Shown here one piece after another: positions 1 to 51,118 of a stretch of DNA of 51,118 nucleotides (within the stretch, counting starts at the first letter, position 1; each line of letters starts with the position of its first letter). Under the pieces are notes generated by a model. The model was not told where the DNA came from and made no database searches. It was given only the letters and a program-made list of their open reading frames with translations. The stretch covers positions 1 through 51,118 of the forward strand of contig CAMYLV010000026.1 of NCBI GenBank assembly GCA_947259495.1, written 5' to 3'. Source of the stretch: an uncultured Desulfobacterales bacterium (GTDB lineage Bacteria > Desulfobacterota > Desulfobacteria > Desulfobacterales > JAHEIW01). The position numbers and the translations under genes are program-made.

Positions 1-17
1 TCCGGCCTTCGGCACCA
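1..17 (+). tRNA. 3' end of a tRNA (leucine-like), truncated by the window edge
   Basis: The first 17 bases read as the 3' strand of a T stem, an acceptor strand CTTCGGC, discriminator A and CCA. The implied acceptor 5' strand GCCGAAG is typical of bacterial tRNA-Leu. An intrinsic terminator follows at once, as expected after a real tRNA gene whose body lies upstream of the window. Identity as Leu is inference from the acceptor only; it could also be one of the 3'-end fragments seen at 3426 and 21191. Confidence 0.45.
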
Positions 18-25
18 TTAATCAT

Positions 26-63
26 AAAAAACGGATTCAGCAACTGGCCGAATCCGTTTTTTT
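26..63 (+). terminator. Rho-independent terminator after the tRNA end
   Basis: An 11-12 bp stem with arms AACGGATTC and GAATCCGTT is flanked by A and T runs, with the loop around 38-49. The T run follows on the plus strand, so it would end a transcript entering from the left. The A run makes it partly bidirectional, so it may also serve the minus-strand gene ending at 104. Confidence 0.8.
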
Positions 64-103
64 ATCAGTGCGATTCGGTGGAACGATAGATTGTGCGGTT
101 TTT

Positions 104-1120
104 CTATGGCCTTATCTCAACAATCGTACCATTTGGCACCAACCTGTAGATTTCCTCCATCTCTTGGTCTGTAACCGCAATACACCCTTTTGTCCAGTCA
201 ATCTCTGCATGCAAAGTACCAATCCACGAAAGACCATTTTTGATGCCATGGATCATGATGTCTCCACCCGGAGAAACACCAAGCTCTTTTGCCCGCATTT
301 TGTCTTTGTCGTTTGGATAGGAAATATGAAGAGACAGGTGATAACCACTATTCCTGTTTCTTGAATCGATGGTGTAGGTTCCCTCCGGGGTTTTGTTATC
401 GCCCTGCCTTTCTTTCGGACCAACCGGGTTTCCCCCCAGGGCTATTTTGTAGGATTTGATCACCTCGCCCTTCGAAAGCAACGTCAATCGTCGCTCTTTC
501 TTTTCTATCAGGACTTTATCCGCCGGCTCCGTGCGGAGTAGAAAAATCTTTTGTTCGAGCGTTTCAATATTTTCTTGCAGTGAAATAATCTCATTCTCTT
601 TGCTTTTAAGCTCCTGGCGAGAAGTATCAACCTGTGTTTGCTGCGCAGCAATTATTTTATCCTTGTTGATGACATTATGGATTTGAAATATCATCATCTG
701 GCTGTCCAGCCTGAATTCACTATCCGGGTAATCCTTTACGATTTTCTGAAAACATTTGAGAGATTTCTGATAGTCTTTTTTTTCGTTCCTGGGATGGGCA
801 TAAATAATACCCATCTCGAAGAGAACTCTGTCCGCTACCGCGGGATGTTTTTCAATAATTTGCTTGTATTTGCTCAGAGAAGCCTCGTATTTTCCCTGGT
901 TGAAAAAATCATTTGCCTCCTTGGAGAGAGATCTGGCCTGGTGTCCCCCACTGCATCCGCATACAAGAATTGATGTTATCATGATGCAGACGAAGAAAAG
1001 GCGAAGATACTTGCCTATCCCTCTCGGAAATTTATCTGTATACGTCTTTGTGCTTGTTAATAATGTGCGCAGTGATCGCAAAACCGGACCTCTTCCAGAT
1101 ATATCTGCAATACGTACCAT
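104..1120 (-). CDS. TPR-containing L,D-transpeptidase (YkuD) lipoprotein
   Basis: Predicted envelope enzyme that forms L,D cross-links in peptidoglycan or attaches proteins to it. The C-terminal part (about residues 198-338) is a YkuD domain with the expected His (H291 in MIHGI) and catalytic Cys (C313 in TKGCIAV). Residues about 65-145 look like TPR/YfiO-type helical repeats and 145-195 like a coiled coil. A hydrophobic segment ending in ILVCGC at about residue 56 looks like a lipobox, so the protein is probably an outer-membrane-facing lipoprotein. The start is uncertain: no good ribosome site precedes the ATG at 1120 and the region before the hydrophobic segment is long for a signal peptide. 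It lies 58 bp after the Lpp-like gene in the same direction, with a hairpin between them. Family call is firm; substrate is inference. Confidence 0.85.
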   Translation of the reverse strand: MVRIADISGRGPVLRSLRTLLTSTKTYTDKFPRGIGKYLRLFFVCIMITSILVCGCSGGHQARSLSKEANDFFNQGKYEASLSKYKQIIEKHPAVADRVLFEMGIIYAHPRNEKKDYQKSLKCFQKIVKDYPDSEFRLDSQMMIFQIHNVINKDKIIAAQQTQVDTSRQELKSKENEIISLQENIETLEQKIFLLRTEPADKVLIEKKERRLTLLSKGEVIKSYKIALGGNPVGPKERQGDNKTPEGTYTIDSRNRNSGYHLSLHISYPNDKDKMRAKELGVSPGGDIMIHGIKNGLSWIGTLHAEIDWTKGCIAVTDQEMEEIYRLVPNGTIVEIRP

Positions 1121-1138
1121 GCTAAACGGTGGAAATAG

Positions 1139-1173
1139 AAGGAAGTGGAGGGCTCAAACCCTGCCACTTCCTT
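1139..1173 (-). terminator. Hairpin between the Lpp-like gene and the L,D-transpeptidase gene
   Basis: Arms AAGGAAGTGG and CCACTTCCTT flank an inner AGGG/CCCT pair, directly after the stop of the minus-strand gene at 1179. The T run is better on the plus strand than on the minus strand, so minus-strand termination may be partial, or the hairpin may protect the mRNA 3' end of the abundant lipoprotein. Confidence 0.55.
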
Positions 1174-1178
1174 TTGAT

Positions 1179-1502
1179 TTACTTCTTCATTGATTTCTGA
1201 AAAGCAGCTTCAGCTTGTTTTGCTTTCTCCTCTGCGATTCTCTCCTTTTCAGCTGCGACTCTCTCTCTTTCCATCGCCCTCCTTTCAGCTTCCTCAGCGC
1301 GGACCACTGCTTCATTTGCTTTGTTCACAGCCTCATCGGCTGCTGCCTTGGCAGCCTCGGCATCCTGAGCCGCCTGATCAGCTTTAGCACCAATCGCCTT
1401 TTCCCGGGTCTGCACCTCCTCGAGGTCACCTTTTGTAGCGCAACCCCCTGCGGCAATAGCGAGAGCAAGCATTATTGAGATCACTAAAAGACTTTTCTTC
1501 AT
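1179..1502 (-). CDS. Lpp-like alanine-rich coiled-coil lipoprotein with C-terminal lysines
   Basis: A 107-residue lipoprotein. Residues 1-21 are a lipoprotein signal ending AAGGC, so the mature protein begins with a lipidated Cys. The rest is an uninterrupted Ala/Glu/Lys-rich heptad pattern, like Lpp/OprI alanine-zipper lipoproteins that link outer membrane and cell wall. It ends in Met-Lys-Lys; in Braun's lipoprotein the terminal Lys is joined to peptidoglycan by YkuD L,D-transpeptidases. Genes for two such enzymes lie on either side on the same strand, so covalent anchoring is a reasonable inference. The start is well supported by a near-perfect Shine-Dalgarno (AAAGGAGGTGA) just upstream, which suggests high expression. 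Confidence 0.85.
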   Translation of the reverse strand: MKKSLLVISIMLALAIAAGGCATKGDLEEVQTREKAIGAKADQAAQDAEAAKAAADEAVNKANEAVVRAEEAERRAMERERVAAEKERIAEEKAKQAEAAFQKSMKK

Positions 1503-1726
1503 AATGTCGTCACCTCCTTTCAGTTCGGTTTACCTTGTCATAATAGCGACTGTAAAATTCCACGTTACTTCACAAAAATTATTCACGTTGGTTCATTGCC
1601 TGTTGCAAAAAAGGTACTTCTTTTGGAACTAAAGTACAACCATTGCCTGATTTCTCAATGCAGGATCGCTTAAGTAATTTCCATAATTTATAAGCGGCTT
1701 GCACGTAAAAGAAAAGGCGCAATGGG

Positions 1727-1936
1727 TTAACCCTCCTTTATCGGTTCAACCAATATACCGTCTATTTCCAAATCAATTTTCAAACGTTTTACCGCGCCTT
1801 TAGCCTCGTTCCTGTTTTTAAAAGGCCCTGCGAGAACACGATAGCGATTGCTTTTTGACAACACCCTTGCGGGAATTGGTGGACCCTGATGATTAATAAT
1901 TGCCGCAAGCCTCAGAGCGTCAATCTTGTCACGCAA
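1727..1936 (-). pseudogene. Out-of-frame SPOR-domain tail of the neighbouring L,D-transpeptidase
   Basis: This 69-codon frame encodes a SPOR-like segment (RYRVLAGPFKNRNEAKGAV), a fold that binds denuded glycan strands. Reading the same frame upstream past its TTG gives PELKTDAWYVLAATLRDKI, natural continuation of the L,D-transpeptidase whose own frame instead ends FDINTGTQNGRVVC and stops. The two frames meet at about 1975-1992 near GATATCAATA. It is therefore most likely the C-terminal domain of one protein spanning 1727-3017 that has lost one frame, by mutation or read error; expression as a separate protein from the TTG is unlikely because no ribosome site is seen. Confidence 0.7.
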
Positions 1937-3017
1937 AGTAGCAGCCAGAACATACCACGCGTCCGTTTTGAGTTCCGGTATTGATATCGAATAGGGGAAC
2001 CGGGAATCCGCGGGCCTCGCCCATTACTTGCCCAACCTTTTTCCAGTCAAGCGCGTGTCCTGACTTCTTTTCAATATTTCTCAATTGTGCATATGCCTTC
2101 TTCATCTCAGCGGTGCCTGATCCTTCAAAGGGCTTATGCGCTTCCAGGTAAATTATGCCATCACGCTGGCCGACCAGATATGGCTGGTTAACAATGCGTA
2201 CGGGTGTTTTTACCGGGGAGTTTTTGTAAAGCCTTTTTATGTCTTCCGGATAGAGCCTTATGCAGCCATAGGTTGCCCTGAGACCGATACTGGCCGGTTT
2301 ATTCGTACCGTGGACCAAATAGCCTGACTTGCTTAGATAGAGCGCGTGTTCTCCCAATGGATTTAGAGGCCCCGGAGGTACATTCGCCGGCAGCGGATCT
2401 CCCTTTTTGCGATGATCTTTGGCAATCACAGCGGGCACATACCAGGTCGGCCGGAACTTCTTGCGCGTTATATACATTTTGCCCATGGGGGTGGGCTGCT
2501 CTGTGGTACCGATACCGACCGGGTAGGTCGACACGGCCAATAGTTTACCATCTTTTTTAAAATAAAAGAGCCTCATAGCCGCTAAATTGATCACGATACC
2601 TTTTCTACGGGCGTCTGGCAGGATAAAACTCAGCGGCAACAGGATGCGCCCTCCGGTCTCAGGCACCCAAATATCCACCCCCGGATTAGCTGTACTGACG
2701 GTATTGATTCCCAGGCTGAAGTGTCTCGCTATATCCGGCAGCGTATCCCCCTTTTCAACTTTGATGACCGCCAACCGGCCAATCACGTCATCTTCTTTAG
2801 CAACAAAAAAGTCATTTCGTTCGATCTTTTCCTCAGGGTGGCTTGGAACCGGCAGATATTTTACCAGTTCTTCTCTCATACCAGCACAGCCATGGAAAGA
2901 TAAGATGAATATCAATAGAATTGTAAGATGACGCCTATTGGATAAGGCCCACAGGTCGATAATTCGGCACGGGGGTAAATGAACTAGCTTGTTTAATGAA
3001 GAAAAATTGAAAATCAT
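1929..3017 (-). CDS. LysM / L,D-transpeptidase (ErfK/YbiS-type), C-terminus altered by frameshift
   Basis: Predicted periplasmic peptidoglycan L,D-transpeptidase. Residues about 30-44 are a hydrophobic export signal ending FHGC, a lipobox-like site. A LysM-like glycan-binding segment (EKGDTLPDIARHF) covers about 84-130. The YkuD domain covers about 138-285 with H236 (VHGTN) and C252 (TYGCIRLYP). The last ~20 residues are read in a shifted frame, so the SPOR domain encoded at 1727-1990 is cut off; both catalytic residues are upstream of the break, so the truncated protein could still be active. The gene heads the minus-strand envelope cluster with the Lpp-like protein and a second L,D-transpeptidase. 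Start at 3017 is the longest; no clear ribosome site was seen. Confidence 0.8.
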   Translation of the reverse strand: MIFNFSSLNKLVHLPPCRIIDLWALSNRRHLTILLIFILSFHGCAGMREELVKYLPVPSHPEEKIERNDFFVAKEDDVIGRLAVIKVEKGDTLPDIARHFSLGINTVSTANPGVDIWVPETGGRILLPLSFILPDARRKGIVINLAAMRLFYFKKDGKLLAVSTYPVGIGTTEQPTPMGKMYITRKKFRPTWYVPAVIAKDHRKKGDPLPANVPPGPLNPLGEHALYLSKSGYLVHGTNKPASIGLRATYGCIRLYPEDIKRLYKNSPVKTPVRIVNQPYLVGQRDGIIYLEAHKPFEGSGTAEMKKAYAQLRNIEKKSGHALDWKKVGQVMGEARGFPVPLFDINTGTQNGRVVCSGCYFA

Positions 3018-3425
3018 CTTTCAGCAAAACCGGATCGGATTTGGCGCGCAAGGCTCAATTTCATCGCAAGATCAATAACGCGCTACTTAATAATGTATAC
3101 CAAGTATCGCCGGTATTATCAAATTAATGAATGTTATTTTAAAAGATTTCAGATTTCATATGTGCGCACGACACATTTACGTTAAAATTGAAAACTGGGG
3201 TCGGACCGTAGTAACTAGCTGATAGTATTTTAAAAGAACCAAATATAAAGTCGATTTTTTAACTTAGAACGAGCATTTTGGGGGTAAATAAGTGTTTTAA
3301 GGGATATTATATTCTTAAACAATTTATATGCGAATATGCAGCCAGGACTATACAAAAACTCGCTTAATGTCGCTTAAACTAGCTTTTTTTTTATTAACTA
3401 TTCGATATCATTATCAATTTTTTAA

Positions 3426-3442
3426 TTCCTGCCTTCGGCACC
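3426..3442 (+). pseudogene. tRNA 3'-end fragment (acceptor strand plus CCA)
   Basis: The acceptor strand CTTCGGC with discriminator A and CCA is identical to the fragment at 1-17, preceded by a plausible T-stem strand CCTGC. No tRNA body lies upstream: the preceding bases are AT-rich and no GCCGAAG partner occurs nearby. A terminator follows within 15 bases. Confidence 0.5.
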
Positions 3443-3455
3443 ACTTGTAAAGAAT

Positions 3456-3484
3456 AAGCCGCATTCCTAATGGATTGCGGCTTT
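3456..3484 (+). terminator. Rho-independent terminator inside the miniature element
   Basis: Arms AAGCCGCA and TGCGGCTT plus an inner TCC/GGA pair, followed by a short T-rich tail. It directly follows the tRNA 3'-end fragment, mimicking the end of a tRNA transcription unit. Confidence 0.7.
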
Positions 3485-3605
3485 TCTGTTTCTTAAAAGG
3501 TCGATTTTGCCCCTAAAAATGATAAAACTCCAATACGTTACTGCGGTCCGACCCGGCAACGATGGGCGACCCCGGCAACTTTGGGATCGCATGGAATCAT
3601 TACGG

Positions 3606-4868
3606 TTAGACTGGATTAGCGAATTTGGCAACTTTTCGAAGAACCTCCAGATCTTTTGGGGCCACGAGTGCATTTTCAGCTCTAGCTCGCGCTAAGCGGG
3701 CATGGCGTATCGCAACGTCCCGCAGCGAGGTTACGCCTAACGATGCCAGGGACTCAAATGCCTTCTGCAGCCGCGTTGCTACTTCGACAGTACCTGCCCC
3801 GTCACGGGCAATCGCAGTGAAGGCGTCATCAAACATGTCCGACAAAGAAATTTCGGGCACCGCCACGCGATCATATTCAATGGTTTGCTTTTCATCTTCT
3901 TCGACGGGTTCAGCCCAGAGCGCAAAAAGCCGCACGAACCTTCCGATAATAGCGATTGCTGTACCGGGATCATTGACGGCAGGTGACAATGCGCGACTTG
4001 CAATTTCCGAAAGGGCGATAAGCCCAAAACGAGGATCCTCATCGAATGTTCTGTCATTACCAATCTGAAACGCTTTCTCTATATGCCTTATGTCGTCTTC
4101 AGATAAATCAACTGGGTCAGAGCTCACGTAGGCAATGGCCCGTCCCGGAGCAGAAAAAGCGCCGGGCAAAGCGGACACTATGATTCGTATCCCGGTTTCT
4201 TCCGCATACGCTTGCAGCGCATCGACATCTATGCGTTGCACATATCCGATCGAACTCCCATAAATGGCCTGATTAGAATCCTGCCGCAATCCCACAGGGG
4301 CCCCGCCGAGAATAGGCACACATCGCTGTCGCTGCATGGCGGCTGCCGTCGCTTTCTCAACTTTGTCGATGGTTGTCGCGAGGCGCCCAAGGCGGGCGAT
4401 CTGATCCACCCATCGCAGGAACGTAATGATAACCCATGCAAATACTATTATCGTAAGCGTAAACAATGCAAAATGGCCTGCTTTCTCATAATATTCATTC
4501 TTCAGGGCGACAAGGGCGACGATGCTGAAGATGAAAGCAGCAATAAATGTCGAAAGAGCGTTTTGGGATACGTCGTCGGACACAACCAAAGAAAAAGATC
4601 GGGGCGTCGCGGTGCTGCTGGCTGCGGCATATGCAGATAACATCGATGCGACAGCGAAGGTCGAAATCACCAACATGCTTGAGGCAATAATGGCAAGCAG
4701 CGTCTCTATTGATTCCGGATTGATCTCGGGGACGACTCGACCCATTATTGTATTATCCACCATCTTGGCGAGAAATGCTCCAGTAACCGACAATATACAG
4801 AAAATGAGCGGCCGAACCCATAGCCGCTCACGTAAGCGATTCAGAAAAAATCTTATTCGATTAACCAT
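3606..4868 (-). CDS. DUF2254 family inner-membrane protein
   Basis: A 420-residue protein of the DUF2254 family, whose function is not established. It has four predicted membrane segments near residues 16-36, 58-82, 105-122 and 130-150. The long cytoplasmic C-terminal part includes the family's conserved SPAVNDPGTA stretch. The ATG at 4868 follows AGAGGA at good spacing. It is the last of four minus-strand genes for membrane or small proteins (MgtC-like, PLDc_N-like, coiled-coil, this), with 73 bp between it and the previous gene, so co-transcription is likely. A role in membrane stress or ion handling is only inferred from the company of MgtC. Confidence 0.85.
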   Translation of the reverse strand: MVNRIRFFLNRLRERLWVRPLIFCILSVTGAFLAKMVDNTIMGRVVPEINPESIETLLAIIASSMLVISTFAVASMLSAYAAASSTATPRSFSLVVSDDVSQNALSTFIAAFIFSIVALVALKNEYYEKAGHFALFTLTIIVFAWVIITFLRWVDQIARLGRLATTIDKVEKATAAAMQRQRCVPILGGAPVGLRQDSNQAIYGSSIGYVQRIDVDALQAYAEETGIRIIVSALPGAFSAPGRAIAYVSSDPVDLSEDDIRHIEKAFQIGNDRTFDEDPRFGLIALSEIASRALSPAVNDPGTAIAIIGRFVRLFALWAEPVEEDEKQTIEYDRVAVPEISLSDMFDDAFTAIARDGAGTVEVATRLQKAFESLASLGVTSLRDVAIRHARLARARAENALVAPKDLEVLRKVAKFANPV

Positions 4869-4941
4869 AACGTCATTCCTCTTTTATTCGGCATAAAAGC
4901 CCGCGACAGCAAAAGTTGGGACCCGGACGCGGTGTGCACCA

Positions 4942-5226
4942 TCAGTTCAGCAGCTCTTTGAGGTTTTTTATCGCTTGTACGATCTCCTGGTAGGCCTCAT
5001 GAAAGCCCTCGGCAATCGAACTGTTTTCTTCGGATTCGCTCTGTTTTGCGATCTTATCCTGCATTTTGGATCTGATGTTTTTTATTTCCTTGAGGCGCTT
5101 TTCGAATTCGATCTGATGGGTTTCGGTGACATCTTCAGAAACCATCGAATTTAGTCTCTGAACAAGCTCGTCGGCCTCGGCCAGCAATGCATTGGTATCT
5201 TGAAATTTAATAGATGTGCCCATCAT
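4942..5226 (-). CDS. Small coiled-coil protein of unknown function
   Basis: 94 residues, acidic and mostly predicted alpha-helical, with two heptad-like stretches (about 10-60 and 70-93) and no signal peptide or Cys. Not recognised as any named family. GGAAGG stands just upstream of a double ATG, so the start is 5226 or 5223. It sits between the PLDc_N-like gene and the DUF2254 gene in the same direction. Likely a cytoplasmic partner of a membrane protein, but this is inference from context only. Confidence 0.65.
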   Translation of the reverse strand: MMGTSIKFQDTNALLAEADELVQRLNSMVSEDVTETHQIEFEKRLKEIKNIRSKMQDKIAKQSESEENSSIAEGFHEAYQEIVQAIKNLKELLN

Positions 5227-5319
5227 TTTTCCTTCCCCGCAATGGATTCAACCCATTAAACATTCCCCCGGTCCGACAACCGGTATGATCGGGCGCATAA
5301 GAAAAAATAGCCCCGGGGC

Positions 5320-5508
5320 CTATCGTTTGCGCCCGGACGGCCCTGCCACCAGCCAGATAAGCAGGCCAAGCACGGGCAGAATCAGAATCAGGATGAGCCA
5401 AAACACTTTCATTCCGGTGGTTGCCGAGCTTTGGAATGTCTTTACAATGGCCCAAATATCCGCAATCAAGATCACCAGCCCCAGAATACCACCCACTTCA
5501 ATTCCCAT
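5320..5508 (-). CDS. Small two-helix membrane protein, PLDc_N type
   Basis: A 62-residue protein with two membrane helices, the second followed by the short basic end PSGRKR. The pattern of hydrophobic helix, DIWAIVKTFQSSA, then LPVLGLLIWLVAGP is characteristic of the phospholipase D N-terminal (PLDc_N) domain, which also occurs as stand-alone small membrane proteins without enzymatic function. The ATG at 5508 is preferred over one 24 bases upstream because GGAGG lies five bases before it. Follows the MgtC-like gene at short distance in a probable operon. Confidence 0.8.
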   Translation of the reverse strand: MGIEVGGILGLVILIADIWAIVKTFQSSATTGMKVFWLILILILPVLGLLIWLVAGPSGRKR

Positions 5509-5532
5509 TTTTTCCTCCATTCTATTCAGCAA

Positions 5533-5994
5533 TTATTCGTCTTCTGAATCATCAGACTGAACCTTTTCCTTGACCTTGCCGAAAAAAAACATCGTTAAAA
5601 CGTTCAACACGGCCAGCAGAATGGCAATCTCGAACCGATCGAATGCCACAGCCACGCCGATGGCGCCTGTATTCCATATGCTGGCAGCCGAAGAGACACC
5701 TGCTATCCGATCCTGATCTTTTAGTATCGCCCCGCCACCGATGAACCCGATGCCGGTGATGATCCCCTGAATCACCCGCGCCTCGCCGTCGGTACTGTCA
5801 ATAACGGACATGCCCACGAGCATGAAACCGCAGGAAACGACTGCCACCAGCGGAAAAGTGCGCAGGCCGAAATGCCTTTCACTCTGTTCGCGCTCCAGGC
5901 CGATAGGCAGAGACAACAGGTATGCGACAATGAGATGGAACAGGTGATCTAGCACCAACTGCCAATCTATCTGAAAGCCTTCGAGTAAGATCAT
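5533..5994 (-). CDS. MgtC/SapB family membrane protein
   Basis: A 153-residue inner-membrane protein with four or five hydrophobic helices and the family signatures LPIGLEREQ (about 29-37) and GIGFIGGGAILKD (about 81-93). MgtC proteins are known from pathogens as regulators of F-type ATP synthase and Mg2+ stress; in environmental bacteria their role is unclear. The length fits the short SapB-like form without the ACT-like C-terminal domain of true MgtC. GGGGGG precedes the ATG. It is the first gene of the minus-strand set ending at 3606. Confidence 0.88.
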   Translation of the reverse strand: MILLEGFQIDWQLVLDHLFHLIVAYLLSLPIGLEREQSERHFGLRTFPLVAVVSCGFMLVGMSVIDSTDGEARVIQGIITGIGFIGGGAILKDQDRIAGVSSAASIWNTGAIGVAVAFDRFEIAILLAVLNVLTMFFFGKVKEKVQSDDSEDE

Positions 5995-6315
5995 TGACCC
6001 CCCAGGATGATTAAAATCAGAGAAAAACAGCGGATATCAGCTGCATCCCCACACACCAGATACTGCCTGGAGTAATAATTTGACATTAATAAGAGACGAT
6101 AATCACGATAACCGGAGAGATCAATCTGTGAGCGGCCGTAATTGAAACGGTGATAGGCGGAGTTCAAAGGTCAACTGCAAGACCGGGCTATCCCGTCCGG
6201 ATTACGATAATACCAATCCATACAGAGAAGGGCTTTGCAACACATCGTGCGTTTAAGTGACGGTATCGGTTTTATTTTAACCGGAAAGCCGCCAGGAGGA
6301 ATCAAGCGAATCGCC
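5995..6315. other. Intergenic region, nothing recognised
   Basis: No gene seen between the flavoprotein gene (ending 6316) and the MgtC-like gene (starting 5994), both on the minus strand. No convincing terminator was found; the promoter of the MgtC-like operon is expected here. Confidence 0.5.
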
Positions 6316-7650
6316 CTAATCGATCAGGGGCTTCAGCATGTAGATGATGTCACTTTCCCTTGAGGGATAGGGAGTCATGATACTCTGGTGGTAAAGTTTT
6401 TCAACGGTTATCTGATTTACCATGGCAAGCATGAAAGCATTGATCAGGCCGGTGGCGTTGTCCGATAGAACATGGGCTCCCAGTAGTGTTCCATTTTCTG
6501 CCGCGAGCAATTTATAGGCCGCCGATCGCATCCCGACGCGTTTGTAGGTCAGCCACGATAGCTCTTTCCCGAAGCTTTTTTTGAAGGCCACCCCCTTGTC
6601 GCTAAGCTCGCTTTCAGTGGCCCCCACCATCCCATACTGCGGGTAGGTGAACAGAACGAAAGGCACGGCCGTGTAGTCCATGACCGCATCCTGTTGATCA
6701 CCTTTTTCTCTTTTTAGAATGTTCGCAGCAGCCACCCGCGCTTCCGAGTCGGCAACCCGGGCCAGCTGGACGGTGGCCGCACAGTCGCCTGCGGCATACA
6801 CCCATTGATTCGTGGTTGCCATATCCGGCGTCACCTTGATGCCGAGCCGGGAGCTGTCAATGCCGGCTTGCTCCAGCTTCAGATTTTCGATGTCCGGTAT
6901 GCGGCCGGCACCGTTTACGACAAGATCCGCTTCGAAGTCGAGGCCATCTTCGGTTACGACATTAAAGGCGCGATGGGTCTGTGTGATGGCGGTGATGCTT
7001 ACGCTGCAGTGCAGATCGACTCCCTCCGATGCAGAGGCTGCTGTCAGCAGAGCCACCATCTCCTCATCAAATGGCGCCAATGGACGGGTAGCGGCCTCCA
7101 AGATGGTGCAGCGGGTGTTTATTGTTCCCAGCCGAGCAGCGAAGTGGGCAAATTCGAATGAGATAAAACCGCCACCGATGAAAACGATTCGTTGGGGAAG
7201 TCGATCCAGTTCCATGAATTCACGGCTGGTGACCATCAGCTCGGCACCGTCGATCGGCAATGAAATGGGAACCGCACCGGTGGCAAGCACACGCTGATCT
7301 ATGAATCGCGCTCGCCCCTGGACAAAATCGATTCCAGCCTCTTTCAGGCCGCTGACCGTATTAGACGACACATTCGTCGTGAATTTGTTTTTTTCACCAA
7401 GCAATTGCGACCAATTGGCTGATGCCGGTGTATCAATACCCATGTCCGAAAGATGGCGCGAACGGGCAACGACCTCGGTTCCCTCATAAAACCATTTTTT
7501 TGCCTGACAGCCGCTCAGCGCACAGGTTCCCCCCGGTCGGTCACTGTGTTCCACCATTCCCACTTTGAGTCCGTTCGTACTCAACTTGTAAGCTGCGGTT
7601 TGCCCCGCAGTTCCGGAACCGATCACCAGCACGTCATAGTTTTCGGACAT
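6316..7650 (-). CDS. Pyridine nucleotide-disulfide oxidoreductase (glutathione/mercuric reductase-like)
   Basis: A 444-residue FAD/NAD(P)H flavoprotein of the disulfide reductase class I family. It shows the FAD-binding GSGTAG (11-16), the redox pair C43 and C48 in GGTCALSGC, a second dinucleotide fold (VFIGGGFISFEFAH) and the FAD-contacting YAAGDCA. The C-terminal dimerisation domain is present, but the usual HPTxSE active-site signature is replaced by a PYPSRESD-type end, so it is not a standard glutathione, lipoamide or mercuric reductase. Substrate unknown. GGGAGG lies well placed before the ATG. The gene stands alone, with over 300 bp to the next minus-strand gene. Confidence 0.85.
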   Translation of the reverse strand: MSENYDVLVIGSGTAGQTAAYKLSTNGLKVGMVEHSDRPGGTCALSGCQAKKWFYEGTEVVARSRHLSDMGIDTPASANWSQLLGEKNKFTTNVSSNTVSGLKEAGIDFVQGRARFIDQRVLATGAVPISLPIDGAELMVTSREFMELDRLPQRIVFIGGGFISFEFAHFAARLGTINTRCTILEAATRPLAPFDEEMVALLTAASASEGVDLHCSVSITAITQTHRAFNVVTEDGLDFEADLVVNGAGRIPDIENLKLEQAGIDSSRLGIKVTPDMATTNQWVYAAGDCAATVQLARVADSEARVAAANILKREKGDQQDAVMDYTAVPFVLFTYPQYGMVGATESELSDKGVAFKKSFGKELSWLTYKRVGMRSAAYKLLAAENGTLLGAHVLSDNATGLINAFMLAMVNQITVEKLYHQSIMTPYPSRESDIIYMLKPLID

Positions 7651-7815
7651 TATCGCCTCCCGTTTTCAGGATTCAGGTTGAGGGGTGGGACACATCAAGC
7701 AGAACCGCTTCCGTTAAAACAAAGAACAGCGGGACCACAGAAAGCGACAAGCTCATCAATGACCCAATCTCGAACCGTCCGACCACCGCATCACTTGCAC
7801 TTTCACTTTCACTTT

Positions 7816-8827
7816 GGGGTCGGGCCACGCTAACTATTTGACATTATATAAAAAACATTATAAAATCAAGCCATTTTGGACCTTAGAACTCCCATTTTGG
7901 GGTCAAAATCAACCTTCTAAGAAAAGGTTGCTTAAATATGGCACGCGCAAAAAGACATTTTCTTCACGGCTACGTCTGGCACATTACACACCGATGCCAC
8001 AAAAAAGAGTTTTTGCTAAAACTTGTTAAAGACAGGCATAGATGGCTTTATTGGCTATTTGAGGCCAAAAAGCGATATGGCTTGTGCATTCTCAATTATA
8101 TCGTAACATCAAACCATATTCATCTTCTTGTAGCAGATGATGGGTCTCGAGAAGCCATCCCTAGATCAATGCAGCTGTTAGCCGGACGAACCGGGCAGGA
8201 ATATAATCAGCGCAAAAAGCGCAAGGGTGCTTTCTGGCAAGATCGCTATCATGCAACTGCTGTACAAAACAATGAACATCTGATTAAATGCATGACCTAC
8301 ATTGATCTAAATATGGTGCGAGCAGGTGTAGTAAAGCATCCGCAGTATTGGATTCACAGCGGATATCATGAAATACAAGAGCCTAAACAAAGGTATGGTT
8401 TAATTGACTTTAAAAGTCTACTACGGCTGCTGCCGATTGCGTCTGAAGATGAATTGAAGGAAACACATCGAAAATGGATAGACGAGGAATTGGAAAAATC
8501 ACAATTCGTTCGCCAAAACAAGTGGACGCAAAGCATTGCAGTCGGAGATAAATCGTTTGTTGAACAAATCAAAAAGCAGTTAGGAATGCGTTCCAAAGGC
8601 AGGAAGATTTTCGAAGATGAAGATGATTATCAGCTACGTGACGGGCGGACCCGTTATGGCGATGGGACCCAAAATTCATTTCATTGGGATTTAAACAATT
8701 ACCTTGTAGGTCCATACATTCCTTAGAACACCCATTTTGCCCCTATAATGGCACCGCTAAGCCCCAAAATCGCCCTTGTTTTTAGCTCTTTTCATAAATT
8801 ATCAATTACTTACTGCGGCCCGACCCC
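7816..8827 (+). mobile_element. REP-associated tyrosine transposase element with 11-bp inverted ends
   Basis: Left end GGGGTCGGGCC and right end GGCCCGACCCC are exact inverted complements and enclose a single Y1-transposase gene. Sub-terminal repeats CTTAGAAC plus CATTTTG occur on both sides (about 7884-7900 and 8724-8740). The miniature element at 3197-3554 shares these ends. This is a complete, probably recently active element. Confidence 0.8.
7938..8726 (+). CDS. REP-associated tyrosine transposase (Y1/HUH family, TnpA-REP)
   Basis: Single-strand DNA transposase of the IS200-like Y1 superfamily that cleaves at REP-type palindromes through a 5'-phosphotyrosine. The HUH metal-binding motif is H60 and H62 in TSNHIHLLV; the catalytic tyrosine is most likely Y89 in GQEYNQRKK, followed by the typical GAFWQDRYHAT stretch. 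At 262 residues it has a normal C-terminal extension. It lies alone inside the inverted ends of its element, whose sub-terminal palindromes are its presumed target. The reading frame is intact, with no sign of decay. Confidence 0.9.
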   Translation: MARAKRHFLHGYVWHITHRCHKKEFLLKLVKDRHRWLYWLFEAKKRYGLCILNYIVTSNHIHLLVADDGSREAIPRSMQLLAGRTGQEYNQRKKRKGAFWQDRYHATAVQNNEHLIKCMTYIDLNMVRAGVVKHPQYWIHSGYHEIQEPKQRYGLIDFKSLLRLLPIASEDELKETHRKWIDEELEKSQFVRQNKWTQSIAVGDKSFVEQIKKQLGMRSKGRKIFEDEDDYQLRDGRTRYGDGTQNSFHWDLNNYLVGPYIP

Positions 8828-8899
8828 ATTTTCCTTTTCAATTTTCACACTGATGTAGAAGCGATCCGTTGGATTGAAAATTTGTATGGTTAAATTAAA

Positions 8900-8944
8900 A
8901 TGGGCAGTTAATCAAGGCGTTGTATTACCTGATTAGCTGCCCAT
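8900..8944 (-). terminator. Rho-independent terminator of the HU gene
   Basis: A 14-bp stem (arms TGGGCAGTTAATCA and TGATTAGCTGCCCA, one mismatch) followed on the minus strand by TTTTAATTT, 20 bases after the HU stop codon. Confidence 0.85.
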
Positions 8945-8962
8945 GTACGTAAACAGCTGAAT

Positions 8963-9235
8963 TTAGATTTTTGCTTGAAGTGCTTTGCCGGCCTTAAATT
9001 TTACGACATTTCTACCCTTAATTTTGATCGCTCTACCGGTCTGTGGATTTCGGCCCTTACGGGCCTTTCGATAGACTTTTCTAAAAGTGCCGAACCCTAC
9101 CAAAGTCACCTTACCATTTCGTTTCTTCAGCGCTTTTGTAACATTGCCCATAAAAGATCCCAAAACAGCGCCAGCGGCAACTTTAGTAATTTTTGCATCC
9201 TTAGCCATTTTTCCAATTAATTCTGCCTTTGTCAT
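8963..9235 (-). CDS. hup: DNA-binding protein HU
   Basis: A 90-residue histone-like protein of the HU/IHF family that bends and compacts DNA. The sequence follows HU throughout: MTKAELI start, GFGTF in the beta region, and the DNA-contacting arm RKARKGRNPQTGRAIKI with the intercalating proline. Length is the family standard. It has its own near-consensus promoter (9295-9321) and terminator (8900-8944), so it is monocistronic. IHF-like specificity cannot be excluded but the arm is HU-like. Confidence 0.95.
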   Translation of the reverse strand: MTKAELIGKMAKDAKITKVAAGAVLGSFMGNVTKALKKRNGKVTLVGFGTFRKVYRKARKGRNPQTGRAIKIKGRNVVKFKAGKALQAKI

Positions 9236-9294
9236 CTGACCTCCTTCCTTTTGGTATTTGTGGTCGTGGACCTAAACTCGTTGCTCATTAGGGC

Positions 9295-9321
9295 ATTATA
9301 GAAATACATTACAAATGTCAA
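9295..9321 (-). promoter_or_regulatory. Predicted sigma-70 promoter of the HU gene
   Basis: On the minus strand TTGACA (9316-9321) and TATAAT (9295-9300) are both perfect consensus hexamers, with a short 15-bp spacer. They lie about 60 bases upstream of the HU start codon. The short spacer lowers certainty about the exact -35. Confidence 0.65.
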
Positions 9322-9382
9322 CATCGGATAATGTGCAGATTGCGTTTATTAACCTCAAAAATCCAGGCTTTCAAAATGTTTG

Positions 9383-9529
9383 CCTGTATAGCCGGAATCT
9401 AAAATTCAGCAAAAATGCGGGTTACGCAGTCTAATATATAATTTTGGAAAAACTGAATTAGCGGATTATTAAACCTTTGATATAAAATAAGTATCACAGG
9501 TTTTTCAGAGATTCAAAAGTGTTGATATG
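9383..9529. repeat. Dispersed repeat family R1, copy A (left part, interrupted by a group II intron)
   Basis: This ~147-bp stretch aligns over its length with 16041-16188; both begin CCTGYATAGCCGGAATCTAA and end in TTCAAAA followed by GATATG. In this copy the next bases of the repeat (TTGGAGA) appear only at 10199, after the intron. Function unknown; always intergenic here. Confidence 0.75.
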
Positions 9530-10198
9530 GTCGGGTAGCGCAGGGGAATCTCACCCCCACGCCCCCACAGATCGGCACGTGACAGTCTCCCGTCATACCG
9601 CTCCTGCCAGCATTCCTCTTGAGACCTCACGGTCTCAAGCCTACACAAAAAGAACCCGGCTCCTCCCCCGCTTTAGCGGGGTTGACCTTCGCTTGTTGCG
9701 AACTGACTCATCCCCTTCGCTCCAGCCCCATTACAGAGCCTTCTACACTACTACTGGATGATCCGCCCCTGTGCTTCGCATCGGTACTCTCATTCTCGTG
9801 GGACCTCCACTTGAATTTCTCCCTTAACATCGAAACGACAGGTTCCCACGTTCCGCACAAAAGCCTGAATCAAGTTCATGCCATCTCTATGCCGGGCGCC
9901 GCCCAGACAATAAACAGGCTCCCTCTGGGCTTATCCTGCGAACCTCCAAGTATCCGCAGTTTTGACGCCATCTCAGATATTTCGACACCTCATCAATGGT
10001 TCGCTTGTGCTCATCTCCTTGATCCATACCTGACATGGTCTTCGCCATGCCTTTCCCTTAACGCTCACCACAACGGCTCTTTACCAATGCAGCTTAAGGT
10101 GGTTTGAAGCCTGCTCCTGTAAGCCGACTCCGAGGGGCCTTCCCTCATCTTCCGTGAAGTTACGCACACTTTATATTAAAAGTGCGCTCGTGGCGCAC
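9530..10198 (-). mobile_element. ORF-less group II intron (complete ribozyme, no intron-encoded protein)
   Basis: Read on the minus strand it starts GTGCGCC at 10198 and ends CTACCCGAC at 9530, the classic GUGYG...AY borders. Domain V lies at about 9569-9603, beginning GAGCGGTATGAC and continuing with GTCACGTGCCGAT, with the AGC triad; domain VI fills 9531-9568. A loop at 9944-9949 carries TTGGAG on the minus strand, closed by a CTGCG/CGCAG stem; this exactly complements the six exon bases CTCCAA just upstream, so it is EBS1 pairing with IBS1. Domain IV, where the reverse transcriptase gene normally sits, is only a small hairpin (9618-9639). The borders are confirmed by uninterrupted copies of the host repeat at 16183-16195 and 18304-18316. 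It would need a maturase supplied from elsewhere. Confidence 0.88.
9569..9603 (-). ncRNA. Group II intron domain V (catalytic hairpin)
   Basis: The 34-35 nt hairpin has the conserved AGC start, a GAGA-type terminal loop and the CACGT segment with the two-nucleotide bulge region. It is followed by the domain VI stem and the intron end at 9530. Confidence 0.8.
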
Positions 10199-10206
10199 TT
10201 GGAGAA
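10199..10206. repeat. Dispersed repeat family R1, copy A (right part)
   Basis: TTGGAGAA directly after the intron continues the repeat broken at 9529, matching copies at 16189 and 18310. Confidence 0.65.
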
Positions 10207-10265
10207 TCCAAAGTTTAACGTCAGAGTCTGCAATCCCAATATCTAGTGCCCATACAAAATTAGAA

Positions 10266-10298
10266 AAAGCGTGGACTTTATACAAAAATCCACGCTTT
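10266..10298 (-). terminator. Rho-independent terminator downstream of the methyltransferase gene
   Basis: A 10-bp perfect stem (AAAGCGTGGA with TCCACGCTTT) is followed on the minus strand by TTTTTC. It lies about 100 bases after the stop codon at 10401. Confidence 0.75.
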
Positions 10299-10363
10299 CT
10301 GACCGATCATCCATTAGGGCAATAGTCGGCATTAGGGTATAAGAGGTGCGCCACCTGGACCGA

Positions 10364-10382
10364 GGACTAACGGTCGTAGTCT
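10364..10382. repeat. Short hairpin repeat, copy 1
   Basis: GGACTA, seven-base loop ACGGTCG, TAGTCT. Near-identical to 11326-11344 and related to 11458-11478; all three flank the methyltransferase gene. Confidence 0.5.
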
Positions 10383-10400
10383 GCGTTAGCCGTAGTATCA

Positions 10401-11153
10401 CTATACAGCTTTCATAATATAAAAAGAATATCCGTAATATTTCTCATGCTCTTCAAAGAGCTTCATTTCTTCTTCTATTTCCTTAATAACAGATTGCATG
10501 ATACTGTCTTCTGAGTGCTTGAAAGAGTTCATATTTTCTCTAAGTGGTCCATAGTAATTATCCCACCAAGCCTTTGATGGCAAACGGTGAATCCCTAAAA
10601 TCTTAAAACCTGATGAATTTGCATGATTTGAGTTTTCTGATTCAGTGCCGATGGTAGGGTAGGCATTTTGCCAATAAACTCGTACAGATTCCGGCACTTC
10701 ACTTGTGAAATAGCTCATTTCCGAAATGACAGCAATTCCATTAGCTGCCATCAATGGTCTCCAAGCTTTCAATGCACCTTCAAATGTCAAGTTATAAGCG
10801 GCTCCCTCGGACCAAAGCAGATCGATGGTTTCTGGTTTCCAATCAAGGCTTCCCATGTCGCATTCGATCGCTTCTACTAAATGTTCAAGTCCGCGTTGTT
10901 TTGCTCGATTTATCAGCTCATCAAGAAATTCTCGCGAGAAGTCTACTGCCCGTACCTTTGATTTAAATCTGTCCGCCAGAAATAGTGCTCCAGCACCAGC
11001 ACCGCAACCGATATCAGCTATACGTGGATTTGCTGGTAACTCTTTTAATAGCGAAAGAATATGATTCGAATAGTTTATATCACCTGGGCCTTGTCTCTCT
11101 AGACCAAGGTGTAATTTGATAAGTGCTTGAATATATTTATCATGTTCTTCCAT
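10401..11153 (-). CDS. Class I SAM-dependent methyltransferase
   Basis: A 250-residue Rossmann-fold methyltransferase. Motif I is ADIGCGAGAGALFLADRF (about 42-59), followed by an acidic strand end (VRAVDFSREF) and motif IV-like LLWSEGAAYNL. The fold fits the ubiquinone/menaquinone-biosynthesis or small-molecule methyltransferase group; the substrate cannot be told. A ribosome site AGAGGA lies before the ATG. It is monocistronic, with a terminator at 10266-10298, and is flanked on both sides by short hairpin repeats; its surroundings of repeats and an intron suggest an acquired gene. Confidence 0.82.
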   Translation of the reverse strand: MEEHDKYIQALIKLHLGLERQGPGDINYSNHILSLLKELPANPRIADIGCGAGAGALFLADRFKSKVRAVDFSREFLDELINRAKQRGLEHLVEAIECDMGSLDWKPETIDLLWSEGAAYNLTFEGALKAWRPLMAANGIAVISEMSYFTSEVPESVRVYWQNAYPTIGTESENSNHANSSGFKILGIHRLPSKAWWDNYYGPLRENMNSFKHSEDSIMQSVIKEIEEEMKLFEEHEKYYGYSFYIMKAV

Positions 11154-11543
11154 TTAAGCGGTCCTCTTTTTCTAAATTGATACATTAATCTACTGGTTGA
11201 TGCAACTGCAAGACATCTTAAAACGCTAACTAGTGCGTGGCGAGAATTAATTCTGAATTATTGGAATATCTGGACCGGGCACTTTTGCCAAGATTCCTCG
11301 ATCCGTGTCAACCGATGCTGACCGCGGACTAATGGTCGTAGTCCGTAGTTAAAGACCTGCCGATAACCGCTCTACAAACCAATCGGTAATTGTATCCAGC
11401 ACCGAATCCGGCACTTCGGCTCCGTTCCGAAGAAGTTTCAGGTACATCAGCTGGACCGTGTACTAATGGTCGTTGTGCTCGGTGATTTGAGGGTGTGAGG
11501 ACGTAACCCAGATCAATCAAAACAAGACAATTATACCCACGCT
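11154..11543. other. Gene-free region with short hairpin repeats
   Basis: No credible gene. It holds two copies of the GGACTA...TAGTCC hairpin repeat (11326-11344 and a diverged one at 11458-11478) and is expected to contain the promoter of the methyltransferase gene. Confidence 0.5.
11326..11344. repeat. Short hairpin repeat, copy 2
   Basis: GGACTA, loop ATGGTCG, TAGTCC: a perfect 6-bp stem. A diverged third copy is at 11458-11478 and a one-armed version (GCGGACTAAATGGTC) at 14514-14528. Confidence 0.55.
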
Positions 11544-12467
11544 CTATGGAGACTTCTCCTCCCGATAGAGGTCACCATCGAGATACTTGAACCCCGTATC
11601 GCAGGCAACTGTGGCAACGACCCGGCCTGGACCGAGTTTTGATGCTAAATGAAGCGCCGCCAGTACGTTTAGACCCGCCGAGGTTCCAGCAAAGATGCCT
11701 TCCTCTCTGGCAAGTCTCCGTGCCATCTGTCGCCCTTCTTTCTCAGGCAGAGCCATAACGTCTGTGACGATTGTACGATCGAACTGTGGTGGCACGAATC
11801 CGGCAGCCGTTCCATCGATTCTGTGGCTTCCTGCCTTCCCTCCAGACAATACTGGCGATGTGTCGGGCTCAAGCGCCACTATTCTTGTGTCGGGATTTGC
11901 GTCACGCAAAACACCACCCACGCCAACGATCATCCCGGCAGTACCCACTGCTCCGCAGAAGGCGTCAACGTTCGGGACCTGGGCAATCAATTCATCACCC
12001 ATCGCCCGATAACCGATAGAGGCATAGGGGTTATTGAACTGGTCGAGCCAATAGTGGTCGCCTGCGCCGACGAGGTCTTTTGCACGCTGGCGCATGCGCG
12101 GCCATAAATCGGGGGTCACTCGACCACCCTTGCTCGGCTCAACAATGACTTCAGCACCAAAAGCACGCATCGAATCGATTTTCTCTCTGGCGTATGCATC
12201 CGACGTGATGACAGTATAGGGGTAGCCTTTTACAGCGCATACGAAGGCAAGAGATGTTCCCGTGCTCCCACCTGTGCACTCAAGGAGGCGAAGCTTCTTG
12301 TCAAGCACACCTTCAGTTTCAGCACCCTCGACCATCGCAAGGGCCATCCGGTCCTTGTACGAACCAGTTGGATTAACACCCTCGATCTTCACCCAGACCT
12401 CAGCAGCGTCAGGCGGAACGATTCGTTTCAGGCAGACTACAGGCGTATTTCCTATGGTCTTGATCAT
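11544..12467 (-). CDS. Cysteine synthase-family PLP enzyme
   Basis: A 307-residue fold-type II PLP enzyme of the CysK/CysM/cystathionine beta-synthase family, which replaces a beta-substituent of O-acetylserine or a similar amino acid by sulfide. The PLP lysine is K38 in NPTGSYKDR (family SxKDR motif). The phosphate-binding loop is TGGSTGTS (about 65-72; GGSTGT replaces the more usual GNTG). FAGTSAGLN near 266-274 is the C-terminal PLP-ring contact. GACAGGAGA precedes the ATG at good distance. It stands alone. The GNTG-to-GSTG change warns that it may not be a housekeeping O-acetylserine sulfhydrylase; a related lyase or synthase is possible. Confidence 0.85.
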   Translation of the reverse strand: MIKTIGNTPVVCLKRIVPPDAAEVWVKIEGVNPTGSYKDRMALAMVEGAETEGVLDKKLRLLECTGGSTGTSLAFVCAVKGYPYTVITSDAYAREKIDSMRAFGAEVIVEPSKGGRVTPDLWPRMRQRAKDLVGAGDHYWLDQFNNPYASIGYRAMGDELIAQVPNVDAFCGAVGTAGMIVGVGGVLRDANPDTRIVALEPDTSPVLSGGKAGSHRIDGTAAGFVPPQFDRTIVTDVMALPEKEGRQMARRLAREEGIFAGTSAGLNVLAALHLASKLGPGRVVATVACDTGFKYLDGDLYREEKSP

Positions 12468-12691
12468 ATAATATCTCCTGTCAGATTAAGTTTCTTTTGT
12501 TGAGATTGCCACTATTCTTTTGATCACTATGCTTGTTTCTTAATAACCTTTGCAGGGAGAATTTACCACCCGAATCTTGCTATAAAATTCAGCAAGATCT
12601 GGGTCGCCTATGAACCCAATTAATGTTTAATAATTAAGGAAAAAGCAGGATTCCATCTAACAGATAACACAACAGAACATTAGGGGGGAAT

Positions 12692-13009
12692 ATGAAAGCA
12701 ATAGGCAATACACTGAACCGGAACCAGATAGCCTCTTTAGGGCACTTGTGGGAAATTCTGAAGACAACGTCCTGGATCGTAACCCCTATCGCCGTGGGTT
12801 TGGCTTTGGGGCAACTGCATCAACTGCGACTGTCAAATGACAGTGTGGACTGTTGCCAACAATCTTCAGTCAGCCTTAATATGCCAAACGGGTTAGGTTT
12901 TTTTAACCCGCTAAGTTTCAGTATAAATTTGCCGGTGAAAATTGCAACTGATATGGTTGCGTTGAAAATCCGAAATGCCTCATATATTGTGGTTGGCCTA
13001 CAGTCCTAA
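12692..13009 (+). CDS. Hypothetical protein, possibly degraded
   Basis: 105 codons with a convincing ribosome site (AGGGGGGA five bases before the ATG). Residues about 23-45 could form one membrane helix (SWIVTPIAVGLALGQL). After about residue 50 the composition is unstructured and the DNA contains a hairpin with a T run (CGGGTTA...TAACCCG, 12887-12913), as if the real gene were shorter or decayed. No family recognised. Confidence 0.35.
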   Translation: MKAIGNTLNRNQIASLGHLWEILKTTSWIVTPIAVGLALGQLHQLRLSNDSVDCCQQSSVSLNMPNGLGFFNPLSFSINLPVKIATDMVALKIRNASYIVVGLQS

Positions 13010-13416
13010 AAAGTTTTGATATATTGAGAAACTACCAACTATCACGCTAAATGAAAATATTACAGATACATAACCGATATCACAAGGTTTTTCAGAAGAT
13101 GGTGCAGTATGGGTCCGATACAGGTATTTTGATTTGAAAATTCATGCCGTAATCGTAGCTTATGATTTTTGCAGATTATGCAATGACAAATACATGCCTT
13201 TTTGAGTTTTTATTTTTGATATATTCCAAGCCTAAGGGGATCTTGCCAATAATTTCATTTCATTATAGATATGTTTAGCTAATCCTAAAAATTCTGACCT
13301 CCAATCTGTTTACGAATAATCATTTTCGCAATGATTGTTAGATATTTTCGTCACACGTGCGTGATTGAATTTTAACTAAAGACAGCTTTTGCAAGTCATT
13401 AAAGCAATAAGAATTT
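13010..13416. other. Intergenic region upstream of mreB
   Basis: AT-rich, no gene. It contains a copy of the R2 dispersed repeat (13058-13096). The mreB promoter must lie here but no clear hexamers were identified. Confidence 0.5.
13058..13096. repeat. Dispersed repeat family R2, copy 1
   Basis: Contains TTACAGATAC, then ATATCACAAG and TTTTCAG, shared with 16940-16998 and 19519-19580. The ATATCACAAG..TTTTCAG part also occurs in R1, so the two families may be related. Confidence 0.55.
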
Positions 13417-14460
13417 ATGAATTTTATCTTAAATGCGGTAATGAGTGCATTTTCCAGTGACCTGGCTATCGATCTTGGCACTGCAAATACCCTTGTGTAT
13501 GTTAAAGGCAAGGGAACTGTATTATGCGAACCTTCTGTTGTTGCGGTCCGTCTCGGCAAAAGGTCGAAAACCCCAGTTTTGGCTGTCGGCCTTGAGGCGA
13601 AAAACATGATGGGTAAGGTCCCGGGGCATATAAGGGTTGTGCGTCCCATGCGTGAAGGGGTCATCGCCGATTTTGAAGTCACCGGAGCAATGTTGCGCTA
13701 CTTTATTCTCAAGGCTCACAACAGACGGAAGTTTGTAAGGCCAAGAATTGTTATTGCCGTACCCACTGGCATTACCCCGGTTGAAAAGCGTGCTGTTGCA
13801 GAAGCTGCCGCATCTGCAGGTGCGCGTGAGGTGTTTCTGATTCAAGAGACTATGGCTGCCGCCATCGGTGCCGAACTGCCTGTAACAGAGCCCAAATGCA
13901 ATATGGTAGTTGATATCGGTGGGGGTACAACCGAAGTTGCCGTCATATCTCTGGCAGGAATAGTTTACAGCAAAACTATCCGGGTAGCCGGTGATCGGAT
14001 GGATTCTGCAATCATACAGCATATCAGAAGAAATTATAACCTGCTGATCGGTGAAAGAACAGCCGAGCTTATTAAAATTACGATCGGCAATGCATATCCG
14101 GACCTCCAGAATTTAGAAACAATAGAAGCTAAAGGCCGAGATCTTGCATCGGGCATCCCCATGTCTCTATCGATTGATTCTGAAGAGATCCGAACAGCCA
14201 TTTCTGAGCAGATCGATGCCATTATAGAAACGGTTAAAACGGTTTTGGAACAAATTCCGCCAGAGTTGTCAGCAGATATCTTTGAAAGAGGGATCATAAT
14301 AACTGGTGGTGGTGCGCTATTAAAAAATATTGATAAACTTATTCGTGAAGAAAGCGGGCTTCCAATTAATGTAGTCGATGACCCATTATCAGCCGTGGTA
14401 ATTGGGGCTGGCAGGGCTATCGAAGACGTTGGACTTCTCAAAAAGATTATAACTGAATAA
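13417..14460 (+). CDS. mreB: Rod shape-determining protein MreB
   Basis: A 347-residue bacterial actin homologue that polymerises under the inner membrane and directs lateral wall synthesis. The whole actin fold is present: phosphate 1 loop AIDLGTANT (about 17-25), phosphate 2 loop VVDIGGGTTEVAVIS (about 165-179), and adenosine-loop IITGGGALL (about 290-298). The ATG at 13417 adds a short hydrophobic N-terminus like the membrane-binding helix of some MreB proteins; the ATG at 13441 is an alternative and neither has a strong ribosome site. It stands alone, without mreC, mreD, pbp2 or rodA, so it may be a second copy. Confidence 0.93.
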   Translation: MNFILNAVMSAFSSDLAIDLGTANTLVYVKGKGTVLCEPSVVAVRLGKRSKTPVLAVGLEAKNMMGKVPGHIRVVRPMREGVIADFEVTGAMLRYFILKAHNRRKFVRPRIVIAVPTGITPVEKRAVAEAAASAGAREVFLIQETMAAAIGAELPVTEPKCNMVVDIGGGTTEVAVISLAGIVYSKTIRVAGDRMDSAIIQHIRRNYNLLIGERTAELIKITIGNAYPDLQNLETIEAKGRDLASGIPMSLSIDSEEIRTAISEQIDAIIETVKTVLEQIPPELSADIFERGIIITGGGALLKNIDKLIREESGLPINVVDDPLSAVVIGAGRAIEDVGLLKKIITE

Positions 14461-15006
14461 TCTTATATAAAATGTAGTGTAAGGATAAAATTTAGTTTTG
14501 ATAATTTTGTCACGCGGACTAAATGGTCTCTTATTAATTATGTCTATTTAAATCAAAATGAAATTGCATATTGTGCCTATCTCTAACCTCAGGAACACAG
14601 TAACCCATTGTAGGTTTCGCCTACCTAATACTAGAAAAAAAGATCATCTTAAAAGTGTATATAGCGTGCCTGTTCCCACAGTTTCAAAACAAACCAAATT
14701 TATTATAGGTTCCGTCTGTAAATCTAAAATTTTACCTCATAAAAATTATATTCAGGAATCATAGCTGTGATTTTTTCTTACCAAAGCTCCGAATCCGGAT
14801 GAAAAATGGAAAATCGACCTGGATTCTGAATTTGAAACGAATATAAATGACCGGAATGAGATCTTAACAATCATTCCGGTCAATGGATTTTGTCCGATTT
14901 GTTACATTTCGCTTGCTAATGCAAAATTGTAGGCTTCAAATATTTCCGCTTCGGTAGTCGCAATATCCACTCTATATTAAACAAGTCCTAATCAATTTCA
15001 AGCGAA
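14461..15006. other. Intergenic region between convergent mreB and the selenoperoxiredoxin gene
   Basis: No convincing gene; the longest frame (14558-14764) lacks a ribosome site and family likeness. It holds a one-armed hairpin-repeat fragment (14514-14528) and a strong terminator hairpin (14848-14882). Confidence 0.55.
14848..14882. terminator. Strong hairpin between convergent genes
   Basis: A perfect 12-bp stem, TGACCGGAATGA with TCATTCCGGTCA, and an 11-base loop. Tails are T-containing on both strands (GGATTTTG on plus, TTTATATT on minus), so it probably serves as a bidirectional terminator. Confidence 0.6.
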
Positions 15007-15657
15007 TCACCCCGAGATCTCTCTAAGTGCGGTCAAAGTATCTCCGGGCTCCGGCCGCTCTGTGTAATCTGGATTGATCTCAGCATAACGGATAATGGAA
15101 TCTTGGTCTATTATCAGACGGGCAGGCATCGGCAGCATCCAGGAATCATCACCGTTGTGTTCGTCTACCTTCAGCCCAAACTGTCTGTATACCTTTATCA
15201 GGTCGTTAGGCATCTGGTATTTGATACCGTACTTTTCAGCTGTTTGATTTCCCGGATCGCTCAAAATATCGAAGAACAGGTTTTTTTCATTTTTCATGGC
15301 CTTATTGTATGTGACCATTTGGGGAGAAACCGCAAGCATAACGGCACCTTTTTCTTTAAACTGCGCAGCTACTTCTCCAAGAGCTTCCAGCTCCAGACTG
15401 CAGTAAGGTCACCAATTGCCACGGTAAAAGGTCAGCACAACAGGACCATCACCTAAAAGTGAACTCAAGCTCACATCCTGCCCCTCTGTATCTTTTAAGG
15501 TAAAATCGGGAGCTTTATCGCCCACTTTGACTACGTGATCCATAATGCCAGAATTTTTCAGATCATCCGTAGCCCGATGCATGACCTCTTGGGCATCTGG
15601 GGATGCTTTGGTTTTAAAGCTTTCTTTTAGTTTATCGAGTTTATCTTTTAAGCTCAT
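15007..15657 (-). CDS. Selenocysteine-containing peroxiredoxin-like protein (AhpC/TSA family)
   Basis: A 216-residue thiol peroxidase read through one in-frame UGA (15409-15411, codon 83). Upstream and downstream parts are in the same frame and together form one AhpC/TSA domain: KAPDFTLKD, then FYRGNW-UGA-PYCSLELEAL, then the C-terminal half with IIDQDSIIRYAEINPDYTERP. In homologues the UGA position is the peroxidatic Cys of FYRGNWCPYC, so the product is predicted to be a U-x-x-C enzyme reducing peroxides. A hairpin starts 17 bases after the UGA (see 15380-15394). GAGGAGGT precedes the ATG at 15657. Selenocysteine forms of this family are known in Desulfobacterota. The alternative, a nonsense mutation, would have to hit exactly this codon by chance. 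Confidence 0.88.
15380..15394 (-). promoter_or_regulatory. Candidate bacterial SECIS hairpin of the selenoperoxiredoxin
   Basis: Just after the UGA the mRNA can fold GAGCT-GGA-AGCTC, extended by one G-U pair. The apical GGA lies at bases 24-26 counting the U of UGA as 1, within the usual window for a SelB-binding element and carrying the expected loop guanines. The stem is short, so a computed fold is desirable. Confidence 0.6.
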
Positions 15658-16232
15658 ATTGATACCTCCTCTGTTACAGATGTCGTTGCGATACCTTTTG
15701 ATTTTATCTTATGAGAAAACACTTAAATCAAATTAATGCATAAAATCCAGAATACAAACTCGATATACTTTTATAAAGAGTCAATTCAGAATACTTCGCT
15801 AATATTGCAAACCCCACCAGGCAGCTTACCGCAGGGAATAGTTGCAAGCGGAGAATTTTTGTGATGCAAAAAATTTTGCAATATATAGACTTTGGTATCT
15901 AAGTGGGGAAATTTAGGTTGTCTGAAAATAAAATAGAGATGAAATCGGATCTAATGTGTCTTAGACATAGCAATCTCCAATTAGCCAACTTACGGAAAGG
16001 TTATGCTAATCTGAAAAAAATCGGCTACCCAAATTTGATACCTGCATAGCCGGAATCTAAAATTCAGGCAAAGTGTGGGATGCGTAATCTAATATGAACT
16101 CTTGGATAGGAACGAAAACGGCGGAATCATCACCTGAGATATAATATGAATATCGCAAGTCTTTCGGAGGTTCAAAACCTTAGATATGTTGGAGATATCA
16201 ACGGTTTCAAGGAATGATTTTATAAAAAATCA
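15658..16232. other. Intergenic region with R1 repeat copy B
   Basis: No gene. The selenoperoxiredoxin promoter is expected near 15690-15730 (TTGATT, 17 bases, GATAAA on the minus strand is a weak candidate). The R1 repeat fills 16041-16197. Confidence 0.5.
16041..16197. repeat. Dispersed repeat family R1, copy B (uninterrupted)
   Basis: Full-length copy of the repeat that is split by the group II intron at 9530-10198. It carries the unoccupied site GATATG/TTGGAGA at 16183-16195. Confidence 0.75.
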
Positions 16233-16682
16233 TTACTTCTTATCACGCCTCAAGATAATCTGGGTAGTATTGTCGGTTTTTGTCACGGTAACGGTGGCGC
16301 TCCCGTCGGAGTCCTTTTTATTATAGTAAGCATTTTCGCCGGATTGGGGCGGTGAGCCAGGAAACTTCTTCTGATAATACTCCACAACCTTTGCAAAATC
16401 GTCCGGAGACTTAAAGAAATAGGAAACCGTTTTACCCATCGCATAGTCACCATCGAGCTCTGAATTCGGATATATATAATCCTTTAACACTGGATCGATG
16501 GTACCCTCCTCAGCCGTGCTGCTTGTCTCGAGTCCTGGCCTGTCACCTCCCGTCCGGGTATCGCCCCCGTCCTGCATGTTAACCGCCTCCGTCTCCGGTA
16601 GCGTGGTCGTCACTTCGGTCTCTTCCGTACTACAGCCCATGGTCACTAATGCAGTTATTACCAATATCATGATCGCTCTCAA
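16233..16682 (-). CDS. Small lipoprotein of unknown function
   Basis: A 149-residue predicted lipoprotein. The signal segment MILVITALVTMGC ends in a lipobox Cys, followed by a low-complexity Thr/Glu/Gly/Asp linker to about residue 65, then a compact domain (PNSELDGDYAMGKTVSYFFKSP...). The domain's YFFKSPDDFAKVVEYYQKKF helix-strand pattern recalls small periplasmic proteins of Desulfobacterota, but no named family is recognised. The start is the TTG at 16682 rather than upstream ATGs because AGGAGG lies six bases before it. A strong terminator (16709-16738) stands just upstream, so the gene has its own promoter downstream of it or is controlled by attenuation. Confidence 0.7.
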   Translation of the reverse strand: MRAIMILVITALVTMGCSTEETEVTTTLPETEAVNMQDGGDTRTGGDRPGLETSSTAEEGTIDPVLKDYIYPNSELDGDYAMGKTVSYFFKSPDDFAKVVEYYQKKFPGSPPQSGENAYYNKKDSDGSATVTVTKTDNTTQIILRRDKK

Positions 16683-16708
16683 TATCGACCTCCTTTCGCT
16701 AATAAAAA

Positions 16709-16738
16709 AGCCAAGCAACTGCGCTGAGCTACTTGGCT
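16709..16738 (-). terminator. Intrinsic terminator just upstream of the lipoprotein start
   Basis: AGCCAAG and CTTGGCT arms followed on the minus strand by TTTTTTATTAG, ending only about 10 bases before the Shine-Dalgarno of the gene at 16682. Since no minus-strand gene ends here, it could be a leader attenuator. Confidence 0.6.
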
Positions 16739-17037
16739 ATTTAAACGGAACACCTAACATAATACCCCACATATCATGCAGATGAATTTGGACTTGATTT
16801 AGATTAAGAGCTTATAGTTCCTTTCGATAAAACTACATGTGTCGAAGTGAGAATCAATTTATTAAAACCTATAAAAAACAGTTTCCTGTGTCAATTAAAA
16901 ATCCGCACCATTATCTGCGAATATGCAAAAGTCCATATTGAGAATAAATGCACTTTGGCAATTTTACAGATACTAAACGGGTATCACAGAATTTCTGTAA
17001 TTTGACAGTTGGATGTTGTTAGACGTAAATAAAAACC
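16719..17037. other. Intergenic region with R2 repeat
   Basis: No gene seen; contains the R2 repeat copy at 16940-16998 and the upstream region of the lipoprotein gene. Confidence 0.5.
16940..16998. repeat. Dispersed repeat family R2, copy 2
   Basis: GAGAATAAATGCACTTTGG, then ATTTTACAGATACTAAAC and GTATCACA. It aligns base for base over ~55 bp with 19519-19580. Confidence 0.65.
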
Positions 17038-17241
17038 CTAATCCAACTTGCTCAAATACATCTTATTACACTCAGGGCATTGAACGACACACGTATGTTT
17101 CACTACGGTTTTTGATCTACCCGCCAAAGGCTCAACATGAATTGTTTCTAACAGTACGTTGCCGCAACAAGTCCCTAATGGCTTGATAGGGCGCAGCGTA
17201 TAGGCGAGACTTCTATACTCGGTGAGGGTAAGCTTTTTCAT
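17038..17241 (-). CDS. Small Cys-rich, probably metal-binding protein
   Basis: 67 residues with five cysteines in two groups: GTCCGN near residue 25 and CVVQCPECNK near 50-60. The second, CPEC, is a zinc-knuckle-like pair and the whole suggests a zinc-ribbon-type fold. No signal peptide. The second ATG (17241) is chosen because GGAAA lies six bases ahead of it; 17247 is possible. Monocistronic as far as can be seen. Function unknown. Confidence 0.65.
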   Translation of the reverse strand: MKKLTLTEYRSLAYTLRPIKPLGTCCGNVLLETIHVEPLAGRSKTVVKHTCVVQCPECNKMYLSKLD

Positions 17242-17406
17242 AATCATTTTCCATAGAATGAATATCAGATAATTGGAAATAATGTAATCAAATATTTTGT
17301 GTCAAGAGATGGACTCTTTCAAAACTACAGATTTATTGAGAATATTCACGGGTTGACTCGACTTCAGATATCATCAATATTATAGCTTTTTTTATTATCT
17401 CTCACA

Positions 17407-17994
17407 CTAATTCACTGCTAGCTTTTTACCTATTTCTTTGGCCTGAGCCATCAGCTCAGCATTTGATGCAATCTCCCCAGGTTCCTCGGCGCTTCCGTAA
17501 ACCATACCGACGATTATCGCCCCAACGTACCGGTAAGCATCCTGGAAGCTGCGTAAGGCATTCACACATCCTGAATCGAATGGATCGCTGTCACCATAGC
17601 TCATTGCTATAGCGATTCGCTTTTTGTACATTGGATTTATTTCTAAATCTTCATTCCACAAGGCAAAGCAACGGTCCATAAATATTTTAGTCTGGGCCGA
17701 CATATTAAACCAGTATACCGGGCTGGCAATGATCCATGCATCTGATTCAACCAACTTCGGATAAAGAGACTGCATGTCATCATCCACAGCACAGCCGGTG
17801 CTATTTTTCTTCTTGCAGGCGTAGCACCCCTGACAGGGCTTGATATTCAGTCCATTCAAGTAAACTGTCTCCACTTTGGCGCCGACAGATTCCACACCTT
17901 GAATGATCTGTTTGGCCAGAACGGTGCTGTTTCCTTTTTTTCGGGGGCTCCCTAAAAGCGCTACAACATGTTTCAGATTTTCTCCAATTTGCAA
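17407..17994 (-). CDS. NAD(P)H-dependent FMN reductase / Fe-S flavoprotein-like
   Basis: A 195-residue flavodoxin-fold protein. LLGSPRKKGNS near the N-terminus is the FMN phosphate loop of the NADPH-dependent FMN reductase family, and IASPVYWFNMSAQTKIFMDR is the second FMN-contacting loop. A cluster of four cysteines (CQGCYACKKKNSTGC, C-x2-C-x2-C-x7-C) matches the spacing seen in iron-sulfur flavoproteins, which carry a 4Fe-4S cluster in anaerobes, so it is probably an electron carrier or small-molecule reductase. The TTG at 17994 is preferred as start because GGGAGG stands six bases upstream; an in-frame ATG at 18027 has no such site. Confidence 0.82.
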   Translation of the reverse strand: MQIGENLKHVVALLGSPRKKGNSTVLAKQIIQGVESVGAKVETVYLNGLNIKPCQGCYACKKKNSTGCAVDDDMQSLYPKLVESDAWIIASPVYWFNMSAQTKIFMDRCFALWNEDLEINPMYKKRIAIAMSYGDSDPFDSGCVNALRSFQDAYRYVGAIIVGMVYGSAEEPGEIASNAELMAQAKEIGKKLAVN

Positions 17995-18263
17995 AACGAC
18001 ACCTCCCTTCAATTTTGTGACCAACACTGTTCGATGAATCAGTACCTAGTTTTCCTAATATTAATATTAGATGGAAGATACTCCATTCATTGACATATTT
18101 GCTTGTAATGTGGAGCTTTCTCGAAAATCTTGTCGTGACTCAGATATTCGTCAAATGGTGATATGAGAGAAACACAAATATCGCAAATTTTCAGATATGA
18201 TATGGATATATGAAACAGTCCACGCGATCAACCATCTTTTCTGATTTTTGTCATTTGTGATTT

Positions 18264-18316
18264 AAATCGAATATCGCAGGTTTTTCAGGATTCCAAAAGT
18301 ACCGATTTGTTGGAGA
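18264..18316. repeat. Dispersed repeat family R1, copy C (3' part only)
   Basis: Matches the last third of copies A and B: ATATCGCAGG, TTTTTCAGGATTCCAAAAG, GATTTG, TTGGAGA. The GATTTG/TTGGAGA junction corresponds to the intron insertion point in copy A. Confidence 0.65.
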
Positions 18317-18345
18317 GTACCAGCAGTTCACAGGAAACAAAAAAA

Positions 18346-18369
18346 ATGCAGGGCATAATTGCCCTGCAT
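18346..18369 (-). terminator. Rho-independent terminator of the GYD-domain gene
   Basis: Perfect 10-bp stem ATGCAGGGCA/TGCCCTGCAT with a four-base loop, followed on the minus strand by a run of eight T. Confidence 0.92.
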
Positions 18370-18413
18370 TGAATCTCAACTACTTTAGTATATCCTAATG
18401 GGATACCCTTATT

Positions 18414-18734
18414 TCATTGACCAGGTGGGCGCCAGTCCATAGTTTTTTTAACCGCTTCATCAACCTCTTCAGGGGTGATCAAGACTGTAATTTTAACCTT
18501 AACTGTACCACTGGCGTTGGCTAATAATGAGCCAGTAAGAGAACTAATGCCATCGGGATTATCAGCGATGAAATAAAAGTCATTATCCCCAAAAGCATAA
18601 TAAAATGCCTCCAATTTCCCCCCAAGCGACTCTACGGCTTGCTTTAATGTCTCCAGTCGTTTAGTGCCTCCTTCCTTAATAAGCCCTTTTAAACCTTCTT
18701 CAGTATATGAGCCTTGATATAGATACTTGGGCAT
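18414..18734 (-). CDS. GYD domain-containing small protein
   Basis: A 106-residue cytoplasmic protein of the GYD family, whose members form a dimeric alpha-beta (ferredoxin-like) barrel; function is not established. The fit is end to end: YLYQGSYTEEGLKGLIKEGG at the start, GGKLEAFYYAFGDNDFYFIAD in the middle and VKVKITVLITPEEVDEAV at the end. A good ribosome site (GGAGGTG) precedes the ATG. It has its own strong terminator. The next upstream gene (18812-19111) encodes another small protein of similar size and possibly the same general fold. Confidence 0.88.
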   Translation of the reverse strand: MPKYLYQGSYTEEGLKGLIKEGGTKRLETLKQAVESLGGKLEAFYYAFGDNDFYFIADNPDGISSLTGSLLANASGTVKVKITVLITPEEVDEAVKKTMDWRPPGQ

Positions 18735-18811
18735 TTGACACCTCCATTTATTTGAAATTTGAGCTTTTTAAACGTTACTTTTTCAACGATCAATTGATTT
18801 CTGCGTAAAGT

Positions 18812-19111
18812 TTAACCACCAGCCTTTGCCGCTTCCTCCCAATCGATCTCATCAACTTGTAAATTATCAATGGTTACGAAATTAAGAAAATCCCCAAGGC
18901 TCGCCTCGATGTCCTCAGGTTTTTCGGCCTCCCACAGGCAGAATATATAGTCTGTCCTGCCATGAGGGATAGGATTCCAGGTTTTGATACATTTTGCAGG
19001 AGTCTCTCCTGCAGCCATAGCCCGTGCCATCTCAGGTGCTGCTTCAGCAAAAACCTGCATGGTCTCTTCAGCACTTTTTTTGAGAGTGTGTACAGCGATA
19101 TACTTAGCCAT
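18812..19111 (-). CDS. Small conserved protein, probable ferredoxin-like dimeric fold
   Basis: 99 residues, no signal peptide. The pattern MAKYIAVHTLKKSAEETMQVF, then KCIKTWNPIPHGRTDYIFCLWEAE, then a helix and a C-terminal strand resembles small dimeric alpha-beta barrel proteins of the DUF3303/GYD kind. Exact family not assigned. AAAGGAGG is well placed upstream of the ATG. It precedes the GYD gene by 77 bp in the same direction, so the two may be co-transcribed. Confidence 0.75.
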   Translation of the reverse strand: MAKYIAVHTLKKSAEETMQVFAEAAPEMARAMAAGETPAKCIKTWNPIPHGRTDYIFCLWEAEKPEDIEASLGDFLNFVTIDNLQVDEIDWEEAAKAGG

Positions 19112-19885
19112 AATACCGTCCTCCTTTCCGCTTTGAGGGTTCGGACCACATACCTATTTCTGGCCAATCCAAAAATAGTCGGGTAGCATATAATTTTTTT
19201 TGGTAATCAGGGGGATCTTAATGATCAAACAAATAGTAATAGTGGCCTTGGTGGCTAAAGGAAGTGAATCGAAGTAGAGATAGAAATAAGAGGCACAGCA
19301 GTAATCGGATTTTTAATCGGGCTCAATATCGATTTCGTTGCCGCTCAAATTAGGCCATGATTTTATTTAGACGAGAAGTAAATCAATGTCAACAAAAAGC
19401 CTATGATTACCACAGTGTAGTAATTTGGGAGACAAAGATTCTTAGTGCGAGAAGAATTATTTAAAAAAGCCTTTAAGAAGATAATTTGCTTGATAACAAA
19501 ATATCACGAAAGTACCGATGAGAATACATGCAGTTTGGTTATTTTACAGATACCAAACTAATATCACAAGCCTTTTCAGATTGTGGATTGCACAATGACG
19601 AATATACAAAATATCAACCTATCGAAAATTGTGTCTTCCGTGCCTCAATCAAATTCGGACAATATTCTGATTCTAATATATATTTGTTCATCTAACCTTA
19701 CATCTTTCTGCCCCATTTTTGATAAAAATACCTGTTACCTTCTAAGTCCTTATTTTGCCGGACGACTATAATTGAATTTTAAGGTTCCATCCTTGCATTT
19801 TCATCAGAAGAAGCCCTCAAATTATGTGAGATCGAGCGCTTTCGAAAAACTCATTTTACCCGCCGTACCAGCAGGTATCGGCCTA
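19112..19885. other. Long gene-poor region with R2 repeat
   Basis: 774 bp without a credible gene on either strand; AT-rich. The R2 copy at 19519-19580 is the only recognised structure. The frame at 19583-19771 has no ribosome site and was not accepted. Confidence 0.5.
19519..19580. repeat. Dispersed repeat family R2, copy 3
   Basis: GAGAATACATGCAGTTTGG, ATTTTACAGATACCAAAC, ATATCACAAG, CTTTTCAGA. It is the longest R2 copy and links R2 to R1 through the ATATCACAAG..TTTTCAG part. Confidence 0.65.
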
Positions 19886-20179
19886 TCATCCCTGATATAC
19901 CTGTTCTACGATATCGGCGATAACACAAGAAATATCATTTGCATTCAGCAGTTGGATGATATGCGGAATTTGATCTCTGTGTTCGATGGACAGTTCACTG
20001 TATCCCGGGTTTTTAAAAATACCGATGCCGTTTTTTTCTAACAACCGGACCGCCACATCTAAATTTCCAACCCGAAGCCCCAAAACAGTATAATCCTCCA
20101 TATAAAAGGTGGGAAGCGAACTATCAGGCAGACAGATCGTGGCGTTCGATTCATTTGACAAGATAGGCAAACGTGGCAT
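19886..20179 (-). CDS. Small conserved hypothetical protein
   Basis: 97 residues. The alternation DYTVLGLRVGNLDVAVRLLEKNGIGI followed by ELSIEHRDQIPHIIQLLNANDI and CVIADIVEQVYQG suggests a beta-alpha-beta ACT-like or glyoxalase-like small domain. No clear ribosome site at the ATG, so the start is uncertain. No family assignment; the coherent amphipathic pattern argues for a real protein. Confidence 0.55.
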   Translation of the reverse strand: MPRLPILSNESNATICLPDSSLPTFYMEDYTVLGLRVGNLDVAVRLLEKNGIGIFKNPGYSELSIEHRDQIPHIIQLLNANDISCVIADIVEQVYQG

Positions 20180-20343
20180 GTCACTGTCCGTTAATGAGTC
20201 AATGATCTTCTAATGATTCATGCTTACTGGTAAAGACGGTCCTTAGCTTGGCATATAATTTGTGAAACGGTTATGAAATCGTTACTCTATAATCAGCACT
20301 GAGCCCAAGTTTTTCTTTGAAATTATTCCTTGTGGTATAAATA

Positions 20344-20372
20344 AAAAGACCGGAAATTATATCCGATCTTTT
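20344..20372 (-). terminator. Rho-independent terminator of the Cys-rich peptide gene
   Basis: AAAAGATCGGA and TCCGGTCTTTT arms on the minus strand with one mismatch, then TTTATTT. It lies 30 bases after the stop at 20402. Confidence 0.75.
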
Positions 20373-20401
20373 GCTATATCTATTACTAAAAGCTTTTTAT
20401 G

Positions 20402-20551
20402 TCAGCAGCGACTTTCAAATCGGCAATTCGACATGTCCGGGCCGTCACAGCAGTATATTCCAACAACACAACCGCAACCGTCTACGACATGATAACAGCA
20501 AGATTTTGCTGCAGACTTATCGCTTTTTTTATTTTTATCTTTTTTGTTCAT
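20402..20551 (-). CDS. Short Cys-rich protein (49 residues)
   Basis: A small gene below usual length cut-offs. The Shine-Dalgarno GAGGAGGTGA stands five bases before the ATG, and an intrinsic terminator follows the stop, so it is a compact transcription unit. The protein has a Lys-rich N-terminus (MNKKDKNKKSDKSAAK) and then nine cysteines in 33 residues (KSCCYHVVDGCGCVVGIYCC...NCRFESRC). No signal peptide. A metal-binding, metallothionein-like role or a modified peptide precursor are both possible; the sequence does not decide. No modification enzyme gene is adjacent. The UGA stop directly after the last Cys was considered as selenocysteine but only 14 further codons follow before UAA. Confidence 0.7.
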   Translation of the reverse strand: MNKKDKNKKSDKSAAKSCCYHVVDGCGCVVGIYCCDGPDMSNCRFESRC

Positions 20552-21190
20552 ACTTTCACCTCCTCATTATTACGCATCTTTTTACAGCTGGGTTTCATTG
20601 TGCTGCAAACAACTCTTCGATAGTTGATTACAGGACTCATCAAACACGTTTGAGGTATGAAATAAAGACTAGCAAAATGTTCAGGCTAAACATACCTGCC
20701 ATATTTATAGTAACAACCATTTGAATTCAGTCAAATTAATCCAAAAATTAAAAGGATGAAAGTGGATCAGCAAATACGTCATGATTAATATTTTTACGAA
20801 TATTATCAAATTTTTAAAGAGCGATGTTTGCAGATTGGCCAGGCTAATACACACTTTTTTGAGCCTTAAATTATTGTGGACTACGTGCCTGCATGTGAAA
20901 TTTGGTGTATGTATTTTTCTTTTGGATATCAAGATGTAACATGCAATTGGAGGAAATTGCAGATTGGTGGTCGATCGGTGATCAAATTTGGGCTCTTCGA
21001 AAACTGTTTTTCTTGCCAGGATCCCAAAACGGAGTCGGCATGTGATTTGAAAACGATATCTGAATTCTGTCAGATTTTGTCAGAACTTAAATTTTAACAC
21101 GCCAGATATAGTCCCAGTTTTTACAGCACAATGTATGCCAGCGGTTTGCCACCTACCTTGTAAACCCTTGATATTCGTAGTGCCTTGCCG

Positions 21191-21214
21191 CTTCAAGTCC
21201 AATATTCGGCACCA
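21191..21214 (+). pseudogene. tRNA 3'-end fragment (T loop to CCA)
   Basis: CTTCAAGT reads as a T loop, CCAAT as a T-stem strand, ATTCGGC as acceptor strand, then ACCA. No matching 5' half (GCCGAAT) is present upstream, so it is a fragment, not a gene. It has the same arrangement as at 1-66 and 3426-3484: tRNA end, then terminator. Confidence 0.5.
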
Positions 21215-21224
21215 TTTTTCGAGT

Positions 21225-21245
21225 CACTTAGAGTTATTCTAAGTG
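21225..21245 (+). terminator. Rho-independent terminator after the tRNA fragment
   Basis: CACTTAGA/TCTAAGTG perfect 8-bp stem, five-base loop, followed by CCTTTTTT. Confidence 0.8.
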
Positions 21246-21365
21246 CCTTTTTTAGTCCGCTGGCATAAACTCGGCAGAGATTATCAACGGTATTGAAAAT
21301 GCTTCTAACTCTAACATAGTGCACCGTTTAAGCTCCGACCCCCAAAACTATTTAATTGGTAAGGA

Positions 21366-22115
21366 TCAACCATAAAGGCGTCCTAAAAAATAATTCATCT
21401 GCCGATACCACCAAGGCCAGTCGTGATTAACACTATGGCCCCAGTAGTCGATCCAGGCCGGGACGGATTTTTCCCTGAACAAATAATCCAGGTAACGGGT
21501 ATCTTCAATGGCTTCATCCTCCCAGGCGCCCTGCCCCACACAAACGATAATCTGGCTCCGCTGGTATTGTTCCAGATACCATGAATCAGTCAAACCAGAC
21601 AAATAACTTAAGGGGGAATTGAAATAGACTTCGGGCAATTCGTCTGCGGTTAGTTGAAATTCAGGTCGATCAAGACGGTAGAGACCGCTCAGGGCAATGG
21701 TTCCTTCGAAGATATCCGGATGCTTTAAAAAAAAATTAACCGCATGATATGCCCCCATGCTGCAGCCGTTGGCCATCACCCGCTCTAGCGGTGATTGACA
21801 GTGGTTGCGGATAAACGGGATAACCTCCTCCACGATGTAACGATCGTAGGCCTCATGCCGGGCATTGCGATCTGCCGGGGAGACTGCATAATTGTACCAG
21901 GACTCTTCATCGACACTGTCCACGCAAAACAGCTTGATTTTACCGGCTTTGATAAAATCTGCAATAGCTTCAATCATTCCCATCCCCTCATAATCAAAAT
22001 AACGGCCCCGGGAGGAGGGAAAAATGATAAGCGGTTTACCCCAATGTCCGTATATCTTCAGAGCCATATCGCGGTTCAGATGGTTGCTCCACCACTGGTG
22101 ATGTTCGATATGCAT
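21366..22115 (-). CDS. Alpha/beta-hydrolase esterase, part of the ATP-grasp cassette
   Basis: A 249-residue serine esterase of the putative-esterase (enterochelin esterase-like) group. The nucleophile elbow is NGCSMGAYHAVNF with Ser at about 119; GALSG-like ALSGLYRLD and the C-terminal GHSVNHDWPWW supply the acid/His region (His near 230). No signal peptide, so it is cytoplasmic. AGAGGG stands before the ATG. It follows two ATP-grasp ligase genes on the same strand, 121 bp downstream. Inference: it could release, trim or cyclise an amide/ester product made by the ligases. Substrate unknown. Confidence 0.85.
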   Translation of the reverse strand: MHIEHHQWWSNHLNRDMALKIYGHWGKPLIIFPSSRGRYFDYEGMGMIEAIADFIKAGKIKLFCVDSVDEESWYNYAVSPADRNARHEAYDRYIVEEVIPFIRNHCQSPLERVMANGCSMGAYHAVNFFLKHPDIFEGTIALSGLYRLDRPEFQLTADELPEVYFNSPLSYLSGLTDSWYLEQYQRSQIIVCVGQGAWEDEAIEDTRYLDYLFREKSVPAWIDYWGHSVNHDWPWWYRQMNYFLGRLYG

Positions 22116-22236
22116 TGTGCTGCCCTCTTTACTCCTAAAAAATTAATCACCTGCTTCATAGCAGCAGATCTATAACTGCAACATCATGATTAAGATTTAT
22201 CAGCAAAGTTAAAATGAATAGACCGGTTTGGTTCGG

Positions 22237-23400
22237 TTAATTCTCTGTTTGGTGTATAAACCGAACAATTTCTAAAACCTCATCCAGACTTTTAGATCGG
22301 AAAATATAACCGATATCGCCCAGGGCGCAGCTGAAAACCCCGGGGACGCTTTCGATCTGGGCCATAAAGCTGCCATAATGCGCCAGGATGTCCGCATGAC
22401 TGTGTGCATAGCGCTGTTTGAATTTGCGGCTGGCATAGCAACAGTGGTAATCCCGCGTATAATTAACAGCCGTCCGATTATGAACCAGCAATTCGGCCCA
22501 GACCCGGTAAATATCGATATCACAGGCGTAGTTAAACATATCGGTGGTATAACCGCCCGGCGGCCGCATATTGACTTCCAGGGACACATATTGGTCGGCC
22601 GCCGTCTGGAAGAATTCGATGTGAAAAAACCGTTCCCTTACGTTAAAAGCCCTGAGGCACTCATGGCCGATCTTTTCCAGGCTGGCGGGGATATCGCGAA
22701 GCGAATAGTAGTATAAATGACGCGCTTCGTTCACGGTTTCCATAATGCCCTGACTGAAAGTGTGGGCAGTATAGAATACAGGGTTGCCGCTGCGGTCCGC
22801 CAGTCCGTCATAGGAATAAATGGTACCGGATATAAATTCTTCCATAATGTAATCGGTATCGGGCTTGGTCGCAAAAAAAGCCGTAAGGTCCTGGTTGCCG
22901 TTGAGCCGATAAGTGGCAATGGCGCCCACCCCGTCATCAGGCTTGGCAATCACCGGATAACCGGTTTCATGAATCAAGCCGTGCGCATCGTCCAGGGTTT
23001 GGACTATTTTTCCGCGGGCAACCCGAACTCCGGCTTCACAAAACTTGGCCTTCATGCAGGATTTACGGCGAATGAAGTCAATTTCTCGGCCGCGAACCCC
23101 GAAAATATTAAAATCGTCCCTCAGGCGCGCTTCGGTGCTCAGCCAGTATTCATTGAGGGAATCCAGGCGATCGATTTTGCCGTAGCGGTGTGTAAAAAAG
23201 CCGCAAGCCCGCACCAGCGATTCGTAGTTGTGCATATCATCGACCCGATAATACTCGGTCAACGCCGTGCGGACTTCCTGAGCAAGGTTATCATATGGTT
23301 CGTCACCGATACCCAGAACATTGGCTCCGGCCGCTTTCAGGTTCAGGCAAAACCGGTGGTAATGAGGTGGGAAATGGGGAGAAAGGAAGACAACGTTCAT
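22237..23400 (-). CDS. ATP-grasp ligase, paralogue 2
   Basis: A 387-residue ATP-grasp protein. The N-terminal pre-ATP-grasp domain begins NVVFLSPHFPPHYHRF. The nucleotide-binding strands are YPVIAKPDDGVGAIATYRL (Lys near 150) and the hinge DYIMEEFISG; the Mg-binding end is HIEFF...LEVNMRPPGG. In the family these groups activate a carboxylate as acyl phosphate and join it to an amine. It is about 35-40% identical by eye to the upstream gene along its full length, indicating duplication. The ATG at 23400 is used because AAGGA lies in front; the 5-codon longer form has none. Substrate not predictable. Confidence 0.85.
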   Translation of the reverse strand: MNVVFLSPHFPPHYHRFCLNLKAAGANVLGIGDEPYDNLAQEVRTALTEYYRVDDMHNYESLVRACGFFTHRYGKIDRLDSLNEYWLSTEARLRDDFNIFGVRGREIDFIRRKSCMKAKFCEAGVRVARGKIVQTLDDAHGLIHETGYPVIAKPDDGVGAIATYRLNGNQDLTAFFATKPDTDYIMEEFISGTIYSYDGLADRSGNPVFYTAHTFSQGIMETVNEARHLYYYSLRDIPASLEKIGHECLRAFNVRERFFHIEFFQTAADQYVSLEVNMRPPGGYTTDMFNYACDIDIYRVWAELLVHNRTAVNYTRDYHCCYASRKFKQRYAHSHADILAHYGSFMAQIESVPGVFSCALGDIGYIFRSKSLDEVLEIVRFIHQTEN

Positions 23401-23473
23401 AAATGATTCCTTCAATCAGGGAAATAATCTGAAATGTTCTTAAATGAAATGGGAATTGGAAAACACGAAATTC

Positions 23474-24706
23474 TTATCCTTTCGGCGAGTTTTTGCGTTC
23501 GATTGTGTTTTTGCGAATTGTCTTTATTCTGTCGGCATTCTGATTATGGCCCTTTAATACAAACTCTGCAATGTCAAATATTTCCGCTTCGCTCGGTGAA
23601 CGGAAAATATATCTTTCAGTTCCCATGGCTTGCTGGAAAACAGGTGGGTTCAGATCATGCTCTACCAGACAATGCCCGAAGGCAGAGAGAATCTCATCAT
23701 GGCTGCGGGCATAGTGCTTTTCTTTGCGTCCGATATAGCAACAATAATATTTCTTTTGCGCCTCAACAGCCGCCTGGCCCCTGGCAATCATGCCGGCATA
23801 AACGCGGTACAAATCATCATCGACACTATAGTTCATCATATCCAGTATTGCCCCACCCGGCGGCCGGCAGTTAATTTCAACAGGCATATAGATTCCGCCG
23901 GTTTTGAAAAATTCGAAATGGAAAAATTTGCGCCGGATGTCAAATAGCGGTAAAAGCTTCCGACCGACTGTGCGCAGTTCATCTGGTATGTGACGGCTGA
24001 CATAAAAGAACGTGTCTTTTCCCAGAACGTATTCGAGAACACCATCTCCATAAACTAATGAATTCTCGAAGACAACATTGCCGCCGTAGTCGGTCAGCCC
24101 GTCATAAGTGACCATATCGCCTTCAATAAATTCTTCGATAAGATAATCCTCTTTGATTTGGGACAGGTGCGATTTGAGCTGGTTTTCAGTGTCAACCCTG
24201 TAAATACCGCCGGCGCCAACCCCTTCGTCCGGTTTTAATATCAGCGGGTATCCCAGTGTATTGGCCAGATCCATCGCCTGCTTGATATCCGCAATCCGCT
24301 CCCCCCTGGCGACCGGCAACCCCAGGTCCTTGAAAAGCTGCTTCATTCTGGACTTTTTCTTCAACCGCGGCAAATCCTGTTTTTTGATACCGTCAATGCC
24401 GTATATTTCATTGATGATTGCTTCCAGAGTTAGCCACTGCTCATTGTGAGATTCCACCAGATCAAAATTTCCCGCATACCCGGAAGCCTTCTTTTGCCTC
24501 AAAAGCTCATCCAGGGCGTGTTGCACAGCATCAACATTATTCAAATCCGCCCGGGCATACCAGGTTAAAGCTGATCGCAAGCTTTCAGGCATGAAATAAA
24601 AATCCGACTCTCCCAATCCCCAGACTCTAACACCCAGTAAATTCAGTTGCTCGATGAAATGAGCATAATTGGGAGGGAAATCGGGTGAAATATACAGAAA
24701 ATCCAT
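23474..24706 (-). CDS. ATP-grasp ligase, paralogue 1
   Basis: A 410-residue ATP-grasp protein with the same plan as its neighbour: LYISPDFPPNYAHFIEQL at the N-terminus, YPLILKPDEGVGAGGIYRV (ATP phosphate-binding), DYLIEEFIEGD hinge and HFEFF...VEINCRPPGG metal site, then a C-terminal domain containing the YCCYIGRKEKHYARS stretch mirrored by YHCCYASRKFKQRYAHS in the paralogue. A basic tail (KTIRKNTIERKN) closes it. AGGTGA precedes the ATG. It is the first gene of a three-gene minus-strand set (73 bp, then 121 bp gaps). Carboxylate-amine ligase activity is inferred from the fold; the double copy suggests two successive couplings. Confidence 0.86.
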   Translation of the reverse strand: MDFLYISPDFPPNYAHFIEQLNLLGVRVWGLGESDFYFMPESLRSALTWYARADLNNVDAVQHALDELLRQKKASGYAGNFDLVESHNEQWLTLEAIINEIYGIDGIKKQDLPRLKKKSRMKQLFKDLGLPVARGERIADIKQAMDLANTLGYPLILKPDEGVGAGGIYRVDTENQLKSHLSQIKEDYLIEEFIEGDMVTYDGLTDYGGNVVFENSLVYGDGVLEYVLGKDTFFYVSRHIPDELRTVGRKLLPLFDIRRKFFHFEFFKTGGIYMPVEINCRPPGGAILDMMNYSVDDDLYRVYAGMIARGQAAVEAQKKYYCCYIGRKEKHYARSHDEILSAFGHCLVEHDLNPPVFQQAMGTERYIFRSPSEAEIFDIAEFVLKGHNQNADRIKTIRKNTIERKNSPKG

Positions 24707-25195
24707 CTGTCACCTGACCGGCACAATGAATGATTGATCTGCTTACCACACTCTAACCTACCTTCATCTTAGTGTCGGGTTTGAGTTCAATTAAAGTAAG
24801 GACACTATCCCATAAGTAAATAACGCTTAACTGAAAGATTTTGCACCTCAAAAATGCAATTTGACATAAGCACGGTTAACCAAGATGCTGAAATCAAATC
24901 AGTCAAGGGTCGCTCAAAATGGAAAAAGGAGATCGGTTTCGTTTTTAATCCAACCGTAAATATAGAACGGCCATCCTAGTTTTACACAAGGCCTCTCTGC
25001 GCTGAACGCGTGACGATACGCGCATATCTCGCAGCTGTTTCTATCCGCTGCCCGAAATAACAACCTGAATTTAATAATCAAAACTTAATCCACCTTAAAG
25101 TATGCCCGTATTTATGCCGATATATACGTTAAACAGGTTTAATATGTTTTACCTTAGGCATGAGCAATCGCAAATACCGCAAAAGAGATCTGCAA
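24707..25195. other. Intergenic region between divergent genes
   Basis: No gene seen. It must hold the promoters of the ATP-grasp cassette (leftward) and the secreted-protein gene (rightward). No clear operator or riboswitch noticed. Confidence 0.5.
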
Positions 25196-25762
25196 ATGAA
25201 AAAAATAATTCTTTTAATTACACTAATTATTGGTTTAAGCAGTCCACCCCTCGCAGCTGATGAGGTCAAAATGGCTGTTGATCAAGCAACTAATAAATTG
25301 CAAAAAGAGCAAATTGATGTCCATTTAGAAAAATATGGTGTCAGGCATATTTCGGAAAACGGCAGTCAAAAATCAGTAGGGTTATATAAAATAATTATCG
25401 GTGACCCGCAAAAATTGGAGAATGCCATGAGTTTAAACAAGTCACATGGCTTTGACGGGTGGATATTTACAAAACATCAAGACAAAAGGGACGATTGGCA
25501 GAAAATTAGGGTACACAGACCGGTAAGGCACAAAAAGGGCTGGAAAAAGTCACGTATTGTAAAGAAAAATATGCTGCCTTATCCATTTAACACAATGACT
25601 CATGATCTTCTGAATAAAATACATTTTTTCAATGTCTACCCGGATAACAATGATGTCGCTGTGGTTTATATTGTTGAAGGTACGGGATTTTCAGATTGTC
25701 AAAAGATCTTTGATTATATTTGCAAAAAAAAGAAACAACCCCAAAAAACGGCTGGAATATGA
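25196..25762 (+). CDS. Exported protein of unknown function
   Basis: 188 residues. The first 22 (MKKIILLITLIIGLSSPPLAAD) form a typical Sec signal with an AxA-like cleavage site. The mature part is Lys-rich and basic with repeated strand-like segments (VGLYKIIIGDPQKLENAMSL..., VAVVYIVEGTGFSDC) and one Cys near the C-terminus. It resembles no family I can name. Start chosen at the internal ATG (25196) since it begins the signal peptide and AGAGA lies upstream; the longer frame from 25160 adds 12 basic residues. Monocistronic. Confidence 0.65.
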   Translation: MKKIILLITLIIGLSSPPLAADEVKMAVDQATNKLQKEQIDVHLEKYGVRHISENGSQKSVGLYKIIIGDPQKLENAMSLNKSHGFDGWIFTKHQDKRDDWQKIRVHRPVRHKKGWKKSRIVKKNMLPYPFNTMTHDLLNKIHFFNVYPDNNDVAVVYIVEGTGFSDCQKIFDYICKKKKQPQKTAGI

Positions 25763-25898
25763 GCGTTTATCTGGCTCACAAAGATAAATTTCGTTAAATT
25801 GTCGAGCGTTTAAATACCGACTTACCCATTCCGAAACTTTGACCAACGTCAGGTCACATACGTCCATTCACACTTAAATTGCCCCTTGCGCAGATGTT

Positions 25899-26957
25899 TC
25901 ATTCGTCCGAATCAGGGCCATCGGGCAGCGGCCCGAGCATACATTCTCGGTACAGTTTTTTTTGTGAGTTTTGGTTACCAATAATCGGATGAAGATCCAG
26001 ATTGGGCGAATATTCGCTGGCGGGCACCGTTCGACCCAGGGCCTCAGCCATTGCCCGAACATGATGGGGTCCGGCACCGCAGCAGATGCCGATATAGTTG
26101 ATGCCCATATCGCGGGCACGCATCGTGAACTCGGCCATCTCATAGCGCGTCAGCACGAACGGGTCCAGTGCCACCGGAAAGGCATTTTTGCCGTCAGACA
26201 GCCGTAAATCAAAAAAGCTTGGGCTTTGATTGCCTGTGCGGTAGGGAACCGGCAGGGCAGCGACATGGCCGCTGACTTTTTGCCTTATCTCCGCTAAGAT
26301 CGGCAGCATGGTCTGAGGACCGCGCCCGCAGTTCAGTCCCACCACATCGGCGCCGTTTTCTTCTAGAATTTTGCAAGCGTCCGCCCATACGTACCCATCG
26401 CAGCTTTTAGCGGTGGCAGGGGTAAATGTTATCACCGCCGGAAGGCCGGCCTTTTTAATGACCTCCAATGCGATTAAGGCTTCACCCAGGTGACTGAAGG
26501 TTTCAGCTACAATAAAATCAACTCCTCCTGAAACGGCCCATTGCACCTGTTCGGTAAAGATCGCTCTGACAATTTGTTCAGACGCTTCTATGCGACTGGT
26601 ATCATACTCCCATGTATTGCAAATGTTTCCGGCCGTAAGGCACCCATTTGAGTCCGCCACGTTTTTTGCCAGCTCGACAGCCCTCAGATTCAAGGCCTCG
26701 AGCTGATCTTCCAATCCCACAGATTTCATTTTTGAACGGTGACCGTAGTACGTGAAAGCGACGACAACATCAGTTCCCATTCGTAAAAACTCCAGGTGCA
26801 GTTCCTTGACTGCGTCTGGAAATTTTAAAACGGCTTCAGGTACAAACGGCCCGGCTTTAAGGTAGCCTCTTCTTTCGAGTTCAAAAAGATAGCCTTCGGC
26901 AACAAGGACAACGTCTTTTTTTAGTTTATCAGACAGGTTTTCTTTTTTAGGTGTCAT
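25899..26957 (-). CDS. Homocysteine S-methyltransferase family protein (BHMT-like)
   Basis: A 352-residue zinc methyltransferase of the betaine-homocysteine/Pfam S-methyl_trans type. The three zinc ligands are visible: C210 in GLNCGRGP and C292/C293 in GICCGAGP; the barrel's first strand and MGTDVVVAFTYYGHRSKM match the homocysteine-binding region. It would transfer a methyl group from betaine, dimethylsulfoniopropionate or a similar donor to homocysteine, giving methionine. There is no cobalamin domain, so it is not MetH. AAGGAATGACGA lies before the ATG. Monocistronic. Confidence 0.87.
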   Translation of the reverse strand: MTPKKENLSDKLKKDVVLVAEGYLFELERRGYLKAGPFVPEAVLKFPDAVKELHLEFLRMGTDVVVAFTYYGHRSKMKSVGLEDQLEALNLRAVELAKNVADSNGCLTAGNICNTWEYDTSRIEASEQIVRAIFTEQVQWAVSGGVDFIVAETFSHLGEALIALEVIKKAGLPAVITFTPATAKSCDGYVWADACKILEENGADVVGLNCGRGPQTMLPILAEIRQKVSGHVAALPVPYRTGNQSPSFFDLRLSDGKNAFPVALDPFVLTRYEMAEFTMRARDMGINYIGICCGAGPHHVRAMAEALGRTVPASEYSPNLDLHPIIGNQNSQKKLYRECMLGPLPDGPDSDE

Positions 26958-27107
26958 TCGTCATTCCTTATATTGGTTTAGCATAAATTTGTTCAGACAA
27001 CAGTGAGCATAAGTGGTGGCGGTCAGGTCAGGCAAATCCTAATTTAGATTATAGTGTAATCATTTTCGTCTGACGGCAACTGACGTTTCCCGTTTTTCCT
27101 GTTGGTT

Positions 27108-27210
27108 TATAGTGGTTATCAAAAAAACGTTCCGATATTTAAACGTTTTTTTCTACAACCACTTATGTCCCACTTCCGTATATCTGAACACTATTATGGA
27201 GAACGGTGTA
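27108..27210. repeat. Palindromic miniature repeat M1, single copy
   Basis: A ~103-bp unit starting TATAGTGGTTATC with a near-perfect palindrome (GTGGTT...AAAAAAACGTT / AACGTTTTTTT...AACCAC) and ending in GGAGAACGGTGTA. The same family occurs as a nested pair at 50647-50848. Its right end overlaps the 3' end of the selenothioredoxin gene and provides that gene's last codons and stop. Confidence 0.75.
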
Positions 27211-27874
27211 ACAGCGAATTCTTTTGTGAAAGCAACGTTTCGATCAGTGCAACTGCCGGTTTCACATCAATGTGGAAATTATTATAAACGACTCTTCCTG
27301 ACGTATCGATGATGACGGTCCAGGGAGTGCCACCTGAGCGGTAGTTTCGCATGATCGCCGGTACGTCATGCGTCTGATGATTTCCGGCCGCATGCGCCAT
27401 GGGAATCTTCAGTTCATATTTTAGCTGGTTTTTGCGAAGTTTGTCTTCGGTATTGATACGGTAACCTTCAAATACGGTTTGAATCCCCACAAACACAACA
27501 TCATCGACATCTTCAAATGTCTGCGTGAGCTTCTTGAGGGTTGGAAACCCAACCCTTTGACAGCCCGGTCACCAGTCCTGAAAAAAATAAAGATAAACGA
27601 TCTTGCCACGGTAGTCGCTGAGCCTGATTGAGTCGGTCTTTTTGCCATTGCCATCAATCCAGTTGGAAAGATTCAGCTCCGGAGCCATCTGACCCAGTAT
27701 GCCGTATGGGGTGCCGGCCGATGCGGTTGGCATTTTAAAAGGGGTATTTAAATTAAAAAAGCCAACGAACAAAAACAATATCACGCCCGCCAGGAGTAGG
27801 GCTGTAAAAATTGCATATCGAGCTGTGATTGGCTTATTCAGTATCATTGGATGCGCCTCAGCTTTTTCAGTCAA
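27194..27874 (-). CDS. Membrane-anchored selenocysteine thioredoxin-like (TlpA-type) protein
   Basis: A 226-residue protein read through one in-frame UGA (27569-27571, codon 102). Residues about 19-42 form an N-terminal membrane anchor. The thioredoxin-fold domain then runs MAPELNLSNWIDGN..., YLYFFQDW-UGA-PGCQRVGFPTLKKL, and, in the same frame beyond the UGA, VVFVGIQTVFEGY and GGTPWTVIIDTSGRVVYN with the cis-Pro loop (GTPW). Homologues have WCPGC at the UGA position, so U-P-G-C replaces the catalytic C-P-G-C. An 8-bp perfect hairpin starts 15 bases after the UGA start (27537-27556). The start codon is a TTG at 27874; an ATG nine codons later, with GAGG upstream, is equally likely. The final five codons come from the M1 repeat. 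Confidence 0.88.
27537..27556 (-). promoter_or_regulatory. Candidate bacterial SECIS hairpin of the selenothioredoxin
   Basis: AGGGTTGG-GTTT-CCAACCCT: a perfect 8-bp stem with a four-base loop that starts with GU, typical of SelB-binding loops. The loop starts at base 24 counting the U of UGA as 1, exactly the same position as in the peroxiredoxin gene. Confidence 0.8.
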
Positions 27875-27962
27875 ACCACATGTCTGCGCACATCATCAGG
27901 TTTTCACACGCTATTATCGCAGAAGACTGGCGGCTCTAAAGTAGGAAAAAAGGGCCTGTGCA

Positions 27963-28445
27963 TCATTTCAAGCCCGTTGCGGTCTTCATATTGGTAAGGT
28001 GCTCGGTTCCCGAAAGAATGATGATGTTTTCAATGAATTGCTGCGCGCTGATCGGCCCGCCAGCCACGGCAAGGTTTGCCGTACGGTCTAAATCCGCATC
28101 ATCCAGACCGTTAATATATTCAGCAACTGCTGACCCTTTTTCTCGTAAAATTCCGAGCACCTCCTCTTTGGTGCAATTCGCATGTTTTTGGGAGTGTTGT
28201 TCATTTCCCCGGTCAATGGCTTCATCGGTAAGCTCCGGCAATGGCTTGCCATCAACAATCATTCTCGCCAGACTATAGGCGCTGTAATGGCCTGCAGCAA
28301 TATGGCGCGCAACGACACCCACCGGCCAACGTTCACCCGGGCAGATTTTTACCCAATTTTCATCAGCGCATTTTTCAACAAACGCAATCATTTCATTATT
28401 GAAACCAGTGAAACGTTCGGATAGTGATTTGGCACGTTGACTCAT
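27963..28445 (-). CDS. DinB-fold protein
   Basis: A 160-residue four-helix-bundle protein of the DinB/YfiT superfamily, metal-dependent proteins of various thiol-transfer or unknown functions. The helix-1 start FTGFNNEMIAFVEKC, GERWPVGVVARHIAAGHYS with the conserved metal-site His and the C-terminal TEHLTNMK (His in the last helix) match the family. The ATG at 28445 is chosen over the upstream one since GGAGGTCAACG precedes it. The short stem GGGC...GCCC with six T after its end may act as a weak terminator (27945-27978). Partner thiol unknown. Confidence 0.8.
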   Translation of the reverse strand: MSQRAKSLSERFTGFNNEMIAFVEKCADENWVKICPGERWPVGVVARHIAAGHYSAYSLARMIVDGKPLPELTDEAIDRGNEQHSQKHANCTKEEVLGILREKGSAVAEYINGLDDADLDRTANLAVAGGPISAQQFIENIIILSGTEHLTNMKTATGLK

Positions 28446-28463
28446 CGTTGACCTCCTTTGCAA

Positions 28464-28954
28464 ACCAGATAAAGGAAAACTGCTTTAAAACAAGCAGTAT
28501 GTAAAGTATAAGCCTTTCTCTTTTGTCGTCAATCAACAAACTATCTGATCCGCCTGCGTGTGGGTTGGAATAGTTTGTAGTAAATGAATCATTTTCAATC
28601 AATTAAATGCAGGCCAAGAATTGAAGATCATATGATTCGCTGTGCGATTATTTAAAGTTATTTCAGTATGATGTGTATTATTTCTTGCACATATCATTGT
28701 ACAAAATCGTAACTTTTTTGCTTCTTAATAAAGTAAAATACACCCCATTTATTTCTGTATCACCACCACGCCTCATCAATAGGGCATTTAGCCAGGCCGG
28801 CCGGTATCGGCAAATTCAAGGCGCAATTTTTGCACTGCTCACTGCTTATTGAGGCGCCGATGGCCCGTGAATGCCAATCTCAAAAACACATTCACCTGCA
28901 CGAAATCGGCCGGATAGCCCTCCAGAAAATCCCATCGATTGGCCAAGCGGAAAA
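28464..28954. other. Intergenic region between divergent genes
   Basis: No gene; AT-rich in the middle. Promoters of the DinB-fold gene and the gene at 28955 should lie here, but nothing specific is recognised. Confidence 0.5.
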
Positions 28955-29395
28955 ATGAAAATAAAGAATCTCCAATATGTTGCTTCAGTCTGCACTCTGA
29001 TGATCGGAATCGGGATTCTCGGATTAGTCGAGATACGCACCAAGCCCGAGGTACCACGCCACGACCGGCAACATCAAATAGTGCAGCCGGATAGCGAACG
29101 ATCCGTTTCCATTTCAAAAGGCACCAGCCTGGCCCTGCTGGCTATGGGGATCATTGGTGTGTTGTGTGTCCGTCACAAAAATAAAGCCCCAAAAAAACCT
29201 GCTCAGCATAGGGCGCCACAAACCGCATCTGAAGATCGTGATAAAGTATTTATTGATCTCAATAAGCAATATCTGAATTTGCAATATAAAATAACCCAGC
29301 ACAAATTTTCGGGCGACACGCTGCCGGACTGTCTACTAAGGGAGATTTCCGACATCGAACGCAAGCTCCGCCTGATTTCCAGAGCACTCGAATAA
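28955..29395 (+). CDS. Small membrane protein of unknown function
   Basis: 146 residues with two predicted membrane helices (about 8-25 and 57-73) enclosing a short loop, and a hydrophilic C-terminal part with a coiled-coil-like end (LLREISDIERKLRLISRALE). Not recognised. Start set at the ATG 28955 because GCGGAA lies before it and the longer frame adds 28 unlikely Pro-rich residues. It converges with the DUF294 gene ending at 29503. Confidence 0.6.
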   Translation: MKIKNLQYVASVCTLMIGIGILGLVEIRTKPEVPRHDRQHQIVQPDSERSVSISKGTSLALLAMGIIGVLCVRHKNKAPKKPAQHRAPQTASEDRDKVFIDLNKQYLNLQYKITQHKFSGDTLPDCLLREISDIERKLRLISRALE

Positions 29396-29502
29396 TTTTT
29401 GGAACGGTGAGTTTTATGTGACCATGTAAAGGGAAATAACGCGGCGGCAATTGCCCAACCGGTCGTCATCTCGCGCGGCCCACAAATAGCTTCTGAAGGT
29501 TC

Positions 29503-31833
29503 TTAAATCATCCCGGTGAAATCAAAACTGAGTTTGCCCTGGAATTTTTCGACGCGCTTGAAGATTTCCTTCAGCATGGTCTGCTCGATGCGTGACAGTT
29601 TTTTGGGGTTGATGTAATTATTCGGTGCTGCGTTTTCTTCGACCATCGCTTTTACCTGGCGCGCCAATCGTTGCTGCATCATATAGCTGTATGCCGTCCC
29701 CAGCTCATTGTGCTCCGCCGGGCTGATCTTTTTAATGGCCAGCAGTTGATTCAACCGCTCCAGCGTATTGGTCTGGTCAATTTGATTGTTGAGCGCATAG
29801 ATTCTGGCGTAATCCACAATCGGCTGCATGGCGGCCTTGATGTCAAAAGCATCCCGGTGCTCGCCTTCAGATTCCACCACGAAGTTACGGAAAAATCCGA
29901 TCGGCGGCGTGAAATACATTGCATTTTCCGCCATATGGCGAAAAAATCCCGGCCAACCCGCCAGCTCTTTAAACAGATATTGGCGCAGATCGACGATCAG
30001 CTCTTCGGCACCGTATCCCGCCCTGAAATCAAAGAAAATACTGGCCCGCAGCAACGCTTCCGGCTCCGCCGTGTGAATCCAGCGCCTGAAATAGCTTTTC
30101 CAGGTGGATAATGGCTGGCACCAGTTGGCATTTTTTGCCATAATCCCGCCTTTGCAAAGGGCGTAACCGGCCTCATCCAACCAGTTGCAGACCCGCTCGC
30201 TGAATTTTAGAAAATATTGGGTCACTTTCTTAAGCGAACCGGAAGGCACATCTTCAAATACAATGGCGTTGTCCTGGTCGGTCTTAAGGGTCTGCTCCTT
30301 TCGGCCTTCACTGCCCAGTATCATAAATACAAAGTTGACCGGGGGCGGCCCGAATTCGTCGAGGGCAAATCCGATGATTTTTCGCAGGATCGTATCTGAA
30401 ACCGTTGTTAACAGGCCGGTCACATTACGGGCTTTGGAGCCGGAATTGATCAGTGTTTCAATCAACCGCGGGACCTGCTGCCGAACCTGCACAATCTGGT
30501 TGATAAACTTGGCCTGAATAATCTCGCGAACGATAAATAATGGGGACTGCCCCTGGGCCCGCAATAAATCCCTGTTGGTGATGACGCCAATGACTTTATC
30601 CTCATCGTTGGTGACCGCAAGGTGTTTGATATTTTTTTGCATCATTTCCATCAAGGCCTCAAACAGGAGAGCTTTTTTGGAAATCATGCTCAAGGGCGAC
30701 GACATGATATCGGAAACCGGTTTTAAGATATCATATCCGGCAGCCGTCACTTTTTTTCTTAAATCATTGTCGGTCACCACACCGACAAATTTTCCTCTGG
30801 GTTCGCGCACAAAAATGGAACTCGTGTTGTGCTCGCTCATCACCGCCGCGGCTGCCTGGATCGGCATGTTCTGATCGCAAAAAACCAGATCTTTGTTGTA
30901 TGTGCTTTCAACCGGGCGGTTAAAAAACTCGGTCGTCTGTTCGCCCGGTTTGCGATTGCGGGCAATGATTTCGGCATAGGAGCGATCCAGCATCCGTTTG
31001 CCGAAGGTGTCGGTGAAAAAGTCTGAAAAGGCGCCATGTTTTTGGCAGGCTTCTAAAAACAGCTCCTTGGGTAAAATATAGAAATAGGTGTCCTCGCTCA
31101 CCCTCAGGGTGCGAATGGCGATTCCAGCGTTGACCAGCATGGAAATACCACCGTACATATCCCCTTCGCCGAGCAGCCCGCGCAGGGTTTTTACATCATT
31201 TTCCTCAAAATAGCGCTCGGCTGCCCCTTTTTGGATGATATACAAATAATCGATTTTGGAGCGCCCCTGGGCAAACAGGATGGTATCTTTGGGATAGTTG
31301 ATAATGGAGACCGCAGCAGACATTTTTTCCAGATCCTCTTCAGGAAGAAACGAAAACGGGGCCAGCCCGTGCAGAAAATGAAGCCCCTGACCGGCGGCAA
31401 CCACCGAGGCATAGGATTTATTCATCATGCGTTTGCGGAACATCTCGGCGAAATACTCGTAAAAACCTGCATGCCGGGTGGCAACATCCAGAAACACGTT
31501 CTCCGGCAGCACGTATAAAGTGGCATCCTCAACGACTTTGACCGAGCGAACCGAAATACCGGCATTCATTAATATCGAAATGCCCCCGAAAACTTCGCCC
31601 TGTTTGACAATGCCGCTCATTTCCTTTTCGCCGTCGGACTCATAAAAAAGCTCCAATATGCCGTCTTTTACAATATAGACGTACTCCAGTTTCGTTCGGC
31701 CCTGAACAGACAGGTCGTGCCCACTGGCATAGTTCTCAATGGAAAGCGATGCAGCGATTCGCCTGCGTTCAGATTGCGGCAGTTTTGAAAACGGGGCCTG
31801 CTCTGATATAAATGTAAGTACCGGTACTGACAT
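29503..31833 (-). CDS. cNMP-binding / CBS / DUF294 nucleotidyltransferase-like signalling protein
   Basis: A 776-residue cytoplasmic regulator. From the N-terminus: two cyclic-nucleotide-binding (Crp-like) domains (about 10-125 and 145-265, each with a GEVFGGIS or GDMYGGIS loop), a pair of CBS domains (about 315-440), a DUF294 nucleotidyltransferase-like domain (about 460-600, with LGSEGRKEQTLKTDQDNAIVF, the G-S and DxD of the fold) and DUF294_C. The doubled cNMP domain is unusual for the family, which mostly has one. Genes of this family recur beside acetate symporter/acetyl-CoA synthetase sets and are thought to sense nucleotides and control them; here it lies divergent from the symporter-kinase. 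GGAGA precedes the ATG at 31833. Confidence 0.9.
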   Translation of the reverse strand: MSVPVLTFISEQAPFSKLPQSERRRIAASLSIENYASGHDLSVQGRTKLEYVYIVKDGILELFYESDGEKEMSGIVKQGEVFGGISILMNAGISVRSVKVVEDATLYVLPENVFLDVATRHAGFYEYFAEMFRKRMMNKSYASVVAAGQGLHFLHGLAPFSFLPEEDLEKMSAAVSIINYPKDTILFAQGRSKIDYLYIIQKGAAERYFEENDVKTLRGLLGEGDMYGGISMLVNAGIAIRTLRVSEDTYFYILPKELFLEACQKHGAFSDFFTDTFGKRMLDRSYAEIIARNRKPGEQTTEFFNRPVESTYNKDLVFCDQNMPIQAAAAVMSEHNTSSIFVREPRGKFVGVVTDNDLRKKVTAAGYDILKPVSDIMSSPLSMISKKALLFEALMEMMQKNIKHLAVTNDEDKVIGVITNRDLLRAQGQSPLFIVREIIQAKFINQIVQVRQQVPRLIETLINSGSKARNVTGLLTTVSDTILRKIIGFALDEFGPPPVNFVFMILGSEGRKEQTLKTDQDNAIVFEDVPSGSLKKVTQYFLKFSERVCNWLDEAGYALCKGGIMAKNANWCQPLSTWKSYFRRWIHTAEPEALLRASIFFDFRAGYGAEELIVDLRQYLFKELAGWPGFFRHMAENAMYFTPPIGFFRNFVVESEGEHRDAFDIKAAMQPIVDYARIYALNNQIDQTNTLERLNQLLAIKKISPAEHNELGTAYSYMMQQRLARQVKAMVEENAAPNNYINPKKLSRIEQTMLKEIFKRVEKFQGKLSFDFTGMI

Positions 31834-32091
31834 AGATTCTCCTGATTCATGCAGACAAACGATGCGCAAAGCTTAACGCATGCCATCGCTGCACGTGAAA
31901 ACGAAAAAAACGCAATCGTCGCTACTACCGTAGCATAACTTGCGCCAGGTGCCAATTCGAATAGCGCTTTGCAGAAGTCAGCGACACGATAGCCTCAAGG
32001 CGCATTTGACACTGCGATCCAATTAATTTATAGTGGCATGCTACGAAATAATGACCCATTCCTTTCTTTGCGGGTTAACCGAAGGTGAGCA

Positions 32092-32325
32092 GTGACTCCC
32101 AGGGCTAGAAAAAATAAACGTTTGGTCGGTTTATTTCTGCTGGGTTGCGTTTTATTCAATTACCCGCTGCTGTCATTGTTTAATCTCAAAACCAGCATAT
32201 TCGGTATGCCCCTGCTGTTTTTATATATCTTCACCGCCTGGGTGTTCTTAATTCTGCTGGCGGCATTGGCAACCAAAACCAGCAGGCGACCCCCTCCAAA
32301 ATCCGTCAACAGAACTGGGCCATAG
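32092..32325 (+). CDS. Small two-helix membrane protein upstream of the symporter-kinase
   Basis: 77 residues with two membrane helices (RLVGLFLLGCVLFNYPLLSLF and PLLFLYIFTAWVFLILLAAL) and a basic tail. Probably starts at GTG 32092 with GAAGGTGAG ahead. Only three bases separate its stop from the start of the symporter-kinase, so the two are translationally coupled. Small proteins in this position commonly precede sodium:solute symporter genes and are presumed partner subunits. Confidence 0.78.
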   Translation: MTPRARKNKRLVGLFLLGCVLFNYPLLSLFNLKTSIFGMPLLFLYIFTAWVFLILLAALATKTSRRPPPKSVNRTGP

Positions 32326-32328
32326 CAG

Positions 32329-35106
32329 ATGTTAGAGACCGGGGTCATACTTTTTGTTTCATTTGGCTACATGAGCCTGCTATTCGCCATCGCCCATTAC
32401 GGCGATAAACGCGCCGATGCCGGGCGCAGCATCATCAGCAATCCTTATATCTACGCCCTTTCCCTGGCCGTATACTGCACGGCCTGGACCTTCTACGGCA
32501 GTGTCGGTCTGGCGGTCCACAGCGGGTTGGGTTTTTTAACCATTTACATCGGTCCGACCCTGATGGCGCTGCTGGGATGGTTAATCTGGCAAAAAATTAT
32601 CCGCATCAGCAAGGTTCACCGCATCACCTCCATTGCCGATTTTATTGCCTCCCGCTATGGCAAAAGCACCACCCTGGGCGGAATTGTTACCATCATAGCG
32701 GTCATCGGCATCATTCCTTATATTGCGCTGCAGCTTAAAGCCATTTCAACCGGATTTTTGCTGATCAATCAATATCCCGAGATATCGGTTGCATTTCATT
32801 TTTCCGAAGTTCCGATTATGGGCGACCCCGCGTTTTATATCGCCTTGCTGCTGGCCGTATTTGCCATTCTATTCGGCACCCGTCACCTGGACGCAACCGA
32901 ACGGCACGAGGGACTCGTGGCGGCCATCGCCTTTGAATCGATCGTCAAACTGGCCGCTACGCTGACCGTGGGGATTTTTGTCACCTATTTCATCCATAAC
33001 GGCTTTGGTGACCTTTTTCAAAAAGTCGCCGAATATGCCGAAGTAAAAAACACCCTTGGCGGGGAATCCGGCAGTGTCAGCTCGTTAATTTTTGATAAAT
33101 ACCTGACGATAAAAGGCCAGGGAAACAGTTATACGGACTGGAGTATTTATTTGTTTATTTCCATGTTGGCCATTATCTTTTTGCCCCGTCAATTCCAGAT
33201 AGCGGTTGTCGAAAACGTCAACGAAGAGCACCTCAATAAAGCCATCTGGCTTTTCCCGCTTTATCTTCTGGCCATCAATATTTTTGTCTTGCCGGTGGCG
33301 TTCAGCGGTGTATTGCGCTTCCCGGACGGTGGTGTCGATGCCGATACATTTGTCCTCACACTTCCGATGGCCGAGCGCCAGCAGCTCATCGCCTTATTTG
33401 TTTATCTCGGCGGCATGTCGGCTGCAACCGGTATGGTGATCGTCGAAACCATTGCCTTGAGCACCATGATCTGCAACGATCTGGTTATGCCGGTACTGCT
33501 GCGGTTGCCCATAGAAGAGATGGGACTGCGCCAGGATTACAGCGGGCTGCTGCTCACGATCCGCAGGTGCAGTATCATTTTAGTCTTGCTGCTGGGTTAT
33601 GCCTATTTCCGCACGGTTGGCGAATTCTATGCTCTGGTGTCAATCGGGCTGATGTCCTTTGCGCTGGTGGCCCAGTTCGCCCCGGCTATGCTGGGCGGCA
33701 TTTTTTGGAAAGGCGGCACCCGCGCCGGCGCCATCTGCGGCCTGCTGGCCGGATTTGCGGTGTGGGTGTACACCCTTTTTTTCCCGTCATTGGTGCAGGC
33801 CGGCATTATCTCCCAGAATTTTGTCACCCAAGGGCCGCTGGGCATCGAGCTGCTGAAGCCGTTTGAGTTATTTGGGTTACAGGGCTTCAATCGCATATCC
33901 CATGCGGTTTTCTGGAGTATGCTCGTCAATATCAGCACCTATATCAGCGTGTCTATTTTCAGCCGTCCCCAAACCATCGAGCATACCCAGGCTGCCCTGT
34001 TTGTCGATGTTTTCAAATATTCCGGTGAAGCCGGCGAATCTCATTTCTGGCGCGGAACGGCCCACCTGCCGGACCTCAAATCCCTGTTAATACGGTTTTT
34101 GGGCCGACGGCGAACGGATGAGGCTCTTGCCGACTACGCCGACAAGCGCAAACTCAGCTGGAATTACCTTGTGACCGCCGATGCCGATCTGGTCAGCTAT
34201 GCTGAAAGATTGCTCGCCGGCGCTATCGGTTCGGCCTCCGCCCGTGTCATGGTAGCTTCGATTGTCAAAGAAGAATCTCTGGGTATCGAAGAAGTATTGA
34301 ACATACTCGATGAAACCCAGCAGGTGATTGCCTATAGCCGGGAGCTTGAGAAAGCCACCGCCGAACTCCAGGAAGCCAACCGCCGCCTGAAGGATCTGGA
34401 TCGTCTCAAAGACGAATTTATCTCAACCGTCACCCACGAATTGCGCACCCCGCTCACATCGGTACGCTCGCTGGCCGAAATCTTACATACCAATCCGGGC
34501 ATCGATGCAGAACAGCACAAGAGCTTTACGGGCATCATCATTAAAGAAAGCGAGCGCTTAACCCGTCTAATCAACCAGGTCCTGGATTATGAAAAAATCG
34601 AATCCGCCCAGATGGACTGGGTCATCATTGAGACCGATGTCAAAGAAGTTATCCAGGACGCAGTTGCCAGCACCCGGCAGCTGGTTGAAGATAAAAACAT
34701 CAGCATCGAGTATGAATTGATCGATCACCCCCCTCTCATATCCGGCGATCGGGATCGTCTGGTTCAGGTCATGGTGAACTTGATTTCAAATGCCGTCAAA
34801 TTTTGCGACTCCGATCGCGGCAAAATAACCATCCGATTGACAGCCAATGACCAACTGGTGCAAGTTGATGTCCGGGACAACGGCATTGGTATAAAAGCCA
34901 AGGATCAAAATAAAATTTTTGAAAAATTTCAACAGGTAAAAGATCCCGCCAAGGGCCGGCCCTACGGCACCGGTATCGGCCTGACCATCAGCAAACGCAT
35001 CATTGATTTTCACCATGGAAAAATATGGGTTAAAAGCAAGCCCGGCAGGGGGTCTACTTTTTCATTTTCACTGCCAACTTCCCGCGAAGTTGCCATCACC
35101 CACTAA
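32329..35106 (+). CDS. Sodium:solute symporter fused to a sensor histidine kinase (CbrA/CrbS-like)
   Basis: A 925-residue inner-membrane sensor. Residues 1 to about 545 form a 12-13 helix SSS-family transporter domain (YIGPTLMALLGWL, NEEHLNKAIWLFPLYLLAIN). A linker and coiled coil (YSRELEKATAELQEANRRL) lead to the kinase core: HisKA with phospho-acceptor H703 in TVTHELRTPLTS, N-box MVNLISNAVKF, G1 DNGIGIKAKD, F box and G2 GTGIGLTIS. CbrA and CrbS have the same plan and regulate acetate or C/N use. Together with the CheY-like gene at 37243 and the acyl-CoA synthetase genes this suggests sensing of acetate or a related substrate. Unlike many family members there is no clear PAS domain. It overlaps the convergent exonuclease gene by four bases. 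Confidence 0.92.
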   Translation: MLETGVILFVSFGYMSLLFAIAHYGDKRADAGRSIISNPYIYALSLAVYCTAWTFYGSVGLAVHSGLGFLTIYIGPTLMALLGWLIWQKIIRISKVHRITSIADFIASRYGKSTTLGGIVTIIAVIGIIPYIALQLKAISTGFLLINQYPEISVAFHFSEVPIMGDPAFYIALLLAVFAILFGTRHLDATERHEGLVAAIAFESIVKLAATLTVGIFVTYFIHNGFGDLFQKVAEYAEVKNTLGGESGSVSSLIFDKYLTIKGQGNSYTDWSIYLFISMLAIIFLPRQFQIAVVENVNEEHLNKAIWLFPLYLLAINIFVLPVAFSGVLRFPDGGVDADTFVLTLPMAERQQLIALFVYLGGMSAATGMVIVETIALSTMICNDLVMPVLLRLPIEEMGLRQDYSGLLLTIRRCSIILVLLLGYAYFRTVGEFYALVSIGLMSFALVAQFAPAMLGGIFWKGGTRAGAICGLLAGFAVWVYTLFFPSLVQAGIISQNFVTQGPLGIELLKPFELFGLQGFNRISHAVFWSMLVNISTYISVSIFSRPQTIEHTQAALFVDVFKYSGEAGESHFWRGTAHLPDLKSLLIRFLGRRRTDEALADYADKRKLSWNYLVTADADLVSYAERLLAGAIGSASARVMVASIVKEESLGIEEVLNILDETQQVIAYSRELEKATAELQEANRRLKDLDRLKDEFISTVTHELRTPLTSVRSLAEILHTNPGIDAEQHKSFTGIIIKESERLTRLINQVLDYEKIESAQMDWVIIETDVKEVIQDAVASTRQLVEDKNISIEYELIDHPPLISGDRDRLVQVMVNLISNAVKFCDSDRGKITIRLTANDQLVQVDVRDNGIGIKAKDQNKIFEKFQQVKDPAKGRPYGTGIGLTISKRIIDFHHGKIWVKSKPGRGSTFSFSLPTSREVAITH

Positions 35107-37262
35107 AATTGCTTGCGGGCATAAAATGTTTTCCGGGAAGCCGCCAGGGCCTCCTTGAGGGTAAAAATTTGCTGCTGGGACAGCAGCGGTAAAAATTTGA
35201 GAAACATTTCGCCGGTGGCCACGGCATCTCCCATGGCGGTGTGCCGGGCCAGGATCCGAACTCCAAGCCGTTTGGCAATGGCTTCCAGATTATGGTCTTC
35301 GTGGGACGGATGAACAACGGCCGATAACAATAACGTGTCCAGCACCGGGTTGACAAACCGCACTCCGGTCTGCCCCTCCTTTAATTGCAAAAAGCGCATA
35401 TCAAAAGCCGCATTGTGAGCCACCAGAATGGTGTCTTTTGCGAAATCATGAAACATCGGCAAAACTTCATCAATGGTCGGCATTCCTACCAACATCTCGG
35501 GATGAATTCCATGTATTCGCACCGACGTCCAGGGTATCGAACGCCGGGGGTCCACCAGCTGCTCGAAACGTTCATTTTGCAGTAAGCGGCCGTTGACGAT
35601 GCGAATCGCCCCCACGGAAATGATCTCATCGCCCTCAGCGGGATTTAAACCGGTGGTCTCGAGATCAAATACGGTGTAGGTCAGCTTTGCCAGCTTGCGG
35701 TTCTCGAATTCCGGATGTTGCCCCGCTTGCAAAAACATATCAAAATCGTAAAACTCGGGACGGCTTTCGGGCAAGATCGTCAAAGATCGGGATTTTTCAG
35801 GCTTAATGAGGTAGGGAACCGGAAGGAAAAAGCGCACGTAAAATGTATTCTTCAAACGCCTGGATGCATATATGCCGATTTCACCATGGTGATGATCAAT
35901 CACTTCCCGGAGGGTTAACGAAAGGCCTTCTTTTTCAAACACCAGCGGCTGTGTTTCCCAGGCCCTCATTGCATCTGCCTTTATCGGATGCCCCGACCAC
36001 AGCAGATCCAGACCGACAAAACGCTTTAGTGGGGTCAAACGGCAGGTAAGCTCACTTACACCGGCGGTTGTTTGGATCTGTTGAATAACGGTTAACAGGG
36101 CCAGCAAAAAAGAAGAATGATCAACGCTGACGTAGTGCTCGGCGTTTAAATTCTCCATTTGGATCTTGAGCTGTATCCTCTGACGACAGCGGGCCTGCAA
36201 TATTTCAAACAGGTCGCGCACCGCAACCCGAACCAGCGGCCATTGATTAAACATCGCATGCGAGGACAGCGTTGGATCGCGCTTTAGAATTTCACCGATA
36301 TTCAGCGACTCTTTGTGAATAATCTGTTTAAGGGTTTCGAGACGAGTGGCATCCATATGCGGGTATTCCAATATGGTTTCAATGGCCGAGCGAATGCCGG
36401 CAAATGAGGCCCGGATGCCGCGGGTAAAGGATTTTAAGGTGAGGTTTAAATAATTTTGCGATTCAAGCTGCTGGGTAATATCAGACAGAATCAGAATCAA
36501 GCCGGAGAAATGCCTGCGGTGGTTCAAAACCGGCACCGCTTCGGCCCGCAGCAGGGTATTTTCGGCCCCCGGGGAAACAAAATACGAGACCACATCCGGT
36601 TCGTTATGCTCTAATTTAGCGGTTATCTGATCGATGGTGTGCCGGATTAAATTTTCGTCAAACACCTCGAAAATAGAGCGCCCCAGACCGATAAATCGTA
36701 GGGATTTTTCATGGCTGCGATCGTCCAAACTCGACAACAGCAGTCTTGCACGGTTGTTGTACAAGAGAATCTGACCGCCGGGGTTGCACACAATCACCCC
36801 TTCGGGCAACTCCGACATAATGGCGGCCAGGATATTTTTCTCTTCCTCTGAATGAGCCCTGGCACTATTGACGCGGCTTTCAATATCATTTAGCAGGGAT
36901 TCGTAATGCGCCGCCCCTTCGTTTAACCGATCACAAAGTTGCTGAATTTCTGCCGCACCTGCAATCTCAAAGCGGTGTGAGGGATTGGTGGGATTAACCA
37001 GTGATATTTGTTCGGTAATTTTTCGCAGGGGCCGGATGTATTTGCGCAAAACACTGTCCAGAAACAATGCGCCAACCAGCAACAGAAGCACGGCCAGGAT
37101 GAGCAGCGGCCCGAAATGGTCTTTGAAGAGGTCCAGCAAAAAGCCGAGCGCTTCGGGGGATAGTTGAGCTTTAAACCAGACTGCGAAACCAACGCATATG
37201 ATTAGCCAAGCTGCAAAAGATAGCGCAATTGCCTGCCAGAATTTATGTCCCCGTCTTTTCAT
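35103..37262 (-). CDS. Degenerate sensor-kinase-like membrane protein fused to a DnaQ-type 3'-5' exonuclease
   Basis: 719 residues. Two membrane helices (about 12-32, 48-68), a HAMP-like helix pair (LRKITEQISLVNP...), a PAS domain (about 180-290, EGVIVCNPGGQILLYNN), a kinase-like region without the phospho-acceptor His or ATP-binding N/G boxes, and a C-terminal DEDDh exonuclease domain. The catalytic set is intact: FDLETTG (D and E), AHNAAFD (D), and RHTAMGD (H and D). It was named pol III epsilon-like, but the sensor domains make a signal-dependent nuclease more likely. Such genes recur next to acs and DUF294 genes. The start ATG 37262 overlaps the end of the response regulator by 20 bases; no strong ribosome site, so translational coupling is assumed. 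Confidence 0.85.
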   Translation of the reverse strand: MKRRGHKFWQAIALSFAAWLIICVGFAVWFKAQLSPEALGFLLDLFKDHFGPLLILAVLLLLVGALFLDSVLRKYIRPLRKITEQISLVNPTNPSHRFEIAGAAEIQQLCDRLNEGAAHYESLLNDIESRVNSARAHSEEEKNILAAIMSELPEGVIVCNPGGQILLYNNRARLLLSSLDDRSHEKSLRFIGLGRSIFEVFDENLIRHTIDQITAKLEHNEPDVVSYFVSPGAENTLLRAEAVPVLNHRRHFSGLILILSDITQQLESQNYLNLTLKSFTRGIRASFAGIRSAIETILEYPHMDATRLETLKQIIHKESLNIGEILKRDPTLSSHAMFNQWPLVRVAVRDLFEILQARCRQRIQLKIQMENLNAEHYVSVDHSSFLLALLTVIQQIQTTAGVSELTCRLTPLKRFVGLDLLWSGHPIKADAMRAWETQPLVFEKEGLSLTLREVIDHHHGEIGIYASRRLKNTFYVRFFLPVPYLIKPEKSRSLTILPESRPEFYDFDMFLQAGQHPEFENRKLAKLTYTVFDLETTGLNPAEGDEIISVGAIRIVNGRLLQNERFEQLVDPRRSIPWTSVRIHGIHPEMLVGMPTIDEVLPMFHDFAKDTILVAHNAAFDMRFLQLKEGQTGVRFVNPVLDTLLLSAVVHPSHEDHNLEAIAKRLGVRILARHTAMGDAVATGEMFLKFLPLLSQQQIFTLKEALAASRKTFYARKQF

Positions 37263-37632
37263 GCGTTTTTTCAAGAAGCTCTTTGACCTTGGCAACCACT
37301 TCTGCATTCGAAAACGGTTTGATAATATAGGCGTCCGCCCCGAGTGCCATGCCTTTGGCAATTTCGACCTCGCGGCCCTTGGCGGTTAGAAAAATGATCT
37401 TAACATTTCTAAAATCAGGATTCAAACGTACGATTTCGCATACTTCATACCCATCAATACCGGGAAGCATGATATCCAAAAGGATGAGATCCGGCTTGTA
37501 TTTTAAAATAACATCAAGCGCATCCTCGCCGTTCTTGGCAATGATGACATTATAGCCCTGTTGCTCCATCAAAAATTGGATCGGAACGACGATGCTCGGC
37601 TCATCATCTACGATGAGTATTTCTTTGGGCAT
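37243..37632 (-). CDS. CheY-like response regulator (receiver only)
   Basis: A 129-residue single-domain receiver. The acidic pocket D9/D10, phospho-acceptor D53 (LLDIMLPG), T83 and K105 (IKPFS) are all present. It has no DNA-binding domain, unlike the LuxR-type CrbR partner of CrbS, so output must go through a protein, most simply the overlapping exonuclease-sensor gene. The cognate kinase is probably the symporter-kinase at 32329-35106. It follows the PrpE-like gene by 12 bp. Confidence 0.93.
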   Translation of the reverse strand: MPKEILIVDDEPSIVVPIQFLMEQQGYNVIIAKNGEDALDVILKYKPDLILLDIMLPGIDGYEVCEIVRLNPDFRNVKIIFLTAKGREVEIAKGMALGADAYIIKPFSNAEVVAKVKELLEKTHEKTGT

Positions 37633-37644
37633 AATGATACCACT

Positions 37645-39552
37645 TTATTCTTTTTTGGCCTTGGCGTAACCGATGCCGATCAGCGCTTCCTCCATTTCCT
37701 CCAAAATGACGGGATCATCGATGGTTGCCGGCACATTGTAAGGCGTATTATCGGCGATTTTTTGGATCGTTCCGCGCAAAATCTTGCCGGACCGCGTTTT
37801 CGGCAGGCGCTTGACCACCGTGGCCGTTTTAAAAGAAGCCACCGGTCCGATGCGTTCTCGAACCATCTGGATGACTTCCCCGACAATATCGGCCGAATCA
37901 CGGCTCACGCCGGCGTTGAGCACTAAAAAGCCAACGGGCACCTGACCTTTAAGCTTATCTTCGACCCCCAGCACCGCGCACTCGGCCACATCCGGGTGAT
38001 CTGCCAGGACTTCCTCCATGGCGCCGGTTGAAAGGCGGTGACCGGCGACATTGATGATATCATCGGTGCGACTCATTACAAAAACATAGCCTTCGGCATC
38101 AATAAAACCGGCATCCGCGGTTTTATAGTATCCGGGAAATTCTTCCAGATAGGCCGCCAAAAAACCCTGATCATTGTTCCACAGCGTGGGAAGTGTGCCC
38201 GGCGGCAGGGGAAGTTTGGCCACCAGTGCGCCAATTTCTCCGGGCCCAACCGGTTGGGTATTTTCGTCGACCACCTGCAGGTTCCAGCCCGGAGCCGCTT
38301 TGGTGGGCGAGCCTTCCTTGACCGTAAAATGGTGCAGCCCCAGACAGTTACCGGCAATAGCCCAGCCGGTTTCCGTCTGCCACCAGTGGTCGATGACCGG
38401 GATGTTCAGGCTCTTTTCGGCCCATTTCAAAGTGTCCGGATCCAGGCGCTCACCGGCCAGAAAAAGGGCTTTAAAATTAGACAAATCGTAATTTTTCATC
38501 AGTTCGGCTTTGGGATCTTCGCGTTTAATGGCGCGAAATGCCGTGGGGGCTGTAAACATGACCTTGACGTTATGTTCGGAGATCACCCGCCAGAAAACAC
38601 CAGCATCCGGGGTGCCCACCGGTTTGCCTTCAAATAAAATAGTGGTACATCCTTTCAGCAAGGGGCCGTAAACGATGTACGAATGGCCCACGACCCAACC
38701 CACGTCCGACGCCGCCCAATACACATCCCCGGCTTGCACATTGTATACGGCACCCATGGTCCATTTTAAAGCAACCATATGCCCGCCGTTGTCGCGCACC
38801 ACGCCTTTGGGCACGCCGGTGGTCCCTGAGGTGTACAGGATATAAAGGGGATCGGTGGCCGCCACCGATACACAGTCATGCGGCTGGGCTTTTGCCGTGG
38901 CGTCGTCCCAATCCAGGTCGCGCCCGTCTATCATCGAGGCGGGTTCCATGGGTCGCTGTTTGATAATACAATAATCCGGTTTGAAGTCGGCCATATCAAT
39001 CGCCTTGTCAAGCAGCGGCTTGTAGGCAATGATGCGTTTCACTTCGATACCGCAGGAAGCGGTCACGATGACCCTGGGCTTAGCGTCATTGATACGCACT
39101 GCCAGTTCTTTGGCGGCAAACCCGCCGAAGACCACTGAATGCACCGCGCCGATACGGGCGCTGGCCAGCATGGCAATCACCGCTTCGGGGATCATCGGCA
39201 TGTAAATCAGGACCCGATCGCCTTTGACCACACCCCGGGCGGCCAGAGCGCCAGCAAAGCGGGCCACCTCATCACGCAGTTGGGTATAGGTAAATTTTTT
39301 GATGGTATCGGTAACCGGGGAGTCATAGATCATCGCATTTTGGTCACCGCGGCCGCTATCGATGTGGTAATCCAGCGCGTTGTAGCACGTGTTCATCTGC
39401 CCGCCGCTAAACCAGCGAAAAAACGGTTCGTTGGTGTCATCCAGAACCTTGTTCCACTTTTGGTACCAGTGGCAGTCTTCAGCTGCCGCCCCCCAGAAAC
39501 CGTTCGGGTCTGCGATGGATTGTTTGTGTGCGATTTCATAAGGGTTTGCCAT
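37645..39552 (-). CDS. Acyl-CoA synthetase of the PrpE (propionyl-CoA) type
   Basis: A 635-residue AMP-forming acyl-CoA synthetase converting acetate or propionate, CoA and ATP to acyl-CoA, AMP and PPi. Key motifs: YTSGTTGVPKGVVRD (P-loop, about 245-260), QTETGWAIAGN and PKTRSGKILRG near the C-terminus with the acetylatable lysine. VVRDNGGHMVALKW and the ETGWAIAG form are typical of PrpE rather than Acs. GGAGGCAAATC precedes the ATG. First of a leftward set with the response regulator and exonuclease-sensor. Propionate versus acetate preference cannot be decided from sequence. Confidence 0.9.
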   Translation of the reverse strand: MANPYEIAHKQSIADPNGFWGAAAEDCHWYQKWNKVLDDTNEPFFRWFSGGQMNTCYNALDYHIDSGRGDQNAMIYDSPVTDTIKKFTYTQLRDEVARFAGALAARGVVKGDRVLIYMPMIPEAVIAMLASARIGAVHSVVFGGFAAKELAVRINDAKPRVIVTASCGIEVKRIIAYKPLLDKAIDMADFKPDYCIIKQRPMEPASMIDGRDLDWDDATAKAQPHDCVSVAATDPLYILYTSGTTGVPKGVVRDNGGHMVALKWTMGAVYNVQAGDVYWAASDVGWVVGHSYIVYGPLLKGCTTILFEGKPVGTPDAGVFWRVISEHNVKVMFTAPTAFRAIKREDPKAELMKNYDLSNFKALFLAGERLDPDTLKWAEKSLNIPVIDHWWQTETGWAIAGNCLGLHHFTVKEGSPTKAAPGWNLQVVDENTQPVGPGEIGALVAKLPLPPGTLPTLWNNDQGFLAAYLEEFPGYYKTADAGFIDAEGYVFVMSRTDDIINVAGHRLSTGAMEEVLADHPDVAECAVLGVEDKLKGQVPVGFLVLNAGVSRDSADIVGEVIQMVRERIGPVASFKTATVVKRLPKTRSGKILRGTIQKIADNTPYNVPATIDDPVILEEMEEALIGIGYAKAKKE

Positions 39553-39968
39553 GATTTGCCTCCTTTGGACGGGTGGTCGTTCAAAATTGTGTCGTGATTA
39601 AAATGGCTGCTACTTTTGTCGGTCACCTCGACGTTAGACTTCAGGATTCATCGTATACAGATTATAGAGGACAGAGGACAGATTGGTGCTTCATCTTTCA
39701 GCTTTTATCATCTGCCTTCTGTTATCTGTCATCCGACCCCTGTCGTCTGTCGTCTGAATTCTGTTTTATGTCTTCTGTCCTCTGTCTTCTGTCCTCTGAC
39801 TTCTGTCCTCTGACTTCTGTCCTCTGTCTTCTGTCCTCTGACTTCTGTCCTCTGTCTTCTGAAACCTGACACCTGACACCTGACACCGATGCATTTGTGT
39901 ATGCCTTTTGAGCTTGGGTATGAACGGGTCGGTTTTCCCTTTGCCCTCCCCCTTTTGCGCTGCCCGTT
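39553..39968. other. Gene-free region with heptamer repeats
   Basis: No credible gene; long apparent frames here result from the repeat. Contains the tandem repeat 39660-39888. Confidence 0.6.
39660..39888. repeat. Degenerate 7-bp tandem repeats with an inverted partner
   Basis: From about 39770 units such as CTTCTGT, CCTCTGA and CCTCTGT alternate in a 7/14-bp period for ~90 bp, ending in three ACCTGAC units. Upstream, at 39666-39681, the complementary form AGGACAG occurs twice, so the region can form a long imperfect hairpin. It lies between genes pointing left on both sides. Confidence 0.7.
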
Positions 39969-40487
39969 TCAGGACCTGCTATCGGATGTCTGCACTTTTT
40001 GTTTCAAAAAATCCAGGTGTCGGCGGATACCTCTGTCGGTATTCGGTTCGTTGCTGAAAATGCGCTCGAGGAATCCGGGGGAATCATCTATTTCGGGATC
40101 CAGCGCCAATGCCTTTTCATAATCGACAATGGCCTTTTCATACTCTTTCAAGTGGCTGTAGGCAATTGCCCGATTGACATAGGCATTGGCGATTTCGGGA
40201 TTGATTTCAATGACCCGATTGTAATCTATGAGAGACTCCTGGTAACGCCCAAGGGTATTGAGGGTGTTCGCCCTTCCCAAGTAGCCATCGGTATGGGCTG
40301 GATCAATTGAGATGGCGCGGTTGAAGCTTTCAAGGGCTTCCTCCGGCCTGTTCCGATTGAGGTGGGAAAGACCGTCCAAAACGGCGTCTTTATAATCAGA
40401 GACCCCCAGACCGCAGCCGGCAACCGTGAATAAACAAATTATTAGCGTTAAAAGTAGTCGGTGCATTTTTTGGAGATTAGATTTCAC
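39969..40487 (-). CDS. TPR-repeat lipoprotein
   Basis: 172 residues. A lipoprotein signal ends TVAGC (Cys at about 25). Three to four TPR units follow (ALESFNRAISIDPAHTDGYL, SLIDYNRVIEINPEIANAYV, AIVDYEKALALDPEIDDSPG), a scaffold for protein binding in the periplasm. The terminal ~35 residues are charged and not part of the repeats. Start at 40487 is a GTG without a clear ribosome site; ATG 40466 is possible. A hairpin separates it from the symporter gene upstream. Confidence 0.82.
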   Translation of the reverse strand: MKSNLQKMHRLLLTLIICLFTVAGCGLGVSDYKDAVLDGLSHLNRNRPEEALESFNRAISIDPAHTDGYLGRANTLNTLGRYQESLIDYNRVIEINPEIANAYVNRAIAYSHLKEYEKAIVDYEKALALDPEIDDSPGFLERIFSNEPNTDRGIRRHLDFLKQKVQTSDSRS

Positions 40488-40503
40488 TTTGCGTAAAAGG
40501 ATT

Positions 40504-40532
40504 GGATGAGGAGGCGCAAAGCCTCCTCATCC
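40504..40532. terminator. Hairpin terminator between the symporter gene and the TPR gene
   Basis: Perfect 12-bp stem GGATGAGGAGGC/GCCTCCTCATCC with a five-base loop. T run on both strands within a few bases (TTTTG on plus; AATCCTTTT on minus). It follows the minus-strand symporter gene by 38 bases. Confidence 0.75.
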
Positions 40533-40569
40533 TTTTGATATCCAATTCATCAGGGTTAACGTCTACACG

Positions 40570-42582
40570 TCAGACACCTGACTGTCCCCGGGAGGATGTC
40601 TCGGGAACTGGCTCGTCTTCATAAATATCGTGCTTCAAGGCATCAAAATCGGTAGTGATATTGGTCGACATCTGCAGTTTGTAAGCCAGAAACCACATCA
40701 TGCAGATACCCAGTATCCACCAGATAATCTGCCAGATCCAGATGGAAGACATCCCCATGGGCCAGGTAGCCGGTTTCAGCGGATCGCCAAAGATCGTGTT
40801 GCCGATCACACAGCCCGGGCCGATGGCAAACATAAACCAGACCAGGGTAATGATCCAGCCCCATTTGACCAGCGGCTTCTTCTCCTCGGGCAGGCCGGCA
40901 TGTTGATGAACGAAACCGTGCCATTCCGCTTGTTTTGCTTCTTGCTCGCCCGTCGGTTGGGTGAACATACTCACCAGAATGGCGATCGGCAGGTTGAACA
41001 GGATGCCCCAGCCTGCCGCATGAAACGTCAACGGGCTGTTGCCCCAGGGAAGACCGAAATCAAATCTAAAGGTAACCAGCACCGCCAGCATACCGCAGAT
41101 CAGACCGGTGACCACTCCCTGACGGGTGAGGAATTTCCAGTAACAGACCGCAATCAGCGCCGGGTACATCATAAACCCGTAGGAGGTCGCAAATGCACCG
41201 AGCATCACGATGGCGCCCGGTACAATCGTGGCGAATATCAGCGCCAGACCGACTACGATCGTAACAGTGACACGGCCCCAGTAAGTTTGCTGGGTTTCGC
41301 TCATGTCTTTTTTAATGTAGCGCTTGACGATGTCGCGGGTCAGCATACCGCTGGCGGTGGACATATAGGCAGCGCCGGTGGACTGCATGGCCGCCAGCGC
41401 ACAGATGGCCAGAAGGCCCACGGCAAACGGCGCCGTATCCTTCATCAGATGGATCAGATATGGCACCAGATTGGCCTGTTTGCCCCCCACCAGGTTGGCC
41501 AGCGGGAGTACCGTCTCACCGCTACCGCTGGGCAACAACGCCAGCACCCAGCCGCCCATGCCCTGCATAGCGGTAAAAATAAACAGAGCAAATCCGATAC
41601 CCAGGGTGGAGGCCCACACCTGCTGCAGCGGAAAGGGTCTGGGGTTCTTGTTGGCAAAAGCCCACATCGAAAACGCCGGGGAGGCGTGAATTCCCATCAG
41701 AGCGAACATGTAACTCAGGATCATCAAGCCGGTCCAGGTGCCGCCGACGGCTTTGGGGCCGTGCGCGACAAACTGCATCACTCCGGGCACCGCCACGAAA
41801 TGACTGTAGCCGTCCGGTGTAATTTTGAAGATGGACTTCTTGTTGGCCAGAAAGACTTTGGCCGCCTCCGGATCCGCCCAGGCGGGCACAGCCGTTCCGC
41901 CGCTGTTAATCCAGGCCACGATGTCGCCGAACTTGGATGTCAGCGCGTCAAAGCCCCCGGCAAATTTCATGGAAATAATGCCCAGAGTGACAATCCCGCT
42001 CCAGAGCAAAACACACTGGGCCGTGTCGACGTAAGCCACCGAGCGCAAACCGCCCAGGCCCACATACAGCAGCACGACAATGGCCAGCATCCACATGCCG
42101 ACGTTAACCGAAAACAGGCCGTCGGTTAAAATGTTAAAGAGCACCCCTGAGGCCCGCAGCTGAATTCCCAGGTAGGGCACACTGAAAAACAGCGCTACGA
42201 GGACGGTCAGAATACGCATGGCCTCTGAGTTAAAATATCCGTTGTACATCTCCCCCGGGGTGACAAACCCATAGCGTTTGCCGATCAGCCACTGGCGCTT
42301 GAGAAAAAGGACGCCTGTAAACGGAATGGTCAGCACATAAAAAGATGCATATCCGTAAGGCAATCCGTCGCGCCAGATTAAAGCAGGGTGGCCGACAAAA
42401 GTCCATCCGCTAAATGAGGTTGCCGTGGCAGCCAGCACAAAAACCCAGATGTTGAGCTGACGGCCGGCGATGAAGTAATCGGTCCCTTTCTTGGCCCTCA
42501 GGTAACCGGTAACGCCGATGGTAATGCAGTATCCCCAGTAAAGGAGAACAAAAAAGAACAGCCAGTATACATGTGACCCCAT
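40570..42582 (-). CDS. Sodium:solute symporter (acetate/monocarboxylate type)
   Basis: A 670-residue SSS-family transporter with about 13-14 membrane helices. Family marks: YFIAGRQLNIWVFVLAATATSFSGW (first helices with the Na+ site), GLGGLRSVAYVDTAQ, and AAMQSTGAAYMSTASGML. The long C-terminal cytoplasmic part after helix 13 is hydrophilic. Its place between two acyl-CoA synthetases, one immediately downstream in the same direction, suggests uptake of acetate, propionate or a similar acid. GGAGAA precedes the ATG, well spaced. A second strong Shine-Dalgarno (AAGGAGGTGA) about 60 bases further upstream leads to no gene. Confidence 0.9.
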   Translation of the reverse strand: MGSHVYWLFFFVLLYWGYCITIGVTGYLRAKKGTDYFIAGRQLNIWVFVLAATATSFSGWTFVGHPALIWRDGLPYGYASFYVLTIPFTGVLFLKRQWLIGKRYGFVTPGEMYNGYFNSEAMRILTVLVALFFSVPYLGIQLRASGVLFNILTDGLFSVNVGMWMLAIVVLLYVGLGGLRSVAYVDTAQCVLLWSGIVTLGIISMKFAGGFDALTSKFGDIVAWINSGGTAVPAWADPEAAKVFLANKKSIFKITPDGYSHFVAVPGVMQFVAHGPKAVGGTWTGLMILSYMFALMGIHASPAFSMWAFANKNPRPFPLQQVWASTLGIGFALFIFTAMQGMGGWVLALLPSGSGETVLPLANLVGGKQANLVPYLIHLMKDTAPFAVGLLAICALAAMQSTGAAYMSTASGMLTRDIVKRYIKKDMSETQQTYWGRVTVTIVVGLALIFATIVPGAIVMLGAFATSYGFMMYPALIAVCYWKFLTRQGVVTGLICGMLAVLVTFRFDFGLPWGNSPLTFHAAGWGILFNLPIAILVSMFTQPTGEQEAKQAEWHGFVHQHAGLPEEKKPLVKWGWIITLVWFMFAIGPGCVIGNTIFGDPLKPATWPMGMSSIWIWQIIWWILGICMMWFLAYKLQMSTNITTDFDALKHDIYEDEPVPETSSRGQSGV

Positions 42583-42899
42583 GTTCTTCTCCTTTCCTAA
42601 TTAATAGATAACTTGCGGTTTATTTCCGAAACGACTCTTTTTGAGACGGCATCACCTCCTTTTCTTTGAGCGTTAAACAAATAATCTGATCGCAGTGTTA
42701 ATTCCGAATTGTCTGCAGATACGTGTCGCGTCCAGTATGGCTTCCATCCCCGCAGTCCGTCTGTCATTTTTTTGCGGTCCGTTGACAGTTCATTCGGATT
42801 CCCGGTTGCCTGTCCGTTTCAGATTCTGATTCAGTTGCGCTTGCGTTCTTGCCAGGCAAAACAGCGATCAGGTTTTTCTATCCCAAACAGGTCGAAACC
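42583..42899. other. Intergenic leader between acs and the symporter gene
   Basis: No gene accepted. It contains the orphan Shine-Dalgarno AAGGAGGTGA at 42651-42660 on the minus strand, followed only by a ten-codon frame (MPSQKESFRK). Confidence 0.5.
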
Positions 42900-44933
42900 C
42901 TATTTCTTAGCCATCTTTGTTATTTCTTCAACGATTTCAGGGTTGGCCAGGGTGGTCACATCCCCAACGTCTTTGTCGTTTGAGATCGCACCCAGCACCC
43001 GCCGCATGATCTTGCCCGAACGGGTCTTGGGCATGTCGGTGACGATCCAGACTTTGCGCGGTTTGGCGATCTTGCCGATCTCCACGCAAACTGTATCCGA
43101 TATTTTCTGCGCCAGCTCGTCGGAGGCTTCCAGGCCGGGTTTTAACGCGATATAGAGATCCGGTTCTTTACCCTTGATATCATGGGCCACCGGTACCACG
43201 GCCGCCTCGGCCACCTCCTCGACCACCAGAGCGGCTGATTCGATTTCCTTGGTTCCCAGTCGGTGGCCGGAAACGTTGATGACGTCGTCAATGCGGCCCA
43301 GGATGCGATAATAGCCGTCTTCGGATTCCACGGCCGCATCACCGGTCATATAGGGCCAATCGCGCCAGTCTTTGCTTTTGGGATCCTTGCAATAGCGGGC
43401 ATAATAGGTCTCGACAAACCGGTCACGATCGCCCCAGATGGTCTGGAACCCGCCGGGCCAGGGATTCTGAATACAGATGTTGCCGGCCTTGCCGGCCCCC
43501 GACGGAATGACATTACCCTCGTCATCGTAGATGATCGCATGGATGCCCGGCACGCCCGGACCGGCGCTGCCCGGCTTCATGGGTGTAATGGCCGGGATCG
43601 TGCTGCATAGAAAGCCGCCGGTCTCCGTCTGCCACCAGGTGTCCACAATGGCCGCTTCACCCTTGCCGACGACCTCGTAGTACCATTTCCAGACTTCGGG
43701 TTCGATGGGCTCACCGACGGTGGTCATGTGTTTAAAGTGGTAATTGTATTTGGCGGGCTCGTCCGGGCCGATTTTGCGCAAAGCCCGGATGGCGGTCGGG
43801 GCGGTATGAAAGATGTTGACATCCAGGTTCTGGGCGATGCGCCAGGGTCGTCCGGGGTCCGGATAGTTGGGAACCCCTTCAAAAACGACGGTGGACGCGC
43901 ACAGCGACAGTGGACCGTAAACGATGTAAGAATGCCCGGTAATCCAGCCAATGTCGGCCATGCACCAGTAAACATCTTCCGGGTGAATGTCCTGCACATA
44001 TTTAGACGTGCCGGCAACGTAAGCAAGATAACCGCCGGTGCCGTGCTGACAACCTTTGGGTTTGCCGGTGGTCCCGCTGGTGTACATCAGAAACAGGGGC
44101 GCTTCGGCCGGCATGGGTACCGGATCGACCCGCTGGCCGTAATAGTCTTTTAAAACATCGTTGACAAAATAGTCGCGCCCTTCCACCATAGGAGTTTCGC
44201 TTGAAACTTTCCCCGGGTAGCGCTGCCAGACGAGCACTTTATCCACCTTCTGACCGTCTTTTTCCGCCAGATCAACGGCAATATCTGCATTTTGTTTGTG
44301 GTTGAGCAGCTTGCCGGCGCGGTAGTAGGCATCAGCCGTAATGAGAACGTTACTGCCGGAATCGACAATCCGATCGGCACAGGCCCGACCGCTAAAACCA
44401 CCGAAGACTTCGGAATGAATCACGCCCAGCCGGGCACAGGCCAGCATGGTGATGGGCAGCTCGGCAATCATGGGCATGTGCAGCGTTACCCGATCGCCGG
44501 CTTTCAGCCCGGCAAAATCCTGCAAGAGGGCCGCAAATTCGTTCACCCGCACGAAAAGCTCCTGATAGGTGATATGTTCAACTTTTTCGTCTTCAGGTTC
44601 CGAAACAAAATGGATGGCGGTCTTATTTTTGTTTTTGGCCAGATGCCGATCCACACAATTGTAGCTGGCATTTATTTTGCCGCCTTTAAACCATTTCCAG
44701 CAGGGCGCATCACTGGTATCTAGAATTTCGTCCCAATATTCATACCAATCGAGAAGATCGGCATATTCTTTGAAGCAATTGGGGAAATTGTCCAGGCTGA
44801 ACCGCTCGTACACGGCAGGATCAGTCATATTGGCCTGGGCAATAAATTTTACCGAAGGATGGTAAAATTTCTCTTCACCCCAGTGGACCGCAATTTCAGC
44901 TTCAGAAGTTTCGACGATCTCTTTTTCTGCCAT
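42900..44933 (-). CDS. acs: Acetyl-CoA synthetase (AMP-forming)
   Basis: A 677-residue enzyme that activates acetate to acetyl-CoA. Full length for Acs with the N-terminal extension. YTSGTTGKPKG (ATP loop), WWQTETGGFLC and the C-terminal PKTRSGKIMRRV carrying the lysine that is reversibly acetylated in characterised Acs. A short acidic N-terminal tail (MAEKEIVETSEAEIAVHW) precedes the fold. A palindrome TGACCC-TG-GGGTCA sits about 65 bases before the start. GGGGGA precedes the ATG. Together with the symporter and symporter-kinase it forms the acetate part of the cluster. Confidence 0.93.
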   Translation of the reverse strand: MAEKEIVETSEAEIAVHWGEEKFYHPSVKFIAQANMTDPAVYERFSLDNFPNCFKEYADLLDWYEYWDEILDTSDAPCWKWFKGGKINASYNCVDRHLAKNKNKTAIHFVSEPEDEKVEHITYQELFVRVNEFAALLQDFAGLKAGDRVTLHMPMIAELPITMLACARLGVIHSEVFGGFSGRACADRIVDSGSNVLITADAYYRAGKLLNHKQNADIAVDLAEKDGQKVDKVLVWQRYPGKVSSETPMVEGRDYFVNDVLKDYYGQRVDPVPMPAEAPLFLMYTSGTTGKPKGCQHGTGGYLAYVAGTSKYVQDIHPEDVYWCMADIGWITGHSYIVYGPLSLCASTVVFEGVPNYPDPGRPWRIAQNLDVNIFHTAPTAIRALRKIGPDEPAKYNYHFKHMTTVGEPIEPEVWKWYYEVVGKGEAAIVDTWWQTETGGFLCSTIPAITPMKPGSAGPGVPGIHAIIYDDEGNVIPSGAGKAGNICIQNPWPGGFQTIWGDRDRFVETYYARYCKDPKSKDWRDWPYMTGDAAVESEDGYYRILGRIDDVINVSGHRLGTKEIESAALVVEEVAEAAVVPVAHDIKGKEPDLYIALKPGLEASDELAQKISDTVCVEIGKIAKPRKVWIVTDMPKTRSGKIMRRVLGAISNDKDVGDVTTLANPEIVEEITKMAKK

Positions 44934-45250
44934 AATATCCCCCTTTCGTTAACAATTTTAGGTGATAATGAGCTAAAGTGTGTATGGACTCTTTTGATGA
45001 CCCTGGGGTCAATCTAAAAATAGGTTGAAATGAATATAATTTATTAAATATTACATATCTTAAATTATTTATGTATTATAAATATTATTCACTATTTGAT
45101 GTGATGTGTTCGATTATAAAGTTTTTAGTTTTTTACATCCCTTTGCAAGCGGTTGTCAACATGATTTTTGTTCATTTTTGATATTTTCGAAACCAAACGG
45201 CAAATTCGCAATTCAAGGCCTGATATTCAACCTGAAAAACCTCGATTAAT
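44934..45250. other. AT-rich divergent promoter region
   Basis: No gene. Divergent acs (left) and ClpX-like gene (right). Contains the palindrome at 44998-45011 and AT-rich stretches at 45030-45120. Confidence 0.55.
44998..45011. promoter_or_regulatory. Palindrome upstream of acs, possible operator
   Basis: TGACCC-TG-GGGTCA, an exact 6-bp inverted repeat with 2-bp centre, 65-78 bases before the acs start codon. No other copy was noticed in the window. Binding protein unknown. Confidence 0.35.
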
Positions 45251-47062
45251 ATGCGTTTGGCGCGGCAGCGCTTTCTTGCATTTGACGCAGGCATGGTTAC
45301 CTTTAATGCCATGAAATCACATGATGAAAAGATACCGGATCCAAAAGAATTAGAGAAAGAAATTGGTGAGTTTTTGTCCAAAAAATTCGGCGATAACGTC
45401 AAAATTGTAACGCCGGTCGTTTTATCCGAGAAAAACGCCGTCGATACCGTTAAACCGCCGCCCAAGCGCAAAAAAGAAATAAATTTTGACTTGAAGCCGG
45501 AAGAGTTGATCGCTTATCTGGATCAATTCGTTGTCAAGCAGGACAACGCCAAAGCAATTTTGGCCACCAAAATCTGTACCCATTTTAATCGCATCCGACG
45601 CGCGCGGGAGGGACCGGAAGATACGGAAAGCACCACCAAGGTGGGCAACATTAAAAACAATGTGCTGATGATCGGGCCGACCGGCGTGGGTAAGACTTAC
45701 ATAATTAAACTGATTGCCGCCAAAATCGGCGTGCCGTTTGTCAAGGGCGATGCGACCAAGTTCAGCGAAACCGGCTATGTCGGCGGTGATGTCGAAGACC
45801 TGGTGCGCGACCTCGTGCGCGAAGCAGATGATGATATCGAACTGGCCGAGTGCGGCATTATCTATATCGATGAAATTGATAAGATTGCTTCCAGTCGCAA
45901 CATTATCGGGGCCGATGTATCGCGGACCGGTGTGCAACGCGCGCTGTTAAAACCGATGGAAGAGACCGAGGTCGATCTTAAAGTGCCCCATGACCCTATT
46001 TCCATGATTCAGGAGATCGAGCGGTTTCGCAAAACCGGAAAGCGCGAAAAACAGTCGGTCAATACCGCCAACATTCTGTTCATCATGAGCGGGGCCTTTA
46101 TGGATCTGGTGCCGATCATTCAAAAACGTCTGACAAAACAGGAAATTGGTTTTGGGGCCCGGATCGAGCGCCCCCAGGAGCAGTTTAATATTCTGACACA
46201 GGTTAAATCCGAGGACTTTATTCGGTTCGGATTCGAATCGGAATTCGTTGGGCGGCTGCCGGTGCAGGCCGTATTTGAAAATTTAACCGAAACCGATTTG
46301 TATGATATCTTAAAGAACCCCAACAATCCGATCATTCTCGGTAAAAAGCTGGATTTTGCCGCTTACGACATCGAGATCAAATTTGAGGATCAGGTATTGC
46401 ACATGCTGGCTCAACAGGCTTTTTCTGAAAATACCGGTGCCAGAGGTCTGGTGAGCGCTGTTGAAAAAACACTGCTCGAATTTGAAAAAAAACTGCCGTC
46501 TACCCGGATTAAAAAATTTCCGGCCACCCTGGACATTATCAAAAAGCCGGAATCATCTATTGAAAAACTAACCAAGGCCGATGATACCCGTTTCGACGAC
46601 ATTTTTGAAAATCTGGCCCAGGAAGAACGGCAGCGCATCAAACAATATCTTGAATCAAACAAGTCGCACCTGGAAAAAAAATACAACCTGACAATGACAT
46701 CTTCACGGGCAAATCTCGTGGCCCGGGCGTATGCCAAAAATATCATGGATATTGAAAACGTCGTTAAACACATTAAAACCAACTACGATGAAATAAAGAA
46801 AATGGAACTGTACTTTTTCAAAAATCATGATATGAACATTGTCCTGGAAGAAGATGCGATCGATTTTATCATGGAACAACTCATTCAGGCACCGATCGAT
46901 CTGAAAGCTGTTTACGAAAAGGTTGACATGGACTTTAAACACGGACTCAAATTGGCCCGGGAGAAAACCGGCCGCAGCCGCTATTTTATTACCCGTCAAG
47001 CCCTGCTGGACCCCGAAGCCTATATCAGCCAGATGATCCAGAGTGAATTTGAAGCCGACTGA
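45251..47062 (+). CDS. ClpX-like AAA+ ATPase without zinc-binding domain, with long C-terminal extension
   Basis: 603 residues. The AAA+ core is clearly ClpX-like: Walker A GPTGVGKT (142-149), pore loop GYVG (175-178), Walker B IIYIDEID (203-210), IGFG loop (299-302) and sensor-2 GARGL (396-400). The IGF motif is what docks ClpX onto ClpP, so protease partnering is possible. Differences from ClpX: no Cys4 zinc-binding N-terminal domain (instead ~80 charged residues), and ~165 extra C-terminal residues of helical, charged sequence (about 435-603). ATGs at 45251, 45293 and 45311 are all possible starts; none has a strong ribosome site. Classical ClpX must be encoded elsewhere. Role as unfoldase or remodelling factor is inference. 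Confidence 0.85.
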   Translation: MRLARQRFLAFDAGMVTFNAMKSHDEKIPDPKELEKEIGEFLSKKFGDNVKIVTPVVLSEKNAVDTVKPPPKRKKEINFDLKPEELIAYLDQFVVKQDNAKAILATKICTHFNRIRRAREGPEDTESTTKVGNIKNNVLMIGPTGVGKTYIIKLIAAKIGVPFVKGDATKFSETGYVGGDVEDLVRDLVREADDDIELAECGIIYIDEIDKIASSRNIIGADVSRTGVQRALLKPMEETEVDLKVPHDPISMIQEIERFRKTGKREKQSVNTANILFIMSGAFMDLVPIIQKRLTKQEIGFGARIERPQEQFNILTQVKSEDFIRFGFESEFVGRLPVQAVFENLTETDLYDILKNPNNPIILGKKLDFAAYDIEIKFEDQVLHMLAQQAFSENTGARGLVSAVEKTLLEFEKKLPSTRIKKFPATLDIIKKPESSIEKLTKADDTRFDDIFENLAQEERQRIKQYLESNKSHLEKKYNLTMTSSRANLVARAYAKNIMDIENVVKHIKTNYDEIKKMELYFFKNHDMNIVLEEDAIDFIMEQLIQAPIDLKAVYEKVDMDFKHGLKLAREKTGRSRYFITRQALLDPEAYISQMIQSEFEAD

Positions 47063-47151
47063 GCAAATCGGAAAATCTGAGGTAAAGCTTCGCGCTTTAA
47101 ACGGCCAGGCCCAATTGACTTAACCCCTATTGTTTAAAGCGGAATAAACCC

Positions 47152-48345
47152 ATGATCGGAATTTCTAAACTTTACTGCGGGACCGTTGAGCCCTCTGATG
47201 CCCTGCGCTATGGGCGCCATTCGGGTAAACTGCCGTCCCATCTGCTACAGTTCTCCAAAGACAAGCGACCGGTGGTTGTCTGGAATGCGACCCAACGCTG
47301 CAATCTCAAGTGCGTACACTGTTATGCCCATGCCAAAGCTTTGGCCAACGATAACGAACTGAGCACCCGCGAGGGCAAGCAACTGATTGATGACCTGGCC
47401 GGTTACGGTGCGCCGGTGATTCTTTTTTCCGGCGGTGAACCGCTGGTGCGCAAAGATCTTCCCGAACTGGCCGGCTATGCCGTCGATAAAGGGATGCGGG
47501 CGGTGATTTCAACCAATGGCACATTGATTGGCGCCAAGCTGGCCCGAACCCTGAAACGCATTGGGTTGTCTTACGTCGGTATCAGTCTGGACGGCATGCA
47601 GGATATCAATGATCGCTTTAGAGGTGTTAGCGGCGCTTTTCAATCGGCGATGGAAGGCATTAAAAATTGCCAGGATGCCGGGATAAAGGTGGGTCTGCGC
47701 TTTACGATAAACAAGTTTAACGTTAATGAGATCCCCCATATATTTAACCTCATTGAAGAAATGGATATCCCCCGGGTGTGCTTCTACCATCTGGTTTATG
47801 CCGGCCGCGGAAGCGAAATGGTTGCAGAGGATCTGACCCATGAGGCGACCCGTTCCGCAGTCGATCTGATCATCGATGAAACCAAACGCCTGCATGACAT
47901 CGGCAAACCGAAAGAAGTTTTAACCGTCGATAACCATGCCGATGGGCCCTACCTTTATTTAAGACTGCGCAAAGAAGACCCGCAGCGGGCCAAAGACGTG
48001 TTGGAGCTGCTGCAGTGGAATGAAGGCAACAACTCCGGACGGGGTATCGGCTGTGTCAGCTGGGACGGCGAGGTGCATCCGGATCAATTCTGGCGCCATT
48101 GCAGTCTCGGCAACATTCGGCAGCGACCGTTTTCCGAGATCTGGGCCGACCTCTCCAATCCGCTGCTGGAAAAACTCAAAGACAAGAAAAAGCATGTCAA
48201 AGGCCGCTGCGCTGACTGCCGCTGGTTGGATATTTGTGGCGGCAATTTCAGGGTCCGCGCTGAAGCCACCACCGGCGATTTGTGGGCCCCGGATCCGGCC
48301 TGCTATTTGACCGACGAAGAGATTGGTCTGACGGATGGGTCATAG
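47152..48345 (+). CDS. ahbC: 12,18-didecarboxysiroheme deacetylase AhbC (radical SAM)
   Basis: A 397-residue radical SAM enzyme of the siroheme-dependent (alternative) heme pathway; it removes the two acetate side chains of didecarboxysiroheme to give Fe-coproporphyrin III. The N-terminus MIGISKLYCGTVEPSDALRY is characteristic of AhbC. The 4Fe-4S/SAM cysteines are C50, C54, C57 (CNLKCVHC), and the C-terminal Cys-rich part (CADCRWLDICGG) gives the auxiliary-cluster region. It is followed by hemB and ahbD in the same direction, a standard Desulfobacterota set. The start ATG 47152 gives exactly the conserved N-terminus. Confidence 0.93.
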   Translation: MIGISKLYCGTVEPSDALRYGRHSGKLPSHLLQFSKDKRPVVVWNATQRCNLKCVHCYAHAKALANDNELSTREGKQLIDDLAGYGAPVILFSGGEPLVRKDLPELAGYAVDKGMRAVISTNGTLIGAKLARTLKRIGLSYVGISLDGMQDINDRFRGVSGAFQSAMEGIKNCQDAGIKVGLRFTINKFNVNEIPHIFNLIEEMDIPRVCFYHLVYAGRGSEMVAEDLTHEATRSAVDLIIDETKRLHDIGKPKEVLTVDNHADGPYLYLRLRKEDPQRAKDVLELLQWNEGNNSGRGIGCVSWDGEVHPDQFWRHCSLGNIRQRPFSEIWADLSNPLLEKLKDKKKHVKGRCADCRWLDICGGNFRVRAEATTGDLWAPDPACYLTDEEIGLTDGS

Positions 48346-48446
48346 AATGCAATTGACCACCGGACAGGTTTATTTTTCTTCCTTATTTAGATAAAACTCG
48401 AAATTCGAAACAAATCCGATGTAATCAAATTTTAGAAGGACAGCTT

Positions 48447-49421
48447 ATGTTATTTCCAGATTACAGACCCAGGCGACTGCGGCAAAATGAAGCCTTTCGC
48501 CGCATGATTCGTGAAACTCACCTGACGGTCGATGATCTCATTTTGCCCCTGTTTGCAATTAGCGGTCAAAATGTCCGGACCCCGATTGAATCAATGCCCG
48601 GACACTTTCAACTATCCATTGATCAGTTGATTAAAACCGCGACTTCTGCAAAGAATCTGGGCATTCCGGCGGTGATGCTCTTTGGCATACCGGATTCCAA
48701 GGATCCCCTGGGGACTCGTGCTTACGCTGCTGACGGCATTGTCCAAACCGCCGTGCGGACCATTAAGGATAAGCTGCCGGAGCTGGTGGTCATCACCGAT
48801 GTGTGTCTGTGCCAGTATACCGACCACGGCCATTGCGGCGTGGTGGAAGGACAAACGATTGACAATGATGCCAGCTTGGATCTTCTGGCCCGGACGGCAC
48901 TGTCCCATGCCAAGGCCGGCGCCGATATGGTGGCCCCCTCGGATATGATGGATGGCCGCGTGGCCGAGATTCGCAATATTCTTGATGAAAACAATTTCAG
49001 TCAGGTGCCGATTATGTCCTATGCGGCCAAATACTGCTCAGCGTATTACGGACCCTTCCGCAGTGCCGCGGATTCGGCCCCGCAATTTGGCGATCGGCGC
49101 ACCTATCAAATGGATCCGGCAAATGCCATGGAGGCCATCCGGGAAGTTTCGATGGACGTCGAAGAAGGGGCTGATATTGTCATGGTTAAACCGGCGCTGG
49201 CCTATCTGGACATCATCTGCCGCGTCAGAGAAGAATTTGATCTGCCGGTTGCAGCCTATAATGTCAGCGGCGAGTTTGCGATGATAAAAGCGGCCGAAAA
49301 AATGGGCTGGATCGACGGGCCCAAAGTGATGCTGGAAACGCTCACCGCCATCAAGCGGTCCGGAGCCGACATGATTCTGACCTATTTTGCCATAGATGCG
49401 GCGAAAGCGCTTAAAGCTTAA
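48447..49421 (+). CDS. hemB: Delta-aminolevulinic acid dehydratase (porphobilinogen synthase)
   Basis: A 324-residue enzyme that condenses two 5-aminolevulinate molecules to porphobilinogen. Schiff-base lysines are visible as K195 ([10 protein letters not shown]) and K248 (VMVKPALAY). C120, C122 and C130 in [13 protein letters not shown] make it the zinc-dependent form with three Cys. AAGGACAG precedes the ATG. It lies between ahbC and ahbD, supplying early tetrapyrrole steps. Confidence 0.95.
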
Positions 49422-49434
49422 AGACTGACTGACA

Positions 49435-50520
49435 ATGAACCCAAAACATCCCCATCCGCATACCCAGGATAAGAAAAACCAGTTGCGTCTGGTTGCCTGG
49501 GAAACGACCCGAAACTGCAATCTGGCCTGTGTGCATTGCCGGGCTTCGGCCAGCATGGGCCCCCACAAAGGCGAACTGGGCACGGAAGAGGCCCTGGGTC
49601 TTTTGGATCAAATTGCTCAGGTCGCAAAACCGATTATCATTCTGACCGGCGGCGAGCCCTTGCTGCGCTCAGACATCTTTGATATTGCCCGCCATGGCAC
49701 CCGGCTGGGCCTGCGCATGGTCATGGCCTTGAACGGCACTCTGGTTACCGAAACGGTGGCCCGGCAGTTGGTCGATTCCGGTATTCAACGCATCAGCGTC
49801 AGCATAGACGGTTCGAGCGCCGAAACCCATGACCGCTTTCGACAGGTCAAAGGTGCCTTCGAAGGTACGCTGCGGGGCATCGAGTTGATCAAAAATGCCG
49901 GCCTGGAATTTCAGATCAACACCACCATCACCAAAACCAACCTTAATCAAATTCCGGCCATCCAGGATCTGGCCGTCGAACTCGGCGCCGTGGCGCATCA
50001 TATTTTTCTTCTGGTTCCCACCGGGCGCGGCAAATATATTGTCGACCAGGCGATCGACGCGGGCGAATATGAACGCACCCTCAACTGGTTCTATGATCAG
50101 AGAGCCAACACACCGCTGCAGCTGAAAGCCACCTGTGCGCCCCATTATTATCGCATCCTCAGACAACGAGCCAAAGAAGAAGGCATTTCCGTTAACTTCC
50201 AAACCCACGGGCTGGACGCCGTCACCCGCGGATGCCTGGGCGGGGTCGGCTTCTGCTTTATATCCCATCGGGGCATTGTGCAGCCTTGCGGTTACCTGGA
50301 TTTAAATTGCGGTGATGTTCGGCAGTCATCATTTGCCGACATATGGAATCAGTCGAATATCTTTTTGGAGCTGCGCGATTACGACAAGCTGAAGGGAAAG
50401 TGTGGGCCCTGTGAATATAAACGTGTTTGCGGCGGCTGCCGTGCACGGGCCTACGAGGCTACCGGTGATTTCATGCGAGAAGAGCCCCTTTGCAGCTACG
50501 AGCCCCGTTCAAAGAAGTGA
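49435..50520 (+). CDS. ahbD: Heme synthase AhbD (radical SAM)
   Basis: A 361-residue radical SAM enzyme that decarboxylates two propionates of Fe-coproporphyrin III to vinyl groups, forming heme b: the last step of the siroheme-dependent route. The SAM cluster cysteines are C28, C32, C35 (CNLACVHC). Cysteines in the C-terminal third (CAPH, RGCLGG, CGPCEYKRVCGGC) form the auxiliary SPASM-like cluster region. It starts 13 bp after hemB, so it is in the same operon. Family assignment to AhbD rather than other radical SAM/SPASM proteins rests on similarity of plan and the linkage. Confidence 0.9.
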   Translation: MNPKHPHPHTQDKKNQLRLVAWETTRNCNLACVHCRASASMGPHKGELGTEEALGLLDQIAQVAKPIIILTGGEPLLRSDIFDIARHGTRLGLRMVMALNGTLVTETVARQLVDSGIQRISVSIDGSSAETHDRFRQVKGAFEGTLRGIELIKNAGLEFQINTTITKTNLNQIPAIQDLAVELGAVAHHIFLLVPTGRGKYIVDQAIDAGEYERTLNWFYDQRANTPLQLKATCAPHYYRILRQRAKEEGISVNFQTHGLDAVTRGCLGGVGFCFISHRGIVQPCGYLDLNCGDVRQSSFADIWNQSNIFLELRDYDKLKGKCGPCEYKRVCGGCRARAYEATGDFMREEPLCSYEPRSKK

Positions 50521-50874
50521 GCATCCCAACCATACCGTTTACCGCTTTCCAAGTGAAACCCATCCATCCCGCTCGCCGACGAATACATTAGAATTTGAGC
50601 AAACGCCTGAAAACTGTTGACCCTTTCGGACAGTTTGGTATCATTTTATAGTGGTTGTCAAAAAAACGTTCCGATATTTATAGGGGTTGTCAAAAAACGT
50701 TGCGGTATTCAAACGTTTTTTTCTACAACCCCTTATGCCGCACTTCTGTATTTCGGAACATAAATATGGAAAACGGTACAAACGTTTTTTTCTACAACCA
50801 CTTATGCCCCAATTCCATATATCGGAACACTATTATGGAAAGCGGTATAAATAAGCCCCCAACAAAGAGGTCCT
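50521..50874. other. Intergenic region with nested miniature repeat
   Basis: No gene. Holds the M1 nested pair at 50647-50848; the downstream CBS-protein gene keeps only ~26 bases of its own upstream sequence. Confidence 0.65.
50647..50848. repeat. Palindromic miniature repeat M1, nested copies
   Basis: Outer unit begins TATAGTGGTTGTC and ends near GCGGTATA. An inner unit (50679-50778, TATAGGGGTTGTC to AAAACGGTA) sits inside the outer palindrome, between GATATT and CAAACG. Related single copy at 27108-27210. Each unit is ~100 bp. Confidence 0.75.
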
Positions 50875-51118
50875 ATGAAAATCCAAGCTTTGATGATTGC
50901 AGAACCCATCACCATCAGGCCCCACGCATCGGTCAGTGAGGCCATTGAGTTGATGAAAGCCAATTCTATTCGGCATCTTCCGGTGGTCGCCAGCGGAAAT
51001 CGGCTGGAAGGATTCTTGACGCTGGCAGATTTAAAACAGCGCCTGATCCCCTCGATGCTGGGTGATATCTCCCTGGATGATTTGATGATTAAAAACCCGA
51101 TCACGGTCAATCCCGATG
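50875..51118 (+). CDS. CBS domain-containing protein (cut by the window end)
   Basis: Only the first 81 codons are present. MKIQALMIAEPITIRPHASVSEAIELMK is a first CBS motif, with IRHLPVV and LEGFLTLADLK, and a second begins at LDDLMIKNPITVNPD. CBS pairs bind adenosine ligands and regulate attached domains, which lie outside the window. AGAGG precedes the ATG. Whether it is a stand-alone pair is not visible. Confidence 0.8.
   Translation, partial: MKIQALMIAEPITIRPHASVSEAIELMKANSIRHLPVVASGNRLEGFLTLADLKQRLIPSMLGDISLDDLMIKNPITVNPD

Follow-up and report, generated by a model that had tools for sequence, protein, structure and literature searches.

Does the UGA that interrupts an AhpC/TSA reading frame in an uncultured Desulfobacterales bacterium stand for selenocysteine (Sec), and, if so, what would Sec do at that point of a peroxiredoxin-like protein? 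We addressed both questions for a gene in a stretch of 51,118 nucleotides, called the window here. An earlier note had described the locus as a likely selenoprotein and as a peroxiredoxin with UGA at the peroxidatic cysteine. We conclude that the gene is very probably an intact selenoprotein gene in which UGA is read as Sec in vivo, because the genome holds the Sec machinery, UGA and Cys codons are conserved at the site, the codons of a downstream hairpin are constrained, and the gene is whole. The first half of the earlier description is thus supported by the machinery, by the conservation of Sec or Cys, and by the constraint on the hairpin; the second half had to be changed in part, as described below.

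Gene and reading frame

The earlier note gave no strand; the gene lies on the minus strand, and the plus strand of 15007-15657 has several stops. The features of the locus are as follows:

15007-15657, minus strand: gene of a UxxC protein with a peroxiredoxin fold, very probably a selenoprotein, 216 amino acids with U83 (from the frame, PF00578, and homologues)
15665-15670, minus strand: Shine-Dalgarno-like AGGAGG, 7 nt before the ATG (read directly from the sequence)
15657-15655, minus strand: ATG start codon (frame reading)
15409-15411, minus strand: in-frame UGA, very probably the Sec codon, residue 83 in FYRGNW-U-PYC (from UGA/Cys conservation across loci)
15400-15402, minus strand: codon of C86, the partner Cys of UxxC (from profile alignment to peroxiredoxins)
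15380-15394, minus strand: candidate bacterial SECIS hairpin, GGAGCU-GGA-AGCUCU, with the GGA loop at 15388-15386 (from a published model and wobble fixation)
15009-15007, minus strand: terminal stop codon, TGA (frame reading)

The UGA at 15409-15411 was the sole in-frame stop between the ATG and the terminal TGA, and the readthrough product contained U at position 83 alone, in the context LTFYRGNW-U83-PY-C86-SLELEAL. The 133 codons past the UGA were free of stops, a length that stayed open in 3 of 20,000 base shuffles of the same stretch. The AhpC-TSA model PF00578 matched the readthrough protein in one stretch (residues 45-191, 114.4 bits, cut-off of 26). The locus is therefore, as the earlier note had claimed, a continuous AhpC/TSA frame broken once by UGA.

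Under translation table 11, the locus splits into two separate ORFs, at 15409-15657 (82 amino acids) and 15007-15339 (110 amino acids), as would also be seen if a nonsense mutation had truncated the gene and no recoding took place. We compared substitution rates before and after the UGA in 14 pairs of genes. In 11 pairs, dN/dS was 0.09-0.32 before the UGA and 0.08-0.23 after it; full or partial saturation affected the other three, including the two pairs that contain the window gene, and one pair outside the 11 (L030-L038) had a dN/dS of 0.24 after the UGA. Purifying selection acts on the sequence past the UGA, so the downstream half is undamaged, as had been noted. This constraint on the second half, the UGA that a paralogue in this genome shares, and the codons found in relatives (see below) make a pseudogene very improbable.

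Other features were seen in the window and the genome. A second AhpC-TSA/thioredoxin-like gene lies at 27194-27907 on the minus strand of the window, with a UGA at 27571-27569 in the motif DW-U-PGC; it is likely a second selenoprotein gene, probably with its ATG at 27847. A hairpin, AGGGUUGG-GUUU-CCAACCCU, lies past this UGA and has a folding z of -1.39. Another AhpC-TSA-like gene (L008, G000:C25:44948-45322) adjoins two other PF00578 genes and carries UGA in the motif MY-U-PFC, with a perfect downstream hairpin, GAGGGA-GGC-UCCCUC, recognized by eye. Two pieces of group II introns were also found in the window:

9530-9605, minus strand: group II intron piece (Rfam RF00029, 53.9 bits)
10028-10146, minus strand: group II intron piece (Rfam RF01999, 119.9 bits)

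The codon at site 83 in relatives

Next, we looked at which codon relatives of the gene carry at site 83. Across 151 loci, drawn from a class search that included the window gene and from a motif-guided scan, with some genes counted in both searches, the codon was TGA in 99, TGC in 31, TGT in 20 (51 Cys codons in all), TAA in 1, and any other in none. Sec or Cys was thus encoded at every locus read except the one with TAA. Relatives with a random residue at the site and a degraded downstream half, which had been named as grounds for rejecting a selenoprotein, were looked for and did not occur.

The class search was not guided by the motif and matched 69 of 389 genomes at E <= 1e-20, in 78 rows. 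After exclusion of five partial rows (two of G365 and those of G014, G259, and G325), the 73 near-full-length rows held exactly one TGA in 67 cases, none in 5, and TAA in 1. At the codon level, 72 of the 73 were read, including the window gene and leaving out a second copy in G102, and gave 67 TGA, 4 Cys, and 1 TAA. The motif-guided scan of named genome contigs covered at least 79 loci (32 TGA and 47 Cys); it took the best 80 of 87 relatives by motif patterns, and its Sec/Cys ratio is therefore biased. A phylum search matched 29 of 395 genomes, in 32 rows, of which 5 were common to the class search and 29 held exactly one TGA, the new rows being counted by TGA number and not by codon position. 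The 389 and 395 genomes are samples from larger groups. Within the bacterium's own family, a homologue was present in 5 of 6 genomes, its own included, with exactly one TGA per row; G002, of the same family, had no homologue at the search threshold. The bacterium's own genome also encodes a paralogue (L004/L035, G000:C1:68873-69514) with 51-52% identity, the same UGA, and the same SECIS core.

The Sec forms were labeled as coming from named Desulfoluna strains and from contigs of Desulfobacterales, Betaproteobacteria, Rokuibacteriota, Nitrospirota, and Pirellulaceae; most Sec carriers are metagenome bins, whose taxon labels may be wrong. An error of sequencing or assembly might be thought of in a draft genome of 69 contigs, and yet the same UGA recurs in independent genomes of several phyla and in three named Desulfoluna strains (L084, L087, and L139), which leaves such an error with a negligible probability. 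A tree of 131 genes, built after masking residue 83, required 5 changes of the Sec/Cys label (bootstrap range, 4-6; mean after shuffling, 40.7). Six Sec forms (L080, L082, L083, and L086; L091 and L099) sit among Desulfobacterales genes on this tree while their contigs are labeled Betaproteobacteria or unnamed bacterium, and Pirellulaceae; their placement may reflect either transfer between phyla or mislabeled bins.

The TAA belongs to L162, in genome G242. It stands exactly at the Sec codon in a frame that is otherwise open, the stem of the SECIS has a C-A mismatch, and the sister gene, L161, is an ordinary UGA gene; the TAA is either recent decay or a sequence error. The TAA speaks for truncation, but it is one locus against the UGA of 99 of the 151 loci and the Cys of 51.

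Sec machinery and the downstream hairpin

We searched the 4.44-Mb genome (69 contigs; completeness, 97.27%) for the genes needed to insert Sec and found all four, selA, selB, selC, and selD, so that the absence of the machinery, which would have spoken against a selenoprotein, did not occur. One tRNA-Sec was above its cut-off (75.2 bits; anticodon tca by ARAGORN). SelB scored 358.3 bits over positions 1-578 of 581, SelA 524.1 bits, and SelD 358.7 bits. The SelD gene (L026, G000:C2:224486-225409) has one in-frame UGA in the context TCGUAAK, and SelD is likely itself a selenoprotein. Further search rows for tRNA-Sec, SelB, and SelD all fell below the cut-offs and presumably stem from other tRNAs and GTPases and from SelD-like proteins. 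Among the 68 homologue-bearing genomes, many of them incomplete drafts, 2 (G108 and G211) yielded no SelA and 56 had a tRNA-Sec above the cut-off; the tRNA-Sec search of G291 gave no match. As for the Cys forms, loss of the Sec machinery as their cause was ruled out for four order-level genomes (G102, G150, G173, and G232), all of which had SelA and a tRNA-Sec above the cut-off.

A hairpin with a GGA loop had been proposed as the SECIS element within 15360-15411. Counted from the UGA, the hairpin starts after 14 nt and its GGA loop after 20 nt. The bacterial SECIS model, as given in the accessible part of PMC13188914, has a loop of 3-9 nt with a G within its first two bases, a stem of 4-16 bp, a spacing of 16-37 nt, and a minimum free energy (MFE) of <= -7.5. 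The window hairpin agrees with this model, with a 3-nt loop that begins with GG, a 6-bp stem including a terminal G-U pair, and a spacing of 20 nt; the 39-nt stretch that contains it had an MFE of -8.3 kcal/mol. Its folding energy alone was ordinary when compared with shuffles (z = 0.35). RNAalifold, applied to the 77 of 79 Sec genes with distinct 48-nt stretches, did not return the hairpin as a consensus and gave two weak pairs only, and a single compensatory change in the stem (C-G to U-A) was seen, in L057 only.

The strongest sign of a SECIS element was synonymous codon choice, which hardly varies among Sec genes but does among Cys genes. For these statistics, identical matched genes were merged, which reduced the 151 loci to 131 (79 Sec and 51 Cys among the distinct genes), and expected fractions were taken from the remainder of the same genes. 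The codon of E89 was GAG in 78 of 79 Sec genes (expected, 0.38) and in 4 of 16 Cys genes (expected, 0.29). That of L90 was CTG in 78 of 79 Sec genes (expected, 0.39), compared with 13 of 49 Cys genes (expected, 0.21), and that of A92 was GCT in 69 of the 74 Sec genes with Ala (expected, 0.12), compared with 16 of 44 Cys genes (expected, 0.26). The codon of L88 was also biased in Sec genes (CTG in 43 of 54; expected, 0.39), and other neighbors showed little bias. Binomial P values were as low as 1.6e-57, which is overstated, as the kinship of the genes was ignored. A hairpin with a spacing of 18-23 and a G at loop base 1 or 2 was present in 78 of 79 Sec genes and 12 of 51 Cys genes; with a spacing of 16-37 and an MFE of <= -7.5, the counts were 62 of 79 and 7 of 51. 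The full model, as coded here, was thus failed by 17 of the 79 Sec genes and passed by 7 of the 51 Cys genes. These results indicate that the proposed SECIS is supported by conservation at the codon level. Four loci (L166, L173, L175, and L178) apparently carry, by eye, another SECIS, CUGC-GGUCNUU-GCAG instead of GAGC-UGGAN-GCUC, with a loop that begins 22 nt past the UGA.

The same data bear on whether another tRNA might decode the UGA as Trp or Cys, through an altered code or a leaky stop. Readthrough alone would yield the full frame. Against it, the gene's own terminal stop is TGA, the genome has a complete Sec system, Cys and Sec alternate at the site, and the downstream codon constraint is found in UGA genes and is absent from Cys genes; we regard decoding as Trp or Cys as very improbable. 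Under the Sec reading, the hairpin 20 nt past the UGA would direct SelB and Sec-tRNA-Sec to decode the codon at 15409-15411.

U83, C86, and comparison with known families

To place U83 within the fold, we aligned a profile of 38 chosen sequences (alignment A2) to proteins of known structure. Against 2ywn, FYRGnWCPYC fell on FYPAAFTQVC, which sets residue 83 opposite Thr and C86 opposite the PxxxTxxC Cys; the register was the same against 5epf and against 2cx3, where residue 83 faces Ser. Against the ResA protein 3c71, residues 83-86 fell on CPHC, with U83 on the first Cys of CxxC. The catalytic motif PxxxTxxC/U is not present in RGNWUPYC, which has R79 for P and U83 for T and keeps the Cys at C86. 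As judged from these alignments, the peroxidatic position is C86, not U83. In cd02970 proteins, the peroxidatic site is occupied by the second Cys of a CxxC motif, an arrangement consistent with that of the window protein. Of the earlier description as a peroxiredoxin with UGA at the peroxidatic cysteine, the fold therefore stands, the position moves to C86, and the activity is doubtful.

The predicted structure had a pLDDT of 95.5 and a pTM of 0.92. In a fold comparison of model residues 41/42 to 216, the protein was close to Bcp4 (3hjp; Z 22.3, rmsd 1.7, 157 aligned) and AhpE (4x0x; Z 22.2, rmsd 1.4, 152 aligned). Foldseek placed Bcp4 first and the ResA-type structures 4nmu and 3c71 at ranks 14, 33, 43, and 49 among the 50 matches listed. 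Fold and motif thus indicate different relatives.

We consider two activities. In the one ranked first, the product, probably cytosolic, would have a two-helix N-terminal extension before the peroxiredoxin fold and a thioredoxin-type U83-P-Y-C86 at the start of a helix. The U83 selenolate would attack an oxidized substrate, a disulfide rather than a peroxide; C86 would resolve the intermediate through an intramolecular U83-C86 selenenylsulfide; and a donor such as thioredoxin would then reduce it again. We think a disulfide the more likely substrate and thiol-disulfide exchange the somewhat favored chemistry. Ranked second is a true peroxidase, with U83 (or C86) as the peroxide-reducing residue and the other as the resolving one. 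The fold is nearest the AhpE and Bcp peroxiredoxins, above ResA, C86 is at the peroxidatic position, and R201, invariant in 38 of 38 sequences of A2, could replace the Arg of peroxiredoxins. The Pro and Thr of PxxxTxxC, however, are replaced by R79 and U83, and P178 apparently occupies the position of the Arg. P178 faces the Arg preceding AVFVID (2ywn) or AVFIVK (2cx3), which we take to be the catalytic Arg, in weak second stretches of insecure register (8.0 and 2.5 bits), and it faces a Pro of PLPTTF in ResA, which we take to be the cis-Pro, in an equally insecure stretch of 2.1 bits. We think a peroxidase the less probable of the two. The neighborhood gave no clue to the substrate, as no cluster among 175 neighboring ORFs at 34 loci recurred at more than 3 of them; of the seven clusters found at 3 loci, three came from the three Desulfoluna loci.

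Whichever its substrate, Sec at a thioredoxin-type and not a peroxidatic position would separate fold from activity in this group of peroxiredoxin-like proteins. Sec genes with a common SECIS core, next to Cys relatives mostly without it, make a useful test bed for the exchange of Sec and Cys and for the sequence rules of SECIS elements. Genes of this type may be truncated in public annotation, because the standard code gives two ORFs and, among the NCBIfam models listed for the window protein, none reaches its own cut-off.

We then compared the protein with known families. PrxU, the Sec peroxiredoxin with PxxxTxxU (NF040737), has the same fold and also has Sec at its active site; the Sec of PrxU is at the peroxidatic position, whereas that of the window protein lies three residues earlier, and the window protein scored 41.2 bits, below the cut-off of 270. 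The SelL-related model NF040769 matched 37 of the 38 A2 members at E <= 0.001, and the window protein scored 41.4 bits (cut-off, 120). ResA-type thiol-disulfide oxidoreductases have their CxxC where the window protein has UxxC, but, by eye, the window protein has no hydrophobic N-terminal stretch, Bcp and AhpE rank first in the fold comparison, and the score against NF002854 was 57.9 bits (cut-off, 170). The 38 A2 members matched 18 families in all, which were general or other redox models, with a WAxxUGC model in 9 members; family cut-offs were compared for the first A2 member only. A search of a plasmid collection gave one short match, 71 bases in a Listeria record.

The accessible parts of several papers list proteins that resemble this one. 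Prx-like selenoproteins in which UXXC takes the place of TXXU were described in PMC1088965, a Prx-like 1 group with pfam00578 and UxxC (225 sequences) in PMC2398784, and Prx-like thiol:disulfide oxidoreductases with PF00578 and UxxC/UxxU in PMC9312934 and PMC13188914. The accessible text of PMC1794560 lists such an oxidoreductase in Deltaproteobacteria; the genera listed for Deltaproteobacteria include Desulfotalea, Syntrophus, and Geobacter. A table in PMC13188914 also includes a member of the cd02970 peroxiredoxin-like family with UxxS. Both that member and the window protein are peroxiredoxin-like and have Sec first in a four-residue motif, UxxS in the former and UxxC in the latter. We found no biochemical study of the Prx-like UxxC group in the literature searched, which lacked most subscription journals.

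On the evidence of domain and motif, the window protein is best read as a peroxiredoxin-fold UxxC selenoprotein of the Prx-like kind listed since 2005-2006. Like the Prx-like thiol:disulfide oxidoreductases in the accessible descriptions, it combines PF00578 with UxxC, here U83-P-Y-C86; the likeness of the FYRGxWUPYC group to these proteins was drawn from domain and motif and not from the sequence of the representative WP_010940744.1. Tentatively, the FYRGxWUPYC proteins may form a distinct subfamily without a dedicated NCBIfam model, encoding Sec mainly in Desulfobacterales and their class and also in other phyla, and sharing a SECIS core, GAGC-UGGAN-GCUC, within the codons of the conserved ELEAL segment. 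Such a subfamily would consist of selenium-dependent disulfide reductases on a peroxiredoxin fold, with the peroxidase site converted to a thioredoxin site.
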